The notes beneath the pieces were generated by a model. It had not been told where the DNA came from. It ran no database searches and saw only the letters and a program-made list of their open reading frames with translations. The position numbers were made by a program, and so were the translations under genes. Below are positions 1-64,000 of a stretch of 64,000 bases of DNA, piece after piece; the first letter of the stretch is position 1; the number at the start of each line of letters is the position of its first letter. The DNA lies in the NCBI RefSeq assembly GCF_008704655.1, contig NZ_CP023688.1, positions 4,278,001 through 4,342,000 of the forward strand, written 5' to 3'. The DNA is from Streptomyces rimosus. GTDB taxonomy: Bacteria; Actinomycetota; Actinomycetes; Streptomycetales; Streptomycetaceae.

Positions 1-914
1 TCCGGCACGCGGACCTCGTCACCGAGCAGCAGCCGCACCCCCAGGCGCTCTACGAGCGCTGGGAGAAGCAGCAGTGGTCCGCCCAGGCCATCGAACTGGA
101 GCCGGACCGCGAGGACTTCGACAAGCGGCTGCCGCGCTCCGCGCGCAAGGCGATCGAGGAGTCCATCGCCACCTTCATCATCGGCGAGTACACCGGCCTG
201 GACCTGCTCGGCCCCATCCTGACCGGCGCCCCCGAGGAGCGCGACCACCTCTACCTCGGCACCCAGATCGCCGACGAGACCCGGCACACCCAGCTGATGC
301 TGCGCCTCGGCGAGGAGCTGCTCGGCCTGGATTCCGACCCCAAGCGGATGCTCGTCCAGGCGTGGAACATGGTCACCCCGCCGCACCGGGACCTCAGCCG
401 CCTGGAGACCGAGGTCATCCGCGAACTCCAGGAACACCCCTCGGACTACCGGCGCTGGCTGCGCGCCGTGGCGCTCTTCCACCTGATCACCGAGGGCGTG
501 CTCGCCCTGGTCGGCCAGCGCGCCATCGTCAACTCGCTGCACGGCGTACCGCTGCTGGCCGGGGTGAAGGCCGGCTTCACCGCGATGGCCCGCGACGAGT
601 CCCGGCACGTCAGCTTCGGCCTGCACGCCCTGCGCATCGGGATCAAGGAGGGCTACGGCGACGACATCCGCGAGGTCATCGAGCAGGCCGCGCCGATCGC
701 CCTGAACATCGAGGAGGGCGGCCAGGTCGACGACGCCCCGCAGGGGCTGACCATGAAGCAGCTCGGCATCGAGAGCCTGTACCGGCAGCTCCGCCTCATC
801 GGCATCGAGCGGCAGTTCGCGGACCACGTCGTGGCGCTGTCCATGCCCACGCCGGCCGCCGCCGAAGACGCCGAGGCCGCCGGGAACGCCGAGAACACCG
901 CCTCGCACTCCTGA
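1..914 (+). CDS. Diiron R2-like oxygenase, 5-prime end missing
   Basis: The reading frame is open from base 3, so the start lies before the window; about 303 residues are visible. It is a ferritin-like helical protein of the ribonucleotide reductase R2 / R2-like oxidase superfamily. The six expected iron ligands can be seen in order: the Glu of IIGEYTG, the Glu and His of DETRHTQ, the Glu of HLITEG, and the Glu and His of DESRHVSFG. The C-terminal 25 residues are Ala/Glu-rich and probably disordered. An acyl carrier protein gene follows 69 bases later and a P450 after that, so I infer an oxygenase or desaturase acting on a carrier-bound substrate rather than a true nucleotide reductase. No R1 subunit is present in the window. 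Substrate unknown. Confidence 0.8.
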   Translation, partial: RHADLVTEQQPHPQALYERWEKQQWSAQAIELEPDREDFDKRLPRSARKAIEESIATFIIGEYTGLDLLGPILTGAPEERDHLYLGTQIADETRHTQLMLRLGEELLGLDSDPKRMLVQAWNMVTPPHRDLSRLETEVIRELQEHPSDYRRWLRAVALFHLITEGVLALVGQRAIVNSLHGVPLLAGVKAGFTAMARDESRHVSFGLHALRIGIKEGYGDDIREVIEQAAPIALNIEEGGQVDDAPQGLTMKQLGIESLYRQLRLIGIERQFADHVVALSMPTPAAAEDAEAAGNAENTASHS

Positions 915-983
915 CCCGCCCGGACGCGCCCGCGCGTCCACCGCACCCCGAGCCACACCCCACACCACAGAGAGGTAACCACC

Positions 984-1229
984 ATGACGCGTGAAGAGAT
1001 CATCGCCGGACTCGCCGAGATCCTCAACGAGGTCGCCGACGTCGAACCCGCCGAGGTGAGCGAGGAGAAGGCCTTCATCGAGGACCTGGACGTCGACTCG
1101 CTGGCCATGGTCGAGGTCATCGTCGCCGTCGAGGAGCGCTTCGGCGTCAGCCTCCCCGAGGAGGAGCTGAAGGAGCTGCGCCTGGTCTCCGACATCGTGC
1201 TCCGCGTCGAGAAGCAGCTGACGGCCTGA
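984..1229 (+). CDS. Acyl carrier protein
   Basis: An 81-residue stand-alone carrier protein. The phosphopantetheine attachment serine sits in DLDVDSLAMVEV, near residue 39, with the usual acidic helix before it and the EERFGVSLPEEEL helix after it. The ATG is preceded by GAGAGGTAACCACC, a good ribosome-binding site. It lies between the diiron oxygenase and the P450, so it probably carries the intermediate that those enzymes oxidise. No ketosynthase or adenylation domain is seen in the window, so what is loaded on it is unknown. A strong hairpin follows its stop codon. Confidence 0.92.
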   Translation: MTREEIIAGLAEILNEVADVEPAEVSEEKAFIEDLDVDSLAMVEVIVAVEERFGVSLPEEELKELRLVSDIVLRVEKQLTA

Positions 1230-1255
1230 GCGCCGCGGCGGCCCGCACCAGACCG

Positions 1256-1293
1256 GTGCGCCCCGCCCCTGCCCCCGAAGGGGCGGGGCGCAC
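1256..1293 (+). terminator. Strong hairpin after the ACP gene
   Basis: Perfect 14-base arms (GTGCGCCCCGCCCC and its complement) with a 10-base loop, 26 bases after the ACP stop and ending 19 bases before the P450 start. The stem abuts the P450 ribosome-binding site CCAGGAGGCACC. It may end most transcripts after the ACP gene or act as an attenuator or transcript-stabilising stem within one operon. There is no clear T-run, as is common in Streptomyces. Confidence 0.75.
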
Positions 1294-1312
1294 CTTCCAG
1301 CCAGGAGGCACC

Positions 1313-2542
1313 ATGAGCGACCCGGCCGCGGTACGCCGGGCCCTGCGCGCGCTGTTCAGCCCGCTGGGCTGCCCCGACCCGTACCCGCACTACGCGGTGC
1401 TGCGGGAGCACGGGCCGGTCTCCCGGCTGCCGGACGGCACCGTCGTCGTCAGCCGGCACGCCGACTGCGACCGCGTGCTGCGCGATCCGCTCTTCCGGGT
1501 CGAGGACGACGCGTACCTCGCCCGTACCTGGCCCGAGGGCCGCGACCACCTCAGCGTCTTCTCCCTGATGGGCGAGATGGTCAACCAGAACTCGCCGCAC
1601 CACGAGCGGCTGCGCCGCCTGGTGGGCCGCGCCTTCACCCCGCGCCGGGTGGCCGGGCTGCGGCCCGCGGTGGAGAAGCTGGTCGACGGCCTGCTGGACG
1701 GCCTCGCCGAACGGGCCGCCGGGGGCGCTCCGGTGGATCTGATGGAGCACTTCGCGCTGCCGCTGCCGATCACCGTCATCGGCGAGCTGCTCGGCATCCC
1801 CGAGGAGGACCGCGCCTGGTTCGCGCCGCGCGTGCAGGCCGTCACCTCCGCGATCGAGCAGAACCTCGCCGGGGAGGCGCTGGAGCGCGCGGACGAGGCC
1901 ACCGCGGAGCTGTGGGACCGGCTCGGCGCGCTGGCCGCCCGGCGCCAGGAGGACCCGCGCGCCGACCTGGTCAGCACGCTCATCGCGGTACGCGAGGAGG
2001 ACGGCGACCGGCTCACCCGGCGCGAACTGCTCGCCAACCTGGTGCTGCTGTACTCCGCCGGCTACGAGACCACCAGCAACCTCATCGGCAACGGCACGGC
2101 CGTCCTGCTGGACCGCCCGGACCTGCTCGCGCGGCTGCGCGGCGAGCCGGAGCGGATCGACGCCTGGGTCGAGGAGATGCTGCGCTTCGACCCGCCCATC
2201 CAGATCGCCTCCCGCTGGGCGGGGGAGGACACCGAGCTGGGCGGGGTGGCCGTGGCGCAGGGCTCCCAAGTGGTGGCCCTGCTCGCCAGCGCCAACCGCG
2301 ATCCTGCGCGCCACGGGGACCCGGACGTCTTCCGGCCGGACCGGGCGCCGGGCGGCTCGCTCACCTTCGGCGCGGGCGCGCACTACTGCCTGGGCGCCGC
2401 ACTGGCCCGCCTGGAGGCGGCCATCGCCTTCCCCCGGCTGCTGGCCCGCTTCCCCTCGATCGCGCACGCGGGCACCGGGGCGCCGCGCAACCGTATGACG
2501 TCCCTGCGCGGCTACGCCGAGCTGCCCCTGCTCCTGTCGTGA
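1313..2542 (+). CDS. Cytochrome P450
   Basis: A 409-residue soluble bacterial P450. The I-helix oxygen-activation motif AGYETT is near residue 250, the ExxR pair is in EEMLRFDPP near 287-290, and the haem loop FGAGAHYCLG has its cysteine ligand near residue 359. Length and motifs match the CYP105/CYP107-like families of actinomycetes, but the exact family cannot be assigned by eye. The ATG at 1313 is chosen because AGGAGG lies just upstream. Third in line after the diiron enzyme and ACP, it is probably a tailoring hydroxylase. No ferredoxin gene is nearby, so electrons likely come from elsewhere in the genome. Confidence 0.9.
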   Translation: MSDPAAVRRALRALFSPLGCPDPYPHYAVLREHGPVSRLPDGTVVVSRHADCDRVLRDPLFRVEDDAYLARTWPEGRDHLSVFSLMGEMVNQNSPHHERLRRLVGRAFTPRRVAGLRPAVEKLVDGLLDGLAERAAGGAPVDLMEHFALPLPITVIGELLGIPEEDRAWFAPRVQAVTSAIEQNLAGEALERADEATAELWDRLGALAARRQEDPRADLVSTLIAVREEDGDRLTRRELLANLVLLYSAGYETTSNLIGNGTAVLLDRPDLLARLRGEPERIDAWVEEMLRFDPPIQIASRWAGEDTELGGVAVAQGSQVVALLASANRDPARHGDPDVFRPDRAPGGSLTFGAGAHYCLGAALARLEAAIAFPRLLARFPSIAHAGTGAPRNRMTSLRGYAELPLLLS

Positions 2543-2565
2543 ACGGCTCCCGCCCGGAAACACGG

Positions 2566-2604
2566 CACCGCCGTACGGGGAGCGTTCTCGCCCGTACGGC
2601 GGTG
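2566..2604. terminator. Bidirectional terminator between convergent genes
   Basis: Arms CACCGCCGTACGGG and CCCGTACGGCGGTG form a perfect 14-bp stem with an 11-base loop. It sits between the converging P450 gene and MFS-2TM gene and can serve both. Confidence 0.8.
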
Positions 2605-2629
2605 GAGCGGGGGCCACGCGGTGCGGCTC

Positions 2630-4225
2630 CTAGGAGGACTTGGCCTTCTTCTCGCGCGGCCAGATCGTGTACGACCACGACCAGATCGTGTCGATGATCC
2701 AGATGGTCAGCCAGATGCGGCCGATCCACACCAGCGGGCCGCGGTGCTCGTCGGGCACCTCGTCGTTGGTGAACTGCCACACGATCCAGTTGGACTTCAG
2801 CGCCCACAGGATCACGTTCCCCACGAGGAACGCCGCCGTGTGGATGAGCCAGTCCCGCCGCTCCTTGCGGGCGTGCTCCTTCGGCGAGAGGGCACCGTCC
2901 TTCGACGGCGCCGCGGTGTCCTGCTTCTCCATGTCCATGGCAGTGCGGTCCTCTTCCTCGGGTTTCTCGTGCGGGTTATCGGTCGTGGCGGCGACGGCGG
3001 CCGGAGCGGCCGTCCCGCCGGTCTCGGGGGCCCGTACCGTCTCGGGCAGCTTCAGTACGCGGATGGCGTACGGCACGACGACGGCCCCCACGACCGACCC
3101 GCCCGCCGCCACACAGCAGGCGGTGGCCCAGCCCAGCTGCTCGTAGACCACGCCCATCAGCGCGGGCCCGACGACGACGCCGGACAGCCGCGCGCTCTCG
3201 TACAGGCCCATCCCCCGGCCGACGCGCTTGCCGGCGGCGGCCGCGACGGTGGCCTGTTCCACCGGGATCTGCGCGGCGAAGCAGGCGGCGGCCACCGCCC
3301 ACAGGACCGCGACGGCGACCGGGGTGGCCACGAAGCCGAGCCCGGCCGCGAACAGGGCGCTCGCCAGGAACGCGATGACCATGGTCCGGGTGCGGCCGAG
3401 CCGGTCGGTGAGGTGGTGGGTGTGCTCGGGCAGCAGGATGAACACCACGAATCCGGGCGCGAAGACCATGGCGATCTCGTTGGGCGTCAGCCCCAGGTCG
3501 CCTTGCAGGCGCAGCAGCAGGAGCATCCACAGCCCGGCCTCGGCGGCGGCCGTCACGGCGGACACCACCATCAGGGGGAAAAGCCGCAGGCGGGTCTTAC
3601 GGTCCCGTAGCGCGTCTTCGGTGTCGTCGGTGTCGTCGTCGGCCGCGTCCGGGGCCGTCTCCCGACTGCCCGTCCCCTTGAGCAACGCGGCCGTCGCCCA
3701 TACGCAGGCCGCGCAGCCCAGCCAGAACAGCAGCGGATAGCCGCCGCGTTCCAGCAGGGAGAACGCCACCAGGTAGCCGATGAAGGCGCCCTGGCCCTCG
3801 GCCGACAGCAACTTGCCGTACGCGCTGGTGTGGTTGGTGGCCCGCCGGCCGGTCCAGGCGCGCAGGCCGACCCAGAACAGCGCGCCGCCCGCACCGCCCA
3901 CACCCGACGCGACGAAGGCCAGGGGCAGGTTGTCGGCGAGGGCGTACCCGGCGAAGGACAGGGCGTACAGGAACGCGCCGGCGGCGGCGACCCGCCGCTG
4001 GTCGAAGCGGTCCGACAGTTCCCCGGCGAGCGGCCGCACGATCAGGGAGAGCACCGCCTCGACGGCGACTAGCGCGCCGACCACCGAGGCGCCCGCCTTC
4101 AGCGTCGATCCGGCCCACAGCGGCAGCAGGAAGTCCAGCACCTCGGCGGGAGCGCTGGCGAACATGGCCGCCGAGAGCACCCGGCGGCCGGCCGGGGTGC
4201 CCAGGGCGTCGGTGGGCGCGCTCAC
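2630..4225 (-). CDS. MFS transporter fused to a C-terminal 2TM domain
   Basis: A 531-residue membrane protein. Residues 1 to about 410 form a major facilitator with some twelve hydrophobic segments and a motif-A loop, GELSDRFDQRR. An acidic loop (DAADDDTDDTEDAL) separates the two halves. After a disordered linker of about 40 residues comes a separate domain. It has a basic entry (KEHARKERRDWLIHTAAFL) and two Trp-rich hydrophobic segments, like the small bacterial 2TM domain. Both parts are in one frame with no stop. A GGAAGAGGACC upstream of an in-frame ATG (ATGGACATG) could also allow separate synthesis of the tail. The GTG start overlaps the TGA of the acyltransferase gene (GTGA), so translation is coupled. 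Likely role: export of the cluster product. Confidence 0.78.
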   Translation of the reverse strand: MSAPTDALGTPAGRRVLSAAMFASAPAEVLDFLLPLWAGSTLKAGASVVGALVAVEAVLSLIVRPLAGELSDRFDQRRVAAAGAFLYALSFAGYALADNLPLAFVASGVGGAGGALFWVGLRAWTGRRATNHTSAYGKLLSAEGQGAFIGYLVAFSLLERGGYPLLFWLGCAACVWATAALLKGTGSRETAPDAADDDTDDTEDALRDRKTRLRLFPLMVVSAVTAAAEAGLWMLLLLRLQGDLGLTPNEIAMVFAPGFVVFILLPEHTHHLTDRLGRTRTMVIAFLASALFAAGLGFVATPVAVAVLWAVAAACFAAQIPVEQATVAAAAGKRVGRGMGLYESARLSGVVVGPALMGVVYEQLGWATACCVAAGGSVVGAVVVPYAIRVLKLPETVRAPETGGTAAPAAVAATTDNPHEKPEEEDRTAMDMEKQDTAAPSKDGALSPKEHARKERRDWLIHTAAFLVGNVILWALKSNWIVWQFTNDEVPDEHRGPLVWIGRIWLTIWIIDTIWSWSYTIWPREKKAKSS

Positions 4226-5124
4226 GCTTCGAGCGCCATCTTCGGCGTGATCACCTTGGTGGGGAAGGAGTTGTTGGTGATCCGGGCGAACATGTTGCGC
4301 GGGCCCGGTATCCACACCTCGTCCACCTCCGCCGTCCGCAGGCCGCGCAGGATCGTGGCCCAGTGGACCGGTGTCGTCCAGCCGTCCAGCAGGTCCTGCT
4401 TGATCTCCTCGGCGTCGGTGAGCAGCCGCCCGTCCACGTCGGAGACGACCGGGATGTGCGCGGTGCGCCACTCGACGGTGCCGTACGCCTCGTCGTGCAG
4501 GCGGGTGCGCAGCCCGGCGACGGCGGAGCAGTGCTCGGCCCGGTTCATCGTGTAGAAGGGGAAACCGCCTTCCTCGCGGACCCGTTGCTCGAAGCGTTCC
4601 AGGGTGTTCAGCGTCGCGGAGACGGCGTGCACCTCCTCGTCGAGTACCACCGACAGCTCGGCCCACTCACCGCGCTCGTGCACCTCGGCCACCAGCTGCT
4701 GCACCTTGTCGTGCGGCAGCCGGTAGAAGAAGTGGCAGCCCAGCGGCTCGTCGAGGGTGTCGAAGTAGTCCGTCTCGACGGCGACGCTGCGGCGGATCAG
4801 CCGCAGCGCGTCCGGGTAGCGGAGGGCGCCCGCCCACACCGCCGCCATGAACGCGCCGAAGCTCTGCCCGCCGCAGGCGGCCGGGCGGGCGCCGTGCTTC
4901 TCCTCGGCCCAGTCGGCGAGCGCCAGGGTCAGCGCCATGAACCCGGCCTCGAACACTTCCCATTCGTAGATCGACGCCTCGCGGTAGGCGTCCGCGAGGC
5001 AGTAGCCGAGGACCTCGTCGGCCTCGGCGAAGCGTCGTTTGGCGTGTTCGTTGGTGGTCACGAAGGGGCTGATGGCGTCGAACCGGGTGGGAATGAGCCC
5101 GGGGAAGAAGAGCGCGACGGGCAT
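4222..5124 (-). CDS. FabD-like acyltransferase
   Basis: A 300-residue protein of the malonyl-CoA:ACP acyltransferase fold. The nucleophile is in CGGQSFGAF (Ser88) and the catalytic His in AEHCSAV (His198). The later segment PVVSDVDGR matches the conserved strand of the family. The usual N-terminal FPGQGSQ oxyanion loop is replaced by FPGLIPTRF, and the ordinary GHSLG is GQSFG, so it is a divergent member. An Arg that could bind an acyl carboxylate is kept in LIRRSVAVE. The ATG at 5124 is preceded by AGGAC. It lies between the ThDP enzyme and the exporter in a coupled operon and presumably loads or transfers an acyl group on the nearby carrier protein. It could instead act as a thioesterase-like editing enzyme. 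Confidence 0.8.
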   Translation of the reverse strand: MPVALFFPGLIPTRFDAISPFVTTNEHAKRRFAEADEVLGYCLADAYREASIYEWEVFEAGFMALTLALADWAEEKHGARPAACGGQSFGAFMAAVWAGALRYPDALRLIRRSVAVETDYFDTLDEPLGCHFFYRLPHDKVQQLVAEVHERGEWAELSVVLDEEVHAVSATLNTLERFEQRVREEGGFPFYTMNRAEHCSAVAGLRTRLHDEAYGTVEWRTAHIPVVSDVDGRLLTDAEEIKQDLLDGWTTPVHWATILRGLRTAEVDEVWIPGPRNMFARITNNSFPTKVITPKMALEA

Positions 5125-5176
5125 GCGGCGTCCTGTTCTGCTGGTCTCGACGAGTCGGTCGGTCTCGGCGAGTCGG

Positions 5177-6895
5177 TCATTCGTCCTCACGCAACGGGAA
5201 GTCGCCGGCGGGTCCGGCCATCCCGGGCGGGCTGTCGGCGAGCCGGACCCCGACCTCCACCGCCGCGGCGGTTCCCGACGCGCAGTGCTGCCACGCGGCG
5301 GAAAGGACGCGATCGAGATCGCCGGGGTTGTCAGCGCGCCAGTACTTGAGGCCGTACGCGGCGGCCAGGCCCTCGTTGCCGGTGGGCCGGTCGGCGGTGA
5401 ACGCGAAGCGCGAGCCGCTGCCGGACACCCGGTCGAGGTTGGTCTGGAGCCAGCCGTACCCGCCGTTGTCGAGCACGACGTACAGCACCCCGGCGCCCGC
5501 GTCGGCGAGCGTGGGCAGTTCGCTGCGGAAGAGGTTGAAGGCGCCGTCGCCTGCCACCGAGACGACGGGGCGCCCCGGCTCGGCCAGGGCCACACCGAGC
5601 GCGGCGGCCGCGCCGAAGCCCAGCGGGGTCTGTTCGCTCGGCACCACCGAGCCGCCGCGCGCGCCGCAGGTCCAGTGCGGGTGGAAGTAGGACCACATGT
5701 CCTGGAGGCCGTTCTCCTGCACCAGGACGCGGTCTTCGGGTACGGCACGGCCGAGCGCCGCCAGGACGCGGCTGACCGGGACGCCGCCGCTGTCCTTGGC
5801 CGTACGGTCGGCCTCAAGGGCCCGCTCGTCGGCGCGCGCGGCGAGCGCCTGGCGCACTTCGCTTACGCGGTCCGTCCAGGCGGCGTCGGGGGTGTGCCCG
5901 GCCAGCAGGCCGGTCCAAGCGTGCACGGTGCGCGCAACGTCGCCCAGGACGCCGATGCCGGGCCGGGCGGTCACCAGGCCGTCCTCGCCGGACACCACCT
6001 GGATCACCGGCAGTTGGTCCGCGTCCGGCCAGCCGAAGGTGGCGGTCTCTTCCAGGCGGCTGCCGAGCGCGATCACCAGGTCGGTCTCCTGCCACAGCCG
6101 GTCGACCGGCGCGACGGTGTAGAGGCCGGAGACGCCGCAGAACAGCGGGTGGTCCTCGGCGACCGTGCCGCGCCCGGAGGCGGTGGTGAACAGGCCCGCG
6201 CCGAGGAGTTCGGCGAACGCCTCCAGCGAGCGGTCCGCGTTGCGGTGCCGGGCGCCACCGCCGACGAGCAGCAGCGGGCGCCGGGCGGCGGCGATGCGGG
6301 CGGCGGTGTCGGCCAGTACATCCGGGTCCGGGGTGAGGCGCTGGGCCGCGGCCGGGCGCCAGGGGGCGGTGCGGGTGACCTGCTCGTTCGCGAGGTCTTC
6401 GGGGATCTCGACGTACACCGGCCCCGGAGTGCCGTTGACGGCGACGGCCACGGCCTGGTCGAGGGCCGCGGGCAGCCGGTCGGCGCGGTCCACCCGTACC
6501 GCCCACTTGACCAGCGGGCGTACGGCGGACAGCTGGTCCAGCTCCTGGAACGCGCCGGTGCCCAGCCGCTCCAGCGGGGTGCCCCCGGCGATCAGGACGA
6601 CCGGCGCGGCGGCGGACCGGGCCTCCAGCACGCCGGTGAGCGTGTTGGTCAGGGCCGGGCCCTTGCCCACCGCGCAGACGCCGGGGCGCCCGGACGCCAG
6701 CGCGTAACCGGTCGCCATGAACACGGCGTTGCGCTGGTCGCGGCAGATGACGAAGCGGGTGTCGGTCTGCTCCAGCGCGGCCAGCAGGTCCATGTCGTCG
6801 CCGGGCAGGCCGAAGACGGCCGTGGTGCCCAGGTGCCGCAGGTGGTCGGCGACCGCGTGCCAGGCCGTCGGGTAGGTGTGTGCGCGTTCGTTCAC
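5177..6895 (-). CDS. Thiamine-diphosphate-dependent enzyme, acetolactate-synthase type
   Basis: A 572-residue, three-domain ThDP enzyme of the acetolactate synthase / decarboxylase family. The cofactor-binding signature GDGAFN begins near residue 449 and ends at LDNGGYG. The N-terminal pyrimidine domain starts with AVFGLPGDDMDLLAAL. At the place where the family has its catalytic glutamate (RHEQ in most members) this protein reads CRDQRNAVFMATGYA, putting Gln54 in place of Glu. That would alter ylide formation and is the notable feature here. The GTG start overlaps the stop of the upstream reductase gene (GTGA). The operon context suggests carboligation (acyloin formation) or decarboxylation of a pathway aldehyde or 2-keto acid. 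A role in branched-chain amino acid synthesis is unlikely. Confidence 0.85.
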   Translation of the reverse strand: MNERAHTYPTAWHAVADHLRHLGTTAVFGLPGDDMDLLAALEQTDTRFVICRDQRNAVFMATGYALASGRPGVCAVGKGPALTNTLTGVLEARSAAAPVVLIAGGTPLERLGTGAFQELDQLSAVRPLVKWAVRVDRADRLPAALDQAVAVAVNGTPGPVYVEIPEDLANEQVTRTAPWRPAAAQRLTPDPDVLADTAARIAAARRPLLLVGGGARHRNADRSLEAFAELLGAGLFTTASGRGTVAEDHPLFCGVSGLYTVAPVDRLWQETDLVIALGSRLEETATFGWPDADQLPVIQVVSGEDGLVTARPGIGVLGDVARTVHAWTGLLAGHTPDAAWTDRVSEVRQALAARADERALEADRTAKDSGGVPVSRVLAALGRAVPEDRVLVQENGLQDMWSYFHPHWTCGARGGSVVPSEQTPLGFGAAAALGVALAEPGRPVVSVAGDGAFNLFRSELPTLADAGAGVLYVVLDNGGYGWLQTNLDRVSGSGSRFAFTADRPTGNEGLAAAYGLKYWRADNPGDLDRVLSAAWQHCASGTAAAVEVGVRLADSPPGMAGPAGDFPLREDE

Positions 6896-8133
6896 CGGGG
6901 GGCCTTCGGGTAGTGCTCGGCGACGGCCTTGGAGATCAGGACGGGTTCCGCCCACAGCTCCTCGCCGTCGGTGATGTAGTTGGCCATCCGGCCGAAGCCG
7001 CCGAAGGGCGCGTTGCCGTCGTCGATGGACAGCAGGGTGGTGTCGAGGGTGACGGTGGTGCGGCGGCGCAGCGCGGCCACCAGGTCCGGGGCGTCGCCGT
7101 ACACGCTGGAGCCCAGGGCCCGTTCGGTGAACTGGCCGGTGGTGAGGGTGGCGGCGAGGGCCTGCTCGTCGCGGTAGCCGACGACGTTGAAGACCGGCGC
7201 GAAGAACTCCGGGACCTGCGTGCGCGGGGTCACCTCGTCGCCGACGACGACGGTGGGCTCCATCCGGCGGGTGCGGAAGTCGACATGGCCGCCGTACGCG
7301 ATGTGCTCGCGGTTACGGGCCAGGAACTGGACCGCCTCCTCCAGCGCACCGTCGTAGAAGACCGGCCCGAAGTCGGCGTCGGGGTCGGTGTACGGGCCGT
7401 AGCGCAGGCCCTTGAGTTCGCGGACGAGCCCGTCGAGGAAGGCGTCGCGGAGGTCCTCGTGCACACAGAACAGGTCCGGGCCCAGGCAGTCCTGGCCGGC
7501 GTTGTGGACGCGGATCTCCACGGCGTCGCGCACGGCGCGCTCCACGTCGGCGCCGGGTGCGACGACGAACGGGTTGACGCCGGAGCCGAGGAACAGGAAG
7601 AGCTGCCCCGGGTTGAGCTGGGCCCGGATCTGCTCGGCGTTGTGGTACGCCCCGGTGAACACCACCACGTCGGACGGCAGGACGTGGTCGCGGACGAACT
7701 CGCGCTGGCTGGCGACGGTCAGCTCGATGGGCAGCCGGTGGTGCTCGGCCAGCAGCCGGTGCAGGCGCGCCATCTGGTCCTTGACCTGGCTGGAGGGCCG
7801 GAAGACCAGGTGGTCGGCGTAGAGCGCGGGGACGAGCAGGTACAGCGCGTACGAGTAGAGGATCACGTTGGAGGGCATGAAGACGGCCAGCCGCGGGACC
7901 CGGGCCGGCCGGTACGCATCCACCTCGGCGAGCGCGCCGTCGAGCGTGGCGATGGTCGCCTCGATCTCGTAGCCGGCGGCGCGGTGGGTGGATATCTCAC
8001 ACAGCAGGTCGTGCACGTCGCCGGGGTTGTCGGCCAGCAGGTCCCGCACCGCGCGCAGCGCGGCGAGGCGCCGCGCGTCCGTGGTGCCCTCGGGCACGGT
8101 GGCCGCGGCGGGCAGGACGGGAGCGGAGGTCAT
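6892..8133 (-). CDS. Aldehyde-dehydrogenase-superfamily reductase (acylating type)
   Basis: A 413-residue protein of the aldehyde dehydrogenase fold, shorter than the usual 480-500. The catalytic cysteine is in NAGQDCLGPD (Cys216) and the cofactor loop is VVFTGAYHNAEQI. Where hydrolytic family members have the general-base Glu (LELGG), this one has FLFLGSG, with Phe in its place. Loss of that Glu is typical of acylating members such as LuxC-type reductases, which turn an acyl thioester into an aldehyde. I therefore infer reductive release of an acyl-ACP or acyl-CoA. The ATG overlaps the stop of a 24-codon ORF (ATGA), and its own stop overlaps the ThDP start. The aldehyde would be a natural substrate for that next enzyme. 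Confidence 0.78.
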   Translation of the reverse strand: MTSAPVLPAAATVPEGTTDARRLAALRAVRDLLADNPGDVHDLLCEISTHRAAGYEIEATIATLDGALAEVDAYRPARVPRLAVFMPSNVILYSYALYLLVPALYADHLVFRPSSQVKDQMARLHRLLAEHHRLPIELTVASQREFVRDHVLPSDVVVFTGAYHNAEQIRAQLNPGQLFLFLGSGVNPFVVAPGADVERAVRDAVEIRVHNAGQDCLGPDLFCVHEDLRDAFLDGLVRELKGLRYGPYTDPDADFGPVFYDGALEEAVQFLARNREHIAYGGHVDFRTRRMEPTVVVGDEVTPRTQVPEFFAPVFNVVGYRDEQALAATLTTGQFTERALGSSVYGDAPDLVAALRRRTTVTLDTTLLSIDDGNAPFGGFGRMANYITDGEELWAEPVLISKAVAEHYPKAPR

Positions 8134-8204
8134 GCGCGCACCTCGTCTCGCTCGGCGGACCCACGCTGCACTGGCACGCGCCGCTCGGTGCTGCGCTCAC
8201 TCAT
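8130..8204 (-). CDS. Coupled 24-residue small ORF
   Basis: A short ORF with a strong ribosome-binding site (GGAGGGACAC) before its ATG. It encodes 24 residues beginning MSERSTERRVPVQRG and rich in Arg, Glu and Ser. Its TGA overlaps the ATG of the reductase gene, so ribosomes finishing it would start the next gene. It could be a leader or translational coupler rather than a functional peptide. It has no recognisable family and could be a chance ORF, but the binding site and the exact overlap argue for translation. Confidence 0.5.
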   Translation of the reverse strand: MSERSTERRVPVQRGSAERDEVRA

Positions 8205-8253
8205 GTGTCCCTCCTCGGGGCGTCGACCATAGAGGGCCAGCGTCAGCCAGCTG

Positions 8254-9540
8254 TCATTGTTTGTCAAGTTCAGTCATGGCCGGTGATACGGGGGCGCGAC
8301 CACGGTCACCGGCGGCGCTCCGGTCGATCTCCCGCAGCGCCGGAGCGGCCCAGCAGCAGACCACCACCAGCAGGTAGACCCCGGCGATCAGACCGATCGC
8401 GGGGCGCAGGCCGAGGGCGCCCACGGCGGCGACGGTCAGCGAGGCGCCGAGCGGCACCGCCGCCAGCCCGACCGTGTCGACCGCGGCCGTCACCCGCCCG
8501 TACTGCTCGCGCGGCACGCTGCGCTGGAGCACCCCCGTACGCAGCGGGCCCACCGGCGCCGCCACCGCGCCCAGCACGGCGAGCAGCGCCGCGCCGACCG
8601 GCAGCGGAGGGAGCGAGACCAGCGAGGCGATCAGGAGGCCCGCGGCGAAGCCGGTGCCGATGTAGAGGAACCGGCCGCTGATCCGGTGCCCGAAGACGGC
8701 GTAGCCGACCGTGCCCGCCACCGCGCCCAGGCCGAAGGAGGTGAGCAGGACGCCCAGGCTCGCCGCGCTGCCCAGGTGCTGGTACGCGTACGTCACCAGG
8801 ACCACCCCCGCCAGGCCGCTGTCCAGGGCGTTGAAGGCGGTACCGGAAATGGCGACGGCGCGCAGCAGGCGGTGGCGGCGCAGCGTGCGCAGCCCGGAGC
8901 GCAGGTCGGCGAGGTAGGCACCGGCCGGGCGCCGCTCGGCGGCCCGCCGGCCGGCCGAGATGCAGACGAGGAAGACCAGCGCCGCCAGTCCGCAGGCGAT
9001 GGCGTCGAGGAGCAGCACGCTGTGGGTGCCGAGCAGTGCGACGCCGGCACCGCCCAGTGGGGGCCCGCACAGCTGGGCGACCTGGTGGATGCCGGTGAGC
9101 AGCGCGTTGCCGCGCTCCAGCGGCATGCCCGCGGCCTCGCTCAGCTCCGGCACCAGGCCGGTGACCGCCGCGCCGCCGGGGACGTCGAGGGCGTTGGCGG
9201 CCACCACCAGGAGGGCGAGGGTGGGGAAGTCCAGCGCGTCCAGGGCGTACAGCAGGGGGATGCAGGCCGCGCCGAGGCCGCCGACCGCGTAGGCGACCAC
9301 CGCCATCGCCCGGAATCCCCAGCGGTCGACCAGGGGGCCCGCCACGAATCCGACCACTCCGGAGGTGACGGCCCCGATCGCGACCACGATCCCGGTCTGC
9401 GCCACGCTGCCGGTCGTCTTCAGTACGAACCAGGGGACGGCGACGACCATCATGGCCTCGCCGAGCGAGCTGACCGCCACGGCGCCCAGCAGGGCATGGA
9501 TTCCCCACCGGCGGCGTCGAGGAAATCCCAGGCTTGTCAT
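8254..9540 (-). CDS. MFS efflux transporter
   Basis: A 428-residue major facilitator with about twelve hydrophobic segments, starting MTSLGFPRRRRWGIHALLGA. The loop GPLVDRWGFRAM between the second and third helices matches the family signature. It resembles the MFS_3/TetV-like exporters with a short basic N-terminus. Two further in-frame ATG codons at 9552 and 9558 are possible starts, and none has a clear ribosome-binding site. It is the first gene of the minus-strand cluster operon; 49 bases separate its stop from the small ORF. Likely second exporter or self-resistance pump of the cluster. It is divergent from the XRE regulator. Confidence 0.82.
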   Translation of the reverse strand: MTSLGFPRRRRWGIHALLGAVAVSSLGEAMMVVAVPWFVLKTTGSVAQTGIVVAIGAVTSGVVGFVAGPLVDRWGFRAMAVVAYAVGGLGAACIPLLYALDALDFPTLALLVVAANALDVPGGAAVTGLVPELSEAAGMPLERGNALLTGIHQVAQLCGPPLGGAGVALLGTHSVLLLDAIACGLAALVFLVCISAGRRAAERRPAGAYLADLRSGLRTLRRHRLLRAVAISGTAFNALDSGLAGVVLVTYAYQHLGSAASLGVLLTSFGLGAVAGTVGYAVFGHRISGRFLYIGTGFAAGLLIASLVSLPPLPVGAALLAVLGAVAAPVGPLRTGVLQRSVPREQYGRVTAAVDTVGLAAVPLGASLTVAAVGALGLRPAIGLIAGVYLLVVVCCWAAPALREIDRSAAGDRGRAPVSPAMTELDKQ

Positions 9541-9725
9541 GCGAATTGACATTAGCATGACTGGGTATTGACCAAGTGGCTTCTTCAAGAGCCCGTAAAG
9601 AGCCGGATACGAGCCAGTGACAACCGCCCCCGCCTGCCCTCCGGACGAGTAGAGTCGCGGGTCACAACCCGTAAGCTTGTCCATGCATCCCCTACTCAAC
9701 AGCGAGCTGAACGCCGAGGAACAGC

Positions 9726-10997
9726 TTGACGATCGAACAGCCAGCGTTCGGAGAACGCGTCCGGGAGATCCGTCGCGCCCAGGGCATGTCCCAAGGGGAC
9801 CTCGCCGGCGACGGCGTCTCCCCCAGCTACGTCTCGTTGGTGGAGAGCGGCCGCCGCAGCCCCAGCACCAAAGCGGCCAAGGCCATCGCCGAGCGCCTCG
9901 GCATGTCCCTCGAAGAGCTGACCGCGCCCCGGCCCGCGGACCGCGAGCGCACCCACCGCCTGGAGCTGGTCGGCCAGCTCGTCGCCGCCCGCGCGAGCCA
10001 GGCCGCCGGTGACTGGCCCGCCGCCCGCCGGCAGCTGGAGACCGTCGCCGGACGGGCCGCCGACAACGACCTCGACGAGGTGCGCTGGGAGGCCCGCTGG
10101 GAGCTGGCGGCCGTCCTCGACCAGCTCGGCGCCGCCGACGACCGCGAACGCGTCCTGCGCACCCTGCTCGACGACCCGCTCACCACCGCCGCGCCGCTGC
10201 TGCGCTCCCAGATCGCCGCCGAACTCTCCCAGCTGCACCGGCGGCAGGGCCGCCTGGCCGAGGCGGTACGCCGCGCCGAGGACGCCCAGAGCGCCGCGGC
10301 GGATGTCGAAGCGGCCCGCCCCGCCCGGGTGCAGGCGCAGGTGGCGCTGCTCTCGGCGTACGTGGAAAGCGGCGAGTGGCACCGCGCGCAGGGCCTCGCC
10401 GACACCCTGCTGGACGAGGCGCCGTCCGCCGGTGCCGCGCGCCTTCGCGCGATCGCCCTGTGGGCCGCCGCGGGCGCGCGCTACCTGGACGGCCGCGCGG
10501 ACGCCGCGCACGAGCTGCTGACCGAGGCCGACGAACTGCTCGCGGCCACCGACGACGTGCGGCAGCGCACCCGCCTGGCCCGCGCCCGTACGCTGCTGGC
10601 CCTCGCCTGCGACGCCCCCGGCGCCGACGCCCTGCTGGAGCGCGTCCGCCAGGCCGCCGCGCTGCTCGCCACGCCGGAGACGCTGAGCTGGCTCGCGGCC
10701 CTGGAGGTCCTGGACGCGCTGCGCGCCTCCGACGCGGAACGGGCCCTGGAGCAGGCCGGCACCATTCCCGTCGACTCCCCGGCGCTGCCCGCGCTGGACC
10801 AGGCCCGCTGTGTGCTGATCCGGGCCCGCGCCCAGCGCGCCGCCGGGCGCGAGGCGGCCGCCGAGGCCGACTTCCGTACCGCGGCGTCCGGGTACGAGGC
10901 CGCCGGCGCGTACCGGCTGGCGATGGCCACCTGGCGCGAGCTGAGCGACCCGGGCCACCTCACCGGGCCCGACCCGCATCTGGTCCTGATGCCGTAA
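9726..10997 (+). CDS. XRE-family regulator with TPR-like domain
   Basis: A 423-residue regulator. Residues 8-68 form a Cro/C1-type helix-turn-helix (VREIRRAQGMSQGDLA...SPSYVSLVESGRRSPS). The rest is a run of Ala/Leu/Arg-rich helical hairpins that look like tetratricopeptide repeats. This layout is common in Streptomyces pathway regulators that bind a small ligand or peptide. The start is TTG at 9726 with GAGGAA five bases upstream. It is divergently placed from the MFS gene, so it may control the cluster from the shared 185-base spacer. No palindromic operator was obvious there. Confidence 0.85.
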   Translation: MTIEQPAFGERVREIRRAQGMSQGDLAGDGVSPSYVSLVESGRRSPSTKAAKAIAERLGMSLEELTAPRPADRERTHRLELVGQLVAARASQAAGDWPAARRQLETVAGRAADNDLDEVRWEARWELAAVLDQLGAADDRERVLRTLLDDPLTTAAPLLRSQIAAELSQLHRRQGRLAEAVRRAEDAQSAAADVEAARPARVQAQVALLSAYVESGEWHRAQGLADTLLDEAPSAGAARLRAIALWAAAGARYLDGRADAAHELLTEADELLAATDDVRQRTRLARARTLLALACDAPGADALLERVRQAAALLATPETLSWLAALEVLDALRASDAERALEQAGTIPVDSPALPALDQARCVLIRARAQRAAGREAAAEADFRTAASGYEAAGAYRLAMATWRELSDPGHLTGPDPHLVLMP

Positions 10998-11063
10998 GGG
11001 CGCGGGCGCCGGGCGGACGCCGGACCGGACGCACCGGCCCGCATCCGCCCGGCGCCCGCGCCC
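10998..11063. terminator. Bidirectional terminator, 20-bp stem
   Basis: Perfect 20-base inverted arms (10998-11017 and 11044-11063, GGGCGCGGGCGCCGGGCGGA on the left) with a 26-base loop that can itself fold. The stem begins right after the XRE stop codon, between the XRE and phosphopantetheinyl transferase genes, which converge. Confidence 0.85.
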
Positions 11064-11068
11064 GGCCG

Positions 11069-11731
11069 TCACGGCCCCACCGGCACCGGACACCGCACCC
11101 GCCACACGACGGCCTCGCTCACCGGCTGCGAGGCCGCCACGGAAGCGGCGGTGTCCGGATCGGTGGGCAGGTCCTGTACGTACGCGACGCCACCGGCGCC
11201 CAGGATGCCGGTCTCGGGCACCGCGACCGCGCCCTTCGGCCCCGCGCCCAGGACGTCCACCTCGGCGGCGAACGCCAGCCCGCCGCGGCCCGTGAGCCGC
11301 AGCGCCGCTTCCTTGCGCGTCCACCACTGGGTGAGCAGCGCCGCGCGGTGGGCGGCCGGGGCCGCTTCGGCACGGGCCCGCTCGGCGGCGCCGAACGGCA
11401 GCCACGCCCAGGCGTCCAGGGACGACGGCACGGTGGACACACTCAGCGCCACCGAAGCGCCGCGGGCGCAGGCGATCAGCAGTCCGCCCTCGTCACGGCA
11501 GACCGTCAGGTCCAGCGCCCCGGCGGACAGCCGCGACCTGCCGAAACCGTCACGCGTTGAGCGCACTTCGCACGGTGAGCAGTCCAGCAGCCAGGCCACC
11601 AGGGCGTGCAGCCGACCTGGCCACAGGCCGCACGGGCAGGAGTCGCCGGCGGCCGCGAAGCCGTCGTCGCCCGGCCGCGCGCACCCTTGCGTACAGTCCG
11701 CCGCCTCGTCCAGGACCGAGAAGACGTGCAC
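11069..11731 (-). CDS. Degenerate phosphopantetheinyl-transferase-like protein
   Basis: A 220-residue protein of Sfp-type length. The third signature is intact: TQWWTRKEAALRLTGRG. The other two are damaged. The NxSHs segment is LTVCRDEG, and the metal-binding GxDxE segment is VALSVSTVP, so both acidic magnesium ligands are gone. Either the enzyme is inactive or it has a changed role. The start is taken as GTG (VHVFSVLDEA), because family members begin this way and GAGGGA lies just upstream. The open frame extends upstream to a TTG at 11869 that would add 46 unrelated residues. It lies at the edge of the cluster that contains a carrier protein. Confidence 0.65.
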   Translation of the reverse strand: MHVFSVLDEAADCTQGCARPGDDGFAAAGDSCPCGLWPGRLHALVAWLLDCSPCEVRSTRDGFGRSRLSAGALDLTVCRDEGGLLIACARGASVALSVSTVPSSLDAWAWLPFGAAERARAEAAPAAHRAALLTQWWTRKEAALRLTGRGGLAFAAEVDVLGAGPKGAVAVPETGILGAGGVAYVQDLPTDPDTAASVAASQPVSEAVVWRVRCPVPVGP

Positions 11732-12497
11732 CTGTCCCTCGGAGATGGCGGAGGCGTTTCCCGGCTCCCAGCGCGCGCCGCGCAGCCCCGGCCCCCACGG
11801 TGTTTCCGGACCGTCGTCCGGACACAGCAGGCCGGCTCCGGAAACGCTCCCCCGAAATGTTGCTTGCAATGTTCCCCCGATTTTTGGATTTCGTCACGCC
11901 GCGAATACGGGGAACCGCGTCGGCACCTGCGCGAGAAACGGGAGAATGCCTGGCCGCCTGGTCAGTTTGCAGCCATTCCCCGTTACACCGCACGAAGAGC
12001 CGAAGAGCGGACCCCGGGCGTACAAAACCGTTGGCGATTCACCTCCGTCCGCCTCCTTCCGCGCTCGGCGGCAGGGCAAGTCCACCGCGGGCCGCAGCGC
12101 CCGGTCAGTGGCGCCGCACCCGCTGTCACCTGCCCCAACACCCCGATGCGGAACGGTCGGCAGACTGTGCGGACCCCAAGGTAGCCAGCTCGTTCACGCG
12201 AGTCAACAGCGCTGAAAGGCACCTGACAAGACCTGACTGCGCATCACAGAGAGGCATCGCCACCGCACTTGCCGGGTTGGCCGAGACACTGCGTACCGGA
12301 ACCGGTAGGACTGACTCCGGTCATCGCCGCGCACTAGGATGTCCCACCCTCCGGCCCGCCTGTACCGGGTCGCCCACGCTCCGCGATCGGAGCAGGCCGA
12401 AGGCCGTCGGAGGGGGCCGCGAGGAAGCGGCGGACGACGGCGTTCAGTTATTTCCCGCATTTCTTGGCGCGGAAGAGGAAGGGGTGGGTCCGGCATC
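11732..12497. other. Intergenic region of 766 bases
   Basis: A divergent spacer between the phosphopantetheinyl-transferase-like gene and the EspR-like gene. Part of it (around 11840-11960) is less GC-rich than its surroundings. That part contains AATGTT repeated on either side of a TTGCTTGCAA palindrome near 11856-11873. No convincing coding frame was found. The right end holds a promoter and an inverted repeat, listed separately. Confidence 0.5.
12294..12340 (+). promoter_or_regulatory. Promoter with upstream inverted repeat before the EspR-like gene
   Basis: TACCGG-AA-CCGGTA is a 6-bp-arm inverted repeat at 12294-12307. Just downstream are a -35-like CTGACT (12311-12316) and a -10-like TAGGAT (12335-12340), 18 bases apart. 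Transcription would begin near 12347, leaving a leader of about 150 bases. The repeat could be an operator for the gene's own product, which is inference. Confidence 0.45.
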
Positions 12498-12959
12498 GTG
12501 CAGCACGCTCAGGAGGACAGAGCCGACAGCTTGGCCGCCAAACTCAATTGTCTTTTCGAACGCGCCGAGGGGCCGGACGGGAGCCCGCCGTCCAACCGGC
12601 AGGTGGCCGCGTCGATCAACGCGGCGGCCGGTGAGCAGGTCATCTCCCACTCGTACATCTCGCTGCTGCGCAACGGGCACCGCGACAACCCCACGTTCCG
12701 GCAGCTGGAGGTGCTGGCGGACTACTTCGGCGTCAGCCCGGCCTTCTTCTTCGACCACGACGAGATCGCCGCGCAGGTGGCGGAGGGGCTGCGGTTCCTG
12801 ACCTCGCTGCACACCGGCGACGTGAGCGCCCCGTCGCCGCGCGCCGGCGGGCTCACCGCCGAGCTGCTCGATCACGTCAACGAGGTCATGGGGCAGATCG
12901 AGCGGAGCCGGCAGCCCGCGTCCGTACCGCCCGCCGCCGAGCCGCCGGTCCCCTTCTAG
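12498..12959 (+). CDS. EspR-like helix-turn-helix regulator
   Basis: A 153-residue DNA-binding protein. The N-terminal part LAAKLNCLFERAEG, then SYISLLRNGHRDNPTFRQLE and VLADYFGVSPAFFF, closely follow the pattern of mycobacterial EspR and its actinomycete relatives. These dimerise through the C-terminal helices and act partly as nucleoid-associated regulators. The GTG at 12498 (VQHAQEDRADS) is preferred to an ATG at 12339, because the longer N-terminus would be Arg/Gly-rich and unlike the family. Its 3-prime end overlaps the converging small membrane protein gene by four bases. Targets are unknown. Confidence 0.78.
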   Translation: MQHAQEDRADSLAAKLNCLFERAEGPDGSPPSNRQVAASINAAAGEQVISHSYISLLRNGHRDNPTFRQLEVLADYFGVSPAFFFDHDEIAAQVAEGLRFLTSLHTGDVSAPSPRAGGLTAELLDHVNEVMGQIERSRQPASVPPAAEPPVPF

Positions 12960-13336
12960 ATCAGGCGCCCACGGAAAGCGCCCCGGAAGCGCCCCGGGTG
13001 CCGGCCCGGAGGGTGGCCCAGATGGAGCGCCGCCCAGCGTTCGTCCTCCTCCCGCTGTTCCCGGAAGCGGCGGCAGGCGGCGGCGATACGGACGGTGGCC
13101 GAGGCAGCGATGCCGGTGGCCGCCGTGGTCGCCAGCGCGGGCCAGGGGACGGCCAGCAGGAGGAGCACGGCCAGCGCGGCGGGGGTGGACCACAGGATCA
13201 GACAGGAGACGGCGGCGATGCGCAGGGACAGCGGACGGTCGGGGCCCGCGCGCAGGTCGAGCAGGGCGGGCAGGTACCAGACGCTGCCCGCGGCGGTCAG
13301 GACGGCGGCGCCCAGCGCCAGGACATCGGGGGACAT
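12956..13336 (-). CDS. Small hypothetical membrane protein
   Basis: A 126-residue protein with about three hydrophobic segments (VLALGAAVLTAAGSVWYLPALL, IAAVSCLILWSTPAALAVLLLL and ATTAATGIAASATVRIAAA), the last two nearly fused, and a basic C-terminus. No family was recognised. It lies 52 bases downstream of the ancestral stop of the cytochrome oxidase gene on the same strand, so the two may be co-transcribed. Its stop overlaps the end of the EspR-like gene. Confidence 0.6.
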   Translation of the reverse strand: MSPDVLALGAAVLTAAGSVWYLPALLDLRAGPDRPLSLRIAAVSCLILWSTPAALAVLLLLAVPWPALATTAATGIAASATVRIAAACRRFREQREEDERWAALHLGHPPGRHPGRFRGAFRGRLI

Positions 13337-13388
13337 GCGTACCTGATTCCGGGGGACGGCGGGGGGGTGGGGACGGGGGTGCGGAGGG

Positions 13389-13508
13389 TCAGGTGCGGGA
13401 CGCTTCGAGCGCGGCCACCTCGGGGTGGTGGAGGTCGAAGGCGGGGGATTCGCTGCGGATGCGGGGCAGCGAGGTGAAGTTGTGCCGGGGCGGCGGGCAG
13501 GAGGTGGC
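13389..13508 (-). pseudogene. Intact but cut-off 3-prime tail of ctaD
   Basis: After the TAG that ends the ctaD frame, the same frame continues for 39 codons to a TGA. The tail includes [18 protein letters not shown] and [13 protein letters not shown], which match the normal C-terminus of actinobacterial cytochrome oxidase subunit I. The TAG stands exactly where family members have Trp (SLEWATS), so one base change (TGG to TAG) would explain it. Tail codons keep full GC bias, so the change is recent, is read through, or is a sequence error. Confidence 0.85.
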
Positions 13509-15179
13509 CTACTCCAGGGACCGGCTGTAGCCCCAGGGGTCGTCGGCCTCGATCTTCTTGCCGTACTTGGCGGTCTTCCACACGTTGTAGAAGAAGGGCA
13601 GGAAGGACAGGCCGAGCGCGAAGGACCCGATGGAGGACAGGGTGTTGAGGGTGGTGAAGCCGTCGGCGGCGAGGTAGTCGGCGTACCGGCGGGGCATGCC
13701 CGCGGCGCCGAGCCAGTGCTGCACGAGGAAGGTGAGGTTGAAGCCGACGGTGAGCGTCCAGAAGGTGATCTTGCCGAGGCGTTCGTCCAGCATCTTGCCG
13801 GTGAACTTCGGCCACCAGAAGTGGAAGCCGGCGAACATCGCGTACACGACCGTGCCGAAGAGCGTGTAGTGGAAGTGCGCGACGACGAAGTAGGTGTCGG
13901 AGACGTGGAAGTCCATCGGCGGGGAGGCCAGGATGACGCCGGTCAGGCCGCCGAAGACGAAGGTGACGAGGAAGCCGGTGGCCCAGAGCATCGGCGTCTC
14001 GAAGGACAGCGAGCCCTTCCACATGGTGCCGATCCAGTTGAAGAACTTCACCCCGGTCGGCACCGCGATCAGGAACGTCATGAAGGCGAAGAACGGCAGC
14101 AGCACCCCGCCGGTCACGTACATGTGGTGCGCCCACACGGTGATGGACAGGCCCGCGATGGAGATCGTCGCCGCGATCAGGCCGATGTAGCCGAACATGG
14201 GCTTGCGGGAGAAGACCGGGATGACCTCGGAGATGATGCCGAAGAACGGCAGCGCGAGGACGTAGACCTCGGGGTGGCCGAAGAACCAGAACAGGTGCTG
14301 CCACAGCAGCGCGCCGCCGTTGGCGGGGTCGAAGATGTGCGAGCCGAACTTGCGGTCCATCTCCAGGGCGAACAGGGCCGCGGCCAGCACGGGGAAGACC
14401 ATCAGGATCAGCAGCGCGGTCAGCAGCACGTTCCAGGTGAAGATCGGCATCCGGAACATCGTCATGCCGGGGGCGCGCATGCAGATGATCGTGGTGATGA
14501 AGTTGACCGCGCCCAGGATGGAGCCGAAGCCGGAGAGCGCCACGCCCATGATCCACATGTCGGCGCCGACGCCGGGCGAGTGCACCGCGTCGGACAGCGG
14601 CGCGTACGCGAACCAGCCGAAGTCGGCGGCGCCCTGCGGGGTCAGGAAACCGGCCGCCGCGATCAGCGAGCCGAACAGGAACAGCCAGTAGGCGAGCATG
14701 TTCAGCCGCGGGAAGGCGACGTCGGGGGCGCCGATCTGCAGCGGCATCAGCCAGTTCGCGAAGCCGGTGAACAGCGGCATGGCGAACAGCAGCAGCATCA
14801 CCGAGCCGTGCATCGTGAACGCCTGGTTGAACTGCTCGTTGGACATGATCTGCGTGCCGGGCCGGGCCAGCTCCGCGCGCATCAGGAGGGCCATCAGGCC
14901 GCCCACGAGGAAGAACACGAAGGCCGTGACGAGGTAGAGCGTCCCGATCTTCTTGTGGTCGGTGGTGGTCAGCCACTCCACCGGGATGCGGCGGCGTATC
15001 GGACGGGGGCCCGGGACGGCGTGCGGGATGCCGGTGGCGGGGCCGGTGGTCGCCCCGGCCCCGCCGTCGTGCCCGTCCACCGTCCGGTGGCCGCCCGGCT
15101 CGGTGACGGGCCGGTCCGGGGCGCCGGAGCCGCCGTGCGTCCCGGAGTCTGTCTGCGTGCGTGTGTCCGAACCGTCCAC
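13509..15179 (-). CDS. ctaD: Cytochrome c oxidase subunit I, cut short by an amber codon
   Basis: A 556-residue, twelve-helix haem-copper oxidase subunit that reduces oxygen in the membrane. Haem and copper ligands are visible: [12 protein letters not shown] (haem a), [11 protein letters not shown] (CuB His and the cross-linked Tyr), WAHHMYVTG (CuB pair) and [11 protein letters not shown] (haem a3 and a). The first 50 residues are a polar, Gly/Thr-rich extension. The start is GTG at 15179, with AAGGA upstream. The frame stops at TAG (13509-13511) in place of the conserved Trp, losing a 39-residue tail that is still encoded. No ctaC, ctaE or ctaF is adjacent, so this is probably the accessory subunit I copy. 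It lies beside a DosR-like regulator and a globin, which suggests low-oxygen use. Confidence 0.92.
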
Positions 15180-15293
15180 CGGGGTGTGTCCTTCATTTCT
15201 GGCGCATGAACTCAATGGGCCGGGAAGAGCCTTCAGCACGGGGGGAGAGACCCGGCTCTTCCCGGCTGTGCCAGCATCGGCCGCGGGGCGCGC

Positions 15294-15314
15294 GGGGCCA
15301 TAGGGCCGTGCGGG
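15294..15314. promoter_or_regulatory. Candidate regulator motif upstream of ctaD
   Basis: GGGGCCATAGGGCCGTGCGG lies 115 bases upstream of the ctaD start. The core ATAGGGCCGTNCGG recurs at 16313-16326, between the response regulator and the flavohaemoglobin. A shared site for the DosR-like regulator is inferred from this recurrence only. Confidence 0.35.
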
Positions 15315-15419
15315 CCGGGACGGCTGCCGACGGTCCCGGGCCAGCAACCGGGCGGGCAGCCGAACGGCGGCGCGGCAAGGGGCTCTTGGCGGTGCCGGTC
15401 CGTAGCTCCATATACGGGA

Positions 15420-15455
15420 ACGGCGCGGGGCGGACCCGTGTCCGCCCCGCGCCGT
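15420..15455 (-). terminator. Terminator of the response regulator gene
   Basis: Perfect 16-bp stem (ACGGCGCGGGGCGGAC at 15420-15435, complement at 15440-15455) with the four-base loop CCGT, 16 bases beyond the stop of the response regulator. Confidence 0.85.
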
Positions 15456-15471
15456 CCGCGCACGTACGCCC

Positions 15472-16212
15472 CTACCGGCCGCCGCGCTGGTGCTCCTGCT
15501 GCCCCCGGATACGCCCGGCGATCACCGCGGCCTGGACGCGCCGCCCGACCCCCAGCTTGGAAAGGATCGTGGAGATACGGTTCTTGACCGTCTTCTCCGC
15601 GAGGAACAGCCGGTCCGCGATCTCCCGGTTGGTCAGGCCCTCGCCGATCAGCTCCAGGATCTCGCGCTCCCGGGGCGCCAGCCGGTCCAGTTCGGACTGC
15701 GGGGACGTCTCGGCCTGCTGCGGGGCGCGCAGCCGCGCCATCACACGGGACGCCGTGCGCGGGTCCAGCATCGACTTGCCGGCCGCCACCGTCCGTACCG
15801 CGTTCACCAGGTCGGAGCCGTTGATCTGCTTGAGGACGTACCCGGCGGCGCCCGCCATGATGGCGTCGAACAGCGCCTCGTCGTCGTCGAAGGACGTGAG
15901 CATCAGGCAGGCCAGGTCGGGCATCCGGGCGCGCAGTTCGCGGCAGACCTCGATGCCCTCGTGGTCGCCGTTCGCCGACTCGCCGCGCTCCCCCAGCCGT
16001 ACGTCGAGCACCGCCACCTGCGGCCGTACGGCGGGCACCCGGGCCAGGGCCTCGGCCCCGCTGGACGCCTCCCCCACGACCTCGATGCCGTCCTCGGCGT
16101 CGAGGAGGTCGCGCACGCCCCGGCGGACCACCTCGTGGTCGTCGAGGATGAACACGCGCAGGGGCGGTGCGCCGGGTCCGGTGGGCCCGATGGGCCCGGG
16201 GTGCTGGTTCAT
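15472..16212 (-). CDS. DosR/DevR-like response regulator
   Basis: A 246-residue NarL/FixJ-type regulator. The receiver domain begins [19 protein letters not shown], the phosphorylated Asp lies in VAVLDVRL, and the conserved Lys is in [10 protein letters not shown]. The output helix-turn-helix is [20 protein letters not shown]...[10 protein letters not shown]. Several stretches match mycobacterial DosR closely ([39 protein letters not shown]). That family answers low oxygen and nitric oxide through haem sensor kinases; no kinase gene is adjacent here. It is divergent from a flavohaemoglobin gene and next to an oxidase subunit, which fits the proposed role. An insertion ([13 protein letters not shown]) follows the phosphorylation site. 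Confidence 0.85.
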
Positions 16213-16306
16213 TCGGCTCTCGTTCTGTCGGCCGGGGTCGCGTACGAGGGGGTGCGCACGGCATCACACACCCGCTGGGCGATCTTCCGCGAGGGCCGGA
16301 AGTCCT

Positions 16307-16328
16307 GGGGGAATAGGGCCGTTCGGTC
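16307..16328. promoter_or_regulatory. Candidate operator between response regulator and flavohaemoglobin
   Basis: GGGGGAATAGGGCCGTTCGG lies in the divergent spacer and repeats the core ATAGGGCCGTNCGG found upstream of ctaD. It is well placed to act on both divergent genes. Low confidence without binding data. Confidence 0.35.
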
Positions 16329-16491
16329 ACCTTTGCCCAGTGCCATACTGACGCGCCCCATCCCCTTCAGGAGGTCCGTTCATGCCACGCCTCGCGTCGT
16401 ATGCCCGCAACCCCCGGCCGCTCAGCGCCGTTCCGGTCCTCCCGGCCTCCCCCTCGGCCCCCGCTTCCGTCCCCGATCAGGCCGTCCGCTC

Positions 16492-17937
16492 ATGAGCACC
16501 GTCAACGAGGATTACCACGCCCTGCTCGCCCGCCACGAGGCCATGCGGCTGCGGCGGCGCATCCTGTCCCCCGGAACCGAATCGGCCGCCCCGCAGGGGC
16601 TCGCGGCCGGCCGGGCGGGCGGCGGCCCGCGGGCCATCGGCCGCTCCTCGGGCGCCTCCGGCACCGGCCCCTCGCCCTACGGCGCGGCGGACTTCGACCC
16701 CGCGTCCTACGACGGCGCCGCCGACCAGCGGGTCATCACCGAGTATCTGGAACTCGTGACCCCCTTCGGCGAGCTGATCACCCACCTCTACGAGACGATG
16801 TTCCGGCGGTGGCCCTATCTGCGGTCGCTGTTCCCGGAGTCGATGGAGTTCCAGCGCGCCCATCTGGCGCGCGCCTTCTGGTACTTGATCGAGAACCTCC
16901 ACCGGCCCGACGACATCGCGGAGGTCTTCGGGCGGCTGGGCCGCGACCACCGCAAGCTCGGGGTGCGGCCGGTGCACTTCCAGGCGTTCGAGGCGGCGCT
17001 GTGCGAGGCGCTGCGCCGCACGGCGGGCCCGCGCTGGGCCGACGCCGTCGAGCAGGCGTGGGTGCGCATGCTGCGGTTCGCCGTCGCGGCCATGGTCAGC
17101 GGCGCCGAGGCGGCCCTCGCCGAACCGCCGTACTGGCAGGCCGAGGTGACCGCCCACGAGCGGCGCCGCCCGGACCTCGCGGTGCTGCGGGTGCGGACGA
17201 ACGAGCCGTACCCGTACCGCGCGGGGCAGTTCGCGGCCCTGGAGTCGCCGCTGCTGCCGCAGGCGTGGCGGCAGTACTCGATCGCCTGCGCGCCCCGGCC
17301 CGACGGCGAGCTGGAGTTCCACGTACGGCAGACGTGCGCGGGCGGCGTGAGCGAGGCGCTGGTCGCGCACACGCGGGCCGGTGACACGCTGCGCGTCGGC
17401 CCCGCGCGCGGGTCGATGACGCTGGACGACGAGCTGGCGAGCGACCTGGTCCTGGTGGCGGCCGACACCGGCTGGGCACCGGTGAAGGCGCTGCTGGAGG
17501 ACCTGTCCGCGCGGCGCAGGCACCGGAACGTACGGCTGTTCCTCGGCGCGCACAGCTTCGCCGACCTGTACGACGCGGGCCCGCCGTCCGAGCTGGAGCG
17601 GCGGCGGCCCTGGCTGCGGGTGACACCCGTGATCGGGCGGCGGCCCGGCACCGGCGCCGCCTTCGGGGCGGGCGAGGACGGCTACGACGCGCTGGCCGAG
17701 GCGGTGGCCGAGGCCGTGACGCGGCACGGCGACTGGTCCGGGCACCAGGCGTACGTGAGCGGCCCGACCGCGGTGGTCGAGGCGACCGTGGCCCGGCTGA
17801 CCGCCGCGGGCATGCCGCCCGGCAGCATCCGGCACGATCCGCTCTCGGACATCCTGCGCCCGTCGTCGCGCGCCGTGACGGGCGGTCCGGGCGCGGCGAC
17901 GGCAGCGAACACCGCGTTCGAAGGAGTCGAGTCATGA
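16492..17937 (+). CDS. Flavohaemoglobin-type globin-reductase
   Basis: A 481-residue protein that probably detoxifies nitric oxide. Residues 1-70 are a low-complexity polar leader absent from classical Hmp. Residues 75-210 are the globin, with the likely proximal His in GRDHRKLGVRPVHFQAF. Residues 215-450 are the FAD/NAD(P)H reductase, with the flavin motif RQYSIAC and the nucleotide motif VAADTGWAPVKALLEDL. Actinomycete relatives of this type often lack the tight catalytic residues of Hmp, so the activity could be more oxidase- or sensor-like. The ATG at 16492 is chosen because the globin block would otherwise have an even longer leader; its ribosome-binding site is weak. Its stop overlaps the next gene (ATGA). 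Confidence 0.82.
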   Translation: MSTVNEDYHALLARHEAMRLRRRILSPGTESAAPQGLAAGRAGGGPRAIGRSSGASGTGPSPYGAADFDPASYDGAADQRVITEYLELVTPFGELITHLYETMFRRWPYLRSLFPESMEFQRAHLARAFWYLIENLHRPDDIAEVFGRLGRDHRKLGVRPVHFQAFEAALCEALRRTAGPRWADAVEQAWVRMLRFAVAAMVSGAEAALAEPPYWQAEVTAHERRRPDLAVLRVRTNEPYPYRAGQFAALESPLLPQAWRQYSIACAPRPDGELEFHVRQTCAGGVSEALVAHTRAGDTLRVGPARGSMTLDDELASDLVLVAADTGWAPVKALLEDLSARRRHRNVRLFLGAHSFADLYDAGPPSELERRRPWLRVTPVIGRRPGTGAAFGAGEDGYDALAEAVAEAVTRHGDWSGHQAYVSGPTAVVEATVARLTAAGMPPGSIRHDPLSDILRPSSRAVTGGPGAATAANTAFEGVES

Positions 17938-19484
17938 GCGTGCCGACGACCGCGTCCGCCGGACGGACCGGTCCCGCGTACCGGAGTGCCGATGCCGCCG
18001 GGAGCGCCACGGCGCCCCGTACCCACGCCCCCGCCGGGGCGGCCGGCACCGGGCGGGCGCTCGCCCGGCACGTCGTCGTCATCGGCGGCGGCATCGCGGG
18101 CCTCGCCGCCGCGCACCGGCTCACCGGCGCGGGCCTGCGCGTGACGCTGCTGGAGTCCACCGGGCGGCTCGGCGGCAAGCTGCGCTCCGGCGAGATCGCC
18201 GGGGTGCCCGTCGATCTGGGGGCCGAGGCGCTGCGCGTGCCCCGGCCGGAAGCGGTGGACCTGGCGCGGGAGGTGGGACTCGGTGACCGGCTGCGGGTCC
18301 CGGCCGCGACGGACGCCGCGCTGTGGACGCGGGGCGGGCTGCGGCCGATCCCGAGCTGCCGCGGGCGCGACGTCCTCGGCCGGACCCGGACGGCCGACAC
18401 GTACGAGGTGTCCCTGCGCGCCGCCGTACCGCAGCTGTTCGAGACGGCGCGGCACGACGGGGCGCTGCTGACCGGCGTACGGCGGGTTCGGCGGCGGACC
18501 GCCGAACAGCAGCGGCGCCTCGCCGAACAGCGCACCGCGGACGCGCGGCGCCGGACCCTGGAACGGGAGATCGCCGAGGAGCGGCGGCTCGCGGAGCAGC
18601 GGCGGATCGCCGACCGGCCGCGCTCGGGGCCGCTCATCCCGCGCCCGCGCCCCGAGTTCGCCCGTACGGGGGCCGGCGACCGGGCCACCGCCCACACCAT
18701 CCCCGACCTGTCCCGCGGCGGGCCCGACTACCTGGGCCTGGACGGCGGCGCGGGCACCCTGGCGGGCGCCGTGGCCGATGCCGTACGCGCCGCGGGCGGG
18801 GCGATCCTGCGCAACACTCCGGCCCTCGCGCTGACCCGTACCGCGTACGGCTGGGAAGTGCGCACCGCCGCCCGCACCCTGCTGTGCGACGGCCTCGTGC
18901 TGGCGACCCCGGCCTGGACGGCGGCCACCCTGCTCGCCGCCGAGGCGCCGCTCGCGGCAGCCGAACTGTCCGAGGTGGCCTACGCGTCGATGGCGCTGGT
19001 CACGATGGCGTTCCGGCGCTCCGACCTGGCCGGGCTGACCGCGTTCGACGGCCGGTGCGGCTTCCTCGTACCGCCGGGGGACGGGCACACCATCAAGGCG
19101 TCCACGTTCCTGACACGCAAGTGGGACTGGCTGTCGGAACGAGCCAAGGACCTTTTCGTCCTGCGCACCTCGATCGGCCGGTACGGCCAGGAAGAGGTCC
19201 TCTACCTGGACGACACCGATCTAACGGGCGCCGCACTGCGCGACCTGGGCGAGGCCACCGGGCTGGCCGCGCGGCCGGTGGCGACGGACGTGACGCGGTG
19301 GATCGGCGGACTCCCGCACTACGCGGTCGGACACCCGGCACGCGTGACGCGGGTACGCAACGGACTGTCCCGCCTGCCGGGCCTGCGCCTGTGCGGCGCC
19401 GCGTACGACGGAGTAGGCGTCGCCGACTGCGTGGCAAGCGGCCAGCGCGCGGCAGACGAAATCATCGCCACGGCAGCCGCCTGA
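17934..19484 (+). CDS. Protoporphyrinogen-oxidase-like flavoprotein with internal deletion
   Basis: A 516-residue FAD protein related to HemG/HemY of haem synthesis. The N-terminal dinucleotide fold VVVIGGGIAGLAAAHRL and the following LGGKLRSGE are intact. So is the C-terminal FAD-contact region RLCGAAYDGVGVADCVASG. The family's central stretch between RPIP and SLRAAVPQLF (normally about 70-80 residues, including PLLGGVYAG) is missing here and reduced to about 25 residues. An Arg/Glu-rich insert (TAEQQRRLAEQRTADARRR...) follows, probably a charged helix. It is coupled to the flavohaemoglobin gene by an ATGA overlap. I infer a paralogue with altered substrate rather than the housekeeping enzyme; it could also be decaying. 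Confidence 0.72.
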   Translation: MSVPTTASAGRTGPAYRSADAAGSATAPRTHAPAGAAGTGRALARHVVVIGGGIAGLAAAHRLTGAGLRVTLLESTGRLGGKLRSGEIAGVPVDLGAEALRVPRPEAVDLAREVGLGDRLRVPAATDAALWTRGGLRPIPSCRGRDVLGRTRTADTYEVSLRAAVPQLFETARHDGALLTGVRRVRRRTAEQQRRLAEQRTADARRRTLEREIAEERRLAEQRRIADRPRSGPLIPRPRPEFARTGAGDRATAHTIPDLSRGGPDYLGLDGGAGTLAGAVADAVRAAGGAILRNTPALALTRTAYGWEVRTAARTLLCDGLVLATPAWTAATLLAAEAPLAAAELSEVAYASMALVTMAFRRSDLAGLTAFDGRCGFLVPPGDGHTIKASTFLTRKWDWLSERAKDLFVLRTSIGRYGQEEVLYLDDTDLTGAALRDLGEATGLAARPVATDVTRWIGGLPHYAVGHPARVTRVRNGLSRLPGLRLCGAAYDGVGVADCVASGQRAADEIIATAAA

Positions 19485-19502
19485 AAACGACAGACGAACC
19501 CC

Positions 19503-20379
19503 TTGCCAAGGCGGCAAACTGAGCACATCGGGCGCGTCCGCCCCACCGTCATACGGCGCCGGGACGCGCCCTCGTCCGGCAGCGGCGGCTGGGATCGGTG
19601 CGCGCCCTTGCGGGCCACCGTCAGACGAGACCGGCCCTCATCCGCCGCCGCATGGGGCCGGCACGCCTCCTCCCGCGCCACCGTCAGACGGGACTGGCTC
19701 GCGCCCTACGCCGCCGTCCTCTCCCAGGGCCTGTACGCGCTCTCGTCCGGCGCCGTCGCATGGGAACGGGACGCGCCCTCGTGCGCCACCGTCACGCGGG
19801 CCTGGCTCGCGCCCTACGCCGCCACCCTCGCCCAGGACCGGTACGCGCCCTACGCCGCCACCCTCGCCCCGAGCCGGTACGCGCCTACCCCCGTCACCAT
19901 CACACGGGATCGGTACGCGCCCTCGTGCACCACCGTCGCGCGGGACCGGCTCGCGCCCTACGCCGCCACCCTCGCCCAGGACCGGTACGCGCCCTCGTCC
20001 GGCGCCGTCACGCGGGACCGGTACACGCCCTACGCCGCCCTCGCCCCGAGCCGCTACGCGCCTACCCCCGCCACCATCACATGGGATCGGTACGCGCCCT
20101 CCCACGCCACCTGCCCACCACGCCCCACTTCTCCACCACCCACCGCCTCTTCCCCACCCGGCACTCCGCCACCCCTCGGCGCCCCGCCACCCCCCGAAAC
20201 CCCACCCCCACCCATCCCCCCTCCCCCACCCACCACCTCTGCTGATTCGACGTCACTTTCCGGCCATCCGTGCCAAGATAATGTCAGGGGCCGCCACACC
20301 GCGCTCCTGTTGTGCGGAGAGGTTTGGCCGGCGAGTGGTCCGGCAGGCGAGCGGGCCCAGGCGTCCGGGGCAGGTGGCC
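19503..20379 (+). other. Repeat-rich open frame, coding status uncertain
   Basis: A plus-strand frame from TTG at 19503 stays open through the whole 36-bp array, then through a Pro-rich stretch (PPPPETPPPPIPPPPP) and into the next gene. Read this way the array encodes 12-residue units such as RYAPYAATLAQD. The third codon positions in this frame are nearly all G or C, as in real genes here, and the two short repeat units differ by multiples of three. Against coding: no good ribosome-binding site, no clear stop before the next gene, and no recognised domain. The final part (after about 20240) has no features that I can identify. Confidence 0.35.
19569..20096. repeat. 36-bp tandem repeat array, 15 units
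   Basis: Fifteen head-to-tail units fill 528 bases exactly: thirteen of 36 bases, one of 27 (19641-19667) and one of 33 (20028-20060). Most units end in CGGTACGCG, CGGCTCGCG or CGGGACGCG and begin CCCTACGCCG, CCCTCGT or CCTACCCCC. Some units are identical (19812-19847 and 19956-19991), which points to recent duplication. There are no spacers, so it is not a CRISPR array. It lies immediately after the protoporphyrinogen-oxidase-like gene. Confidence 0.92.
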
Positions 20380-20754
20380 ATGGCAGGCATCGATGAGACG
20401 CTGCGGGACCTGGTTCAGCTCAAGGGTGTTCTCGGCGCTTCGGTGGTCGACTACTTCAGCCGCCTCACCCTCGGCGCGGTCGGCGACCCGGCCGGGCCCG
20501 ACCTCGAAACGGCCGCCCGCGGGGACACCGACGTGGTGCGGGCGAAGCTGTTCACGCTGGAACTCCTCGGGTACCGCCCGGAGCGGGTCCAGGACATCCT
20601 GATCACGCTCGACGACGAGCTGCACCTGATCCGCCCGCTCACCCGCCGCAGCCGCCAGGGCATCTTCGTCTACCTCGTCCTGGACCGGGCCTGCGGCGAT
20701 CTGGACGCGGCGCGGGACCGCCTGCGGCAGGTCGAGTCGGAGCTGGACGTCTGA
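20380..20754 (+). CDS. Small protein with a roadblock-like pattern
   Basis: A 124-residue soluble protein with no sure family. The order LVQLKGVLGASVVDYFSRLTLG, an acidic helix, VRAKLFTLELL, ILITLDDELHLIRPL, then IFVYLVLDRACGDLDAARDRL resembles the roadblock/LC7 fold. Streptomyces uses that fold in small GTPase and sensor conservons. The ATG at 20380 has GGGGCAGG upstream; a GTG two codons earlier is possible. No GTPase gene is adjacent. The assignment is by pattern only. Confidence 0.55.
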   Translation: MAGIDETLRDLVQLKGVLGASVVDYFSRLTLGAVGDPAGPDLETAARGDTDVVRAKLFTLELLGYRPERVQDILITLDDELHLIRPLTRRSRQGIFVYLVLDRACGDLDAARDRLRQVESELDV

Positions 20755-20887
20755 GCCGTCCGTCCCTCCGGGCGCGTTGTGCCGCCGGAACGGGACGAAA
20801 GGGGAAGAGTGGGTACGCACCGGTAGAGGCGGCGGTGGAGCGCGGTGCCGCGCTCGCCTCCGGAGCCCGCGACGAAGGAGGCGGACG

Positions 20888-21277
20888 ATGCACGAGGGAC
20901 TGCTGCGCGCGGTGGGCGCGACAACGGCGGTGTACGGCCTGGCGGTCACCGCCTGGCCCGCCCTGCTGGCCAAGCCCTCCGGCCTGGCGGAGGCGGACGG
21001 GCGGGTGGCCTCCGCGACCCGTACGTCGCTGCGCCCGCTGGCCTGGCGTGACGCGGCCGGCGGCCTCGCCCTGGCCCTGGCGCCGACGGGCCCGGCCCTG
21101 CGGACCGCCGCCTGCGTCCGGATCGCGGCGGACTTCGGTGACGCGGCCCTCCTGGGCGTGACGCTGCCGGGCCGGGCCCGGCGGCGTGCGGCGGTGGCCG
21201 TCTCGGTGGGCTGGGGCGCGTTGTCGGTCGTGGGACTCCTGTGGCCGACGGCCGGGCGGGCCGCCCAGGGCGCATGA
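20888..21277 (+). CDS. Hypothetical four-helix membrane protein
   Basis: A 129-residue protein with about four hydrophobic segments (VGATTAVYGLAVTAWPALL, AAGGLALALAPTG, ADFGDAALLGVTL and AVSVGWGALSVVGLLWP). The start is clear, with GAAGGAGG before the ATG. It resembles small DUF4267-like membrane proteins, but I cannot confirm that. It lies between the roadblock-like gene and photolyase, all on the same strand. Confidence 0.65.
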   Translation: MHEGLLRAVGATTAVYGLAVTAWPALLAKPSGLAEADGRVASATRTSLRPLAWRDAAGGLALALAPTGPALRTAACVRIAADFGDAALLGVTLPGRARRRAAVAVSVGWGALSVVGLLWPTAGRAAQGA

Positions 21278-21408
21278 CCCGCACGCCCCACCCGTACGCC
21301 ACTCCACCTGTACACCGCCCCACCCGTACGCCACTCCGCTCGTACGCCGCAGCACCCGCACTCCGCAGCGCCCCTGCACCACCCGCCCCCTCTGCCCGGA
21401 GCCCCCAC

Positions 21409-22797
21409 ATGCCCGCTGCCCCCTCGGTCGCCCTGTTCACCTCCGACCTGCGGGTCCACGACAACCCCGTGCTGAACGCCGCCTCCAAGGGCGACGGCGG
21501 CGTCGTGCCACTGTTCGTCGAGGACGACGGCGTACGGGCCACGGGGTTCGCCGCGCCCAACCGCCGTGCCTTCCTGGCCGATTGCCTGACGGACCTGGAC
21601 GAGGCGCTGCGCTCGCGCGGGGGCCGGCTCGTCGTCCGTACGGGAGACGTCGTCGAGCAGACGGCGAAGGCGGCCGCGGCGGCGGACGCCCGTGACGTGC
21701 ACATCGCGGGCGGCGTCAGCGCGTACGCACACCGCAGGGAGGAGCGGCTGCGGCGCGCGCTGGAGGCCGACGGGCGCCGGCTGCACGTGCACGACGCGGT
21801 GATCACCGCCCTCGCGCCGGGCACGGTCACCCCGGCCGGCCGCGACCATTTCGCGGTCTTCACGCCGTACTTCCGCCGCTGGCAGGCCGAGCGCCACCGC
21901 GACGTGCTGCGGGCGCCGGGGCGACTGCGGGTGCCCGACGGGGCCGGCTCGCGGCCCGTGCCCCGGCGCCGCGACGTGCCCGGGGTGTCGCCGGGGCTGG
22001 CCGCGGGCGGCGAGACCGAGGGCCGCCGCCGGATGACGGCGTGGCTGCGCGGCCCGCTCGACCGCTACGCGCAGCGGCAGGACGATCTCGCCGGGGACGC
22101 GACCTCCCGCCTCTCCCCGCATCTGCACTTCGGAACGCTGTCCGCCGTCGAACTGGTCCAGCGCGCCCGTAAGGCCGGCGGGGAAGGGGCGGGCGGCGAC
22201 GCTTTCGTACGGCAGCTGGCCTGGCGGGACTTCCACCATCAGGTGCTCGCCGCGCGCCCTTCCGCGGCGCACGCCGACTACCGGACGCGGCACGACCGCT
22301 GGCGCCGCGACGAGCAGGAGGCCGAGGCGTGGCGTACGGGGCGCACCGGCTACCCGATCGTGGACGCGGCGATGCGGCAGCTCGCCCACGAGGGATGGAT
22401 GCACAACCGCGCGCGCCTGCTGACCGCGAGTTTCCTGACGAAGACGCTGTATCTGGACTGGCGGCTCGGCGCGGCGCACTTCCTGTCGCTCCTGGTGGAC
22501 GGCGATCTCGCCAACAACCAGCTGAACTGGCAGTGGGCGGCGGGCACCGGCACCGACACGCGCCCCAACCGGGTCCTCAACCCGCTGGCGCAGGCGAAGC
22601 GTTTCGACGCCGACGGCGCGTACGTACGGCGCTGGGTGCCGGAGCTGGCGGGCGTGCCGGGCCTGGAAGGCGGGGCGGTCCACCAGCCGTGGAAGCTGTC
22701 GCCCGCGGCGGCGCGGGCGAAGCTGGACTATCCGGAACCGGTGGTCGATCTGGCCGACGGTTTGGCGCGGTTCAAGCGGGCCCGGGGGGGTGATTGA
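21409..22797 (+). CDS. phr: Deoxyribodipyrimidine photolyase
   Basis: A 462-residue class I DNA photolyase/cryptochrome that repairs UV-induced pyrimidine dimers with light. The N-terminal antenna domain starts VALFTSDLRVHDNP. The FAD-binding part shows RLSPHLHFGTLS, QLAWRDFHHQV, PIVDAAMRQLAHEGWMHNR and NNQLNWQWAAGTGTDTRPNR. The Trp residues of the electron-transfer chain and the dimer pocket appear present. The ATG at 21409 begins the usual N-terminus, while longer frames add a Pro/Thr-rich run. Length is typical. Confidence 0.93.
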   Translation: MPAAPSVALFTSDLRVHDNPVLNAASKGDGGVVPLFVEDDGVRATGFAAPNRRAFLADCLTDLDEALRSRGGRLVVRTGDVVEQTAKAAAAADARDVHIAGGVSAYAHRREERLRRALEADGRRLHVHDAVITALAPGTVTPAGRDHFAVFTPYFRRWQAERHRDVLRAPGRLRVPDGAGSRPVPRRRDVPGVSPGLAAGGETEGRRRMTAWLRGPLDRYAQRQDDLAGDATSRLSPHLHFGTLSAVELVQRARKAGGEGAGGDAFVRQLAWRDFHHQVLAARPSAAHADYRTRHDRWRRDEQEAEAWRTGRTGYPIVDAAMRQLAHEGWMHNRARLLTASFLTKTLYLDWRLGAAHFLSLLVDGDLANNQLNWQWAAGTGTDTRPNRVLNPLAQAKRFDADGAYVRRWVPELAGVPGLEGGAVHQPWKLSPAAARAKLDYPEPVVDLADGLARFKRARGGD

Positions 22798-22919
22798 GGC
22801 GGGCGGGGGCTCCGGGGCCGGCATGCGGGGGCGTCTTCGCGCGCGTACGCCCGCGAGGCCGTCGATACCGCTCTTGGCCGGGTATTCGCGGGCGATTCCG
22901 GTCAATCGACCGCACCGCG

Positions 22920-22948
22920 TTCTCGGACCGGGTTCCCGTGGCTAGCCT
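22920..22948 (+). promoter_or_regulatory. Probable promoter of the lectin gene
   Basis: TTCTCG and TAGCCT are separated by 17 bases. The -10 box lies 43 bases before the ATG, and GAAGGAGAG precedes the start. This fits a Streptomyces housekeeping promoter. Confidence 0.4.
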
Positions 22949-22991
22949 GTGCGCCGACCTGCTCCACTCGTACGCACGAAGGAGAGCGATC

Positions 22992-24017
22992 ATGGTCGAC
23001 ATCCCCACCACGCCCGGCATGGCCTGGGACGAGGTCTCGTCCCTGAACGGGCAGATCGTGGGCAACCCCTCCGTGGCCCCCAACGCCGACGGCCGGCTCC
23101 AGGTGTTCGCCCGCGGCAAGGGCGAGCAGGCCCTGTGGACGATCTGGCAGAAGCGTGACGGCGGCTGGAGCGACTGGGAGAACCTGGGCGGCGTGCTGGG
23201 CAGCGAGCCCAACGCGATCCGCGGTGTGGACGGCCGGATCTCCGTCTTCTACAAGGGTGCCGACGGGCATCTGCACCACGTACGGCAGGGCGCCATCAAC
23301 GTCGGCTTCAGCCCGGACGACGTCCTCGTACGCAACATCGGCGGCGACCCGGTCCCCGCCATGAACGCCGACGGGCGCCTGGACGTCTTCTTCCGGGGCA
23401 CGGACACCCAGCTGTGGCACGTCTACCAGCTCAACGTCGAATACGAGAGCTGGGTGGCGCCGTCCAGCCTGGCCGGCGGCGTGCAGGGCAACCCGGCGGT
23501 GGCCCGCGCCGGCGACGGCAAGCTGGAGGTCTTCCACCACAGCACCAACGGCAACCTGTACGACAACCAGCAGAAGGTCCCCGACTCCAGCGACTCCTGG
23601 AGCGGGCACTTCGAACTGGTCCGCAACATAGGCGGCGGCGTCGAGGCCGGTCTCGACTCCGACCAGCGCATCCACGTCTTCTTCCGCGGCACGGACACCC
23701 AGCTGTGGCACATTCAGCAGAAGGCCGGCTACGACTCCTGGACCTCCGCGTCCAGCCTGGGCGGCGGCGTCCAGGGCACACCGGCGCTCGCGCGCGCGTC
23801 CGACGGACGGCTGGTGGTCTTCCACCACAGCACCAACGGCCACATGTACGCGGCCGAGGAGTCGCGGATCAACGGCGTGGACTGGAGCGGCCACTTCGAG
23901 CTGGTACGCAACGTCGGCGGCGACCCGGTCATCGGCACCAACCGCGACGGACGGCTGGAGCTGTTCTTCCGCGGCACGGACGACGCGCTGTGGCACCGGC
24001 CGCAGAAGTTCGTGTAA
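22992..24017 (+). CDS. Seven-bladed beta-propeller lectin-like protein
   Basis: A 341-residue protein built from seven related units of about 45-50 residues, each with the pattern P-x-x-x-x-x-DGRL-x-V/L-F-x-x-G-x-D-x-x-LWH-x-x-Q. Examples are NADGRLDVFFRGTDTQLWHV, GDGKLEVFHHSTNGNLYDNQ and NRDGRLELFFRGTDDALWHR. Two blade types alternate in the second half. This matches the PLL-type propeller lectins, which bind fucose or methylated sugars between blades. There is no signal peptide or membrane segment, so it stays in the cytoplasm or leaves by a non-classical route. The gene stands alone, with a strong AAGGAGAG ribosome-binding site. Confidence 0.8.
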   Translation: MVDIPTTPGMAWDEVSSLNGQIVGNPSVAPNADGRLQVFARGKGEQALWTIWQKRDGGWSDWENLGGVLGSEPNAIRGVDGRISVFYKGADGHLHHVRQGAINVGFSPDDVLVRNIGGDPVPAMNADGRLDVFFRGTDTQLWHVYQLNVEYESWVAPSSLAGGVQGNPAVARAGDGKLEVFHHSTNGNLYDNQQKVPDSSDSWSGHFELVRNIGGGVEAGLDSDQRIHVFFRGTDTQLWHIQQKAGYDSWTSASSLGGGVQGTPALARASDGRLVVFHHSTNGHMYAAEESRINGVDWSGHFELVRNVGGDPVIGTNRDGRLELFFRGTDDALWHRPQKFV

Positions 24018-24061
24018 GGCGACGACCGGGCGCGGTGCGCACCACGGGCCCGGCGTGAGCC

Positions 24062-24907
24062 TTACGGGCGCGTCGCCTTGAGCGAGTACATGAGCGGGAC
24101 GCGGGGACGGCCTGCGGGCAGGCGGTAGAAGCCGTCGTCCCCGCGTTCCAGCGAGCCGAAGCGCTGGAACATCGTCATGTCGTGCTCGTGCAGGAACTCC
24201 AGGCGCAGGCCCGTCGCGGCCAGCGCGGAGACCACGTCGCCGAGGGTGTGCTGCCATTCGACGCGGCGGTTGTTGACCGTGGGGGCCGAGAAGTCCGTAT
24301 ACGTACCGGGGCTCTCGTCGACCCACGCGTCCCGGCTGAAGTAGTCGTGCGCGATACGCGAGCCGCTCTCGTCGTCCAGGGCGTCGGTGAGCGGGTGGAA
24401 CTCGGCGAGGTAGAGGAAGCCGCCGGGGGCGATCAGCGAGGCGGCCGTCTCCGCCCAGCGGCGGATGTCCGGGAGCCAGCACAGCGAGCCGATGCCGGTG
24501 TAGACGACGTCGTACGTGTCGGGGGCGGTCGCGGAGGCGGCGACGGCCTCGGCCGCGTCGTACACGTCGGCGGCGAGGAACGTGGCGCGGTCCGGGCCGA
24601 TGCCCAGCTCGGCGGCCGTCGCGCGGGCCGCCTCGACGGCGGGCTCGGAGAAGTCCAGGCCGACGGCGTGGGCGGCGCCGCGGTGGACCCAGGACAGGGT
24701 GTCCTGGCCGATGTGGCACTGGAGGTGCAGCAGCGTCCTGCCGGTGACATCGCCGACCTCCGCCACCTCGAAGTCGCGGATCACATCGCGGCGCCGGCGG
24801 AAGCCGTCCTGGTCGTAATAGTCGCTGGCGAGGTGCAGGGGAACGCGCTCGTCCCACATGGCCCGGTTGGCCGCACGCCAGTCCTCGGGTCCCTTGTGTG
24901 TCAGCAT
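24062..24907 (-). CDS. Class I SAM-dependent methyltransferase
   Basis: A 281-residue methyltransferase. The SAM-binding motif is LLHLQCHIGQDTL, followed by AVGLDFSEPAVEAAR and, later, DVVYTGIGSLCWLPDI and LIAPGGFLYLAEFHPL. The motif I sequence LQCHIGQDT is typical of a family of small actinomycete methyltransferases of unknown substrate. The start ATG at 24907 leaves 69 bases to the divergent peptidase gene, so both promoters lie there. Confidence 0.82.
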   Translation of the reverse strand: MLTHKGPEDWRAANRAMWDERVPLHLASDYYDQDGFRRRRDVIRDFEVAEVGDVTGRTLLHLQCHIGQDTLSWVHRGAAHAVGLDFSEPAVEAARATAAELGIGPDRATFLAADVYDAAEAVAASATAPDTYDVVYTGIGSLCWLPDIRRWAETAASLIAPGGFLYLAEFHPLTDALDDESGSRIAHDYFSRDAWVDESPGTYTDFSAPTVNNRRVEWQHTLGDVVSALAATGLRLEFLHEHDMTMFQRFGSLERGDDGFYRLPAGRPRVPLMYSLKATRP

Positions 24908-24976
24908 CCGCCGAAGTTATCCACAGGCTGGGGGCCGCGCCAGCGGATTTTTCCCGACCCTGCGCAGAATGGGGCC

Positions 24977-26848
24977 ATGACTGACGAGACCACCACTGCC
25001 AACACTGACAGCTCCGGGGCGGCGTGCGCCCCGCGGGCGGCCGGTTCCCCCGGTGCCGCGCCGGACTGGGAGAAGCGCTTCCGGGCGCCGCGGGTCAGCC
25101 TGCCCGAGTGGGCCGAGGACGCCCCGGACCGCTCGCTGTTCGTCTCGAACGCGACGGGCACCTTCGAGCTGTACGCCTGGGACCGGGCGACCGGCGAGCA
25201 GCGGCAGGTCACGGACCGTCCGAACGGCACGACGGACGGCACCCTGACGCCGGACGGCGAGTGGATCTGGTGGTTCTCCGACACCGACGGCGACGAGTTC
25301 GGCGTCTGGATGCGGCAGCCGTTCGGCGGCGGCGCGGACGAGCCGGCCGCGCCCGGTCTGGAGCCCTCGTACCCGGCGGGCCTGGCGCTCGGCCGGGACG
25401 GCACGGCGGTGATCGGCCGGTCCACGGACGAGGACGGCACCACCATCCATGTCGTACGGCCCGGGCAGCCGCCCGTGGAGATCTACCGGCACCGCGAATC
25501 GGCGGGCGTCGGTGCCCTGTCGCACGACGGCTCCCTGATCGCGGTCGAGCACACCGAGCACGGTGACGCGATGCACTCCGCGATCCGCGTCGTACGGCCG
25601 GACGGCTCGACCGTCGCCGAGCTGGACGACACCAAGGGCGGCACCGAGGAGCTGGGCCTTTCGGTGATGGGCTTCGCGCCGGTGGACGGCGACTCCCGGC
25701 TGCTGGTGGGCCATCAGCGGCGCGGGCGCTGGGAGCCGATGATCTGGGACCCGCTGTCGGGCGAGGAGAGCGCCCTGGCGATCGACCTGCCGGGCGACGT
25801 GGGCGCCGACTGGTATCCGGACGGCGCGGCCCTGCTGGTGGAGCACGAGTTCCGGGCGCGCGCCGAGCTGTGGCGCTACGAACCGCTGACGCGGACGCTG
25901 ACCCGCGTCGAGACGCCCACCGGGACGGTCTCCGGGGCGACGGCCCGGCCGGACGGCGCGGTGGAGTTCCTCTGGTCGTCGGCCGCGCAGCCGCCGGAGG
26001 TGCGCTCGACCAGCGGGGCGGTCGTCCTGGACCCGCCCGGGGCGAAGGCGCCGGGGTCGGTGCCGGTGACGGACGCGTGGGTGGAGGGCCCCGGCGGCAC
26101 GGTCCACGCGCTGGTCCAGCGGCCGGAGGGCGATGGCCCGTTCCCGACCGTGTTCGAGGTGCACGGCGGCCCGACGTGGCACGACAGCGATGCTTTCGCG
26201 TCCGGGCCCGCGGCATGGGTGGACCACGGTTTCGCCGTGGTCCGCGTGAACTACCGCGGCTCGACGGGCTACGGCCGCGAGTGGACGGACGCGCTCAAGC
26301 ACCGCGTCGGGCTGATCGAGCTGGAGGACATCGCGGCGGTACGGGAATGGGCCGTCTCCTCCGGGCTGGCCGACCCGCAGCGGCTGGTGCTGTCCGGCGG
26401 CTCGTGGGGCGGCTATCTGACGCTGCTCGGACTGGGCACCCAGCCGGAGGCGTGGGCGCTCGGCCTGGCCGCGGTCCCGGTGGCGGACTACGTCACCGCG
26501 TACCACGACGAGATGGAAGCCCTGAAGGCGATGGACCGCACGCTGCTCGGCGGCACACCGGAGGAGGTCCCGGAGCGCTTCGAGGCGTCCTCCCCGCTGA
26601 CGTACGTGGACGCGGTACGCGCGCCGGTCTACATCTCCGCCGGGGTCAACGACCCGCGCTGCCCCATCCGCCAGGTGGAGAACTACGTCGACCGCCTGAA
26701 GGCCCGCAACCACCCGCACGAGGTCTATCGCTACGACGCCGGCCACGGCTCGCTGGTCGTCGAAGAGCGCATCAAGCAGGTCCGCCTGGAGCTGGACTTC
26801 ACTCGGCGGTATCTGGGGCTGGGAGGGGATGGGGAGCTCAAGGAGTAG
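24977..26848 (+). CDS. S9-family prolyl oligopeptidase
   Basis: A 623-residue serine peptidase. An N-terminal beta-propeller of about 360 residues with repeated DG motifs (SHDGSLIAVEHTE, WYPDGAALLVEH) is followed by an alpha/beta hydrolase domain. The catalytic Ser is in LSGGSWGGYLTLL, the Asp in GVNDPRCPIRQ and the His in DAGHGSLV. The NYRGSTGYGREW segment is typical of acylaminoacyl-peptidase members. There is no signal peptide, so it works inside the cell on short peptides. The ATG at 24977 sits 69 bases from the divergent methyltransferase gene. Confidence 0.9.
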   Translation: MTDETTTANTDSSGAACAPRAAGSPGAAPDWEKRFRAPRVSLPEWAEDAPDRSLFVSNATGTFELYAWDRATGEQRQVTDRPNGTTDGTLTPDGEWIWWFSDTDGDEFGVWMRQPFGGGADEPAAPGLEPSYPAGLALGRDGTAVIGRSTDEDGTTIHVVRPGQPPVEIYRHRESAGVGALSHDGSLIAVEHTEHGDAMHSAIRVVRPDGSTVAELDDTKGGTEELGLSVMGFAPVDGDSRLLVGHQRRGRWEPMIWDPLSGEESALAIDLPGDVGADWYPDGAALLVEHEFRARAELWRYEPLTRTLTRVETPTGTVSGATARPDGAVEFLWSSAAQPPEVRSTSGAVVLDPPGAKAPGSVPVTDAWVEGPGGTVHALVQRPEGDGPFPTVFEVHGGPTWHDSDAFASGPAAWVDHGFAVVRVNYRGSTGYGREWTDALKHRVGLIELEDIAAVREWAVSSGLADPQRLVLSGGSWGGYLTLLGLGTQPEAWALGLAAVPVADYVTAYHDEMEALKAMDRTLLGGTPEEVPERFEASSPLTYVDAVRAPVYISAGVNDPRCPIRQVENYVDRLKARNHPHEVYRYDAGHGSLVVEERIKQVRLELDFTRRYLGLGGDGELKE

Positions 26849-27139
26849 GAACTCAGGGGGGTGCGGGGGTGGGGGTGGGGCGGGGGGGGGAGGGGAGGGG
26901 CCCCCGGAGCAGCCGCCCAAGCCCTCCCCCCGCCCCCACCCCGCGCCCTCTCCCCCACCCCGCCTCCCCTCCCCATCCGGGACAATGGAGGTTTGTACGG
27001 AGCACGGCAATCGCGACGGCAGTCGTGGAAGCGGCGCCACGGCGGTCGCGAAGCAGGTTGCCACGGCAATCGCGAACGCGGTGCTCATCGTGTGGCAGGA
27101 GCGTGCTCCTGCTCGTCTTGTGGCAGGAGATCACGCGCG
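26849..27139. other. Spacer with paired G- and C-tracts
   Basis: 26857-26900 is almost pure G on the plus strand, with runs of five to ten. 26919-26980 is almost pure C. The two could pair as a long hairpin ending the peptidase transcript, or the G-tracts could form a quadruplex. Further right there is a small perfect hairpin (GCAGGAGC-GT-GCTCCTGC, near 27091-27108) just before the next gene. No gene was found. Confidence 0.6.
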
Positions 27140-27976
27140 GTGTCCCAGAAGCAGGAAGCCCCCTCGGCCGGTGACGGCCGTCTCGACCTGCAGGCCGACT
27201 GCGGCAGCTGCTTCGGGCTGTGCTGTGTGGCGCTGCCCTTCGCCGCCTCGGCCGACTTCGCGGTCGACAAGCCCGCGGGCAAGCCGTGCGGCAATCTCCA
27301 GGCGGACTTCAGCTGCGGCATCCACGCCCGCCTGCGCGACAAGGGCTTCTCCGGCTGTACGGTCTTCGACTGCTTCGGCGCGGGCCAGAAGGTCTCCCAG
27401 ATCACCTTCGGCGGTACGGACTGGCGCAGCGCGCCGGACACCGCGCGGCCGATGTTCGACGTGTTCCCCGTCATGCGCCAGCTCCACGAGCTGCTCTGGT
27501 ACCTGACCGAGGCGCTGTCGCTGCCGCCCGCCCGCCCCGTCCACAAGGACCTCCGCCGGGCCCTGAAGGAGACCGACCGGCTGACCCGGGGCAGCGCCGA
27601 GGAGCTTGCCCAGGTGGACGTCGCGGCCGTACGGCAGGAGGTCAACGCGCTGCTGCTGCGTACCAGCGAACTGGTGCGGGCCGCCGTGCCCGGCCGCAAG
27701 AAGAACCACCGGGGCGCCGACCTGATGGGCGCCCGGCTCGCGGGCGCCAACCTGCGGGGCGCCAATCTGCGCGGCGCCTACCTCATCGCCGCCGACCTCA
27801 CGGGCGCCGATCTGCGTACCGCCGACCTGATCGGCGTGGACTTCCGCGACGCGAACCTGAGCGGCGCCGACCTCACCGGCGCGATCTTCGTCACCCAGGC
27901 CCAGCTCAACGCGGCCAAGGGCGACGCGGCGACCAAGCTGCCGACGGGCCTGAGCCGACCGGCTCACTGGAAGTAG
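27140..27976 (+). CDS. Pentapeptide-repeat protein with Cys-rich N-terminus
   Basis: A 278-residue protein. The last 90 residues carry about a dozen A(D/N)LxG pentapeptides (ADLMGARLAGANLRGANLRG...), which form a right-handed four-sided helix. The N-terminal 70 residues contain seven cysteines (CGSCFGLCC, CGN, CGI, GCTVFDCFG), spaced like a metal- or cluster-binding site. The middle is helical. GTG at 27140 has AGGAGA upstream. Other pentapeptide proteins mimic DNA and protect gyrase, but that role is not shown here. The gene converges with surf1. Confidence 0.8.
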   Translation: MSQKQEAPSAGDGRLDLQADCGSCFGLCCVALPFAASADFAVDKPAGKPCGNLQADFSCGIHARLRDKGFSGCTVFDCFGAGQKVSQITFGGTDWRSAPDTARPMFDVFPVMRQLHELLWYLTEALSLPPARPVHKDLRRALKETDRLTRGSAEELAQVDVAAVRQEVNALLLRTSELVRAAVPGRKKNHRGADLMGARLAGANLRGANLRGAYLIAADLTGADLRTADLIGVDFRDANLSGADLTGAIFVTQAQLNAAKGDAATKLPTGLSRPAHWK

Positions 27977-27992
27977 CCGGGACGCGTCCCGG
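27977..27992. terminator. Short palindrome between converging genes
   Basis: CCGGGACGCGTCCCGG is a perfect 16-base palindrome starting right after the pentapeptide gene stop and eight bases before the surf1 stop. A short stem-loop terminator for either direction is plausible. Confidence 0.5.
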
Positions 27993-28000
27993 CAGGGCGG

Positions 28001-28906
28001 TCAGGGCCGCGGCGCCCCGGCCGCCTTCTCCCCGGACGCACCGTTCTCCGCCTCGCCCGCCTTCTCCGCGGGCGCGCTGTCGTCCGCCTTCTCCCCGGAC
28101 GCAGCACTGTCCGCCCCGTCCGTCCCCTCCCCCGGGACCAGCCCCAGCGCCACATCCCTGGCCGCCTCCGCCTCCCGGCGGAAAAGCCGGAACCACATGA
28201 AGAGGACGAAGCCGGCGAACACGAACCATTCCCCGGTGTAGCCCAGGTTCTGGAACGCCTTCAGGTCCAGGCCGCTGCCCTCCGCCGCCGTCGGCGGTAC
28301 GGCACGCAGCGGGGCCTGCGCCTCGGTCACGGTGATCCAGGCGTCGTACACGTCGTACGGCACGATGTTGACCAGCGACGCCGCGCTGATCATGCCGAGC
28401 TGCCCGGCCGGCAGCCCGCCGCCCGCGTGCACCCCGTCGGTGCCCTGGTTCTCCGACGCCTGCAAGGCGCCGGTCACCTTCACCGCACCGCTCGGCGGCG
28501 CGGGCACCTTCGCCCGGTCCTCCGGCGCGTTCGCGTCTCCGGGCAGCCAGCCCCGTACGACCGGGAGGGCCTTGCCGCCGTCCGTGCGCAGCAGCGTCAG
28601 CACGTAGAAGCCGCGCCGGTCGTCGAGCCGGCGGTCCGGTACGAGCAGCTGGTGGGCGGTGTCGTAGCGGCCGGTCGCGGTGGCCTGCCGGCCGGAGGTG
28701 ACCTTGTCCACCGGCAGCAGCTCGGCGAGCGGCCTGGCGGCCGCGGTCTTCGCCTCGGCGGACCGGTCCTCCTGCTGGTGGTGGGTGTCGACGCGGTCCT
28801 CGAAGCGGCTCAGCTGCCAGCTGCCCATGAAGACGCAGAAAGGGATCGCCAGTACGGCGAAGACGTTGATTCCCCACCACCGCGGGGTCAGCAGGAACCG
28901 GTACAC
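28001..28906 (-). CDS. SURF1-family cytochrome oxidase assembly protein
   Basis: A 301-residue membrane protein. An N-terminal helix (INVFAVLAIPFCVFMGSWQL) is followed by an outer domain with the SURF1 signatures GSWQLSRFEDR, VTGRYD-like ATGRYDTAHQLLV, and VVRGWLPGDA. A second helix (EWFVFAGFVLFMWFRLF) and a charged Ala/Glu/Lys tail of about 60 residues follow. SURF1 helps haem a insertion into oxidase subunit I. GTG at 28906 is the only start that begins right before the helix. It is last in the long minus-strand run from dnaX. Confidence 0.85.
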   Translation of the reverse strand: MYRFLLTPRWWGINVFAVLAIPFCVFMGSWQLSRFEDRVDTHHQQEDRSAEAKTAAARPLAELLPVDKVTSGRQATATGRYDTAHQLLVPDRRLDDRRGFYVLTLLRTDGGKALPVVRGWLPGDANAPEDRAKVPAPPSGAVKVTGALQASENQGTDGVHAGGGLPAGQLGMISAASLVNIVPYDVYDAWITVTEAQAPLRAVPPTAAEGSGLDLKAFQNLGYTGEWFVFAGFVLFMWFRLFRREAEAARDVALGLVPGEGTDGADSAASGEKADDSAPAEKAGEAENGASGEKAAGAPRP

Positions 28907-28991
28907 ATGGCCAACGGTACGGGGAGAGCCACCCGGACCGGACGGCGGGGCCGAGCCGCCCCACCGCCATGCGCCCGGCAGGGACCACCGG

Positions 28992-30230
28992 TTACTTGGC
29001 GGGCAGCGCCTCGGTGCGGTAGACCGTGCCCGCGCAGGCGTCCGGGATCTTGGCGTCCGCCGCCGCGGGCTCCCCGGCCTCCGGTGTGTGGTTGAGCACG
29101 ACACCGCCCGGCGGCTTGGAACCGCCGCCCGGCGTGCCGTCGTCGCCACCGGCCTGGCCGCCGCCGCCCGTGGTGCCGCCGCTGCTGCCGCCGTCCGTGG
29201 CGGCCGCCGAGGCGCCGGGCGAGGTCTCGCCGGGCGCCTTGGACGGGCCCGGGGACGGCGAGGGCGGGGGCGCCGCGCAGCCGGTGACCCCGCCGCCCTC
29301 GGCCGGCACCCACGCGAACTTGACCTCGTACGCCTGGCCCGGCTTGAGCACCAGCTGGTCCGGCGTCGTGATCGGGTCGGGCAGACCGGGGGCCGCGTCG
29401 CCCGCCGTGTGGTCCACGACGCTGATGCGCGAGCTGTTCGTACTGCCCTGGGCGAGGACGCCGACCTGGCCGCCGCCTTCGACCGAACACGTGGTGTCGG
29501 AGGTGTTCACCACCCGGAACGCGCCGTAGACCCGGCCCGCCGAGTCGGCCGGACCGACGTGGCTGACACCGTTGCCAAGCTGCGCACGTGAGCAGGCGGG
29601 CGAGGTGACGTCCATCGTGGCTGACGGATCGGGGGTGGTTCCAACGCCGGTGCCGGGCTGCTTGCCGTTCTTGTCCGGGCCCTTGCCCGGCTCGGCGGTC
29701 TTGGTTCCCTCTTCCGTCTTCTTGCCGCCGTTGCCGGTCGGCGGCTTGCCGGTACGCTCCGTGCCCTCGCCGTGCGAGCCCGTGGTGCCGCCCGGGGTGC
29801 GCTGCGTGCTGGCGGCGTTGGCGGGGCGGTCCTCGGGGCCGTCGCTGAAGCTGGCCACGTGCACCATCGCGGGGATGGACGTACCGCCGAGCAGGAGGGC
29901 CGCGGCCGCGCCCACCACGGCATGGCGGCGGCGCCGGCGGCGGGCCGGGACGGCGCGGCGCAGGTGGTCGAGCGCGTCGGGAGCGGGCTCCAGGTCGTCG
30001 ACGGCGGAGCGCAGCAGCCGCCGCAGCTCGTCCTCGCCTACGCCGGAACCGGCTCCGGAGCCGTCACCTTCCGGACCCTGCGGGTCGCGGGCAGCACGCG
30101 GATCATCCGCGTCGCCGGCCTTCTGGGAGCGGCGCGGGTCGTTCTCTTCGTGCGAAACGTGCGGGTCCTGCCGGTAGTGCGGGCCTTGCGGATCATGCGG
30201 GTCGTACGGGCCGAACTGCTTGCCACTCAT
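28992..30230 (-). CDS. Membrane protein coupled to the sigma factor, probable anti-sigma or effector
   Basis: A 412-residue protein. Residues 1-100 are cytoplasmic, polar and charged, with a helical DELRRLLRSAVDDLEPAPDALDHLRRAVP segment. One membrane segment follows (AVVGAAAALLLGGTSIPAMV), then a long Gly/Thr/Pro-rich linker. The outer beta-rich domain (DVTSPACSRAQLG...TSDTTCSVEGGGQVGVL) resembles DUF4232-type domains. A Gly-rich loop precedes the final Cys-containing segment. Its ATG overlaps the sigma factor TGA (ATGA). Coupling and topology suggest an anti-sigma or signalling partner, but no zinc-finger motif is seen. Confidence 0.65.
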   Translation of the reverse strand: MSGKQFGPYDPHDPQGPHYRQDPHVSHEENDPRRSQKAGDADDPRAARDPQGPEGDGSGAGSGVGEDELRRLLRSAVDDLEPAPDALDHLRRAVPARRRRRRHAVVGAAAALLLGGTSIPAMVHVASFSDGPEDRPANAASTQRTPGGTTGSHGEGTERTGKPPTGNGGKKTEEGTKTAEPGKGPDKNGKQPGTGVGTTPDPSATMDVTSPACSRAQLGNGVSHVGPADSAGRVYGAFRVVNTSDTTCSVEGGGQVGVLAQGSTNSSRISVVDHTAGDAAPGLPDPITTPDQLVLKPGQAYEVKFAWVPAEGGGVTGCAAPPPSPSPGPSKAPGETSPGASAAATDGGSSGGTTGGGGQAGGDDGTPGGGSKPPGGVVLNHTPEAGEPAAADAKIPDACAGTVYRTEALPAK

Positions 30231-30898
30231 GCGGGAGCCTCCATGGCGACGCGCAGCGCCGCGATACCCCGTGAGCCGTACGCCTTCACCGAACCGAGCG
30301 ATATCCCCAAGGTCTCGGCGACCTGTGCCTCGGTCATGTCCGCGAAGTAGCGCAGGACCAGGACCTCGCGCTGGCGACGCTGCAGCCCGCGCATCGCCTT
30401 GATCAGTTGGTCGCGTTCCAGGAGGTCGTACGCGCCTTCCTCCGCGCTGGCCATGTCGGGCATCGGCTTGGAGAGCAGCTTCAGCCCGAGGATGCGGCGG
30501 CGCAGCGCGGAGCGGGAGAGATTGACGACGGTCTGGCGCAGATAGGCAAGGGTCTTCTCGGGGTCACGCACCCGGCCCCGGGCGGAGTGCACCCGGATGA
30601 AGGCTTCCTGGACGACGTCCTCGCACGAGGCGGTGTCGTCCAGCAGCAGCGCGGCCAGCCCCAGCAGCGAACGGTAGTGCGCGCGGTAGGTCTCGGTGAG
30701 ATGGTCGACAGTCGTGCCCGCAGCCATCGCGTCGTCAGTGTCCCCACGCTGGGGAGAGAGCTGCGCGGGTTGCGCGGGCTGCGCGGCGGGCCACGGGGCG
30801 ATCACCGGCATGCCCCCGGGCAGCCGGGGCCGCAACGGCCGCACCGCCGTGCCACCGGAGCCCCCTGGGGCGATCGTGATGCCGAGTACCTCTGCCAC
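30227..30898 (-). CDS. SigE-type ECF sigma factor
   Basis: A 223-residue extracytoplasmic-function sigma factor. Region 2 reads YRSLLGLAALLLDDTASCEDVVQEAFIRVH and region 4 reads LQRRQREVLVLRYFADMTEAQVAETLGISLGSVKAYGSRG. The first 55 residues from the GTG at 30898 are Pro/Ala-rich, so an ATG at 30726 (MAAGTTVDHL) is an alternative start. It is followed by a coupled membrane protein. The gene order with asd and ask just upstream is, from memory, conserved in Streptomyces. Confidence 0.85.
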   Translation of the reverse strand: MAEVLGITIAPGGSGGTAVRPLRPRLPGGMPVIAPWPAAQPAQPAQLSPQRGDTDDAMAAGTTVDHLTETYRAHYRSLLGLAALLLDDTASCEDVVQEAFIRVHSARGRVRDPEKTLAYLRQTVVNLSRSALRRRILGLKLLSKPMPDMASAEEGAYDLLERDQLIKAMRGLQRRQREVLVLRYFADMTEAQVAETLGISLGSVKAYGSRGIAALRVAMEAPA

Positions 30899-31312
30899 GC
30901 CTGTTGGACACGTTTCCCCCCATCAGGGTTGTACGCGCAAGACACCGTTTTTGACGGTGAGTCAAATGCCCTCATGCGTACCAGCTGCTCCCCAAATACC
31001 CCATTTGTCCCGCACGGCCATGGCCACCCGCGAGGGGCGGCCACAAAGACGCTTCCCTCCCAACTACCGGTTGCAGCAAGGGGGGAAGCGCATGGTCGAA
31101 CACGCCGTCGGGCCAGTTCAAGTGGTTTGGACCAACGACTCGCTCACAGGACCTTCACACGACTCACAAGGTATCTCCTGAGCGGATCAGTGACAGCACC
31201 AATCGGGTCAGAGCCCGGCCCGAAGCGGCCCACCGGGACCGCCGACGACGGTTCCCGGCCACGGAGCACCGATTACCGGACACCGGTCCTCCCCGGACCG
31301 GGCTCCGGCGTC
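30899..31312. other. Spacer between asd and the sigma gene
   Basis: A 414-base minus-strand leader region with no gene that I can support. It holds a small perfect stem (CACCGT-TTTTG-ACGGTG, 30943-30959) 45 bases before the sigma start. The stem is suited to an operator or leader hairpin. The asd-proximal end has imperfect GC-rich repeats (around 31285-31310) that may end the asd transcript. Confidence 0.45.
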
Positions 31313-32416
31313 CTACGCCGTCAGCTCCGCCGCGACCACCTCGGCGATCTGTGCCGCGTTCAGCGCCGCGCCCTTGCGAAGATTGTCCCCGCACACGAAC
31401 AGCTCCAGCGCACGGGGGTCGTCCAGCGCCCGCCGTACCCGCCCGACCCAGGTCGGGTCCGTGCCGACCACATCGGCGGGCGTGGGGAACTCGCCCTGCG
31501 CCGGATCGTCACAGACCACGACGCCCGGCGCGGAGGCCAGGATCTCGTGCGCCCCGGCGACCGTGACCTCGTTCTCGAACCGCGCGTGCACGGTCAGCGA
31601 GTGAGTGGTGATCACGGGAACCCGTACGCAGGTGGCGGAGACCCGCAGACCGGGCAGCCCCAGGATCTTCCGCGACTCGTTACGGACCTTGAGTTCCTCC
31701 GAGGACCAGCCGTCCTCCTGCAACGACCCGGCCCACGGCACGACGTTCAGCGCGACCGGCGCCGGGAACGGCCCGAGGGTGTCACCCATCGCCCGCCGTA
31801 CGTCGCCGGGGGTGGTGCCCAGTTCCGTACCCGAGACCGCGGCGAGCTGCGAGCGCAGCGTGTCCACGCCGTCCCTGCCCGCGCCCGAGACGGCCTGGTA
31901 CGAGGAGACGATCAGCTCGCTGAGCCCGTACTCGGCGTGCAGCGCGCCCAGCGCGACGATCATCGAGAGCGTGGTGCAGTTCGGGTTGGCGACGATGCCA
32001 CGCGGGCGCACCCGCGCCGCGTGCGCGTTGACCTCGGGGACCACCAGCGGCACGTCCGGGTCCAGCCGGAAGGCGGCCGAGTTGTCCACGACCACCGCGC
32101 CCTTGGCGGCGGCGATCGGCGCCCACTGCGCGGCGACCTCGTCGGGTACGTCGAACACCGCGACGTCGATACCGCCGAAGACCTCCTCGGCCAGCGCGAG
32201 GACCTCGACCTCCTCGCCCCGTACGGTCAGCTTCCGGCCGGCCGAGCGGGCAGAGGACACGAGCCGGATCTCGCCCCAGATGTCGGCCCGCTCGGAGAGG
32301 ATGCCGAGCAGCACCGAGCCGACCGCGCCGGTGGCGCCGACGACGGCCAGCTGCGGCTTACGGGCCGCGCGGTCACCCGCGCGGCCCGTAGCCGTACCCG
32401 AGAAGGGGGACGTCAT
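31313..32416 (-). CDS. asd: Aspartate-semialdehyde dehydrogenase
   Basis: A 367-residue enzyme that reduces aspartyl phosphate to aspartate semialdehyde for lysine, threonine and methionine synthesis. The NADP motif is [15 protein letters not shown] and the catalytic cysteine is in [29 protein letters not shown] and the later [10 protein letters not shown] with the active-site His are also present. The ATG overlaps the ask TGA (ATGA), so the two are translated together. Confidence 0.95.
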
Positions 32417-33684
32417 CGACCGGTGCCGCCGTACACCACGGCCTCGTCACTCTCACTGTCGAGACCGAAGGCGCTGTGCACGGCCTGCACGGCTTCCTTG
32501 ACGTCGTCGGCACGGGTGACGACCGAGATGCGGATCTCGGAGGTCGAGATCAGCTCGATGTTCACGCCCGCGTTGGACAGCGCCTCGAAGAAGGTCGCCG
32601 TCACCCCGGGGTTGGTCTTCATACCGGCGCCGACCAGCGAGATCTTGGCGATCTGGTCGTCGTAGCGCAGCGAGTCGAAGCCCACCGACGCCTTGGTCTT
32701 CTCCAGCGCCGCGACGGCCTTGCGGCCCTCGTCCTTCGGCAGCGTGAAGGAGATGTCGGTCAGGCCCGTCGAGGCGGCCGACACGTTCTGCACGACCATG
32801 TCGATGTTGACCTCGGAGTCCGCGATGGCGCGGAAGATCGTCGCCGCCTCGCCCGGCTTGTCCGGCACGCCGACGACCGTGACCTTCGCCTCGGAGGTGT
32901 CGTGCGCGACGCCCGAGATGATCGCCTGCTCCATGGGCTGGTCCCCTTGCGGTTCGTTGCTGACCCAGGTGCCGCGCAGCCCCGAGAAGGACGAGCGGAC
33001 GTGGATCGGGATGTTGTAACGGCGGGCGTACTCGACGCAGCGGTGCAGCAGCACCTTGGAACCGGAGCTGGCCAGCTCCAGCATGTCCTCGAACGAGATC
33101 CAGTCGATCTTCCGGGCCTTCTTCACGACCCGGGGGTCGGCGGTGAAGACGCCGTCCACGTCGGTGTAGATCTCACAGACATCCGCGTCCAGCGCCGCGG
33201 CCAGCGCGACGGCGGTGGTGTCCGAGCCGCCCCGCCCCAGCGTGGTGATGTCCTTCTTGTCCTGGGAGACGCCCTGGAAACCGGCGACGATGGCGATGTT
33301 GCCCTCGTCCACGGACGTCTTGATGCGGCCCGGGGTGACATCGATGATCCGTGCCTTGTTGTGCACGGAGTCGGTGATGACACCGGCCTGGCTGCCGGTG
33401 AAGGACTGCGCCTCGTGACCGAGGTTTTTGATCGCCATCGCCAGCAAGGCCATGGAGATCCGCTCTCCGGCGGTCAGCAGCATGTCGAACTCGCGCCCCG
33501 ACGGCATCGGGGACACTTCCTGCGCGAGATCGATCAGCTCGTCCGTCGTGTCGCCCATCGCGGAGACCACCACAACCACCTGGTTGCCGTTCTTCTTGGC
33601 CTCGACGATTCGCTTGGCAACGCGCTTGATGCCCTCGGCATCCGCAACGGATGAGCCGCCGTACTTCTGCACGACAAGGCCCAC
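32413..33684 (-). CDS. ask: Aspartate kinase
   Basis: A 423-residue enzyme that phosphorylates aspartate, the first step of the aspartate family pathway. The kinase domain starts [19 protein letters not shown] and contains [15 protein letters not shown]. Two ACT domains follow from about residue 260 for lysine/threonine feedback. GTG at 33684 has GAGGAG five bases upstream. An in-frame ATG at 32934, with AAGGGG before it, could start a separate 173-residue ACT (beta) subunit, as known for actinobacterial enzymes. It is followed by asd with a four-base overlap. Confidence 0.95.
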
Positions 33685-33982
33685 GTGCGCTCCTCGCAAC
33701 TGTCTCTTCGGGAGTTTCCTCCCGGACCCCCTGACACGGGGGTACTGCGGTCGGCTCAGTCTAACGAGCAGGCGGAATCCGCCTCGCCAATACCACATGG
33801 TGAGACATCTGGCTCACGTCACGCGTTGTCGTGGACCGGCGTGGGCGCGCCGTTGCGCCCGCTCGGCCAGCACATGCCCGCTTCTCCCGGGGGCACACGG
33901 AAAGGTAAGCCAGGTCACACCGGCATGGCGGCCGCACGGGTGGGCCGCGTCAGGGAAACGCGTACCCGCCCACCGGGCCGTC
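33685..33982. other. Spacer upstream of ask
   Basis: A 298-base region between the DUF5063 gene and ask, which should hold the ask-asd promoter. GAGGAGC before the ask GTG is the only clear signal. No gene and no strong terminator stem was found. Confidence 0.4.
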
Positions 33983-34648
33983 TCACACCCGCCGCAGCCC
34001 CAGCGGCCCGGCGATCTCCGCCGCCATGACCTTGCCGGCCTCCTCGGCCAGCCGCTCCTCGTCGCCGTCCACCGCGCCGCTGTCCGTGTCCAGGCCGTCC
34101 AGCGCGTCCAGCGGCTGGTCGAGGCGTACGTGGGCGACCAGCGACTGCAGCGCGCGCAGGGCCGCGCTCGCCGTCGGCCCCCAGTTCGACAGGTACGAGA
34201 ACTGCCACCACCACAGCGCCTCGCTGATCCGGCCCGCGCGGTAGTGCGCCAGCCCGTGCCGCAGGTCCGTGATGATGTCCGCGAGATCGTCCGAGATCCG
34301 GGACGCGACGGGCTCGCTGCGCGGTACGTACGGGTCGAAGACCTCGGAGTACACGTCGACCGGGTCCAGCAGCCGGGCGAAACGCTCCCGCAGCTCGTCC
34401 ACGTCCGGCTCCGGGCCGACGTCGGGCTCGTACCGCTCGTCCGGCACGATGTCCTCGTGCGCGCCCAGCCGGCCGCCGGTCAGCAGCAGCTGGGAGACCT
34501 CCAGCAGCAGAAACGGCACGGCACTGTCCGGCTCGTCGCCCTTGGCCACCTCGGTGACCGCGACGATGAAGCTTTCGATCGAGTCGGAGATCTGTACGGC
34601 GAAATCGTCCGGGTTCTGCGTCGCGTCGTGCAGCGTGGCATCAGACAT
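33983..34648 (-). CDS. DUF5063-type protein
   Basis: A 221-residue acidic soluble protein with conserved stretches such as [35 protein letters not shown] and [20 protein letters not shown]. These match the DUF5063 family found next to recR in actinomycetes; its function is unknown. The ATG at 34648 has GGAGGAG seven bases upstream. It overlaps the end of recR by eight bases, so a link with recombination repair is suggested by context only. Confidence 0.8.
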
Positions 34649-35240
34649 CGAGAAGTCTCCTCCCTTCGAAGGCCCGCCCGAGCGTGACCTCGTCGGCATA
34701 CTCCAGATCGCCCCCGACGGGCAGTCCGCTGGCCAGCCGCGTCACCCGAAGGCCCATCGGCTTGACCATGCGCGCGAGGTACGTGGCCGTGGCCTCGCCC
34801 TCCAGATTCGGGTCGGTGGCCAGGATCAGCTCGGTGATCGTGCCGTCCGCGAGCCTGGCCAGGAGTTCCCTGATCCGCAGATCGTCGGGGCCCACGCCCT
34901 CGATCGGGCTGATCGCCCCGCCGAGCACGTGATAGCGGCCGCGGAACTCGCGGGTCCGCTCGATCGCCACGACGTCCTTGGGTTCCTCCACGACGCAGAT
35001 GACCGCCGGGTCGCGGCGGGGATCCAGACAGACCCGGCACTGCTCGTCCTGCGCGACATTGCCGCAGACGCTGCAGAACCGCACCTTCGCCTTGACCTCC
35101 ATCAGCGCGTTCGCGAGCCGGCGTACGTCGGTCGGCTCGGCCTGAAGAATGTGGAAGGCGATCCGCTGCGCGCTCTTGGGACCGACGCCGGGCAGCCTGC
35201 CCAGCTCGTCGATCAGGTCCTGAACCACGCCTTCATACAC
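34641..35240 (-). CDS. recR: Recombination protein RecR
   Basis: A 199-residue protein acting with RecO and RecF in gap repair. It has a helix-hairpin-helix ([20 protein letters not shown]), a four-Cys zinc site ([16 protein letters not shown]), a Toprim domain ([18 protein letters not shown]) and a Walker-like C-terminal segment. Length is typical. The start is GTG at 35240. It lies downstream of ybaB and dnaX, in the usual bacterial order. Confidence 0.96.
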
Positions 35241-35324
35241 GGAACGTCTTCTCTCTCTTCTGCCGTGCTGCGTACGCTAGTTGGCTGCTCCCCGGAAAGG
35301 GAGCCCCGTTTACCCAACTCTTCC

Positions 35325-35357
35325 CCGGGCCCGTCCCGGTGACCGGGACGGGCCCGG
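35325..35357. terminator. Strong hairpin between ybaB and recR
   Basis: The left arm CCGGGCCCGTCCCGGT and its exact complement at 35342-35357 leave one base between them, so a loop of about five bases would form. It lies 54 bases after the ybaB stop and partly insulates recR from ybaB transcription. A second, weaker GC-rich inverted repeat follows, near 35365-35400. Confidence 0.8.
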
Positions 35358-35410
35358 GGCCGTGGCCAGGGCCTGGTCCGAGGCCCGGACCGGGCCCGAG
35401 GCCGGGTGGC

Positions 35411-35767
35411 TCAGAAGGGGAGGCCGGGGATGCCGCCGCCGCCCAGGCCCTGGGCGAGCGGGCCGAGCTTCTCCTGCTGGAGCTGCTGGGCGCTGGCATT
35501 GGCGTCCCGTACGGCGGCCAGGACGAGGTCCGCGAGGGTCTCCGCGTTCTCCTCCGCGCTCCCCGCCTCGGGGTCCACCGCCTTGGGGTCGATGACCAGG
35601 CCCTTGAGCTCGCCGGAGCCGTTCACGGTCGCCTTGACCAGGCCGCCTCCCGCCGAGCCCTCGACGGGCGTTTCGGCCAGCTCCTGCTGGGCCGCCGCGA
35701 GATCCTGCTGCATCTTCTGGGCCTGCTGGAGCAGCTGCTGCATGTTGGGCTGACCACCGGGGATCAC
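35411..35767 (-). CDS. YbaB/EbfC nucleoid-associated protein
   Basis: A 118-residue DNA-binding protein of the YbaB family. It has a Gln-rich coiled helix ([20 protein letters not shown]), the strands [18 protein letters not shown], a helix ([15 protein letters not shown]) and a Gly-rich tail. GTG at 35767 has AGGAG seven bases upstream. It lies between dnaX and recR as in most bacteria. Confidence 0.92.
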
Positions 35768-36010
35768 TACGTGACTCCTGCCGTACGACAACGATTGGTG
35801 CGGTAGCCCGAGCCTACGTGCTCGAACGGCGCTACGCCCTACGCCGTACGGAGGAGCACGGCGGTACGGGCGCGGCACGCACCGTCACCGGGGCGGACAC
35901 GTCCTGGTGGCCGGCCTGGGCCTGGCTCCCCGCCCGGCCGTCCGTCCGCGGTCAGTGGGCGGTGCCGTCCCGGAGGCGGCCAGTCCTTGTTGGGGGTACT
36001 CGTGGTCGGT

Positions 36011-36140
36011 GCTCGTCGCTGGCGCTCGTCGCCGGTGCTCGTCGCCGGTGCTCATCGCCGGTGCTCATCGCCGGTGCTCATCGCTGGCGCTCGTCGTCGG
36101 CGCTCGTCGTCGGCGCTCGTCGTCGGCGCTCGTCGTCAGT
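36011..36140. repeat. 13-bp tandem repeat array at the 3-prime end of dnaX
   Basis: The tetranucleotide GCTC recurs exactly every 13 bases ten times (36011, 36024, 36037 and on to 36128), with units such as GCTCGTCGCTGGC, GCTCATCGCCGGT and GCTCGTCGTCGGC. The last unit overlaps the dnaX stop codon. The 13-base period is out of phase with codons, so this is not a protein repeat. The rest of the 35768-36135 spacer holds no gene. Confidence 0.9.
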
Positions 36141-38829
36141 ACTCGTTGTTGAACTCCTCGACCACCGTCGCGCCCAGCTCGCGGACGATCAGATCGTGTC
36201 CGCTCAGGGCGGAGTCGACGAGGTCGGGGTCGTCCTCGGCCGGCATGTCGTCCTCTATCGACACCGGCGCGGGCTCCGGCTCGCGATACCCGGTCTCCGG
36301 ACCGGCACCGCCCGCGGCACCGCCTCCGGACGCGTACGAACCACCGTTCCCGCCGCCACCGGCGGTGCCGACGCCGACGGACCCGTAACCGCCGCCTCCG
36401 GCCGGGGCGCCCGTCGGCGCGACCGCCTGCCGCGCCATCTGCGCGCCCTGGCCGCCGCCCGTGGCACCACCCGCGTCGTACCCGGAACCGCCGTCGTACC
36501 CGCCGGACGGTCCACCGGACCCGCCCTGGCCGCCGCCCTGCGCGGGCGCGCCCGAGGGGCCGCCGCCGAAGCCGCCGCCCTGCGGCGCGCCTCCGCCGAA
36601 ACCGCCACCGCCTCCGCCACCGCCGGGCGGATTGGTGCCGCCGGAAGGATCGACGATCGCCTCGACCTTCCACTGCACGTTGAACTTCTCGGCCAGCGCC
36701 TGCCGCAGCACGTCCTCGCTGCCGCCGTTGGCGAAGCTGTCGCGAGCGCCCGCGTTCGGGAAACCGATCTGCAGCGTCGTGCCGTCGAACCCGGCGACCT
36801 GCGCGTTCTGGCTGAGCAGAATCCAGGTGAAACGCCGCCGGCCCTTCACGGCCTCCAGAATCTCCGGCCAGAGCTGCCGCACCTGCGCGGCCCCCTGCGC
36901 CATGTTGCCGCCACCCTGCGGGGCCTGCTGCCCGGACTGGGGCTGCTGTCCGTACGGGGCCTGCTGCCCATGCTGTACGGGTTCGGACTGACCCGGCGCG
37001 GACGGCGCACCGCCACCGGCCGAACCACCCTGCCCGGGCGCCGCAGCCGTGGGCCACCCACCAGGCTGTCGCCCAGCGGCCGCACCACCGGCCCCTTGCT
37101 GCCCAGGCCAGGCACCGGGCTGCCGCTGTCCGGCCCCGGCCCCGGCCCCGGCTCCGGCTCCACTCTGGCCGACTCCCTGGCCGCTTCCAGCACCAGGCCA
37201 GGCCCCGGGCTGGGCGCCGGACTGAGCCGCCGCCCCACCGGACGCCCCGGACGCAGCACCGGAACCGGCACCGGGCCAAGCCCCGGGAGCCGCCCCGCCT
37301 CCAGGCGCACCAGCAGCAGCCCCGTGAGCAGCCTGCTCACCGGGCCCACCGGGTGCCGCCGGTGCCGCTCCCGCTCCTGCGCCCCCTCCCGCAGGCTGAC
37401 CCCCTGCCGGCGTGGACTGTGCACCTGCCGCCATGGACTGCGGGCTCGCCATGGGCTCCGAAGGTCCCACGGACGCCGACGCGGGGGCACTCCCCGCACC
37501 CATCCCCCGCACCGCGGCCCGCGCCGCGGCCGGGCCGGACGGCCCGGCGGGTGGGCCCGCGGGAGGCGGCGCGGCGGCATGGCTGCCGGGCCCCGGCTCC
37601 GGTACGTACTCGACCTCGGGTCCGCCGATGCCCGTCGACACCGCGCCACCGAGGTTCAGCCCGGCCGTGCTCGCCCCGCGCTCCAGGCGGTCGAGGCGCG
37701 CCTGCACCGAGCGCTCGTCGTCGTACGCGGCAGGCAGCAGCACCCGCGCGCAGATCAGTTCGAGCTGCAGCCGCGGCGAGGTGGCCCCCCGCATCTCCGT
37801 CAATCCGACATTGACCAGGTCGGCGGCGCGCGCCAGCTCCGCGCCCCCGAACACCGACGCCTGGGCCTGCATCCGCTCGACGACATCGGCAGGCGAGTCG
37901 ATCAGACCCTTCTCCGCCGCGTCCGGCACCGCCGCCAGGATCACCAGGTCCCGCAGCCGCTCCAGCAGGTCGGCCACGAACCGCCGGGGGTCGTTGCCGC
38001 CCTCGATGACGCGGTCCACGACCTCGAAGGCCGCCGCCCCGTCGCCCGCGGCGAACGCTTCCACGATCGAATCCAGCAGCGACCCGTCGGTGTACCCGAG
38101 CAGGGACGTGGCCATGGCATATGTCACACCGGCATCGCCCGCGCCGGCGAGCAGCTGGTCCATCACCGACATCGAGTCACGCACGGACCCGGCCCCGGCC
38201 CGTACGACGAGCGGCAGCACACCCTCCTCCACGGGGATGTCCTCCTGCCCGCACACCTCACCCAGGTAGTCGCGCAGCGTCCCCGGCGGCACCAGCCGGA
38301 ACGGGTAGTGGTGGGTACGCGAACGGATCGTCCCGATGACCTTCTCGGGCTCGGTCGTCGCGAAGATGAACTTCAGATGCTCCGGCGGCTCCTCGACCAC
38401 CTTGAGCAGCGCGTTGAAGCCCGCCGACGTGACCATGTGGGCCTCGTCGATGATGTAGATCTTGTACCGGCTGCTGGCCGGCCCGAAGAACGCCTTCTCC
38501 CGCAGCTCACGCGCATCGTCGACGCCACCGTGCGAAGCGGCGTCGATCTCGATGACATCGATGCTTCCCCGCCCGTTCCTCGCGAGATCCACACACGACT
38601 GGCACTCCCCGCACGGATCGGGAGTGGGACCTTTCTCACAGTTCAGACAGCGCGCCAGGATGCGCGCACTGGTCGTCTTGCCGCAGCCACGCGGCCCACT
38701 GAACAGATACGCGTGGTTGACCCTGTTGTTGCGCAGGGCCTGCTGCAGCGGATCGGTCACGTGCTCTTGCCCGATGACCTGAGCAAAGGTCTCGGGGCGG
38801 TAGCGGCGGTACAGCGCGAGGGACGACAC
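36136..38829 (-). CDS. dnaX: DNA polymerase III subunit gamma/tau
   Basis: An 897-residue clamp-loader subunit. The AAA+ domain shows the Walker A box SGPRGCGKTTSARIL, a four-Cys zinc site (CLNCEKGPTPDPCGECQSC), Walker B (IYIIDEAHMV) and sensor 1 (FIFATTEPEKV). GTG at 38829 begins SSLALYRRYRP, the usual N-terminus. Domain III (to about residue 370) is followed by a very long Gly/Ala/Pro/Gln-rich region with at least three QPGAWPG-like or APGAWPG-like repeats. A folded tau-like block (VRQLWPEILEAVKGRRRFTW) comes next, then another Gly-rich stretch and an acidic end. No slippery frameshift sequence for gamma was seen. Confidence 0.95.
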   Translation of the reverse strand: MSSLALYRRYRPETFAQVIGQEHVTDPLQQALRNNRVNHAYLFSGPRGCGKTTSARILARCLNCEKGPTPDPCGECQSCVDLARNGRGSIDVIEIDAASHGGVDDARELREKAFFGPASSRYKIYIIDEAHMVTSAGFNALLKVVEEPPEHLKFIFATTEPEKVIGTIRSRTHHYPFRLVPPGTLRDYLGEVCGQEDIPVEEGVLPLVVRAGAGSVRDSMSVMDQLLAGAGDAGVTYAMATSLLGYTDGSLLDSIVEAFAAGDGAAAFEVVDRVIEGGNDPRRFVADLLERLRDLVILAAVPDAAEKGLIDSPADVVERMQAQASVFGGAELARAADLVNVGLTEMRGATSPRLQLELICARVLLPAAYDDERSVQARLDRLERGASTAGLNLGGAVSTGIGGPEVEYVPEPGPGSHAAAPPPAGPPAGPSGPAAARAAVRGMGAGSAPASASVGPSEPMASPQSMAAGAQSTPAGGQPAGGGAGAGAAPAAPGGPGEQAAHGAAAGAPGGGAAPGAWPGAGSGAASGASGGAAAQSGAQPGAWPGAGSGQGVGQSGAGAGAGAGAGQRQPGAWPGQQGAGGAAAGRQPGGWPTAAAPGQGGSAGGGAPSAPGQSEPVQHGQQAPYGQQPQSGQQAPQGGGNMAQGAAQVRQLWPEILEAVKGRRRFTWILLSQNAQVAGFDGTTLQIGFPNAGARDSFANGGSEDVLRQALAEKFNVQWKVEAIVDPSGGTNPPGGGGGGGGFGGGAPQGGGFGGGPSGAPAQGGGQGGSGGPSGGYDGGSGYDAGGATGGGQGAQMARQAVAPTGAPAGGGGYGSVGVGTAGGGGNGGSYASGGGAAGGAGPETGYREPEPAPVSIEDDMPAEDDPDLVDSALSGHDLIVRELGATVVEEFNNEY

Positions 38830-38887
38830 GCATACGACGATATCGGCCCGCACTGACAACCGGGCCGCCCCCGATCCCCGGAACGCA

Positions 38888-38985
38888 AACGCCCCCCACG
38901 CACCCGCCAGAGCTCACTTACCCTTGCTGCCTTCCGGCCCTGGGGGAGTTCGGTGAGATAGCGCCACGTGAGGGGCTGCGCCCAA
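38888..38985 (-). ncRNA. ffs: Small SRP RNA (4.5S type)
   Basis: Read on the minus strand, the core GGCCGGAAGGCAGCAAGGGT is the apical SRP RNA tetraloop and symmetric loop recognised by Ffh. The flanks CTCACCGAACTCCCCCAGG and GTAAGTGAGCTCTGG pair below it. The outer stem is formed by GCCCCTCACG and CGTGGGGGGC. Ends are estimated from pairing. It lies upstream of dnaX, a common position in Streptomyces. Confidence 0.92.
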
Positions 38986-39061
38986 CCCTAGCGGATTCCG
39001 CCCCCCACACACGACCCCACCCCACCCAAGATCCACCCGCACCCCCTCCCCCGAGCCCATG

Positions 39062-39090
39062 TTCGCGAGCACCCCTCAACGTCTTGTATT
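39062..39090 (+). promoter_or_regulatory. Possible promoter of tRNA-Ser
   Basis: TTCGCG and TGTATT are separated by 17 bases, and the second box ends ten bases before the tRNA. This is the only AT-richer patch in the spacer. Confidence 0.35.
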
Positions 39091-39099
39091 GTTTGCGGC

Positions 39100-39184
39100 G
39101 GAGGATTCGCCTAGTGGCCTAGGGCGCACGCTTGGAAAGCGTGTTGGGGGCAACCCCTCACGAGTTCGAATCTCGTATCCTCCG
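39100..39184 (+). tRNA. tRNA-Ser (anticodon GGA)
   Basis: The acceptor arms GGAGGAT and ATCCTCC close the molecule. The anticodon stem ACGCT/AGCGT holds a loop with GGA. A long variable arm (GTTGGGGGCAACCCCTCAC region) marks it as a class II serine tRNA, and the T-loop is GTTCGAATC. CCA is not encoded. A strong terminator follows. Confidence 0.95.
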
Positions 39185-39204
39185 CACCCGCCCATCAGGG
39201 CAGA

Positions 39205-39240
39205 CGAGGGCCCCGACCGGATCACCGGTCGGGGCCCTCG
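39205..39240 (+). terminator. Terminator after tRNA-Ser
   Basis: Perfect 16-bp stem (CGAGGGCCCCGACCGG with its complement) and the loop ATCA, followed by TCATTCT. The right arm and its flank recur at 40128-40154. Confidence 0.9.
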
Positions 39241-39384
39241 TCATTCTCCGGCCCGGTCCGTTGTCCTGGTCGTGCCGGTGTTAGCTGGGCGTTAGCGGGG
39301 CGGCAGCCGGGCGGTAGCGGGCCCACGCACAGTCGATGTCGTACGGAAACGCACCCGACACCGACTCTCTCCGGGGGACCCCAC

Positions 39385-40086
39385 ATGAGCGCCACCGCCT
39401 CCACCCGCCGCCGCATCGTCCGCACCGCCGCCGCAGCACTGACCGCAGCCGCCGCCCTGTCCCTGACCGCCTGCTCCGGCTCGGACACCGCCGCCTCCAA
39501 GCCCGCAGCCCAGGCGGACACCGGCGGCAACGACCCCGCCGCCGGCACGCAGGTGACCGAGGCACAGCCGGGCGCCGGCGACGGCACCACGTCCCACACC
39601 ACCGGCGGATCCGGAAACGGCGCCGCCAAGGGCACGGAGAAGAGTGCGGGGAAGAGCACGGGCAAGAGCGCGGCGAAGGGCAAGTTCTGCCGCACCACCG
39701 AGCTCACCATGGAAGCCGTGGACAGCTCCCCCGACCAGCAGACCGGCGATGTCACCGTTCAGATGACCAACAAGGGTGGGCGGACCTGCTCGGTGACCGG
39801 TTTCGCCGGCGTCGACCTCAAGGACGCCGACGGCACCTCCGCCCCCGTCCACCGCGGCGGTGAGCAGCCCCGCATCACCAACCTCAAGCCCGGCGACACC
39901 GCCACCTTCAGCATCTCCTACAAGGTCGACACCAGTGGTGGGAACCTCGCCACCCCCACCCACCTCATCGTCACCCCGCCCAACGAGACCCACAGCGTCT
40001 CCCTCAAGTGGCCCGCCAACGCCCCCAAGCTCGCCGGCCCCTACGACGAGAAGATCCAGGTCCACCCGGTCGGCATCGCCAACTGA
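39385..40086 (+). CDS. DUF4232-type lipoprotein
   Basis: A 233-residue exported lipoprotein. The signal peptide is basic (TRRRIVRTAAAAL) and ends in the lipobox LTAC, so the mature protein is anchored through Cys30. A disordered Thr/Gly/Lys-rich linker of about 70 residues leads to a beta-sandwich domain (FCRTTELTMEAV...TNKGGRTCSVTGFAGVDL) like DUF4232. Function unknown; such proteins sit outside the membrane. A near-identical copy of part of the tRNA terminator lies on each side of it. Confidence 0.82.
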   Translation: MSATASTRRRIVRTAAAALTAAAALSLTACSGSDTAASKPAAQADTGGNDPAAGTQVTEAQPGAGDGTTSHTTGGSGNGAAKGTEKSAGKSTGKSAAKGKFCRTTELTMEAVDSSPDQQTGDVTVQMTNKGGRTCSVTGFAGVDLKDADGTSAPVHRGGEQPRITNLKPGDTATFSISYKVDTSGGNLATPTHLIVTPPNETHSVSLKWPANAPKLAGPYDEKIQVHPVGIAN

Positions 40087-40555
40087 CCACCACGAAAACC
40101 GCGGCGCGGCCTCTTACGGAAAGCACTCCGGTCGGGGCCTTCGTCGTTCTCCGGACCGGGCGGGGCGGCGAGTGGCCGCGGTGCCGGGAATTTCTCATGA
40201 CCACTGGATGAGGTGGTTTTCCGTTCCGGCCGTAGAAGCCCCTCCTGTCAGTGGGCAGGAATCCGTAGATGCCGGAAGGCGCGGTAACGGATGGCGGAGG
40301 GGGGTGACGGAATTGCGTCAGGTCGTGGTCCGGGGCCGGGGGCTGGTTCGGGAAAGCCGGTGGGTCGGCTGCTGGGTCGCGGCGTTTTGTGCGTCAGGCT
40401 CCAAGTGAGCGCGCACTGGCGGGCGTCATCTCGCTCACGCCTGGCGCCCGCCTTCTGCCTCCCAAGGGCTGCGTTCGGCGAGCGCGTCGCGGCGAGGCTC
40501 CCTACAGGTGCTGCTCCCTCCGGTGCCATCCCCTTCTCTGGGTACCCGCATCACC
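40087..40555. other. Spacer of 469 bases
   Basis: The left part contains 40128-40154, matching 39225-39251 at 25 of 27 positions (CCGGTCGGGGCC...TTCTCCGG). It may be the second arm of a terminator for the lipoprotein gene. The rest has no gene or clear regulatory site. Confidence 0.5.
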
Positions 40556-41443
40556 ATGGGTGAAATCTTGGTCGGGACCTGTTCGTGGACGGATCGGGCG
40601 CTGGTGGGGAGTGGGTGGTATCCCGTTGGACGGCGGGATGCCGAGGGGCGGTTGCGGCATTACGCGGAGCAGTTTCCGGTGGTGGAGGTTGATTCCACGT
40701 ATTACGGGCTGCCCAGTGAGCGCAACAGCCGGCTGTGGGCCGAGCGGACGCCGGACGGGTTCCGGTTTGATGTGAAGGCGTTTTCCTTGCTGACCGGTCA
40801 CCCGACGCGGCCCGCGGCGTTGCCGGATGATTTGCGGTCCGCGTTCGTACGGCGGAGGGGTGGCGAAGCCGGGGCGGACAGTGGGCTGTTGGACGAAGTC
40901 TGGCGACGGTTCAGTGCGGCGGTGGAGCCGTTGCGGGCGGCTGGGCGGCTCGGGGCCTTGTTGTTTCAGTTTCCGCCGTGGTTCGCGCCGGGCGTGCGGG
41001 CCGAGGAGTTCCTTACGCGGTGCAGGGAGCGTACGGAGGGCTGGCCGGTCGCCGTGGAATTCCGGCATCCGGAGTGGTGGCGGGGCGAGGGTCGGCAGGC
41101 TGACACGGCGGCGTTGTTGCGCGAGTTGGGGGTGGCTGCCGTGGCCGTGGACATGGCACAGGCGTTGCCGGCTTCCATACCCCCCGTCGCTCCCGTTACG
41201 GATGACCGGCTGGCGGTGGTGCGACTTCATGGGCGTAATGCGGCCTGGGGTACCGGGAGCAAGGAGGAGCGATTCCGGCACCGGTACGGAGAGGAAGAGT
41301 TGAGGGAATGGGTACCGCGGGTGCGGGAGATGGCGGAGCGGGCCGATGTGGTGCACGTGCTGTTCAACAACTGCTGTGGTGACGCGGCCGTACGGGCGGC
41401 GGAATCGATGCGGCGATTGCTCGGTCAGACGTACCAGGAGTAG
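40556..41443 (+). CDS. DUF72 family protein
   Basis: A 295-residue protein of the DUF72 (YecE-like) family, thought to have a TIM-barrel fold. Conserved stretches are ILVGTCSWTD, EVDSTYYGLPSERNSRLWAERTPDGF, LLFQFPPWF, VAVEFRHPEW and VLFNNCCGDAAVRA. Activity is unknown. The ATG at 40556 has no strong ribosome-binding site. Codon use is slightly less GC-biased than that of its neighbours. Confidence 0.88.
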   Translation: MGEILVGTCSWTDRALVGSGWYPVGRRDAEGRLRHYAEQFPVVEVDSTYYGLPSERNSRLWAERTPDGFRFDVKAFSLLTGHPTRPAALPDDLRSAFVRRRGGEAGADSGLLDEVWRRFSAAVEPLRAAGRLGALLFQFPPWFAPGVRAEEFLTRCRERTEGWPVAVEFRHPEWWRGEGRQADTAALLRELGVAAVAVDMAQALPASIPPVAPVTDDRLAVVRLHGRNAAWGTGSKEERFRHRYGEEELREWVPRVREMAERADVVHVLFNNCCGDAAVRAAESMRRLLGQTYQE

Positions 41444-41780
41444 GGGGGAGGGGCGGAGTGAGTGACGGGGGCGGAGTGGGAGAAGGGGGCGCGCGCGAAT
41501 GCCCCGGGTGGGTGACTGGTGGGGGGTGAAGGGCGGGGATCGTGGGGAATGTAAGAGGGAGAACGTATTGAGGAAAGCGCGGTGATGGGGGTGAAGGGGC
41601 GGACCGGTGGGGCATCGGCGCCGTTACCGGATCGCGCGCGCCGCCCCGCCGTGTACCCACTTGAGACAGGAAGAGGAAGTGGGTAGTGGGGGGAGAGGGA
41701 TTCGCGGGGGTAGGGGATAGCTAGGGCAGCGGGTAGCAGGTGGCGGGCACGTGCGCGTTGGTGCGTGATCGGTTGCCGTT
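41444..41780. other. Purine-rich spacer
   Basis: From about 41441 to 41610 the plus strand is dominated by G and A (for example GGGGGAGGGGCGGAGTGAG), an unusual strand asymmetry for this genome. No gene was found. It leads into the iteron-like repeats before the lysozyme gene. Confidence 0.5.
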
Positions 41781-41853
41781 CCCGTACGTAGGCGCAGCTC
41801 CCGTACGTAGGCGCATTTCCCGTACCTAGGCATAACTCCCGCAACTGGGAACG
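41781..41853. repeat. 19-bp-spaced direct repeats upstream of the lysozyme gene
   Basis: CCCGTACGTAGGCGCA occurs at 41781 and 41800. A variant (CCCGTACCTAGGCATA) is at 41819 and a degenerate copy (CCCGCAACTGGG) at 41838. All are exactly 19 bases apart, just under two helical turns. The first two copies contain the palindrome TACGTA. The array ends about 60 bases before the ATG and could be an operator. Confidence 0.8.
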
Positions 41854-41913
41854 GATTCCGCAGCCGCCATCCCTCACCGCCGTCTTTCTTCGCTCCCCAC
41901 CGAAAGGCACGTC

Positions 41914-42474
41914 ATGCTGCACGGAATCGACATCTCCGCCCATCAGTCCTCCTTCGATGCCGCAGGTCAGGACTTCGTGTTCATCAAGGCGACCGAAGGG
42001 CGTTCGTACGCCAGTCCGCACCGGGCCGATCAGGCGGCCAAAGCCCGGGAAGCGGGGTGTGTGGTCGGCTTCTACCACTTCCTCTGGCCGGGGCACATCG
42101 CCGCGCAGGCCGAGTACTTCGTCGAAAAGTGCGGGGCCAAGGAGGGTGAACTGCTCGCCGTCGACTGGGAGACGACGAGTTCCGGTACGCACGCGAGCGG
42201 TGCGCAGAAGGACGAGTTCCTGCGCGAGGTGAAAAGGCTGCGGCCGCATCACCGCGTGCTCCTGTACACCAACGTGTCGTTCTGGAAGGGCCACGACACC
42301 ACGTCGTACGCCGGGGACGGGCTCTGGATCGCCGACTACGTCTCCCCCGGCAAGCCGCGTATCAAGGGGAAATGGCTGGTTCATCAGCACGCCAACCGGC
42401 CGGTGGACAAGAACGTGGCGCGGTTCGAGAACCGGGAGGCGCTGAAGAAATGGGCCGCCGGCGAAAAGACGTGA
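41914..42474 (+). CDS. GH25 muramidase-like protein
   Basis: A 186-residue glycoside hydrolase family 25 domain, which cleaves peptidoglycan between N-acetylmuramate and N-acetylglucosamine. Conserved motifs are LHGIDISAHQSSFD, FVFIKATEG, VVGFYHFLWPG and LLAVDWETT, where the catalytic acids lie. No signal peptide or wall-binding domain is present, so the protein is cytoplasmic unless exported by another route. The length equals the bare catalytic domain. GAAAGG precedes the ATG. Confidence 0.85.
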   Translation: MLHGIDISAHQSSFDAAGQDFVFIKATEGRSYASPHRADQAAKAREAGCVVGFYHFLWPGHIAAQAEYFVEKCGAKEGELLAVDWETTSSGTHASGAQKDEFLREVKRLRPHHRVLLYTNVSFWKGHDTTSYAGDGLWIADYVSPGKPRIKGKWLVHQHANRPVDKNVARFENREALKKWAAGEKT

Positions 42475-42539
42475 GGGGCACGGCATCCTGAAGGCCGCAC
42501 AGCCGAATCAGTGATCGAGCTACGGGGGAGGGCGGGCCG

Positions 42540-43133
42540 ATGAAGGCCGCTGTATATCTCGCGCATCCGCGTCCGGGCAGTTTCAACCACGCGCTGGCCG
42601 GTGCCGTCGCGGCGGAGCTGAGCAACCGGGGATGCCAGGTCGTCACGCACGACCTGTATGCCGAGGGGTTCGACCCGCTGCTGCCCGCGGACGGTACGGA
42701 GACGGTGCGGGCGGCCGGCGATCCGCACGACACCTGGACGGCGCGGCACCGTGCCGAGCTGGCGACGCTGGACGCCTTGGTTTTCGTCCATCCGAACTGG
42801 TGGGGCATGCCGCCGGCCGTACTGACGGGGTGGGTGCAGCGCGTGATGGCGCCCGGTGTGGCCTACAAGCTGGGTACGGCGGACGGTGAGCCCGTCGGGC
42901 TGCTGTCAGCCAGCCGGGCGTTGGTGCTGAACACGTCCGACACGCCCGCCGAGCGGGAGGAGCGGGAGTTCGGCGATCCGTTGCAGCGGATCTGGGCAGC
43001 GTGCGTCCTGCCGTACGTGGGGGTCACGGACGTACGGCGGCATGTCTTCCGTACGGTCTCGGACTCCACCGAAGGGGAGCGTGAGGCGTGGTTGGAGGAG
43101 GCGAGGGAGCTGGCAGCGGCGTTGGTTTCCTGA
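42540..43133 (+). CDS. Flavodoxin-fold NAD(P)H:quinone reductase
   Basis: A 197-residue protein of the KefF/MdaB/NQO family. The FMN-binding start is AVYLAHPRPGSFNHAL, and the central motif VFVHPNWWGMPPAVLTGWVQR is diagnostic. Such enzymes reduce quinones by two electrons and limit oxidative stress. It is 65 bases after the lysozyme gene on the same strand. Confidence 0.87.
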   Translation: MKAAVYLAHPRPGSFNHALAGAVAAELSNRGCQVVTHDLYAEGFDPLLPADGTETVRAAGDPHDTWTARHRAELATLDALVFVHPNWWGMPPAVLTGWVQRVMAPGVAYKLGTADGEPVGLLSASRALVLNTSDTPAEREEREFGDPLQRIWAACVLPYVGVTDVRRHVFRTVSDSTEGEREAWLEEARELAAALVS

Positions 43134-43231
43134 GCTTGCGGCCACCGGGGCGGGAGGGCTCCAAAAGTCGGGCTTTACATACGTGTGCGTACGCATGAAC
43201 CGCGCGGGCGCGGCGGGGCGATAGAGAGAGA

Positions 43232-43870
43232 GTGAGACTGTTCCGCCCCGCGAGGGCAGACCGAGATGACGACGACACCGCCCTGCTCCGCGCCGTCGCC
43301 CGCGGGGACCAGGCCGCGCTCGCCGCGTACTACGACCGGCACGCCGGGTGGCTGCACGCGCGGCTCACGCGGCGCTGCGCGGATCCGGAAACCGTACGCG
43401 AGGTCCTCCAGGACACGTTCGTCACCGTGTGGCGCTCCGCGGCCTCCTACCGCGGGGCGCCCCGGCGCGACGGCGGGTCCGGCGGCTGGCTCTGGGTGAT
43501 CGCCGCGCGTCGGCTGGTGGACGCGCAGCGGGCGTACGCGCGGGCAGAACGGGCCGAACAGGCCGAGCGGGCCGGCCACGTCCGGCACGAGCCGCCGGGG
43601 GCCGAGCCGTCCGCCGAGGAGCGCGTCCTGTCCCGGCTGGAGTACGGCGAGGTGGGCACCGCCCTGCACCGGATCGCGCCCGAGCTGCGCGAAGTGCTGC
43701 GCGCCACGGTCGTCGACGGGCTGACCACCCGCGAGGCCGCCCGCCTGCTCGGCATACCGGAGGGCACGGTCAAGACCCGCGCCATGCGCGCCCGGCGCGA
43801 ACTGCGTGCGGAGATCGACCGCTTGCGGAGCAGCCACGTTTCGATGGGTTCGATGGGAGGGCTCGCGTGA
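43232..43870 (+). CDS. ECF sigma factor
   Basis: A 212-residue sigma factor. Region 2 is YYDRHAGWLHARLTRRCADPETVREVLQDTFVTVW and region 4 is IAPELREVLRATVVDGLTTREAARLLGIPEGTVKTR. GTG at 43232 has a weak purine-rich site upstream. It is the first gene of a four-gene operon in which each stop overlaps the next start. The partner gene encodes a zinc-finger anti-sigma-like membrane protein. Confidence 0.87.
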   Translation: MRLFRPARADRDDDDTALLRAVARGDQAALAAYYDRHAGWLHARLTRRCADPETVREVLQDTFVTVWRSAASYRGAPRRDGGSGGWLWVIAARRLVDAQRAYARAERAEQAERAGHVRHEPPGAEPSAEERVLSRLEYGEVGTALHRIAPELREVLRATVVDGLTTREAARLLGIPEGTVKTRAMRARRELRAEIDRLRSSHVSMGSMGGLA

Positions 43871-44892
43871 CGGGCGTAAAGGGTATGGGTGAGGGCCCCG
43901 CCAGTCGGCGCGCGGGCTTGGCCAGTCGGCGCGTGGGCTTGGCGAGTCAGCCCGGGGGCCCCGCCAGTCGACAAGCAGCCCCGGCCAGTCGGCATGTGGA
44001 TGTGGCTGCGAGCGCGCGGTACGCCGACGGCGCGCTTCCGGAGCCCGAGGCGTGGGCGCTGGAGAAGCATGTGGAGGGCTGTGCTCGGTGTGCGGGCACG
44101 GTCTCGGCGGCGGTCCGGGCGACGGCGTCCGCCGGGGACGTGCTGGAGGGCGTACGGGGAACGCTGCTAACCGTGGTGGCGGAGACGACGGGGGCCTCAG
44201 GAGCGCGCGCTGCGGGGGTTAAGGCACCGGCCGCACCCCGGCAACCGGCTGCCCCCCTTACCCGCGCCCTCTGGGCCGCCGGGCCCGCGCTCCGCGGCCC
44301 GTGGCTGGTGGCGCTGCTGCTGGTGTGCGCGGTGGCCGCCGGGCTCGCTTTCGGGGGCGGCTTCGCCGGGGCACGGCCGCTGTTGTTCGCGCTCGCGCCC
44401 GTACTGCCGGTGGCCGGGGTGGCGCTTTCGTACGGGCCGCGCGCCGACCCGATGTACGAGATCAGCGCCGCGTCGCCGTCCGGCGGGCTGCGGCTGCTGC
44501 TGACCAGGGCCGCGGCCGTCCTCGGGGTGAGTCTGCCGCTGCTCACGGCGGTGGGCGCGCTGCTGCCGGGGACGCCCGGACTGCCCGGCGCCGCGGCCTG
44601 GCTGCTGCCCGGCCTGGCGCTGACGGTGGGGGCGCTGGCGCTCGGGTCGTATGTCGGGTGCCGTATCGCTTCCGGGATCATCGCGGCGGGGTGGGCTTCC
44701 GCCGTGCTGCTGCCGGTGCTCGCGGCGCAGGCCGGGGGCCGCGGAGGCGCCGGGGTGTTTCCGGCGCGGGCGCTCGCCGAGCAATTGGCCCGGTACCTGT
44801 CCGGGGGCGCGGCGCAGGGCGGCTGGGCCGCGGTCGCGGTGCTGGGCGCCGGGCTCGTACTCCTGCGCCGCAATCGGCTGGAGAACCTGTGA
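43867..44892 (+). CDS. Zinc-finger anti-sigma-like membrane protein
   Basis: A 341-residue protein. The N-terminal 40 residues are a Ser/Arg/Ala repeat region (PASRRAGLASRRVGLASQ) with matching DNA repeats. Next is an anti-sigma zinc motif, EKHVEGCARCAG (HxxxCxxC). After a linker, about six hydrophobic segments fill the C-terminal half. GTG overlaps the sigma TGA (GTGA). Probably it holds the sigma factor at the membrane until a signal arrives. It is larger than simple anti-sigma factors and may also serve as part of the transporter encoded next. Confidence 0.78.
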   Translation: MTGVKGMGEGPASRRAGLASRRVGLASQPGGPASRQAAPASRHVDVAASARYADGALPEPEAWALEKHVEGCARCAGTVSAAVRATASAGDVLEGVRGTLLTVVAETTGASGARAAGVKAPAAPRQPAAPLTRALWAAGPALRGPWLVALLLVCAVAAGLAFGGGFAGARPLLFALAPVLPVAGVALSYGPRADPMYEISAASPSGGLRLLLTRAAAVLGVSLPLLTAVGALLPGTPGLPGAAAWLLPGLALTVGALALGSYVGCRIASGIIAAGWASAVLLPVLAAQAGGRGGAGVFPARALAEQLARYLSGGAAQGGWAAVAVLGAGLVLLRRNRLENL

Positions 44893-45872
44893 ATACGAGA
44901 TCCGCGCACACGGAATCCGTGAATATGAGAATCGGGGGCATCGACGCCATGCAGGCCGACGCGGCGAGCGGTACCGAGAAAGAAGACCCGACCGGGCACG
45001 GAACCGGGACCGGGCACGGATCCGAGGCCGAGCATGACCCCGAGACCGGGCACGGCACCAAGCCCAGTACGAACACCCCCACCATCCACATCTCCAACCT
45101 CACCGTCCGGCACCGCCGAAGCATCGCCCTCGACGGGATCGACCTCGATCTCGCCCCAGGGGTGCACGGTCTCCTCGGCCCGAACGGGGCCGGGAAGACC
45201 TCGCTGATCCGGGTGCTGGCCACGGTTTCCCGGCCCACCGCCGGACGCGTCATGCTTCTGGGCCGCGAGGTATCGGGCCACCGGGAGCTGACCGCCGTCC
45301 GGCGCCGCATCGGTTACCTGCCGCAGGACTTCGGGTTCTACCCGGGCTTCACGGTGCGGGAGTTCGTCGCGTACGTGGCATGGCTGAAGGAAGTGCCGGG
45401 CGAGCGGGCCGGGGCGGCGGTCGAGCGGGCCGTGGCGCGGGTCGGGCTGGCGGACCGTATCGACGCGAAGATGAAGACGCTGTCCGGTGGCATGGTGCGG
45501 CGGGCCGGCATCGCGCAGGCCATCGTCAACGATCCGGAGATCCTGCTGCTCGACGAGCCGACCAACGGGCTCGACCCGGAGCAACGTGTCGAGTTTCGGG
45601 CTCTGCTGCGGGAGTTGGGCACCTCCGGGACGGTGGTCGTGTCGACGCACCTGGTGGAGGACGTCGCGGTGGCGTGCACGGGGGTCACGCTGCTCGAAGG
45701 CGGCCGGGTGGTCTATCGCGGTACGCCGGAGTCGCTTGCGGGGGAAGGGGCTGCGGACGGTACGGACGACGGGGCAGGTGACCTGGGCGGCAGTCCCGCC
45801 GAGCGCGGCTATACGGCCGTACTCCGTGCCCACCGCGCCGCGACCTCCACTCCCCCGGGGGCTCGCCGATGA
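44889..45872 (+). CDS. ABC transporter ATP-binding protein
   Basis: A 327-residue ATPase. A polar His/Gly/Thr-rich leader of about 60 residues precedes the nucleotide-binding domain: Walker A GPNGAGKTSL, Q-loop GYLPQDFGFY, signature LSGGMVRRAG, Walker B ILLLDEPTNGLD and the switch His in STHLVED. GTG overlaps the previous TGA; internal ATGs could remove most of the leader. It is coupled to the membrane protein genes on both sides, so they probably form one exporter. Confidence 0.87.
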   Translation: MNTRSAHTESVNMRIGGIDAMQADAASGTEKEDPTGHGTGTGHGSEAEHDPETGHGTKPSTNTPTIHISNLTVRHRRSIALDGIDLDLAPGVHGLLGPNGAGKTSLIRVLATVSRPTAGRVMLLGREVSGHRELTAVRRRIGYLPQDFGFYPGFTVREFVAYVAWLKEVPGERAGAAVERAVARVGLADRIDAKMKTLSGGMVRRAGIAQAIVNDPEILLLDEPTNGLDPEQRVEFRALLRELGTSGTVVVSTHLVEDVAVACTGVTLLEGGRVVYRGTPESLAGEGAADGTDDGAGDLGGSPAERGYTAVLRAHRAATSTPPGARR

Positions 45873-47206
45873 CCACCACCGTCCTCCCGCGCCCCTGCCC
45901 CCGTCCCCTCCGCGCCGAATCGCGCCACAGCGTCGCCCCTTGGGCCGCGATCGCCGTCTTCCTCACCCTGGCGATCGTCATGGTGTCGAAGGCGGACCAG
46001 TGGCAGGGAAGTTGGGGAACGACCCGTATCTCGCTGCACTCCGCTGCCACCTTGCTCGGCGGGCCCCTCGTCGCCGCCATCGGCTGCTGGCACGGCGGCC
46101 GGGAGCGGCGGTGCCGTACGGACGCTCTCCGGATCGCCGCGGCCCGGAGCCCGCTCGCGCAGTTCGCGGTCGCCGCGCTGCCCGTCATGCTCGCCGTCGT
46201 CGTCGGCTACGTGCTCGCCGCGGCCGGCACGGTGGCGGCCTCATGGCCGTACGCCTCGGCCGGGCCGTCGCTCCCGCCCCTCGTGCTGCCGATCATGGCG
46301 GACGCGGTGTTCCTGGCCGCGACGGCGGCGGGGGCGATGGTCGTCGGGCGGCTCGTACGGTGGCGGCCCGCGGCGCCCGTGCTCGCGGGGCTGACGTACG
46401 CGGTTCTGGCCCTGCCCACCTACCGGGGGACGGCCGTCCGCTTCCTGATTCCGTCCGTGGAGGACGGGATCGGTGAGGCGCTGCCCGCCGGGTGGCAGCC
46501 GGTGGCGATGGCCGGGTGGACGGGCGGGCTCGCGGTGGCGGCCGTTCTCGCGTACGCCGCCCGTCGGCGCTGGGCGGGGCTGCTTCCGCTCGCCGCCGCG
46601 GCCTGCGCAGCCGTACTCCTCGTACAGGCGGGAGACCGCGCGTGGCGGCCGGACCCGGTGGCCGCGCGCCAGGTGTGCGACGACTCGGCGCCGCGGGTGT
46701 GCGTCAACGCGCTGGACAGGAACCTGCTGCCGCAGGTGTCGCGGGCCCTGTCCGGCATCACGGGCCGCCTGGCGGGCGTACGGAACGCGCCGGTCCGCTT
46801 CGAGGACCTGCGTCGTGCGCCCGGGCCCGACGAGGCCCAGCTGCCGCAGCTCTTCCGAGGTCAGAGCGTCGTACGGGGGCAGCTGGCCGACCCGGAGCGG
46901 TTCGCCTGGGAGGCGGCGGCCGAGCTGACCGCGCGCGGTGACGCCTGTGAGGCCGCCCAATTCGATCGTATGGACAGTGCCGTACGGGACTGGCTGGTCT
47001 CCAACGGACTCAGTGACCGGCGGCGGGCGTCGTGGGCGCGGCTGGCCCGGGAGCAGGGTGACGAGCAGGCCGTCGCCCGGTCCGAAGCGGGCGCGCGGGC
47101 CCTTCGGCGCCTCGCCTCGATGGGCGAGGAGCGGCGGCGGGCGTGGCTGAGTCGCTACTTCGCTTCGCGCGGGAGCTGTGATGCGCGGGAGGTGCCTCGG
47201 TTGTAG
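45869..47206 (+). CDS. Membrane protein, probable ABC permease component
   Basis: A 445-residue protein. The first 260 residues hold six or seven hydrophobic segments. The last 180 are soluble and Arg-rich, with cysteines (CDDSAPRVCVNALD, GDACEAAQ, SRGSCDAREV). The ATG overlaps the ATPase stop (ATGA). It has no recognised family, but its place in the operon suggests the permease or a sensor subunit. Confidence 0.65.
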   Translation: MTTTVLPRPCPRPLRAESRHSVAPWAAIAVFLTLAIVMVSKADQWQGSWGTTRISLHSAATLLGGPLVAAIGCWHGGRERRCRTDALRIAAARSPLAQFAVAALPVMLAVVVGYVLAAAGTVAASWPYASAGPSLPPLVLPIMADAVFLAATAAGAMVVGRLVRWRPAAPVLAGLTYAVLALPTYRGTAVRFLIPSVEDGIGEALPAGWQPVAMAGWTGGLAVAAVLAYAARRRWAGLLPLAAAACAAVLLVQAGDRAWRPDPVAARQVCDDSAPRVCVNALDRNLLPQVSRALSGITGRLAGVRNAPVRFEDLRRAPGPDEAQLPQLFRGQSVVRGQLADPERFAWEAAAELTARGDACEAAQFDRMDSAVRDWLVSNGLSDRRRASWARLAREQGDEQAVARSEAGARALRRLASMGEERRRAWLSRYFASRGSCDAREVPRL

Positions 47207-47299
47207 GCGGGAGGCCCTCGGTCGTCCGGGGCCGGTGCTCAGTTGTGGGGCGGGTGGCCCGTCTCAGCCCGCCCCGAGCGGTGTCGCCGGCTTCCGGTC

Positions 47300-48673
47300 T
47301 CAGTCCGCCATGAACGGCGTCTCCGCGTCCCGGTCGTACGCGAGCTTGCCCGCCGTGTAGGTGGCCCGTACGGCGCGGTCGTCGCCGAGGATGGTGAGGG
47401 CGAAGAGGAGGTCTTCGATGGTGTCGGCCTGGGTGGTGCGGTCGGCGAGGAGGGGTGTGGCCTGGGGGTCCAGGACGGTGAAGTCGGCTTCCTGGCCCGG
47501 TGTCAGGGAGCCGATCGTGTCGGCCAGGCCCAGGGCCTCCGCGCCGCCGCGGGTGGCGAGGTAGAAGGACTTGACCGCGTCGAGGGTGTGGTCGCGCAGC
47601 TTGGCGACCTGGTGGGCGTCGCGCATGGTCTGCAGGAGGGCGAAGCTGGTGCCGGCGCCGATGTCAGTGCCCAGGGCTACGGTGAGCGGGTGGTCGCCTT
47701 CCTTGGCCTCTCGGAGGGGGAAGAGGCCGCTGCCCAGGTAGAGGTTGGAGGACGGGCAGTGGGCGACCGCCGTGCCGGAGCGGGCGCAGTGGTCGCGCTC
47801 GGCGGGGGTGAGGTGGATGCCGTGTGCGAGGACGGTACGGGGGCCGAGCAGGCCGTAGTGGTCGTAGACGTCCAGGTAGCCGTCGCGGTCTGGGAAGAGG
47901 GAGGAGACCCAGGGGATTTCGTCGCGGTGTTCCGAGATGTGGGTGTGTACGAGGGTGGTGGGGTGGGCCGCGCGCAGGGCGCCCGCCGCTTCGAGCTGGT
48001 CCGGGGTGCTGGTGGGGGCGAAGCGCGGGGTGATGGCGTAGAGGTTGCGGCCTTTGCCGTGCCAGCGCTGGATGAGCGACGAGGACTCGTCGTAAGCGCG
48101 CTGGGCCGTGTCGAGCAGGGCGTCGGGCGCGTTGCGGTCCATCCACACCTTGCCGGCCGCGACGCGCATGCCGCGCCGGGTCGCCTCCTCGAACAGCGCG
48201 TCGGCCGAGTCGGCGTGCACAGAGGCGAAGACCAGGGCCGTGGTCGTGCCGTTGCGCAGCAGCTCGTCGCAGAAGGAGGAGGCGACGCGGCGGGCGTGGG
48301 CGCCGTCGGCGAAGCGCTCCTCTGTGACATAGGTGCGGTCGAGCCAGTCGGGCAGCTGGGCGCCGAAGGCCGCGATGGCCTCCTTCTGCACGTAGTGGGT
48401 GTGGGCGTCGATGAATCCGGGGGTGATCAGGTGGCCTGAGTAGTGCACCGGTTCGGTGCCGGGCGGCAGCCGGTCGCGCAGGGCCGCGTACGGGCCGGCG
48501 GCGGTGATCCGGCCGCCCTCGCAGATCAGCAGCCCGTCCGCCTCGTGGACGAGGGCGTCGGCGTTGCCGGTGCGGAAGGGGTCGGCGCGGAAGCGGATGA
48601 GGGGGCCGCGGACGGCGGTGGGGGCGGAGGCCGGGGTGGGTGCGGAAGCGGCGGCAGACGTGCTGGTGGTCAT
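47300..48673 (-). CDS. guaD: Guanine deaminase
   Basis: A 457-residue amidohydrolase turning guanine into xanthine. Zinc ligands are seen in PGFIDAHTHYVQKE, LVHTHISEHRDE, VLAHGIHLTPAE and LGTDIGAGTSF, the last with the family's metal Asp. RFADGAHA and SSNLYLGSGLFPL are also typical of GuaD. The N-terminal 20 residues are an Ala/Thr-rich extension. No other purine-degradation gene is adjacent. Confidence 0.9.
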   Translation of the reverse strand: MTTSTSAAASAPTPASAPTAVRGPLIRFRADPFRTGNADALVHEADGLLICEGGRITAAGPYAALRDRLPPGTEPVHYSGHLITPGFIDAHTHYVQKEAIAAFGAQLPDWLDRTYVTEERFADGAHARRVASSFCDELLRNGTTTALVFASVHADSADALFEEATRRGMRVAAGKVWMDRNAPDALLDTAQRAYDESSSLIQRWHGKGRNLYAITPRFAPTSTPDQLEAAGALRAAHPTTLVHTHISEHRDEIPWVSSLFPDRDGYLDVYDHYGLLGPRTVLAHGIHLTPAERDHCARSGTAVAHCPSSNLYLGSGLFPLREAKEGDHPLTVALGTDIGAGTSFALLQTMRDAHQVAKLRDHTLDAVKSFYLATRGGAEALGLADTIGSLTPGQEADFTVLDPQATPLLADRTTQADTIEDLLFALTILGDDRAVRATYTAGKLAYDRDAETPFMAD

Positions 48674-48835
48674 GTGCGGGCGCGTACCCGTTCCGGGCGG
48701 AAACGGACCGGTGTACGTGGGTTACGTCAGCCAGGCGGCTCCCGGTACAGCCGAACGGGTCGGGTATCGGCCGCGGGCGACAGAGGTGGGGGCGGGGACG
48801 GCAAGACTGTGAGCGGGTGACCGGACCGCCGGGCC

Positions 48836-49714
48836 GTGCCGGACCGTACGACGAAGCCGGACCGTCCGACGAAGCCGGACCGTACGACGGAGACGGGATC
48901 GGGTACGGCGGGCACGGCGGGCACGGCAGCAGCCGGACGACGGGTCACCGCAGCCGTTGGCAGGCGAGGAACAGGGGCCGAATTGGGCGGGATGGCGGGC
49001 CGGGACACGACGGCGAGCGAGCCGCAGGGACGCACAGCGGGGCGGCGTACGACGGCGAGCGAGCGGCGCGGACGCGCCGCAGGCCAACGCACGGGCTGGT
49101 ACGCGGTACGGGCCCTGGTGGCCCTGCTGATCCTGGCGGGGCTCATGGTGGGCAGCCGCGCCCTGGCGACTCCCCCGGACGGGCGCACTGTGGCCACCCC
49201 TCCGAGCGGGCGTGCCATGGCCGCCCCTCCAGGTGGGAACGCCGTGGCCGCCCCGCCTGGCGCGCCGCTCGCTGCCCACGACGTACAGGCAGTGCACGCC
49301 GCCGCCCGTCTCCCCCGTAACGTCGAAGCCACCCGGCAGGCGGTCATCCGGCTGGTCAACCGCGAGCGGGCGCGGGCCGGGTGCCGGCCCGTGCGGTCGC
49401 ACCGTACGGTCACGGAGGCGGCCCAGCGGCACAGTGGGCACATGGCCCGCGACGACTCGCTCTCCCACCGGGAGCGCGGTGGTTCCGGGCCCGGCAACCG
49501 GCTCTCGGCCGTCGGTTACGACTGGCGCCGCGCGGGCGAGGACATCGCGCGCGGCCAGCGCGGGGCGGCCGAGGTGGTGCGGGACTGGGTCCGCAGTCCG
49601 GAACACCGGGTGGTGCTGACCGACTGCGCGTTCCGGCACGCGGGCGTGGGGATCGACACCGGCACCGACGGGCGCGGGCCGTGGTGGACGCTGCTGTTGG
49701 CCGTTCCGTCGTGA
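48836..49714 (+). CDS. CAP/SCP-domain exported protein
   Basis: A 292-residue protein. The first 85 residues are a charged cytoplasmic or disordered region that includes KPDR repeats made by 18-bp DNA repeats (48839-48892). A membrane or signal segment follows (AVRALVALLILAGLMVG), then a TPPDGRTVA-like linker repeated four times. The CAP domain has VIRLVNRERARAGCRPV, SGHMARDDSLSH and VVRDWVRSPEHRVVLTD, with the usual His and Glu residues. Function of bacterial CAP proteins is mostly unknown. The GTG start is uncertain; an ATG at 48992 (MAGRDTTAS) is also possible. Confidence 0.72.
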   Translation: MPDRTTKPDRPTKPDRTTETGSGTAGTAGTAAAGRRVTAAVGRRGTGAELGGMAGRDTTASEPQGRTAGRRTTASERRGRAAGQRTGWYAVRALVALLILAGLMVGSRALATPPDGRTVATPPSGRAMAAPPGGNAVAAPPGAPLAAHDVQAVHAAARLPRNVEATRQAVIRLVNRERARAGCRPVRSHRTVTEAAQRHSGHMARDDSLSHRERGGSGPGNRLSAVGYDWRRAGEDIARGQRGAAEVVRDWVRSPEHRVVLTDCAFRHAGVGIDTGTDGRGPWWTLLLAVPS

Positions 49715-49818
49715 CGGCAGGCCCCGGGGCGTAGCGTCCACGGCCACCGGCCGGGCGCGGCGGGAGCGCCGGGCCCCGGGACGTAACGCCCCACGACCAC
49801 CGCCCGGAAGCAGCAAGC

Positions 49819-50296
49819 TCACTCGAGAACGTGCACCACGATGCCCTTTTTACGCATGTCCTTGACCGCCTTGAGCGACTTCTTGGCATCGGCCACGCCA
49901 TTCGGCCGGTAGAGGCGCTCGGGTCATATTGCCGCCGTCGACAATGTGATGCTCGGTGGTGAATGCCTTGGCATTCACCAGAGCCGCCGCATCGCGGGCC
50001 TCGAGGCCGCTGTGCACCTGAATCGCGTCGAGAGTCGCGCGCTGAATGCCGCGCGCCTCCATGTCCTGCCGGAAGGCGGCGTCGAGCGGATGCGAGGCGG
50101 ACCGGATGGCCTTGTCGACGGCGGCCGGCTGCACCTGCGCGTGGTCCTCGGTCTCCTCCGCCGTAACACCACCGGACGCGACCCGCTGCGAATGCCGCAG
50201 CCAGTGCGCATTCAGACCGACCGGATCCTGGCTTACGCGCGAGGAACCCGGCCCACCGCCTCGACCGGACTCGTGCTCGTGCCCATGCGACCGCAC
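49819..50296 (-). pseudogene. Short DUF4157-type protein gene with a probable frameshift
   Basis: The frame starts at GTG 50296 after GGAGGAGGAAGT and begins VRSHGHEHESGRGGG. Residues 60-125 (AIRSASHPLDAAFRQDMEAR...IQVHSGLEARDAAALVNAKAF) match the DUF4157 domain linked to contractile injection systems. The frame as read stops at 49850 (148 residues). A shift of one base in the ACCCG at 49919-49923 instead gives a well-formed end (ERLYRPNGVADAKKSLKAV...KKGIVVHVLE) stopping at 49819. The HExxH protease site of full DUF4157 proteins is absent. It may be a cut-down cargo protein, a decaying gene, or a sequence error. Confidence 0.55.
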
Positions 50297-50444
50297 ACTT
50301 CCTCCTCCGAGGCGCCAGGGAACTCCCGCCCTTCCTACCGACGCCGGGGCAGACCTCACTCCTCCATGGGAAGGCCCTTTCGGGCAGGCGGGCTGCCCCG
50401 GCGGCAGCCCCGTATCGCGCGGACGAGGCCCCTGCTCAGTGCGC

Positions 50445-51212
50445 TCAGTGCACCGACGACACAGCCGCCCCATCCGGCCCGCTCGGCGCGGCGGCCTCGC
50501 GCGGCCGTACGGCATGTTCGGCCAGTTCGCCGAAGAGCAGGCCGAAGGCGGCCCACAGGGCGAGCTGGACGGCGAGTGCGGAGACGCGGAACTTCCACAG
50601 CAGGAGGGCGGGGAAGTCGTGCGGCAGTTCGTTGACGGCCGGGAGGAACGCGTAGGCGAGGCCGACGGCCACGGCGAAGGCGGCCAGCGCGACGACCGTG
50701 GCGTACCAGGTGCCGAGGCGGGGTGCGAGCCGCTTGCCGAGGATGACCGCGGCGATGGTCAGCAGCACGCTGAGGGCGATCATCAGGAAGTACAGCGCGG
50801 TGCGTTGGCCGATGGAGTCGGGGTCGCCGACGGACGGCGGGTTGGCCGGGTACTTCAGGAACGGTACGAAGTAGACCGCGGCGAAGGCGGCGCCGGAGAG
50901 CAGCAGCGCGGTGGCGCGGGGGCCGAAGCGGCCGACGCGGCCCAGCGCGAAGCAGTAGGCCAGGGCGGCGATCCCGCCCAGTGCGACGCCGTACACCAGG
51001 ACGCCGGTGGCCAGGCCCAGGGTGGACTGCACGCCGCGGCTGACGACCTCCACGGCGTCTTCGTGGCCGTGGGCGTGCGCGTCCTCGAACGCGATGGCGG
51101 CGTCGACCTGGGGCTCGCCCAGCAGGTAGGCGACGAGCAGGGCGAGCAGGCCGGCGGCGAGGCCGGCCAGCATGCCGCGCACCAGGAGGGATCTGACGGT
51201 GGCGGAGTTCAT
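50445..51212 (-). CDS. cbtA: CbtA-type cobalt transporter subunit
   Basis: A 255-residue protein with about five or six membrane segments (LLVRGMLAGLAAGLLALLVAYL, GVLVYGVALGGIAALAYCFAL and others). It carries a His-rich loop, FEDAHAHGHEDAVE, and the conserved PFLKYPANPPSVGDPDSIGQRT. These are hallmarks of CbtA, a predicted cobalt importer subunit. It lies 14 bases downstream of cbtB under a cobalamin riboswitch, which supports cobalt uptake for vitamin B12 synthesis. Confidence 0.88.
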   Translation of the reverse strand: MNSATVRSLLVRGMLAGLAAGLLALLVAYLLGEPQVDAAIAFEDAHAHGHEDAVEVVSRGVQSTLGLATGVLVYGVALGGIAALAYCFALGRVGRFGPRATALLLSGAAFAAVYFVPFLKYPANPPSVGDPDSIGQRTALYFLMIALSVLLTIAAVILGKRLAPRLGTWYATVVALAAFAVAVGLAYAFLPAVNELPHDFPALLLWKFRVSALAVQLALWAAFGLLFGELAEHAVRPREAAAPSGPDGAAVSSVH

Positions 51213-51226
51213 GTGCGCGCCCCCGG

Positions 51227-51445
51227 TCAGTGGCAGGGGAAGCCGAGCAGGTGGCGTCCGTCGTGGACCCACTCGTGCACGTCGGTGCCGGAGAGCAGTG
51301 AGGTGGCGCCCTGTTCGGCGCCGACGAAGTAGAGCAGGACGAGCATCAGCAGCCCGCCGAAGACCGCCCAGGGCAGGACGGTCCTGATCGGCAGGGTGGC
51401 GGGTGCGGCGGGTCCGGTGGTCGGCGGCGCGACGGACTGGGCCAT
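51227..51445 (-). CDS. cbtB: CbtB-type cobalt transporter subunit
   Basis: A 72-residue protein with one membrane segment (VLPWAVFGGLLMLVLLYFVG) and a His-rich C-terminus (DVHEWVHDGRHLLGFPCH) that likely binds cobalt. Both features define CbtB. AGGAGG lies six bases before the ATG. It is first in the cbtBA pair. Confidence 0.88.
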   Translation of the reverse strand: MAQSVAPPTTGPAAPATLPIRTVLPWAVFGGLLMLVLLYFVGAEQGATSLLSGTDVHEWVHDGRHLLGFPCH

Positions 51446-51484
51446 GGCAGAACCTCCTGGGAAATCACGCGTCCCGGACAGTGG

Positions 51485-51600
51485 GTCGTCACGACAGGAC
51501 GGGTCTGGCTCGTCCGGCGGCCCCGTACGGGACCGGTCCGGGCTCACAGTGGCGCGACCGCGCCGGAATTCCACCGGCTTCCGTCATGTCATCGTCAATA
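51485..51600 (-). promoter_or_regulatory. Cobalamin riboswitch upstream of cbtBA
   Basis: On the minus strand the leader contains GCCGGTGGAATTCCGGCGCG followed by GCGCCACTGTGAG. This is the conserved core of adenosylcobalamin riboswitches. Further on, GAGCCAGACCC resembles the B12 box. The element ends about 40 bases before the cbtB start. High cobalamin should reduce expression. Borders are approximate. Confidence 0.85.
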
Positions 51601-51743
51601 TCATCGGGAACGTACCGCGTGGCGGCGGCCGGGCCAAGGGGCCCCGGCGCCCGGACAGGCGCACGGCGGCGGGCGGGCGCCCCGCCGTACCCCTTGTGCG
51701 CCATCAGATGTGTGCGGCCAGGACGCGACGAGGAGAGGTGCGC

Positions 51744-52478
51744 ATGACAACCCGGGTGACGTTGGTCTCACCGTCCTTCGACGACGCCCTGCACGCGGTG
51801 CGCTTCCCGGCGGACGAAGCCCTGACGCCCGCCGGGCTGCGCCGCGCCCGCGCCGCCCGCCCCGCCGCTGCCGCGCTGCCCGCCGACCGGGCCCTGACCT
51901 CCCCGTCCGCGCGCTGCCGGGAGACGGCCGAAGCCCTCGGCCTGCGGGCGGCGCCGGACCCGGGCGCGGCGGGGTGCGCGATGGGCCGCTGGCGGGGACT
52001 GGCCCTGGAGGACGTGCTGGCCGCCGAACCGGAGGGCGTCGCGGCCTGGCTCGCCGACCCGGACAGCGCGGCGCACGGCGGCGAGCCGCTGACGCGGTTC
52101 CTCGGCCGGGTGACGGACTGGCTGACCGGCCTCGCGGCGGAGGGCGGCCGGGTGGTGGCCGTAGTGGAACCGGACGTCGTGCGTGCGGCGGTGGTGTGCG
52201 CCCTGGGGGCACCGCCGTCGTCCTTCTGGCGGGTGGACGTACCGCCGCTGACCGTGACGGCGCTGAGCGGGCGGGACGGGCGGTGGAACGTCCGGGTGGC
52301 GGGGGAGCTCGGGCAGCGGGCCGGGGGCTCCGGGCAGGGAGCCGGGCAGGGGACCCGAGAACCCGGACAGGCGGCCGGGAACCTCGGGCAGGACGCCAGG
52401 GAATCCGGGAGGGGAATCCGCAAATCCGGACAGGCGGCCGGGGGCCCCGGGCAGGCGACGCCACCCCAGGCTCCCTAA
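51744..52478 (+). CDS. Histidine-phosphatase-fold protein without the RHG motif
   Basis: A 244-residue protein. LTPAGLRRARAARP, LTSPSARCRETAEALGL and a later VVAVVEPDVVRAAVV follow the phosphoglycerate mutase/CobC pattern. The N-terminal RHGxT with the phosphorylated His is replaced by TLVSPSFDDALH. It is probably not a normal phosphatase. The C-terminal 60 residues are a Gly/Gln/Arg repeat (GQAAGNLGQDARESG). It is divergent from the riboswitch-controlled cbtBA, so a link to cobalamin is possible but inferred. GAGGAGAGG precedes the ATG. Confidence 0.7.
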   Translation: MTTRVTLVSPSFDDALHAVRFPADEALTPAGLRRARAARPAAAALPADRALTSPSARCRETAEALGLRAAPDPGAAGCAMGRWRGLALEDVLAAEPEGVAAWLADPDSAAHGGEPLTRFLGRVTDWLTGLAAEGGRVVAVVEPDVVRAAVVCALGAPPSSFWRVDVPPLTVTALSGRDGRWNVRVAGELGQRAGGSGQGAGQGTREPGQAAGNLGQDARESGRGIRKSGQAAGGPGQATPPQAP

Positions 52479-52513
52479 CCGCGCGCACGGACCGCCGTAT
52501 CCTGGACGGAACC

Positions 52514-52540
52514 CGTTATTGCACATAGCTCGCAATAACG
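52514..52540. promoter_or_regulatory. AT-rich inverted repeat before tsaD
   Basis: CGTTATTGC and GCAATAACG are perfect 9-base arms with a 9-base spacer, 61 bases before the tsaD start. This AT-rich patch stands out in its setting and could be an operator over the promoter. Confidence 0.5.
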
Positions 52541-52601
52541 AATCCGGCGGGTACGCGGGTACACCGGTACACGCGTGCAAGGGACACGAAGGAGCGGTGC
52601 G

Positions 52602-53675
52602 GTGGCATCTCCAGGCTCTCCAGTGGTGCTGGGGATCGAGTCGTCGTGCGACGAGACCGGGGCCGGGCTCGTCCGGGACGGGCGGCTGCTCGGGCACGCG
52701 GTGGCGTCCAGCATGGACGAGCACGCGCGGTACGGCGGCGTCGTGCCGGAGATCGCGGCCCGCGCCCACGTGCACTCCCTCACGCCCGTCGTACGCCGCG
52801 CCCTCGACGAGGCGGGCCTGACCATGGGCGACATCGGCGCGGTGGCCGTGACCACCGGGCCCGGCCTGTCGGGTGCCCTCCAGGTCGGCCTGGCCGGTGC
52901 GAAGGGTCTGGCGTACGGGCTGGGCGTGCCGCTGTACGGGGTGCACCACCTGGCCGGGCACGTCGCCGCCGACACCCTGGAGCACGGCCCGCTGCCGAAT
53001 CCCTGCATGGTGCTGATCGTCTCCGGCGGGCACACCTCCCTCCTCCTCGTACGGGACCTGGCGCGCGATCCGATCGTGCACCTCGGCGACACTCTCGACG
53101 ACGCCGCCGGGGAGTGCTTCGACAAGGTCGCGCGGGTCTTCGGCCTGCCGTACCCGGGCGGTCCGGCGATCGACCGGGCAGCGCGCGAGGGCGACCCGAA
53201 GGCCGTCGCGTTCCCGCGCCCGCTGACCGGGCCGCGCGACGATCCGTACGGCTTCTCCTTCTCCGGCCTGAAGACAGCCGCCGCGCGCTGGGCCGAACGG
53301 CACGCCGGCGACGAACTGCCCGTCGCGGACGGCGCGGCCTCCCTCCAAGAGGCGGTGGCCGACGTGCTGACCCGCAAGGCCGTCGCGGCCTGCAAGGAGC
53401 ACGGCGTGGGCACTCTGGTGGTGGTGGGCGGCGTGGCCGCCAACTCGCGCGTGCGGTCCCTCGCCGAGGAGCGCTGCCGGGCGGCGGGCATTACGTTGCG
53501 GGTACCGCCCCTGCGGCTGTGCACGGACAACGGCGCCATGATCGCCGCCGTCGGTGACCTGCTCGTCCGGGCGGGCGCCGAACCGGCCCCGCTGAACCTC
53601 TCGATCGACCCGTCGGCGCCGCTGGAGTACGCGGCCCTGCACCCGGTGGCCAGGGCGGCGCAGGCCGCCGCGTAA
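52602..53675 (+). CDS. tsaD: tRNA N6-threonylcarbamoyladenosine synthase subunit TsaD
   Basis: A 357-residue ASKHA-fold protein that transfers threonylcarbamoyl to A37 of tRNAs. It starts [17 protein letters not shown]. Metal-binding HxxxH sits in [13 protein letters not shown], with [10 protein letters not shown] and [13 protein letters not shown] in the nucleotide site. GTG at 52602 has AAGGAG eight bases upstream. The usual neighbours tsaB, tsaE and rimI are absent, and alaS follows directly, so it may be a second copy. Confidence 0.92.
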
Positions 53676-53725
53676 CGGCCGCCGCAACCGCCCTTCCGCC
53701 TCCCCGACCGCCCCGGAGCCCCCCC

Positions 53726-56380
53726 TTGCGTACCGCCGAGATCCGCCGCCGTTTCCTCGACTTCTTCGCCGAGCGCGGCCACACCGTCGTCCCCAGCGCG
53801 CCGCTGCCGACGCCGGACCCGACGCTGCTGTTCGTCAACGCGGGCATGGTGCCCTTCAAGCCGTATCTGACCGGTGAGGTGGCGGCGCCCTGGCCGCGCG
53901 CGACCAGCGTGCAGAAGTGTGTGCGGACGCTGGACATCGAGGAGGTCGGCAAGACCACCCGGCACGGCTCGTTCTTCCAGATGAACGGCAACTTCTCGTT
54001 CGGCGACTACTTCAAGGAAGAGGCCATCCGCTTCGCCTGGGAGCTGTCCACCGGGCCGGTCGCCGACGGCGGCTACGGCCTGGACCCGGACCGCATCTGG
54101 GTCACCGTGCACCACACCGACGACGAGGCACGGGACCTGTGGCGGCGGATCGCCGGCCTGCCCGAGGAGCGCATCGTCTCGCGCGGCGACGAGGACAACT
54201 TCTGGTCGATGGGCGTGCCCGGACCGTGCGGTCCCTGCTCGGAGCTGTACTACGACCGGGGGCCCAAGTACGGCCGGGCGGGCGGCCCGGAGGTCGACGA
54301 GGACCGGTACATGGAGTTCTGGAACCTCGTCTTCATGCAGTACGAGCGCGGCGAGGGCACCGGCAAGTCCGGCTACCCGATCCTCGGCGAACTCCCCCGC
54401 CGCAATATCGACACCGGCATGGGCCTGGAGCGGATGGCCACCCTCCTCCAGGGCGTCGACAACCTCTACGAGATCGACGAGACCCGCCCGGTCCTGGACC
54501 GCGCCGCCGAACTCGCCGGGGTCCGCTACGGCGACGACGAGCACAACGACGTACGGCTGCGCGTGGTCGCCGACCACGTCCGTACGGCCCTGATGCTGCT
54601 CGCCGACGGCACCACCCCCGGCAACGAGGGCCGCGGCTACGTCCTGCGCCGCATCCTGCGCCGCGCCGTCCGCTCCATGCGCCAGCTCGGCTACGAGGAC
54701 CGCGCGCTGCCCGAGCTGCTGGCGGTCGCCCGCGACTGCATGGCGCCCAGCTACCCGGAGGTCGCCGAGTCCTACGAGCGGATCGCCGGCCAGGCGGCCG
54801 GTGAGGAGGACGCCTTCCGCGCGACGCTGCGCCAGGGCACCGCCGTCCTGGACACCGCCGTCGGCAAGGTCAAGGCGGAGGGCGGCCGTTCGCTGCCCGG
54901 CAAGCAGGCGTTCCTGCTGCACGACACGTACGGCTTCCCCATCGACCTCACCCTGGAGATGGCCGCCGAACAGGGCGTCGAGGTGGACCGCGAGGGCTTC
55001 GCCGCGCTGATGCGCGAGCAGCGCGAGCGGGCCCGTGCCGACGCCCGGGCCCGCAAGTCGGGCGGCGCCGTGGACATGTCCGCGCTCCGCACGGTCCTGG
55101 ACGAGCACGGGCCCACCGACTGGCGCGCCTGGGACACCCTGGAGACCGACTCCAAGGTGCTGGCCGTCCTCGGTGCTCAAGGCCCCGTGCCGGTGGCCCG
55201 TGAAGGCGACATCGTCACCGTCGTCCTCGACCGCACCCCCTTCTACGCCGAGTCCGGTGGCCAGGACAGCGACGCGGGCCGCCTCTCCGGCACCTCGGTC
55301 GAGGCCGAGGTGCTGGACGTGCAGCGCCCGCTCCCCGGCCTGGTCGCCCACCAGATCCGGGTCACCGCCGGTGAACTCGCCCTGGGGGACGCCCTGCACG
55401 CGGCCGTGGACCCCGAGTGGCGGCTCGGCGCGCGCCAGGCCCACTCCGGTACGCACGTACTGCACGCCGCCCTCCGCGAGATCCTCGGCCCGACGGCCCT
55501 CCAGTCCGGCTCGTACAACCGGCCCGGCTACCTGCGTCTGGACTTCCCGTGGCGCGGCGGTCTGTCCGCCACCGTCCGCAGCGAGGTCGAGGAGGCCGCG
55601 AACCGGGCGCTCCGCCGCGACCTGCCGGTGGGGGTGAAGTGGATGACGCTCCCGGAGGCCAAGGAGCTGGGCGCGCTCGCGCTCTTCGACGAGACGTACG
55701 GCGAGAAGGTGCGCGTCGTGGAGATCGGCGGCTCCTGGTCGCGTGAGCTGTGCGGCGGTACGCATGTTGAGCACGCGTCCCAGGTCGGCGTCGTCGCCCT
55801 CACCGCCGAATCCTCCGTGGGCGCCGGAATGCGCCGCCTGGAAGCCTCCGTCGGCATCGAGGGCTTCGGCTACCTCGCCCGCGAACGCGATCTGGTCGCC
55901 CAGATCGCCGAGCAGGTCCAGGCTCCGCGCGCCGAACTCGCCGACCGGGTGGCCGGGTTGCTGGAGCGCCTGAAGGCCACCGACCGGGAGAACCAGCGGC
56001 TGCGGCAGCAGGCCACCGTGGCGCGCGCCGCCGGGCTGGCCGACTCCGCCGTACAGGCGGGCGCCTTCCGGGTGGTGACCGCCACCGCCGACGGCGGCGA
56101 CGAAGCCCGCGCGCTGGCCATGGCCGTACGGGACCGGATGCCCGCCGGTCAGCCCGCCGCCGTGGCCGTCGGCTCGGCCACGGACGGCAAGGCGGCCTTG
56201 GTGGTCGCCCTGAACAAGAGCGGCAAGGAGGCGGGCGCCTCGGCGTCGGACCTGGTCAAGCGCCTGCTGAACGGGCGCGGCGGCGGCTCCCCCGAGCTGG
56301 CCCAGGGCGGCGGGCTGCCGGCCGACCGGCTGCCGGAGACGCTGGCCGCGCTGCCGAAGCTGATTGCGGAGAAGGCGTAA
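53726..56380 (+). CDS. alaS: Alanyl-tRNA synthetase
   Basis: An 884-residue class II synthetase of full length. The catalytic domain runs to about residue 450, with LLFVNAGMVPFKPYLTG, TRHGSFFQMNGNFSFGDY and IDTGMGLERMATLLQG. The editing domain has HSGTHVLHAALRE and CGGTHVEHASQVG with its zinc ligands, and the C-terminal oligomerisation domain ends the protein. The start is TTG at 53726. It lies 50 bases after tsaD, away from the usual Streptomyces alaS surroundings (ruvX, mltG). This suggests a paralogue under its own control, possibly for self-resistance. Confidence 0.93.
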   Translation: MRTAEIRRRFLDFFAERGHTVVPSAPLPTPDPTLLFVNAGMVPFKPYLTGEVAAPWPRATSVQKCVRTLDIEEVGKTTRHGSFFQMNGNFSFGDYFKEEAIRFAWELSTGPVADGGYGLDPDRIWVTVHHTDDEARDLWRRIAGLPEERIVSRGDEDNFWSMGVPGPCGPCSELYYDRGPKYGRAGGPEVDEDRYMEFWNLVFMQYERGEGTGKSGYPILGELPRRNIDTGMGLERMATLLQGVDNLYEIDETRPVLDRAAELAGVRYGDDEHNDVRLRVVADHVRTALMLLADGTTPGNEGRGYVLRRILRRAVRSMRQLGYEDRALPELLAVARDCMAPSYPEVAESYERIAGQAAGEEDAFRATLRQGTAVLDTAVGKVKAEGGRSLPGKQAFLLHDTYGFPIDLTLEMAAEQGVEVDREGFAALMREQRERARADARARKSGGAVDMSALRTVLDEHGPTDWRAWDTLETDSKVLAVLGAQGPVPVAREGDIVTVVLDRTPFYAESGGQDSDAGRLSGTSVEAEVLDVQRPLPGLVAHQIRVTAGELALGDALHAAVDPEWRLGARQAHSGTHVLHAALREILGPTALQSGSYNRPGYLRLDFPWRGGLSATVRSEVEEAANRALRRDLPVGVKWMTLPEAKELGALALFDETYGEKVRVVEIGGSWSRELCGGTHVEHASQVGVVALTAESSVGAGMRRLEASVGIEGFGYLARERDLVAQIAEQVQAPRAELADRVAGLLERLKATDRENQRLRQQATVARAAGLADSAVQAGAFRVVTATADGGDEARALAMAVRDRMPAGQPAAVAVGSATDGKAALVVALNKSGKEAGASASDLVKRLLNGRGGGSPELAQGGGLPADRLPETLAALPKLIAEKA

Positions 56381-56386
56381 CGCCGG

Positions 56387-57346
56387 TCAGCTCGTTTCCG
56401 TCAGCGCCCCGTACGCGTCCGGCCGGCGCGTGGTGAGGAACGGGAACAGCTCCAGCCAGTCACGGCGGGCGTCCAGGTCCAGGTCGGCGACCAGCACGGC
56501 GGGTTCGTCGCGGGGCGCCTGGGCCAGGACGCGGCCGTACGGGTCGGCGATGAAGGAGCTGCCGTAGAAGGTGAGCGGGCCCTCGGTGCCGGTGCGGTTC
56601 GGGACGATCATGAAGGTGCCGTTGGCGATCGCGTTGCCGGTGATCACCTTCTGCCACAGCGGCTGGGTGTCGAAGCCCGGGTGGCCCGGCTCGGAGCCGA
56701 TGGCGGTCGGGTAGACCAGCACTTCGGCACCGGCCAGCGAGTAGGCGCGGGCCAGTTCGGGGAACCACTGGTCCCAGCAGGTCGGCAGGCCGAAAGCGGC
56801 GTGCTCGACGGTGTGGACGGGGAAGGCGTCGGCGCCCGCCGGGCCGGGCCGGAACCAGTGGTCCTCGTAGTAGCCCTCGGTGACGGGGATGTGGGTCTTG
56901 CGCGTACGGCCCGCGAGGGTGCCGTCCGGGGCGACGAGGACGGCGGTGTTGTAGCCGAGGCCGTCGGGCGTCACGGTGCCGTCCGGGCCCGGTTCGGGGT
57001 CGGCGCGCTCGTACAGCGAGGCGTGGACGTACACGCCGTACTCGCGCGCGGCCTCGGCGGCGAAGGAGACGGTCGGCCCGGTGCGCAGATCCTCCGGCTC
57101 GGCGGGCTCGGGGTGGTCGTCCTTGCGGACCACCGCGAAGTACGGCGAGAGGGTCAGCTCCTGGAGGCAGACGACGCGGGCGCCTTCGGCGGCGGCCAGG
57201 CGGATGCCCTCCTTGAGGGCGGCGCGGTGCTCGTCGGGATCACGGTGCCACCGCTGCTGTACGAGGGCGACGCGCAGCGGGCCGCGCTCGGCCGGGCGGG
57301 TGCGGGCCGGCGAGGCGGGCGGGGTGAGGGCGGTGATCACACGCAT
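56387..57346 (-). CDS. Nitrilase-family amidohydrolase, N-carbamoylputrescine-amidase-like
   Basis: A 319-residue C-N hydrolase. The Glu-Lys-Cys triad is in VCLQELTLSPYFA, GRTRKTHIPVTEG and LPTCWDQWFPE. The ending IANGTFMIVPNRTGTEG and WDQWFPE are typical of AguB-type enzymes in polyamine and agmatine breakdown. The substrate cannot be fixed by eye. It is divergent from a LacI regulator, with two operators in the spacer, and converges with alaS. Confidence 0.85.
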   Translation of the reverse strand: MRVITALTPPASPARTRPAERGPLRVALVQQRWHRDPDEHRAALKEGIRLAAAEGARVVCLQELTLSPYFAVVRKDDHPEPAEPEDLRTGPTVSFAAEAAREYGVYVHASLYERADPEPGPDGTVTPDGLGYNTAVLVAPDGTLAGRTRKTHIPVTEGYYEDHWFRPGPAGADAFPVHTVEHAAFGLPTCWDQWFPELARAYSLAGAEVLVYPTAIGSEPGHPGFDTQPLWQKVITGNAIANGTFMIVPNRTGTEGPLTFYGSSFIADPYGRVLAQAPRDEPAVLVADLDLDARRDWLELFPFLTTRRPDAYGALTETS

Positions 57347-57384
57347 GGCGGGGCTCCCGGGGTGCGGCAGAGCGGGTACGCGGG

Positions 57385-57404
57385 CTGCCGGAACGTTCCG
57401 GCAG
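57385..57404. promoter_or_regulatory. Perfect palindromic operator 1
   Basis: CTGCCGGAACGTTCCGGCAG is a perfect 20-base palindrome in the nitrilase-LacI spacer, 39 bases before the nitrilase start. The size and the central CG match LacI-family operators. Confidence 0.85.
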
Positions 57405-57419
57405 GGAGCAATGTACGAG

Positions 57420-57437
57420 TGCCGGAACGTTCCGGCA
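57420..57437. promoter_or_regulatory. Perfect palindromic operator 2
   Basis: TGCCGGAACGTTCCGGCA repeats the inner 18 bases of operator 1. The centres are 34 bases apart, about three helical turns, so two dimers could bind one face. Confidence 0.85.
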
Positions 57438-57557
57438 AGGGGTGCGTACGGTGCGGGCTCCCGCCGGCCCGTCCGCGGGCTTCGGGACGCCGCGCCTGCC
57501 CGGCAAAGGGGGAGCGTGCAGGTGCCCCGGGGAAAGCGCCCTCTAAACTTGCGCCCC

Positions 57558-58577
57558 GTGACCAGCCGCCGCACCGTGACCCTGCTCGATGTCGCACGGG
57601 CCGCCGGGGTCTCCAAGAGCACCGTCTCCGACGCGCTCCAGGGGTCCGGCCGGGTGGCGGAGGAGACCCGCCGCCGGGTCCGCGACGCCGCCGACCGGCT
57701 CGGCTACCGGCCCAACAGCGCGGCCCGCCGCCTCCGCCGGGCCAGTACCGGCGCGCTCGGCCTGCATCTGCCGCGCACCGCGACCCGGCTGGACTACTAC
57801 ATGACGCTCGCCTTCGGCGCCGTGACCCGCGCCCAGGAGGACGGCCTGGACGTGGTACTGCTGGCGCCCGACGGCGGGGCCGCCGGGCGGCTCGCCTCGC
57901 GCGTGGACGGTCTGCTGGTGATCGACCCCGAGGCCGCCGACGACGCGGTGACCGGGCTGCTCGACGCGGGCGTGCCGGTGGTCACCGGCGAGCGCTACCT
58001 CGGTCCGGCGACCGCCCCGGCCGGGGCCGTGGTCTGCGACAACGCCGCCTCGCTGACCGCACTGCTGGACCATGTACGTGCGGCCGGGGCCCGTCGCCCG
58101 GCCCTGCTCGCGCCCGCCGGCACCTCCGCGTGGGCCACCGCGCTGCGGGACACGGCGGCGGACTGGGGCCGTACGCACGGGTGCGACGTCGCCGTACGGA
58201 CCGTGCCGTTCGCCGCCACCCCGGACGAGGCGGCACGCGCCACCGCGGATCTGCTGGCGGACGATCCGGCCGTGGACGCGGTGCTGTGCGCGCCCGACGG
58301 GGCCGCCATCGGCGTACTACGAGCCGTCTCCGAGAGCGGCCGGACGACTGGGCGGGACCTGCTCGTCGCGTCCTGCGTGGACGGCGCGGCCCTGCGCGGC
58401 AGCGCGCCACCCGTGACGGCAATCGACCTGCGCCCGGACGCGTACGGGCGGGCCTGCGCAGCCCTGCTCTGCGACATCCTGGCCGGGCGGGCGGCACCGG
58501 AAACCGTCCGCCACCATGAGTGGGAGTTGCGGGTGCGGGCGTCGACCCGTCCGGAGGCGGGGGAAACACCGACCTGA
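57558..58577 (+). CDS. LacI-family transcriptional regulator
   Basis: A 339-residue repressor. The helix-turn-helix is VTLLDVARAAGVSKSTVSDAL, followed by the hinge helix RLGYRPNSAARRLRR. A periplasmic-binding-protein-like effector domain covers residues 60-330. GTG at 57558 begins right at the HTH. It probably acts on the twin operators upstream and controls itself and the divergent nitrilase. Confidence 0.92.
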   Translation: MTSRRTVTLLDVARAAGVSKSTVSDALQGSGRVAEETRRRVRDAADRLGYRPNSAARRLRRASTGALGLHLPRTATRLDYYMTLAFGAVTRAQEDGLDVVLLAPDGGAAGRLASRVDGLLVIDPEAADDAVTGLLDAGVPVVTGERYLGPATAPAGAVVCDNAASLTALLDHVRAAGARRPALLAPAGTSAWATALRDTAADWGRTHGCDVAVRTVPFAATPDEAARATADLLADDPAVDAVLCAPDGAAIGVLRAVSESGRTTGRDLLVASCVDGAALRGSAPPVTAIDLRPDAYGRACAALLCDILAGRAAPETVRHHEWELRVRASTRPEAGETPT

Positions 58578-58995
58578 CGGACCGGCCGCGAGCCTGACGC
58601 TACTTCGCGTACAGCGCCAACGCCCCCGTAACCGTCGCCTCCAGCGCCGCGGGATCGGCCCCCGTACGGGACCGCAAGTTGACCCCGTACGCGAGCAGAG
58701 CCAGCAGCCCGGCAACGGCGTCCGGGTCCACGCCCGGGGCGAGTTGGCCGTGCCCGGCGGCGGGCATCGACCGCCCGGGGCAAGGGAACACTTGACGGAT
58801 CGGCCCCGAGCCTCACGCTACTTCGCGTACAGCGCCAACGCGCCCATAACCGTCGCCTCCAGCGCCGCAGGATCGGCCCCCGTACGCGACCGCAAGTTGA
58901 CCCCGTACGCAAGCAGGGCCAGCAGCCCGGCGACGGCGTCCGGGTCTGTGCCCGAGGCGAGTTGATCGTGTGCGGCGGCGGTGTGGAGCACCGAC
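58577..58995. repeat. Tandem duplication of the tetR 3-prime end
   Basis: The stretch near 58577-58776 matches 58796-58995 closely, offset by 219 bases. It includes the run CTACTTCGCGTACAGCGCCA and the repeated flank ATCGACCG/ACCGACCG. The right copy is the 3-prime end of the working tetR gene and the left copy is a leftover. Confidence 0.88.
58600..58791 (-). pseudogene. Truncated tetR 3-prime fragment
   Basis: The frame encodes DPDAVAGLLALLAYGVNLRS and ADPAALEATVTGALALYAK, matching the last 45 residues of the neighbouring TetR protein with very few changes. Upstream of that, the frame has unrelated sequence and no DNA-binding part, so it is a duplicated remnant. Confidence 0.82.
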
Positions 58996-59405
58996 CGCAG
59001 GGCGTCGACCAGTGACTGGTGGTGTTCTTCGAGCAGTTGGCGTACGGCGGGGTCGGCGCTGGACGGGCCGGTGTGGGCGTTGGCGATCAGGCAGCCCCAG
59101 CGGGCGTACGGGCCGTGGCAGCGCAGCCGGATCAGTTCGGTGAAGAACTCGGTGACGGCGGGCAGGCCGCGGGGGTCCGCCGCCAGCCGGGCGAAGGCGG
59201 GCCGCGACCACTGTTCGACGTACCGGCGGAGGGCGGCGAGGTAGAGGTCCTGCTTGCCGCCGAAGGTGGCGTAGAGGCTGGAGCGGCTGACGCCGGTGCG
59301 GTCGACGACCTCCTGGATGCCGGTCGCGGTGACGCCGCGCTCCCAGAACAGCCGGACCACGGCCTCCAGGGCCGCGTCCGGGTCGAAGTGCTTGATGTCC
59401 GGCAT
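58818..59405 (-). CDS. TetR-family repressor
   Basis: A 195-residue regulator. The N-terminal helix-turn-helix is ALEAVVRLFWERGVTATGIQEVVDRTGVSRSSLYATFGGKQDL, and the rest is a helical ligand domain of the TetR_C group seen in AcuR/NemR-like proteins (CLIANAHTGPSSAD). A single Cys in RWGCLIANA could sense electrophiles, as known for relatives; this is inference. Two palindromes lie in the divergent spacer to the peroxiredoxin gene. The ATG at 59405 is chosen over upstream frames. Confidence 0.9.
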   Translation of the reverse strand: MPDIKHFDPDAALEAVVRLFWERGVTATGIQEVVDRTGVSRSSLYATFGGKQDLYLAALRRYVEQWSRPAFARLAADPRGLPAVTEFFTELIRLRCHGPYARWGCLIANAHTGPSSADPAVRQLLEEHHQSLVDALRSVLHTAAAHDQLASGTDPDAVAGLLALLAYGVNLRSRTGADPAALEATVMGALALYAK

Positions 59406-59469
59406 GCCCGGGCCCGCCGCCTTCCGTTCGCGTTCGTCCGCGTCCGCACTCGCCGGTACGCGCCGACTT

Positions 59470-59489
59470 CTTGAATCAGCCGTTCCAAG
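59470..59489. promoter_or_regulatory. TetR operator candidate, left
   Basis: CTTGAATCAGCCGTTCCAAG is an imperfect palindrome with matching CTTG/CAAG ends and a CCGTTCCAAG half shared with the right site. Confidence 0.6.
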
Positions 59490-59529
59490 ATAACCCCGCG
59501 CAGCCCTTGGCAAGAGGGGCCCGCACCCG

Positions 59530-59555
59530 TAACTTGAAACGACCGTTCCAAGTTA
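59530..59555. promoter_or_regulatory. TetR operator candidate, right
   Basis: A 26-base near-perfect palindrome, TAACTTG...CAAGTTA, with the core AAACGACCGTT. It lies 41 bases before the peroxiredoxin start and shares the half-site CCGTTCCAAG with the left site. Confidence 0.7.
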
Positions 59556-59595
59556 CGTGCGTCCCGCACGCCTTCCAGGACAGGTGGGCCAACCC

Positions 59596-60249
59596 ATGAG
59601 CCTCAACGCCGAGTTGCACGCCTTCTTCACGGACCGCTACCCGCAGATCCCGGCCGCCGCGCGGGCGGTCATGGAGCGGGCCGGACGCGAACTGGCCGAG
59701 TCCGGGCAGGCCGCCGGGGCGCCCGGTCCCGGCACGCCGGCCCCCGACTTCACGCTGCCCGCGGCGGACGGGCGGAAGGTCACCCTGAGCAGCCTGCTGG
59801 CCGAGGGGCCGGTCGTGCTCACCTTCTACCGCGGCGCGTGGTGCCCGTACTGCAATCTCGCGCTGCGCTCCCTCCAGGAGCACCACGCCGCCATCATCGC
59901 GCGCGGCGCCCGGCTGGTGGCCGTCTCGCCGCAGGTGCCCGACGAGTCCCTGACCCTCGCCCAGAAGCACGAGCTGGCCTTCGACGTGCTCAGCGACGTG
60001 GGCTCCGAGGTCGCCGAGCGGTACGGCATCGCCTTCGACCTGCCCGAGGACCTGGCCGCCGTGTACGACTCCTTCGGCTTCGAGATGCAGCGCGTCAACG
60101 GCGGGCATCCGCGCACGCTGCCGCTGCCCGCCACCTTCGTCATCGACCGTACGGGCACGGTCCGCTGGACCTTCGCCGACCCGGACTACGTCAAGCGTGC
60201 CGAACCGGCGGACATCCTGGCGGCCCTGGACGCCCTTCCCGCCGCCTGA
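59596..60249 (+). CDS. Peroxiredoxin-like thiol oxidoreductase
   Basis: A 217-residue AhpC/TSA-fold protein. The active site is FYRGAWCPYCNLALRSL, a CxxC in place of the usual single peroxidatic Cys, as in the peroxiredoxin-like two-Cys group. Other marks are APDFTLPAADGRKVTLSSLL, VAVSPQVPDESL and PATFVIDRTGTVRW. It is divergent from tetR with operators between, which points to induction by oxidants or electrophiles. Confidence 0.87.
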   Translation: MSLNAELHAFFTDRYPQIPAAARAVMERAGRELAESGQAAGAPGPGTPAPDFTLPAADGRKVTLSSLLAEGPVVLTFYRGAWCPYCNLALRSLQEHHAAIIARGARLVAVSPQVPDESLTLAQKHELAFDVLSDVGSEVAERYGIAFDLPEDLAAVYDSFGFEMQRVNGGHPRTLPLPATFVIDRTGTVRWTFADPDYVKRAEPADILAALDALPAA

Positions 60250-60330
60250 CTCCCGGCCCCTCGGCTCGCAAACGCGGCAATCCAGTCAAAATAGGTAGAA
60301 ACCATACGCCCCTCCTGAGACGATCGCCTC

Positions 60331-61095
60331 ATGACCCCACGTTCCTTCGACGACCTGGTGGCCGAGGCGGAATCCGTATCCGTCGCCGGCTGGGACTTCT
60401 CCTGGCTGGACGGCCGGGCCACCGAACAACGCCCCTCCTGGGGGTACCAGCGCTCCTTGGGCACGCGGCTGGCGGGCGCCACCGCCGCGCTGGACATCCA
60501 GACCGGCGGCGGCGAAGTCCTGGCGGGCGCCGGTCCTTTGCCGCCGGTCATGGCGGCCACCGAGTCCTGGCCGCCGAACGTCGCGAAGGCGACCGCGCTG
60601 CTGCACCCGCTCGGCGCGGTCGTCGTCGCCGACCCGGACGAGCCGCCGCTGCCGTTCGCCGACGGCGCCTTCGACCTCGTCACCAGCCGCCATCCGGCCA
60701 CCGTGTGGTGGTCGGAGATCGCCCGTGTGCTGCGCCCCGGCGGCACGTACTTCGCCCAGCACGTCGGCCCGGCCAGCGTCTTCGAGCTGGTCGAGTACTT
60801 CCTCGGCCCACAGCCCGAGGAGGTGCGGCGCAAGCGCCACCCCGACGACGAGAGCCGGGACGCCGAGGCCGCCGGCCTGGAGATCGCGGATCTGCGCGCC
60901 GAATCCCTGCGCATGGAGTTCTTCGACATCGGGGCGGTGATCTACTTCCTGCGCAAGGTGATCTGGATGGTGCCGGGCTTCACGGTCGACGGCTACCGCG
61001 ACCGCCTGCGCGAACTGGACGCGAAGATCCGGGCGGAGGGGCCGTTCGTGGCCCACTCCACCCGCTTCCTCATCGAGGCCCGCAAGCCCGCCTGA
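60331..61095 (+). CDS. SAM-dependent methyltransferase
   Basis: A 254-residue class I methyltransferase. Motif I is ALDIQTGGGEVLAGAG, followed by LPFADGAFDLVTSRHPATVW and IARVLRPGGTYFAQHVG. The DIQTGGGE form is typical of a family of Streptomyces methyltransferases with unknown substrates. It is 81 bases after the peroxiredoxin gene on the same strand. Confidence 0.85.
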   Translation: MTPRSFDDLVAEAESVSVAGWDFSWLDGRATEQRPSWGYQRSLGTRLAGATAALDIQTGGGEVLAGAGPLPPVMAATESWPPNVAKATALLHPLGAVVVADPDEPPLPFADGAFDLVTSRHPATVWWSEIARVLRPGGTYFAQHVGPASVFELVEYFLGPQPEEVRRKRHPDDESRDAEAAGLEIADLRAESLRMEFFDIGAVIYFLRKVIWMVPGFTVDGYRDRLRELDAKIRAEGPFVAHSTRFLIEARKPA

Positions 61096-61104
61096 GAGCC
61101 CGGG

Positions 61105-61132
61105 GTACGGGGCGGTCACGGCCGCCCCGTAC
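61105..61132. terminator. Bidirectional terminator
   Basis: GTACGGGGCGG and CCGCCCCGTAC form a perfect 11-bp stem with a six-base loop between the converging methyltransferase and ABC-F genes. Confidence 0.8.
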
Positions 61133-61135
61133 TCC

Positions 61136-62737
61136 TCACGCCAGCTCCACCAACTCCGCGTACTCCCGCCCCCACAGATCCTCCGTGCCCTCCGGCAGCA
61201 CCAGCACCCGGTCGGGACGGAGGGCTTCGACGGCGCCCGGGTCGTGGCTGACCAGCACGATCGCGCCGGGGTAGGCGCCGACGGCGGCCAGCACCTCGTC
61301 CCGGGAGGCCGGGTCGAGGTGGTTGGTCGGCTCGTCCAGGAGGAGGACGTTGGCGCGCGAGTGGACCAGACCGGCCAGCGCCAGCCGGGTCTTCTCGCCG
61401 CCGGACAGCACCCGTACCGGCTTGTCCGCGTCGTCCCCGGAGAAGAGGAACGCGCCGAGGACGTGCCGGGCCTCGCCGTCGGTCAGGTGCGGCGCGGCGG
61501 CGGCCAGGTTCTCGCGGACCGTACGGGACGGGTCGAGCGTGTCGTGCTCCTGCGCGAAGTAGCCCAGCCGCAGACCGTGCCCGGCCACCACGCGCCCCGC
61601 GTCAGGGGTCTCCCGCCCGGCCAGCAGCCGCAACAGAGTCGTCTTCCCGGCACCATTGAGCCCGAGCACGACCAGCCGGCTCCCCCGGTCCACGGCCAGG
61701 TCGACGCCGTCGAGCACCCGGTGCTCCCCGTACGCCTTGGCCAGGCCGACCGCGCCCAGCGGCACCCGGCCGCACGGCGCGGGCTCGGGCAGCCGGATGC
61801 GCGCGGTCTTCTCGGCGCGCCGCACCGGCTCCAGCTCCGCGAGCATGCGGTCGGCGCGGCGGGCCATGTTCTTCGCGGAGGCGGCCGTCGCGACGTGCGC
61901 GCGCGTCTTGTCGGCCTGGCTGTGCAGCGCCGCCGCCTTCCGCTCCGCGTTGGCGCGCTCCCGCGTCCGGCGCCGCTCGTCCGCCGCGCGCTGGGCGAGG
62001 TAGGTGTGCCAGCCGGTGTTGTGCACGTCGAGTGCGGCGCGCGCCGGGTCCAGGTGGAACACCCGGTTGACGGTGTCGGCGAGCAGCCCGGTGTCGTGGC
62101 TGATCACCACCAGCCCGCCGCGGTACGCGGACAGGAAGCCGCGCAGCCAGGCGACCGAGTCGGCGTCGAGGTGGTTGGTCGGCTCGTCCAGCAGCAGCGT
62201 GCCGTGCCCGGCGAACAGGATGCGGGCCAGCTCCACCCGCCGCCGCTGCCCGCCCGACAGCCCGCCGACGGGCTGGTGCAGCACCCGCTCCGGCAGCCCC
62301 ACCCCGGCCGCGACGCGCGCCGCCTCGGCCTCGGCCGCGTACCCGCCGCACGCTTGGAAGGCGTCCTCGGCCCGCGCGTAAGCGGCCATCGCCTTCTCCT
62401 GCGCGGCGGCCCCCACGGCGTCGGCCAGCGCCTCCGTGGCGCGTCGTAGGTCATGTACGGCCTGGTCCAGACCGCGCGCGGAAAGAATCCGGCCGGTGAC
62501 GGTGACGGCCGGGTCATCCGCACGGGATTCCTGCGGCAGGTGGCCGACGCTCCCCGTACGGATGATGTCCCCGGCAGCGGGCCGCACCCGCCCCGCCAGG
62601 GTGTCGAGCAGCGTCGTCTTTCCCGCCCCGTTGCGGCCCACCAGGCCGATCCGGTCACCGGGGGCGACATGGAAGGAAACGCCGGACAGCAGAAGCCGGG
62701 CACCGACGCGCACGTCGGCACCACGAACGGTAATCAT
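61136..62737 (-). CDS. ABC-F family ATPase
   Basis: A 533-residue soluble protein with two nucleotide-binding domains and no membrane part. Walker A boxes are GLVGRNGAGKTTLLDTL and VLGLNGAGKTTLLRLLAG. Signatures are LSGGQRRRVELARIL and LSGGEKTRLALAGLV, and Walker B is LLLDEPTNHLD twice. A basic linker (RRRTRERANAERKAAAL) lies between them. ABC-F proteins act on the ribosome. Some give resistance to ribosome-targeting antibiotics and others are housekeeping; this one cannot be placed by eye. Confidence 0.9.
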   Translation of the reverse strand: MITVRGADVRVGARLLLSGVSFHVAPGDRIGLVGRNGAGKTTLLDTLAGRVRPAAGDIIRTGSVGHLPQESRADDPAVTVTGRILSARGLDQAVHDLRRATEALADAVGAAAQEKAMAAYARAEDAFQACGGYAAEAEAARVAAGVGLPERVLHQPVGGLSGGQRRRVELARILFAGHGTLLLDEPTNHLDADSVAWLRGFLSAYRGGLVVISHDTGLLADTVNRVFHLDPARAALDVHNTGWHTYLAQRAADERRRTRERANAERKAAALHSQADKTRAHVATAASAKNMARRADRMLAELEPVRRAEKTARIRLPEPAPCGRVPLGAVGLAKAYGEHRVLDGVDLAVDRGSRLVVLGLNGAGKTTLLRLLAGRETPDAGRVVAGHGLRLGYFAQEHDTLDPSRTVRENLAAAAPHLTDGEARHVLGAFLFSGDDADKPVRVLSGGEKTRLALAGLVHSRANVLLLDEPTNHLDPASRDEVLAAVGAYPGAIVLVSHDPGAVEALRPDRVLVLPEGTEDLWGREYAELVELA

Positions 62738-63101
62738 GGGTGAACACTCCGGAACAGCTCAAGGACACACGGGTGGCGTGGAAGCGGGTGTCCGAGCTAA
62801 GAAATCCGGGGGGTCGACATGGGGCCGAGGGTAGCGGGCGGTGGCCGCGCGGGGCGAGTGGTTTTCGGTCGCCGGGCCCGGCGCGCATTACGGAACCGGG
62901 GCGGTTCGGGCGTGGACCTCCGGAGGTTGTCCAAGATCCGGAAGTTCCGGACTTCCACCGGTACCGACACCTCCCCGAAGCCTTCGATACGGGGTTAATC
63001 TTCGCGACGTACACACTGAGTTGTGCTGCATCGCAGGTCACCACGGAGCAGCCTGCCGGGTGTGCTGTGCCCCGCGATGCGGCGGCATTTGTGGGGGCTC
63101 C
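62738..63101. other. Divergent spacer upstream of the TerD gene
   Basis: A 364-base region with no gene. It holds two palindromes: ACCTCCGGAGGT (62916-62927, perfect) and TCCGGAA-G-TTCCGGA (62937-62951). Their centres are about 22 bases apart, two helical turns. They could be operators for the terD gene. The sequence GGGGTTAATCTTCGCGACG just downstream is the AT-richest part and may hold the promoter. Confidence 0.5.
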
Positions 63102-64000
63102 ATGCACGAAATGGTCAAGGGTGGCAACGTCGGTCTGGCCGCCCTGAGCGAGGACACCGGCTCGCTCGTAGTGAGTCTCAGCTGGAGCAGCGCGTCGGGA
63201 GACGGCGACGCGGACGTCTCCATTCTGCTGCTGGGCGCGGACGGCAAGGTGCGCAGCGACGCGGACTTCTTCTTCTACAACAATCCGGCCGCAGACGACG
63301 GCAGCGTGCAGTTACTCGGCAAGACGCCGACGGCCAACGGCAGCGAGGACCGGGTCGGCATCGATCTGACGGCCGTGCCCGCCGATGTCGAGCGCCTGGT
63401 GGTGGCGGCCAGCCAGTACGGTTCGGCGCGGTTCGGAGAGCTGGACGATCTGCGGGTGACGGTGGCCGACCGTACGGGCGAGCCGCTGCTCGGGTTCTCG
63501 ATCAACGACGCCGGGGCGGAGAGCGCGTTCATCTTCGGGGAGCTGTACCGGCGGGGCGGGGAGTGGAAGTTCCGCGCGGTCGGGCAGGGTTACGAAACCG
63601 GCCTCGCCGGGCTGGCCACGGACTTCGGCATCACCGTGGACGACGACGAGGAGCCGGTGGCGCCGGAGGACGCGGAGCCGCAGGCTCCGCCGTCGCCCTT
63701 GGCGCAGGCGGAGACGGTGGTGGAGAAGCCGGTGCCGGCCACCCCGGTGGTGGCTCCCGCGCCTGCGGCCGATGCTCCGGCCCCCGTACCCGCCCAGCGG
63801 CCGGAACCGGAACCGGCCGCGGAACCGGCCCGGCGGTCCCGTGGCCCGCGTACGGCGAAGAAGAAGGTCACCCTCCCCAAGGTGGCGAAGAAGTCGCTCG
63901 CCGAGAACGACTCCTGGCGGCAGGCCCGGCTCTTTCCGGCGCCCACGCTCAAGAGTGACCGGGAGCGCGAGATGCGCGCGACCTCGGTGCTGCTCGCGGT
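63102..64000 (+). CDS. TerD-domain protein, 3-prime end missing
   Basis: The frame is open to the window end, giving 299 residues. Residues 1-175 are a TerD/calcium-binding stress domain: [60 protein letters not shown] and [21 protein letters not shown] Pro/Ala/Glu-rich linker leads to a basic region ([22 protein letters not shown]), and the protein continues. TerD proteins are linked to tellurite and other stress resistance. The ATG at 63111 is an alternative start. The C-terminal extension makes it one of the longer TerD variants. Confidence 0.88.

Follow-up and report, generated by a model that had tools for sequence, protein, structure and literature searches.

What does a compact group of genes for a carrier protein, two oxygenases, an aldehyde reductase, a ThDP enzyme and an acyltransferase make, when it is cut by the edge of the DNA under study? 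The question is raised by the left end of the window, the stretch of 64,000 nucleotides from Streptomyces rimosus analysed here. The window very probably opens on the right half of a class III lanthipeptide/fatty acid hybrid cluster, a lipolanthine-like system for a 'polar-functionalised fatty-acylated RiPP'. A short ring-closed peptide with a charged fatty-acid tail is the most likely product predicted from the genes; judged by sequence, its kind (fatty-acylated lanthipeptide) is known and the variant is new.

Extent and conservation of the cluster

The genes from the R2-like oxidase to the XRE regulator occupy 1-11.9 kb of the window, and open reading frames with Pfam and NCBIfam matches placed them where the original prediction had listed them:

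1..914, + strand: R2lox-fold (R2-like ligand-binding oxidase-like) dimetal oxidase, 329 aa in full
984..1229, + strand: acyl carrier protein (ACP), 81 aa, DSL motif (profile matches; 14/14 clusters)
1313..2542, + strand: cytochrome P450, 409 aa, accessory (profile matches; 9/14 clusters)
about 2630..4225, - strand: predicted MFS exporter, with a C-terminal extension of about two membrane helices by eye (13/14 clusters)
4222..5124, - strand: VinK-type acyltransferase, FabD/VinK-like (PF21124, 56.3 bits; cut-off 27)
5177..6895, - strand: ThDP-dependent enzyme, acetolactate-synthase superfamily (profile matches, alignment)
6892..8133, - strand: ALDH-fold enzyme of acylating/reductase type (Cys216 present, deacylating Glu absent)
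8254..9582, - strand: second predicted MFS exporter (start codon uncertain; open frame to 9699)
9726..10997, + strand: XRE-type regulator (HTH_3 by Pfam; 14/14 clusters)
11069..11758, - strand: Sfp-like phosphopantetheinyl-transferase-like protein (start uncertain), at the cluster's right edge

The last of these (11069 to about 11760, - strand) was absent from the earlier list. Sfp-type phosphopantetheinyl transferases carry a (W)xxKEA motif and a metal-binding DxE. The best PDB match of the Sfp-like protein is Sfp, weak at E 0.066; the cluster's protein has WTRKEA (KDA in Salinispora), and its position for the metal-binding D-x-E is not acidic.

Stop/start overlaps at 4222/4225 (start picked by eye) and 6892/6895 bear out the tight coupling that had been claimed, and the expectation of a continuation to the left proved both right and decisive. 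The oxidase starts at C1:4277925, 75 bases left of the window, and the cluster covers ~25 kb (about C1:4264376-4289869), the window beginning in its middle. The left half, outside the window, encodes the synthetase LanKC, a 28-aa precursor, a GNAT, two ketosynthases, an enoyl reductase, an AMP ligase and an amidinohydrolase. The idea of a small, unusual scaffold made without a ketosynthase was dropped once this flank had been read, as both ketosynthases, the enoyl reductase, the synthetase and its precursor are encoded there, close to the window's left edge. The cluster holds FabF, a second KS, FabI, a HadA-like dehydratase and the ACP, which form a type II FAS-like set, together with a glycosyltransferase, a NodS-like methyltransferase and the agmatinase-like amidinohydrolase. 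Neither an aminotransferase nor an arginine oxidase was seen among the called cluster genes.

The gene set was recovered in 14 actinomycete genomes, our own and 13 relatives, confirming a real, conserved biosynthetic cluster. R2lox, ACP, VinK, ThDP enzyme, ALDH, one MFS gene and the XRE gene occur in all 14, as does the Sfp-like gene (one match partial). The MFS gene at 2630 is found in 13, the P450 and agmatinase genes in nine each, and the HadA-like gene in only three, with N in one relative's sequence at that place. The grouping is not due to chance, since the set is kept across 14 clusters; the independent cases are fewer than 14, because our cluster and those of S. albofaciens and S. rimosus are near-identical. 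Loci L063 and L064, with a weak match to ALDH only (L064 also to the ThDP enzyme), were excluded from this table. Among 31 genomes with the ALDH, the loci read were four of R2lox type, seven S. lydicus-like, and those in genomes G412, G263 and G221 (R2lox). In the literature available to our search no named product, albopeptin and lipoavitide being among those considered, could be linked to the cluster.

The peptide and its acyl chain

LanKC scores 1000.7 bits on NF038151 (cut-off 575), identifying a class III lanthipeptide synthetase. It adjoins the 28-aa precursor (LanA), which has a leader containing VLDLQGLE and ends in SSTVSSHC; a ribosome-binding site precedes the precursor, as judged by eye. 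Each of the 14 clusters has one to four precursors, including an SxxSxxC ending, and the leader is conserved; the core reads STxSxxC in 13 clusters and SSVSNGC in the iconiensis cluster. The GNAT acyltransferase (assigned by Pfam), encoded left of the glycosyltransferase gene, matches the GNAT of an S. lydicus-like cluster at 45% and is present in 13 of the 14 clusters, the remaining locus stopping at a contig edge. VinK and the second KS, considered as the N-acyltransferase, were dropped once the GNAT had been found. Three genetic hallmarks of fatty-acylated class III lanthipeptides, the class III synthetase, the SxxSxxC precursor and the GNAT with FAS/PKS-type genes, are in place; a fourth feature, an N-acyl chain on the mature peptide, is predicted. 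A lipolanthine in the strict sense, with avionin, requires a LanD-type flavoprotein decarboxylase in the cluster. The cluster has none, and the nearest of four PF02441 matches genome-wide lies ~178 kb from its right edge; labionin is therefore predicted, and avionin was rejected for want of a LanD nearby.

A model of the pathway can be proposed. An acid derived from an amino acid of the arginine type would be turned by the ThDP enzyme, ALDH and ligase into an ACP-bound omega-guanidino acyl starter. FabF, the dehydratase and FabI, with host FabG and malonyl-ACP, would lengthen this starter to a long omega-guanidino chain like those of fusaricidins and solabiomycins. Hydroxylation or desaturation of the carrier-bound chain may fall to the R2lox-like oxidase, perhaps helped by the second KS and its small partner, and the VinK-like enzyme may shuttle acyl groups between carriers. 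LanKC would dehydrate and cyclise SxxSxxC to labionin and turn the adjacent Thr into Dhb; once a protease encoded outside the cluster has cut off the leader, the GNAT would couple the chain to the peptide N-terminus. The agmatinase-like enzyme would then free a terminal amine, for which the amidinohydrolase DstH of desertomycin is a precedent (PMC4737276), the NodS-like methyltransferase, P450 and glycosyltransferase would decorate the product, and the MFS proteins would export it. The predicted work on carrier-bound acyl groups is supported. The Ser of GGQS(F/Y)G and the His of AEHC are conserved in 13/13 aligned VinK-type sequences; the relative in genome G531, below the PF21124 threshold, was identified by 54% tblastn identity. 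Several points count against the model: an arginine-derived C4 starter gives an even chain, and the chains known from the literature are odd (C13, C15); the agmatinase gene occurs in nine of the 14 clusters and the HadA-like gene in only three; and the called genes include no aminotransferase or arginine oxidase.

In canonical ThDP decarboxylases and carboligases a catalytic Glu contacts the ThDP pyrimidine. Here Gln54 takes that position, read from the BbmA alignment, in 19/19 aligned sequences. Hydrolytic aldehyde dehydrogenases use a general base of the Glu268 type. In the cluster ALDH and its homologs (20/20) Cys216 is invariant and Phe, Tyr or His stands where PDB relatives have the deacylating Glu, so calling the enzyme 'acylating-type' was a good judgement, and a simple order of aldehyde, free acid and ligase fits badly, because the Glu for ordinary hydrolysis is missing. 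Six Paenibacillus homologs, 407 aa long like FusE (1224 bp), share 42-46% identity with it.

The same residues favour a different chemistry, in which ligase and ALDH together do the work of a carboxylic acid reductase and the aldehyde is then joined to another unit by the ThDP enzyme, giving an acyloin or a one- or two-carbon insertion in the tail. Acetolactate synthase and 2-hydroxyacyl-CoA synthase belong to the same superfamily as the ThDP enzyme, the odd chains could also be explained by a one-carbon step, and ligase and ALDH form one fused frame of 885 aa at C1:1.117 Mb of our genome, 930 aa in G412 and 928 aa in G531. LanKC is absent from the 20 kb read at the first two of these loci and present in G531. 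In G263 and in the window's cluster, however, ligase and ALDH are separate genes, and fusaricidin and solabiomycin are reported, in the sources at hand, as omega-guanidino chains without an acyloin. Carboligation was moreover framed before the lanthipeptide half had come to light. It is not the simplest reading, and we regard it as unlikely.

An R2lox-like oxidase without the cross-link tyrosine

The natural job of the R2lox family is poorly known; its members are defined, among other features, by a Mn/Fe cofactor and a bound fatty acid. The oxidase at 1..914 has the R2lox fold, and of its six dimetal ligands E118, H121, E190, E225 and H228 are present in 54/54 and E88 in 53/54 sequences. The Tyr-Val ether cross-link residues are not retained: Phe185, Phe in 54/54, occupies the position of Tyr162, and Val72 aligns near T90/G91, where the alignment is less certain. 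Identity to the known R2lox proteins (M. tuberculosis, G. kaustophilus, S. acidocaldarius, Sac. erythraea) is 18-22%, and the gene differs from theirs in lying within an acyl biosynthetic cluster. A ribonucleotide reductase subunit was considered and rejected, as R2lox structures outrank RNR R2 by sequence profile (best 15 rows) and by VIA Z (best 27 rows); by Foldseek E-value the two interleave from row 7. There is no R1-like gene among the annotated genes. What appears new, by alignment, is an R2lox-fold oxidase with its metal ligands kept and the cross-link Tyr replaced by Phe, in 14/14 clusters; a search of open-access papers found none that places an R2-like ligand-binding oxidase with a biosynthetic gene cluster.

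We propose tentatively, with somewhat less than even confidence, that this enzyme oxidises carrier-bound omega-guanidino (or omega-amino) fatty acyl chains: its clade would have given up the Tyr-Val cross-link and turned its oxidising power on the pathway substrate, defining a new lipopeptide subfamily whose tails are oxidised and de-amidinated and at times also methylated or glycosylated. Alternatively, the enzyme may oxidise the labionin sulfur, the role of SolS, or the omega-amine. The solabiomycin bridge is a sulfoxide, and a title cited in the same source credits SolS with labionin sulfoxidation (both PMC13192320); a 665-aa FAD protein found in 7/7 S. lydicus-like clusters is missing from the window cluster. 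Yet oxidase and FAD protein occur together in 3/14 R2lox-type clusters and in G531, and three other Streptomyces (G663, G221, G283) have R2lox near relatives of the ThDP enzyme, ALDH, ligase and second KS, with no LanKC match within the 34-37 kb read, so that labionin is not its general substrate. The P450 (9/14) and FAD protein (3/14) never co-occur in the 14 clusters (simple counting p = 0.027, relatedness uncorrected), making the P450 another candidate sulfur oxidiser; G531 carries both, with a P450 relative of 30%. Sulfur or amine oxidation by the R2lox-like enzyme is improbable.

The possible partner of chain oxidation, the second KS, reaches 128 bits against the AmcF model (cut-off 325) and 163 against FabF, and the cluster's own FabF reaches 198.5 on AmcF. 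The second KS shares with AmcF/AmcG of cispentacin biosynthesis, a KS and motif-less partner (PMC10698177), a small motif-less gene directly upstream; its likeness to AmcF is not specific, because FabF scores higher and the cluster's FabF surpasses it on AmcF. The 209-aa partner gave a poor AlphaFold2 model (pLDDT 55.8), and no recognisable relative was found.

It is very improbable that the left part is a lanthipeptide cluster and the part inside the window an unrelated fatty-acid/ThDP cluster beside it: the ThDP/ALDH/ligase triad does occur without LanKC in the 20 kb read in G412, G263 and our genome, but acyl genes flank LanKC/LanA on both sides (FabI, agmatinase and ligase; FabF and ACP), and all 14 genomes keep the mixed set, among them S. 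virginiae, where the ctaD gene that adjoins our cluster is not a neighbour.

Relation to known lipopeptides

From the hybrid cluster a subfamily with a different decoration can be predicted for at least 14 genomes, and its R2lox-like gene sits where the job of a poorly understood oxidase family could be tested. One tractable pathway thus raises the role of an R2lox-fold oxidase that has lost its cross-link Tyr, the priming of odd-length guanidino chains in fusaricidins and solabiomycins, and the working of a ThDP enzyme with Gln for the usual Glu.

Among the closest known systems are the solabiomycins A/B, which S. lydicus makes as 13-guanidinotridecanoyl peptides containing Dhb, either Ile or Val, and Gly-Gly, and which are reported active against mycobacteria (PMC13192320). 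Their eight residue symbols in the table of that review fit GSTISGGC/GSTVSGGC, although a bridged Gly stands before Dhb where the S. lydicus-like precursor has Ser. All seven S. lydicus-like clusters encode a LanA ending in GST(V/I)S(T/G)GC with LanKC, GNAT, FabF, ThDP, ALDH and XRE genes, and the six uncut by a contig end also have Sfp-like, ACP, FabI, HadA and ligase genes; by core sequence and species names they fit the solabiomycin type. Common to both types are a class III LanKC, a short LanA with ST(V/I)SxxC, GNAT, FabF, FabI, dehydratase, ACP, ligase, ThDP enzyme, ALDH, XRE and the Sfp-like gene. An omega-guanidino chain on a labionin peptide, predicted for the window cluster, counts as the same in this comparison, in which the solabiomycin clusters are set by core sequence only (compounds as described in PMC13192320). 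The window cluster adds R2lox, the VinK-type acyltransferase, the second KS with its small partner, agmatinase, P450, GT, the NodS-like MT and two MFS genes; the 665-aa FAD protein is missing from it.

The set had been put forward as possibly undescribed, but by annotation its ThDP/ALDH/ligase/KS/ER/DH module has a counterpart in the fusaricidin lipid operon (PMC6829208, Table 1), and all six functions stand together here. There fusB-fusG encode a DH, KS, 'acetolactate synthase', ALDH, acyl-CoA ligase and enoyl reductase, each deletion abolished antifungal activity, and the tail is 15-guanidino-3-hydroxypentadecanoyl (PMC6829208). Unlike the predicted product of the window cluster, the Paenibacillus peptide is non-ribosomal (FusA), and the published gene table lists no R2lox, VinK or second KS.

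The lipolanthines microvionin, nocavionin, nocaviogua and the goadvionins share with the present system a class III synthetase, an eight-residue SxxSxxC-type core, cross-linked at residues 2, 5 and 8 in nocaviogua (PMC10435860), and an N-terminal acyl chain, which is predicted in the present case; a GNAT occurs in lipolanthines as well (PMC13060382). Microvionin and goadvionins are reported active against Gram-positive bacteria, nocaviogua not (PMC10435860). The window cluster differs from them in its predicted labionin in place of avionin, and a methylated-guanidino or trimethylammonio tail is not among its indicated features.

Gene content and distribution of the cluster

The genes recognized by the original prediction were confirmed, within a tightly packed group of ten at window 1-11.9 kb, as was their continuation past the left edge: the genome is a single contig of 9.36 Mb, of which the window covers C1:4278001-4342000, 18 kb of left flank were read, and the window splits the cluster in two, with the first window gene (R2lox-like) beginning 75 bases left of the window. 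The accompanying interpretation, a small scaffold made with no visible ketosynthase, was only partly supported; the gene set is real, but ketosynthases and a class III lanthipeptide synthetase (LanKC) with its precursor lie left of the window.

Genes from the left flank to the window edge (contig NZ_CP023688.1, C1)
C1:4264376-4265026, minus, NodS-like methyltransferase
C1:4265849-4266499, minus, GNAT
C1:4266589-4267821, minus, macrolide-type glycosyltransferase
C1:4267856-4268485, plus, 209-aa protein of no assigned family, overlapping the second ketosynthase
C1:4268476-4269636, plus, second ketosynthase
C1:4269707-4271161, minus, AMP-forming ligase
C1:4271171-4271632, minus, HadA-like dehydratase
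C1:4271629-4272654, minus, agmatinase/arginase-family amidinohydrolase
C1:4272656-4273426, minus, FabI
C1:4273512-4273598, minus, 28-aa precursor (LanA)
C1:4273666-4276296, minus, LanKC
C1:4276293-4277633, minus, FabF
C1:4277925-4278914, plus, R2lox-like gene

The cluster spans about C1:4264376-4289869; the Sfp-like gene forms its right edge and is followed by a small XRE gene, an unassigned ORF and ctaD, which does not lie beside the cluster within the stretch read in S. virginiae. The MFS exporter at window 2630-4225 has a C-terminal extension of ~100 residues, by eye two extra membrane helices. The 209-aa protein encoded next to the second ketosynthase gave no Pfam match and 20 database matches in total, every named one from Streptomyces; tblastn found a Salinispora relative (42%). 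Two more class III lanthipeptide synthetases are encoded in the same genome (C1:6585677-6588220 and C1:903887-906367).

An ALDH scan with one genome per species returned 14 loci, 12 of which hold the cluster; these, the present cluster and that of S. albofaciens make up a set of 14 clusters, which are not independent events, the present, S. albofaciens and S. rimosus clusters being close kin. R2lox, ACP, VinK-type acyltransferase, ThDP enzyme, ALDH, ligase, FabI, LanA, LanKC, FabF, one MFS and XRE occur in all 14, as does the Sfp-like gene (partial in one). GNAT and the other MFS are each found in 13, and the second ketosynthase with its 209-aa partner in 12, both misses being loci that end at contig edges. 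The agmatinase and P450 are each present in nine clusters, the methyltransferase and glycosyltransferase each in five, and HadA in three (one relative reads N at that place). The Sfp-like protein (window 11069-11758) keeps the KEA-type motif and lacks the metal-binding acidic pair; possibly it no longer works as a PPTase or has taken on another role.

Precursor peptide and predicted tailoring

The precursor, MSIVLDLQGLEVPAEEAARVSSTVSSHC, is encoded directly downstream of LanKC, with a ribosome-binding site visible by eye. A pattern search of the fetched stretches found 1-4 precursor-like ORFs in each of the 14 clusters, two read from a longer start, all with the leader LDLQ(G/A)L(E/Q/D)xPA.E. 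The C-terminus is STxSxxC in all clusters but that of S. iconiensis (SSVSNGC); five ORFs run 1-2 residues past the Cys, and at least one per cluster stops at it. In the lipolanthine nocaviogua, the eight-residue core is cross-linked through residues 2, 5 and 8 (PMC10435860), and the last eight residues of our precursor place Ser, Ser and Cys at these positions.

The P450 (window 1313-2542 here) and a 665-aa FAD protein (3/14), typical of the S. lydicus-like clusters discussed below, are mutually exclusive in the set (p = 0.027 from a plain count that takes no account of relatedness); genome G531 holds relatives of both. Judging from this pattern, the two may do the same job, perhaps labionin sulfoxidation. 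By analogy with DstH, an enzyme that takes off the amidino group at a late stage of the desertomycin pathway (PMC4737276), the agmatinase-family gene, found in 9/14 clusters and not in the seven S. lydicus-like ones, predicts a free amine on the product. All five clusters with the methyltransferase also carry the agmatinase.

The acyl module

Puzzling in the original prediction, the gene combination is explained as the counterpart of the fusaricidin lipid genes. PMC6829208 describes these as a dehydratase, a 3-oxoacyl-ACP synthase, an 'acetolactate synthase', an aldehyde dehydrogenase (1224 bp), an acyl-CoA ligase and an enoyl reductase, every one required for activity, and the tail as 15-guanidino-3-hydroxypentadecanoyl. 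The likeness to the fus genes was drawn by annotation and length; six Paenibacillus homologs of the window ALDH have 407 aa, the length of FusE.

The ThDP enzyme reads Gln54 in CRDQR(N/H)A (19/19), versus His-Glu in BbmA, and no deacylating Glu is present in the ALDH (20/20); in each case the missing Glu is the usual catalytic residue. Ligase and ALDH form a fusion, in the manner of carboxylic acid reductases, at two loci where LanKC is absent; G531 has the fusion too, inside a cluster that includes LanKC. Because of these two active-site changes, the fusions and chain parity (starting from a four-carbon unit derived from arginine, the chains would be even, but C13 and C15 are reported), we retain as a rival a carboligation or one-carbon step in acyl-tail biosynthesis; we consider it rather unlikely, and in G263 ligase and ALDH are separate genes.

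Related loci were also observed. The present genome has another cluster (L109, G000:C1:1108001-1128000), which encodes an 885-aa ligase-ALDH fusion, a ThDP enzyme sharing the CRDQRNA motif of the window enzyme, ACP and SDR and, by eye, an alpha-oxoamine-synthase-like gene and a condensation-domain-like protein; LanKC was not found in the 20 kb read. Another locus (L110, G412:C5:270001-290000) combines two agmatinase-family genes with FabF, ACP, ThDP enzyme, fused ligase-ALDH and, by eye, a copper-amine-oxidase-like gene, a set that suggests conversion of an acyl-tail guanidine to an amine and then an aldehyde.

Sibling clusters and solabiomycins

The ALDH was found at E <= 1e-60 in 31 of 392 Streptomyces genomes, four of them with R2lox-type clusters (the present genome, S. 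albofaciens, G042 and G048). Many matches at 75-80% identity are S. lydicus proteins, and the seven siblings read (G353, G196, G449, G253, G250, G407 and G324) fall in this ALDH range. All seven carry LanKC (47-48%), GNAT, FabF, ThDP enzyme, ALDH, XRE, the FAD protein and a LanA ending in GST(V/I)S(T/G)GC, and in six, the seventh being truncated by a contig end, there are also Sfp-like, ACP, FabI, HadA and ligase genes. Within the 23-36 kb read, no R2lox, VinK, agmatinase or P450 was found, and the search for a second ketosynthase gave nothing beyond the FabF cross-match.

PMC13192320 describes the S. lydicus products solabiomycin A and solabiomycin B as peptides bearing a 13-guanidinotridecanoyl group; they contain dehydrobutyrine, either Ile or Val, a Gly-Gly pair and a sulfoxide bridge. 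Their eight residue symbols match the cores GSTISGGC and GSTVSGGC, although the table in that paper gives a bridged Gly where the sibling precursor has Ser. We infer from this correspondence that the S. lydicus-like clusters are the solabiomycin clusters. The cluster described here belongs to a known kind, as a variant with a genuinely interesting enzyme set.
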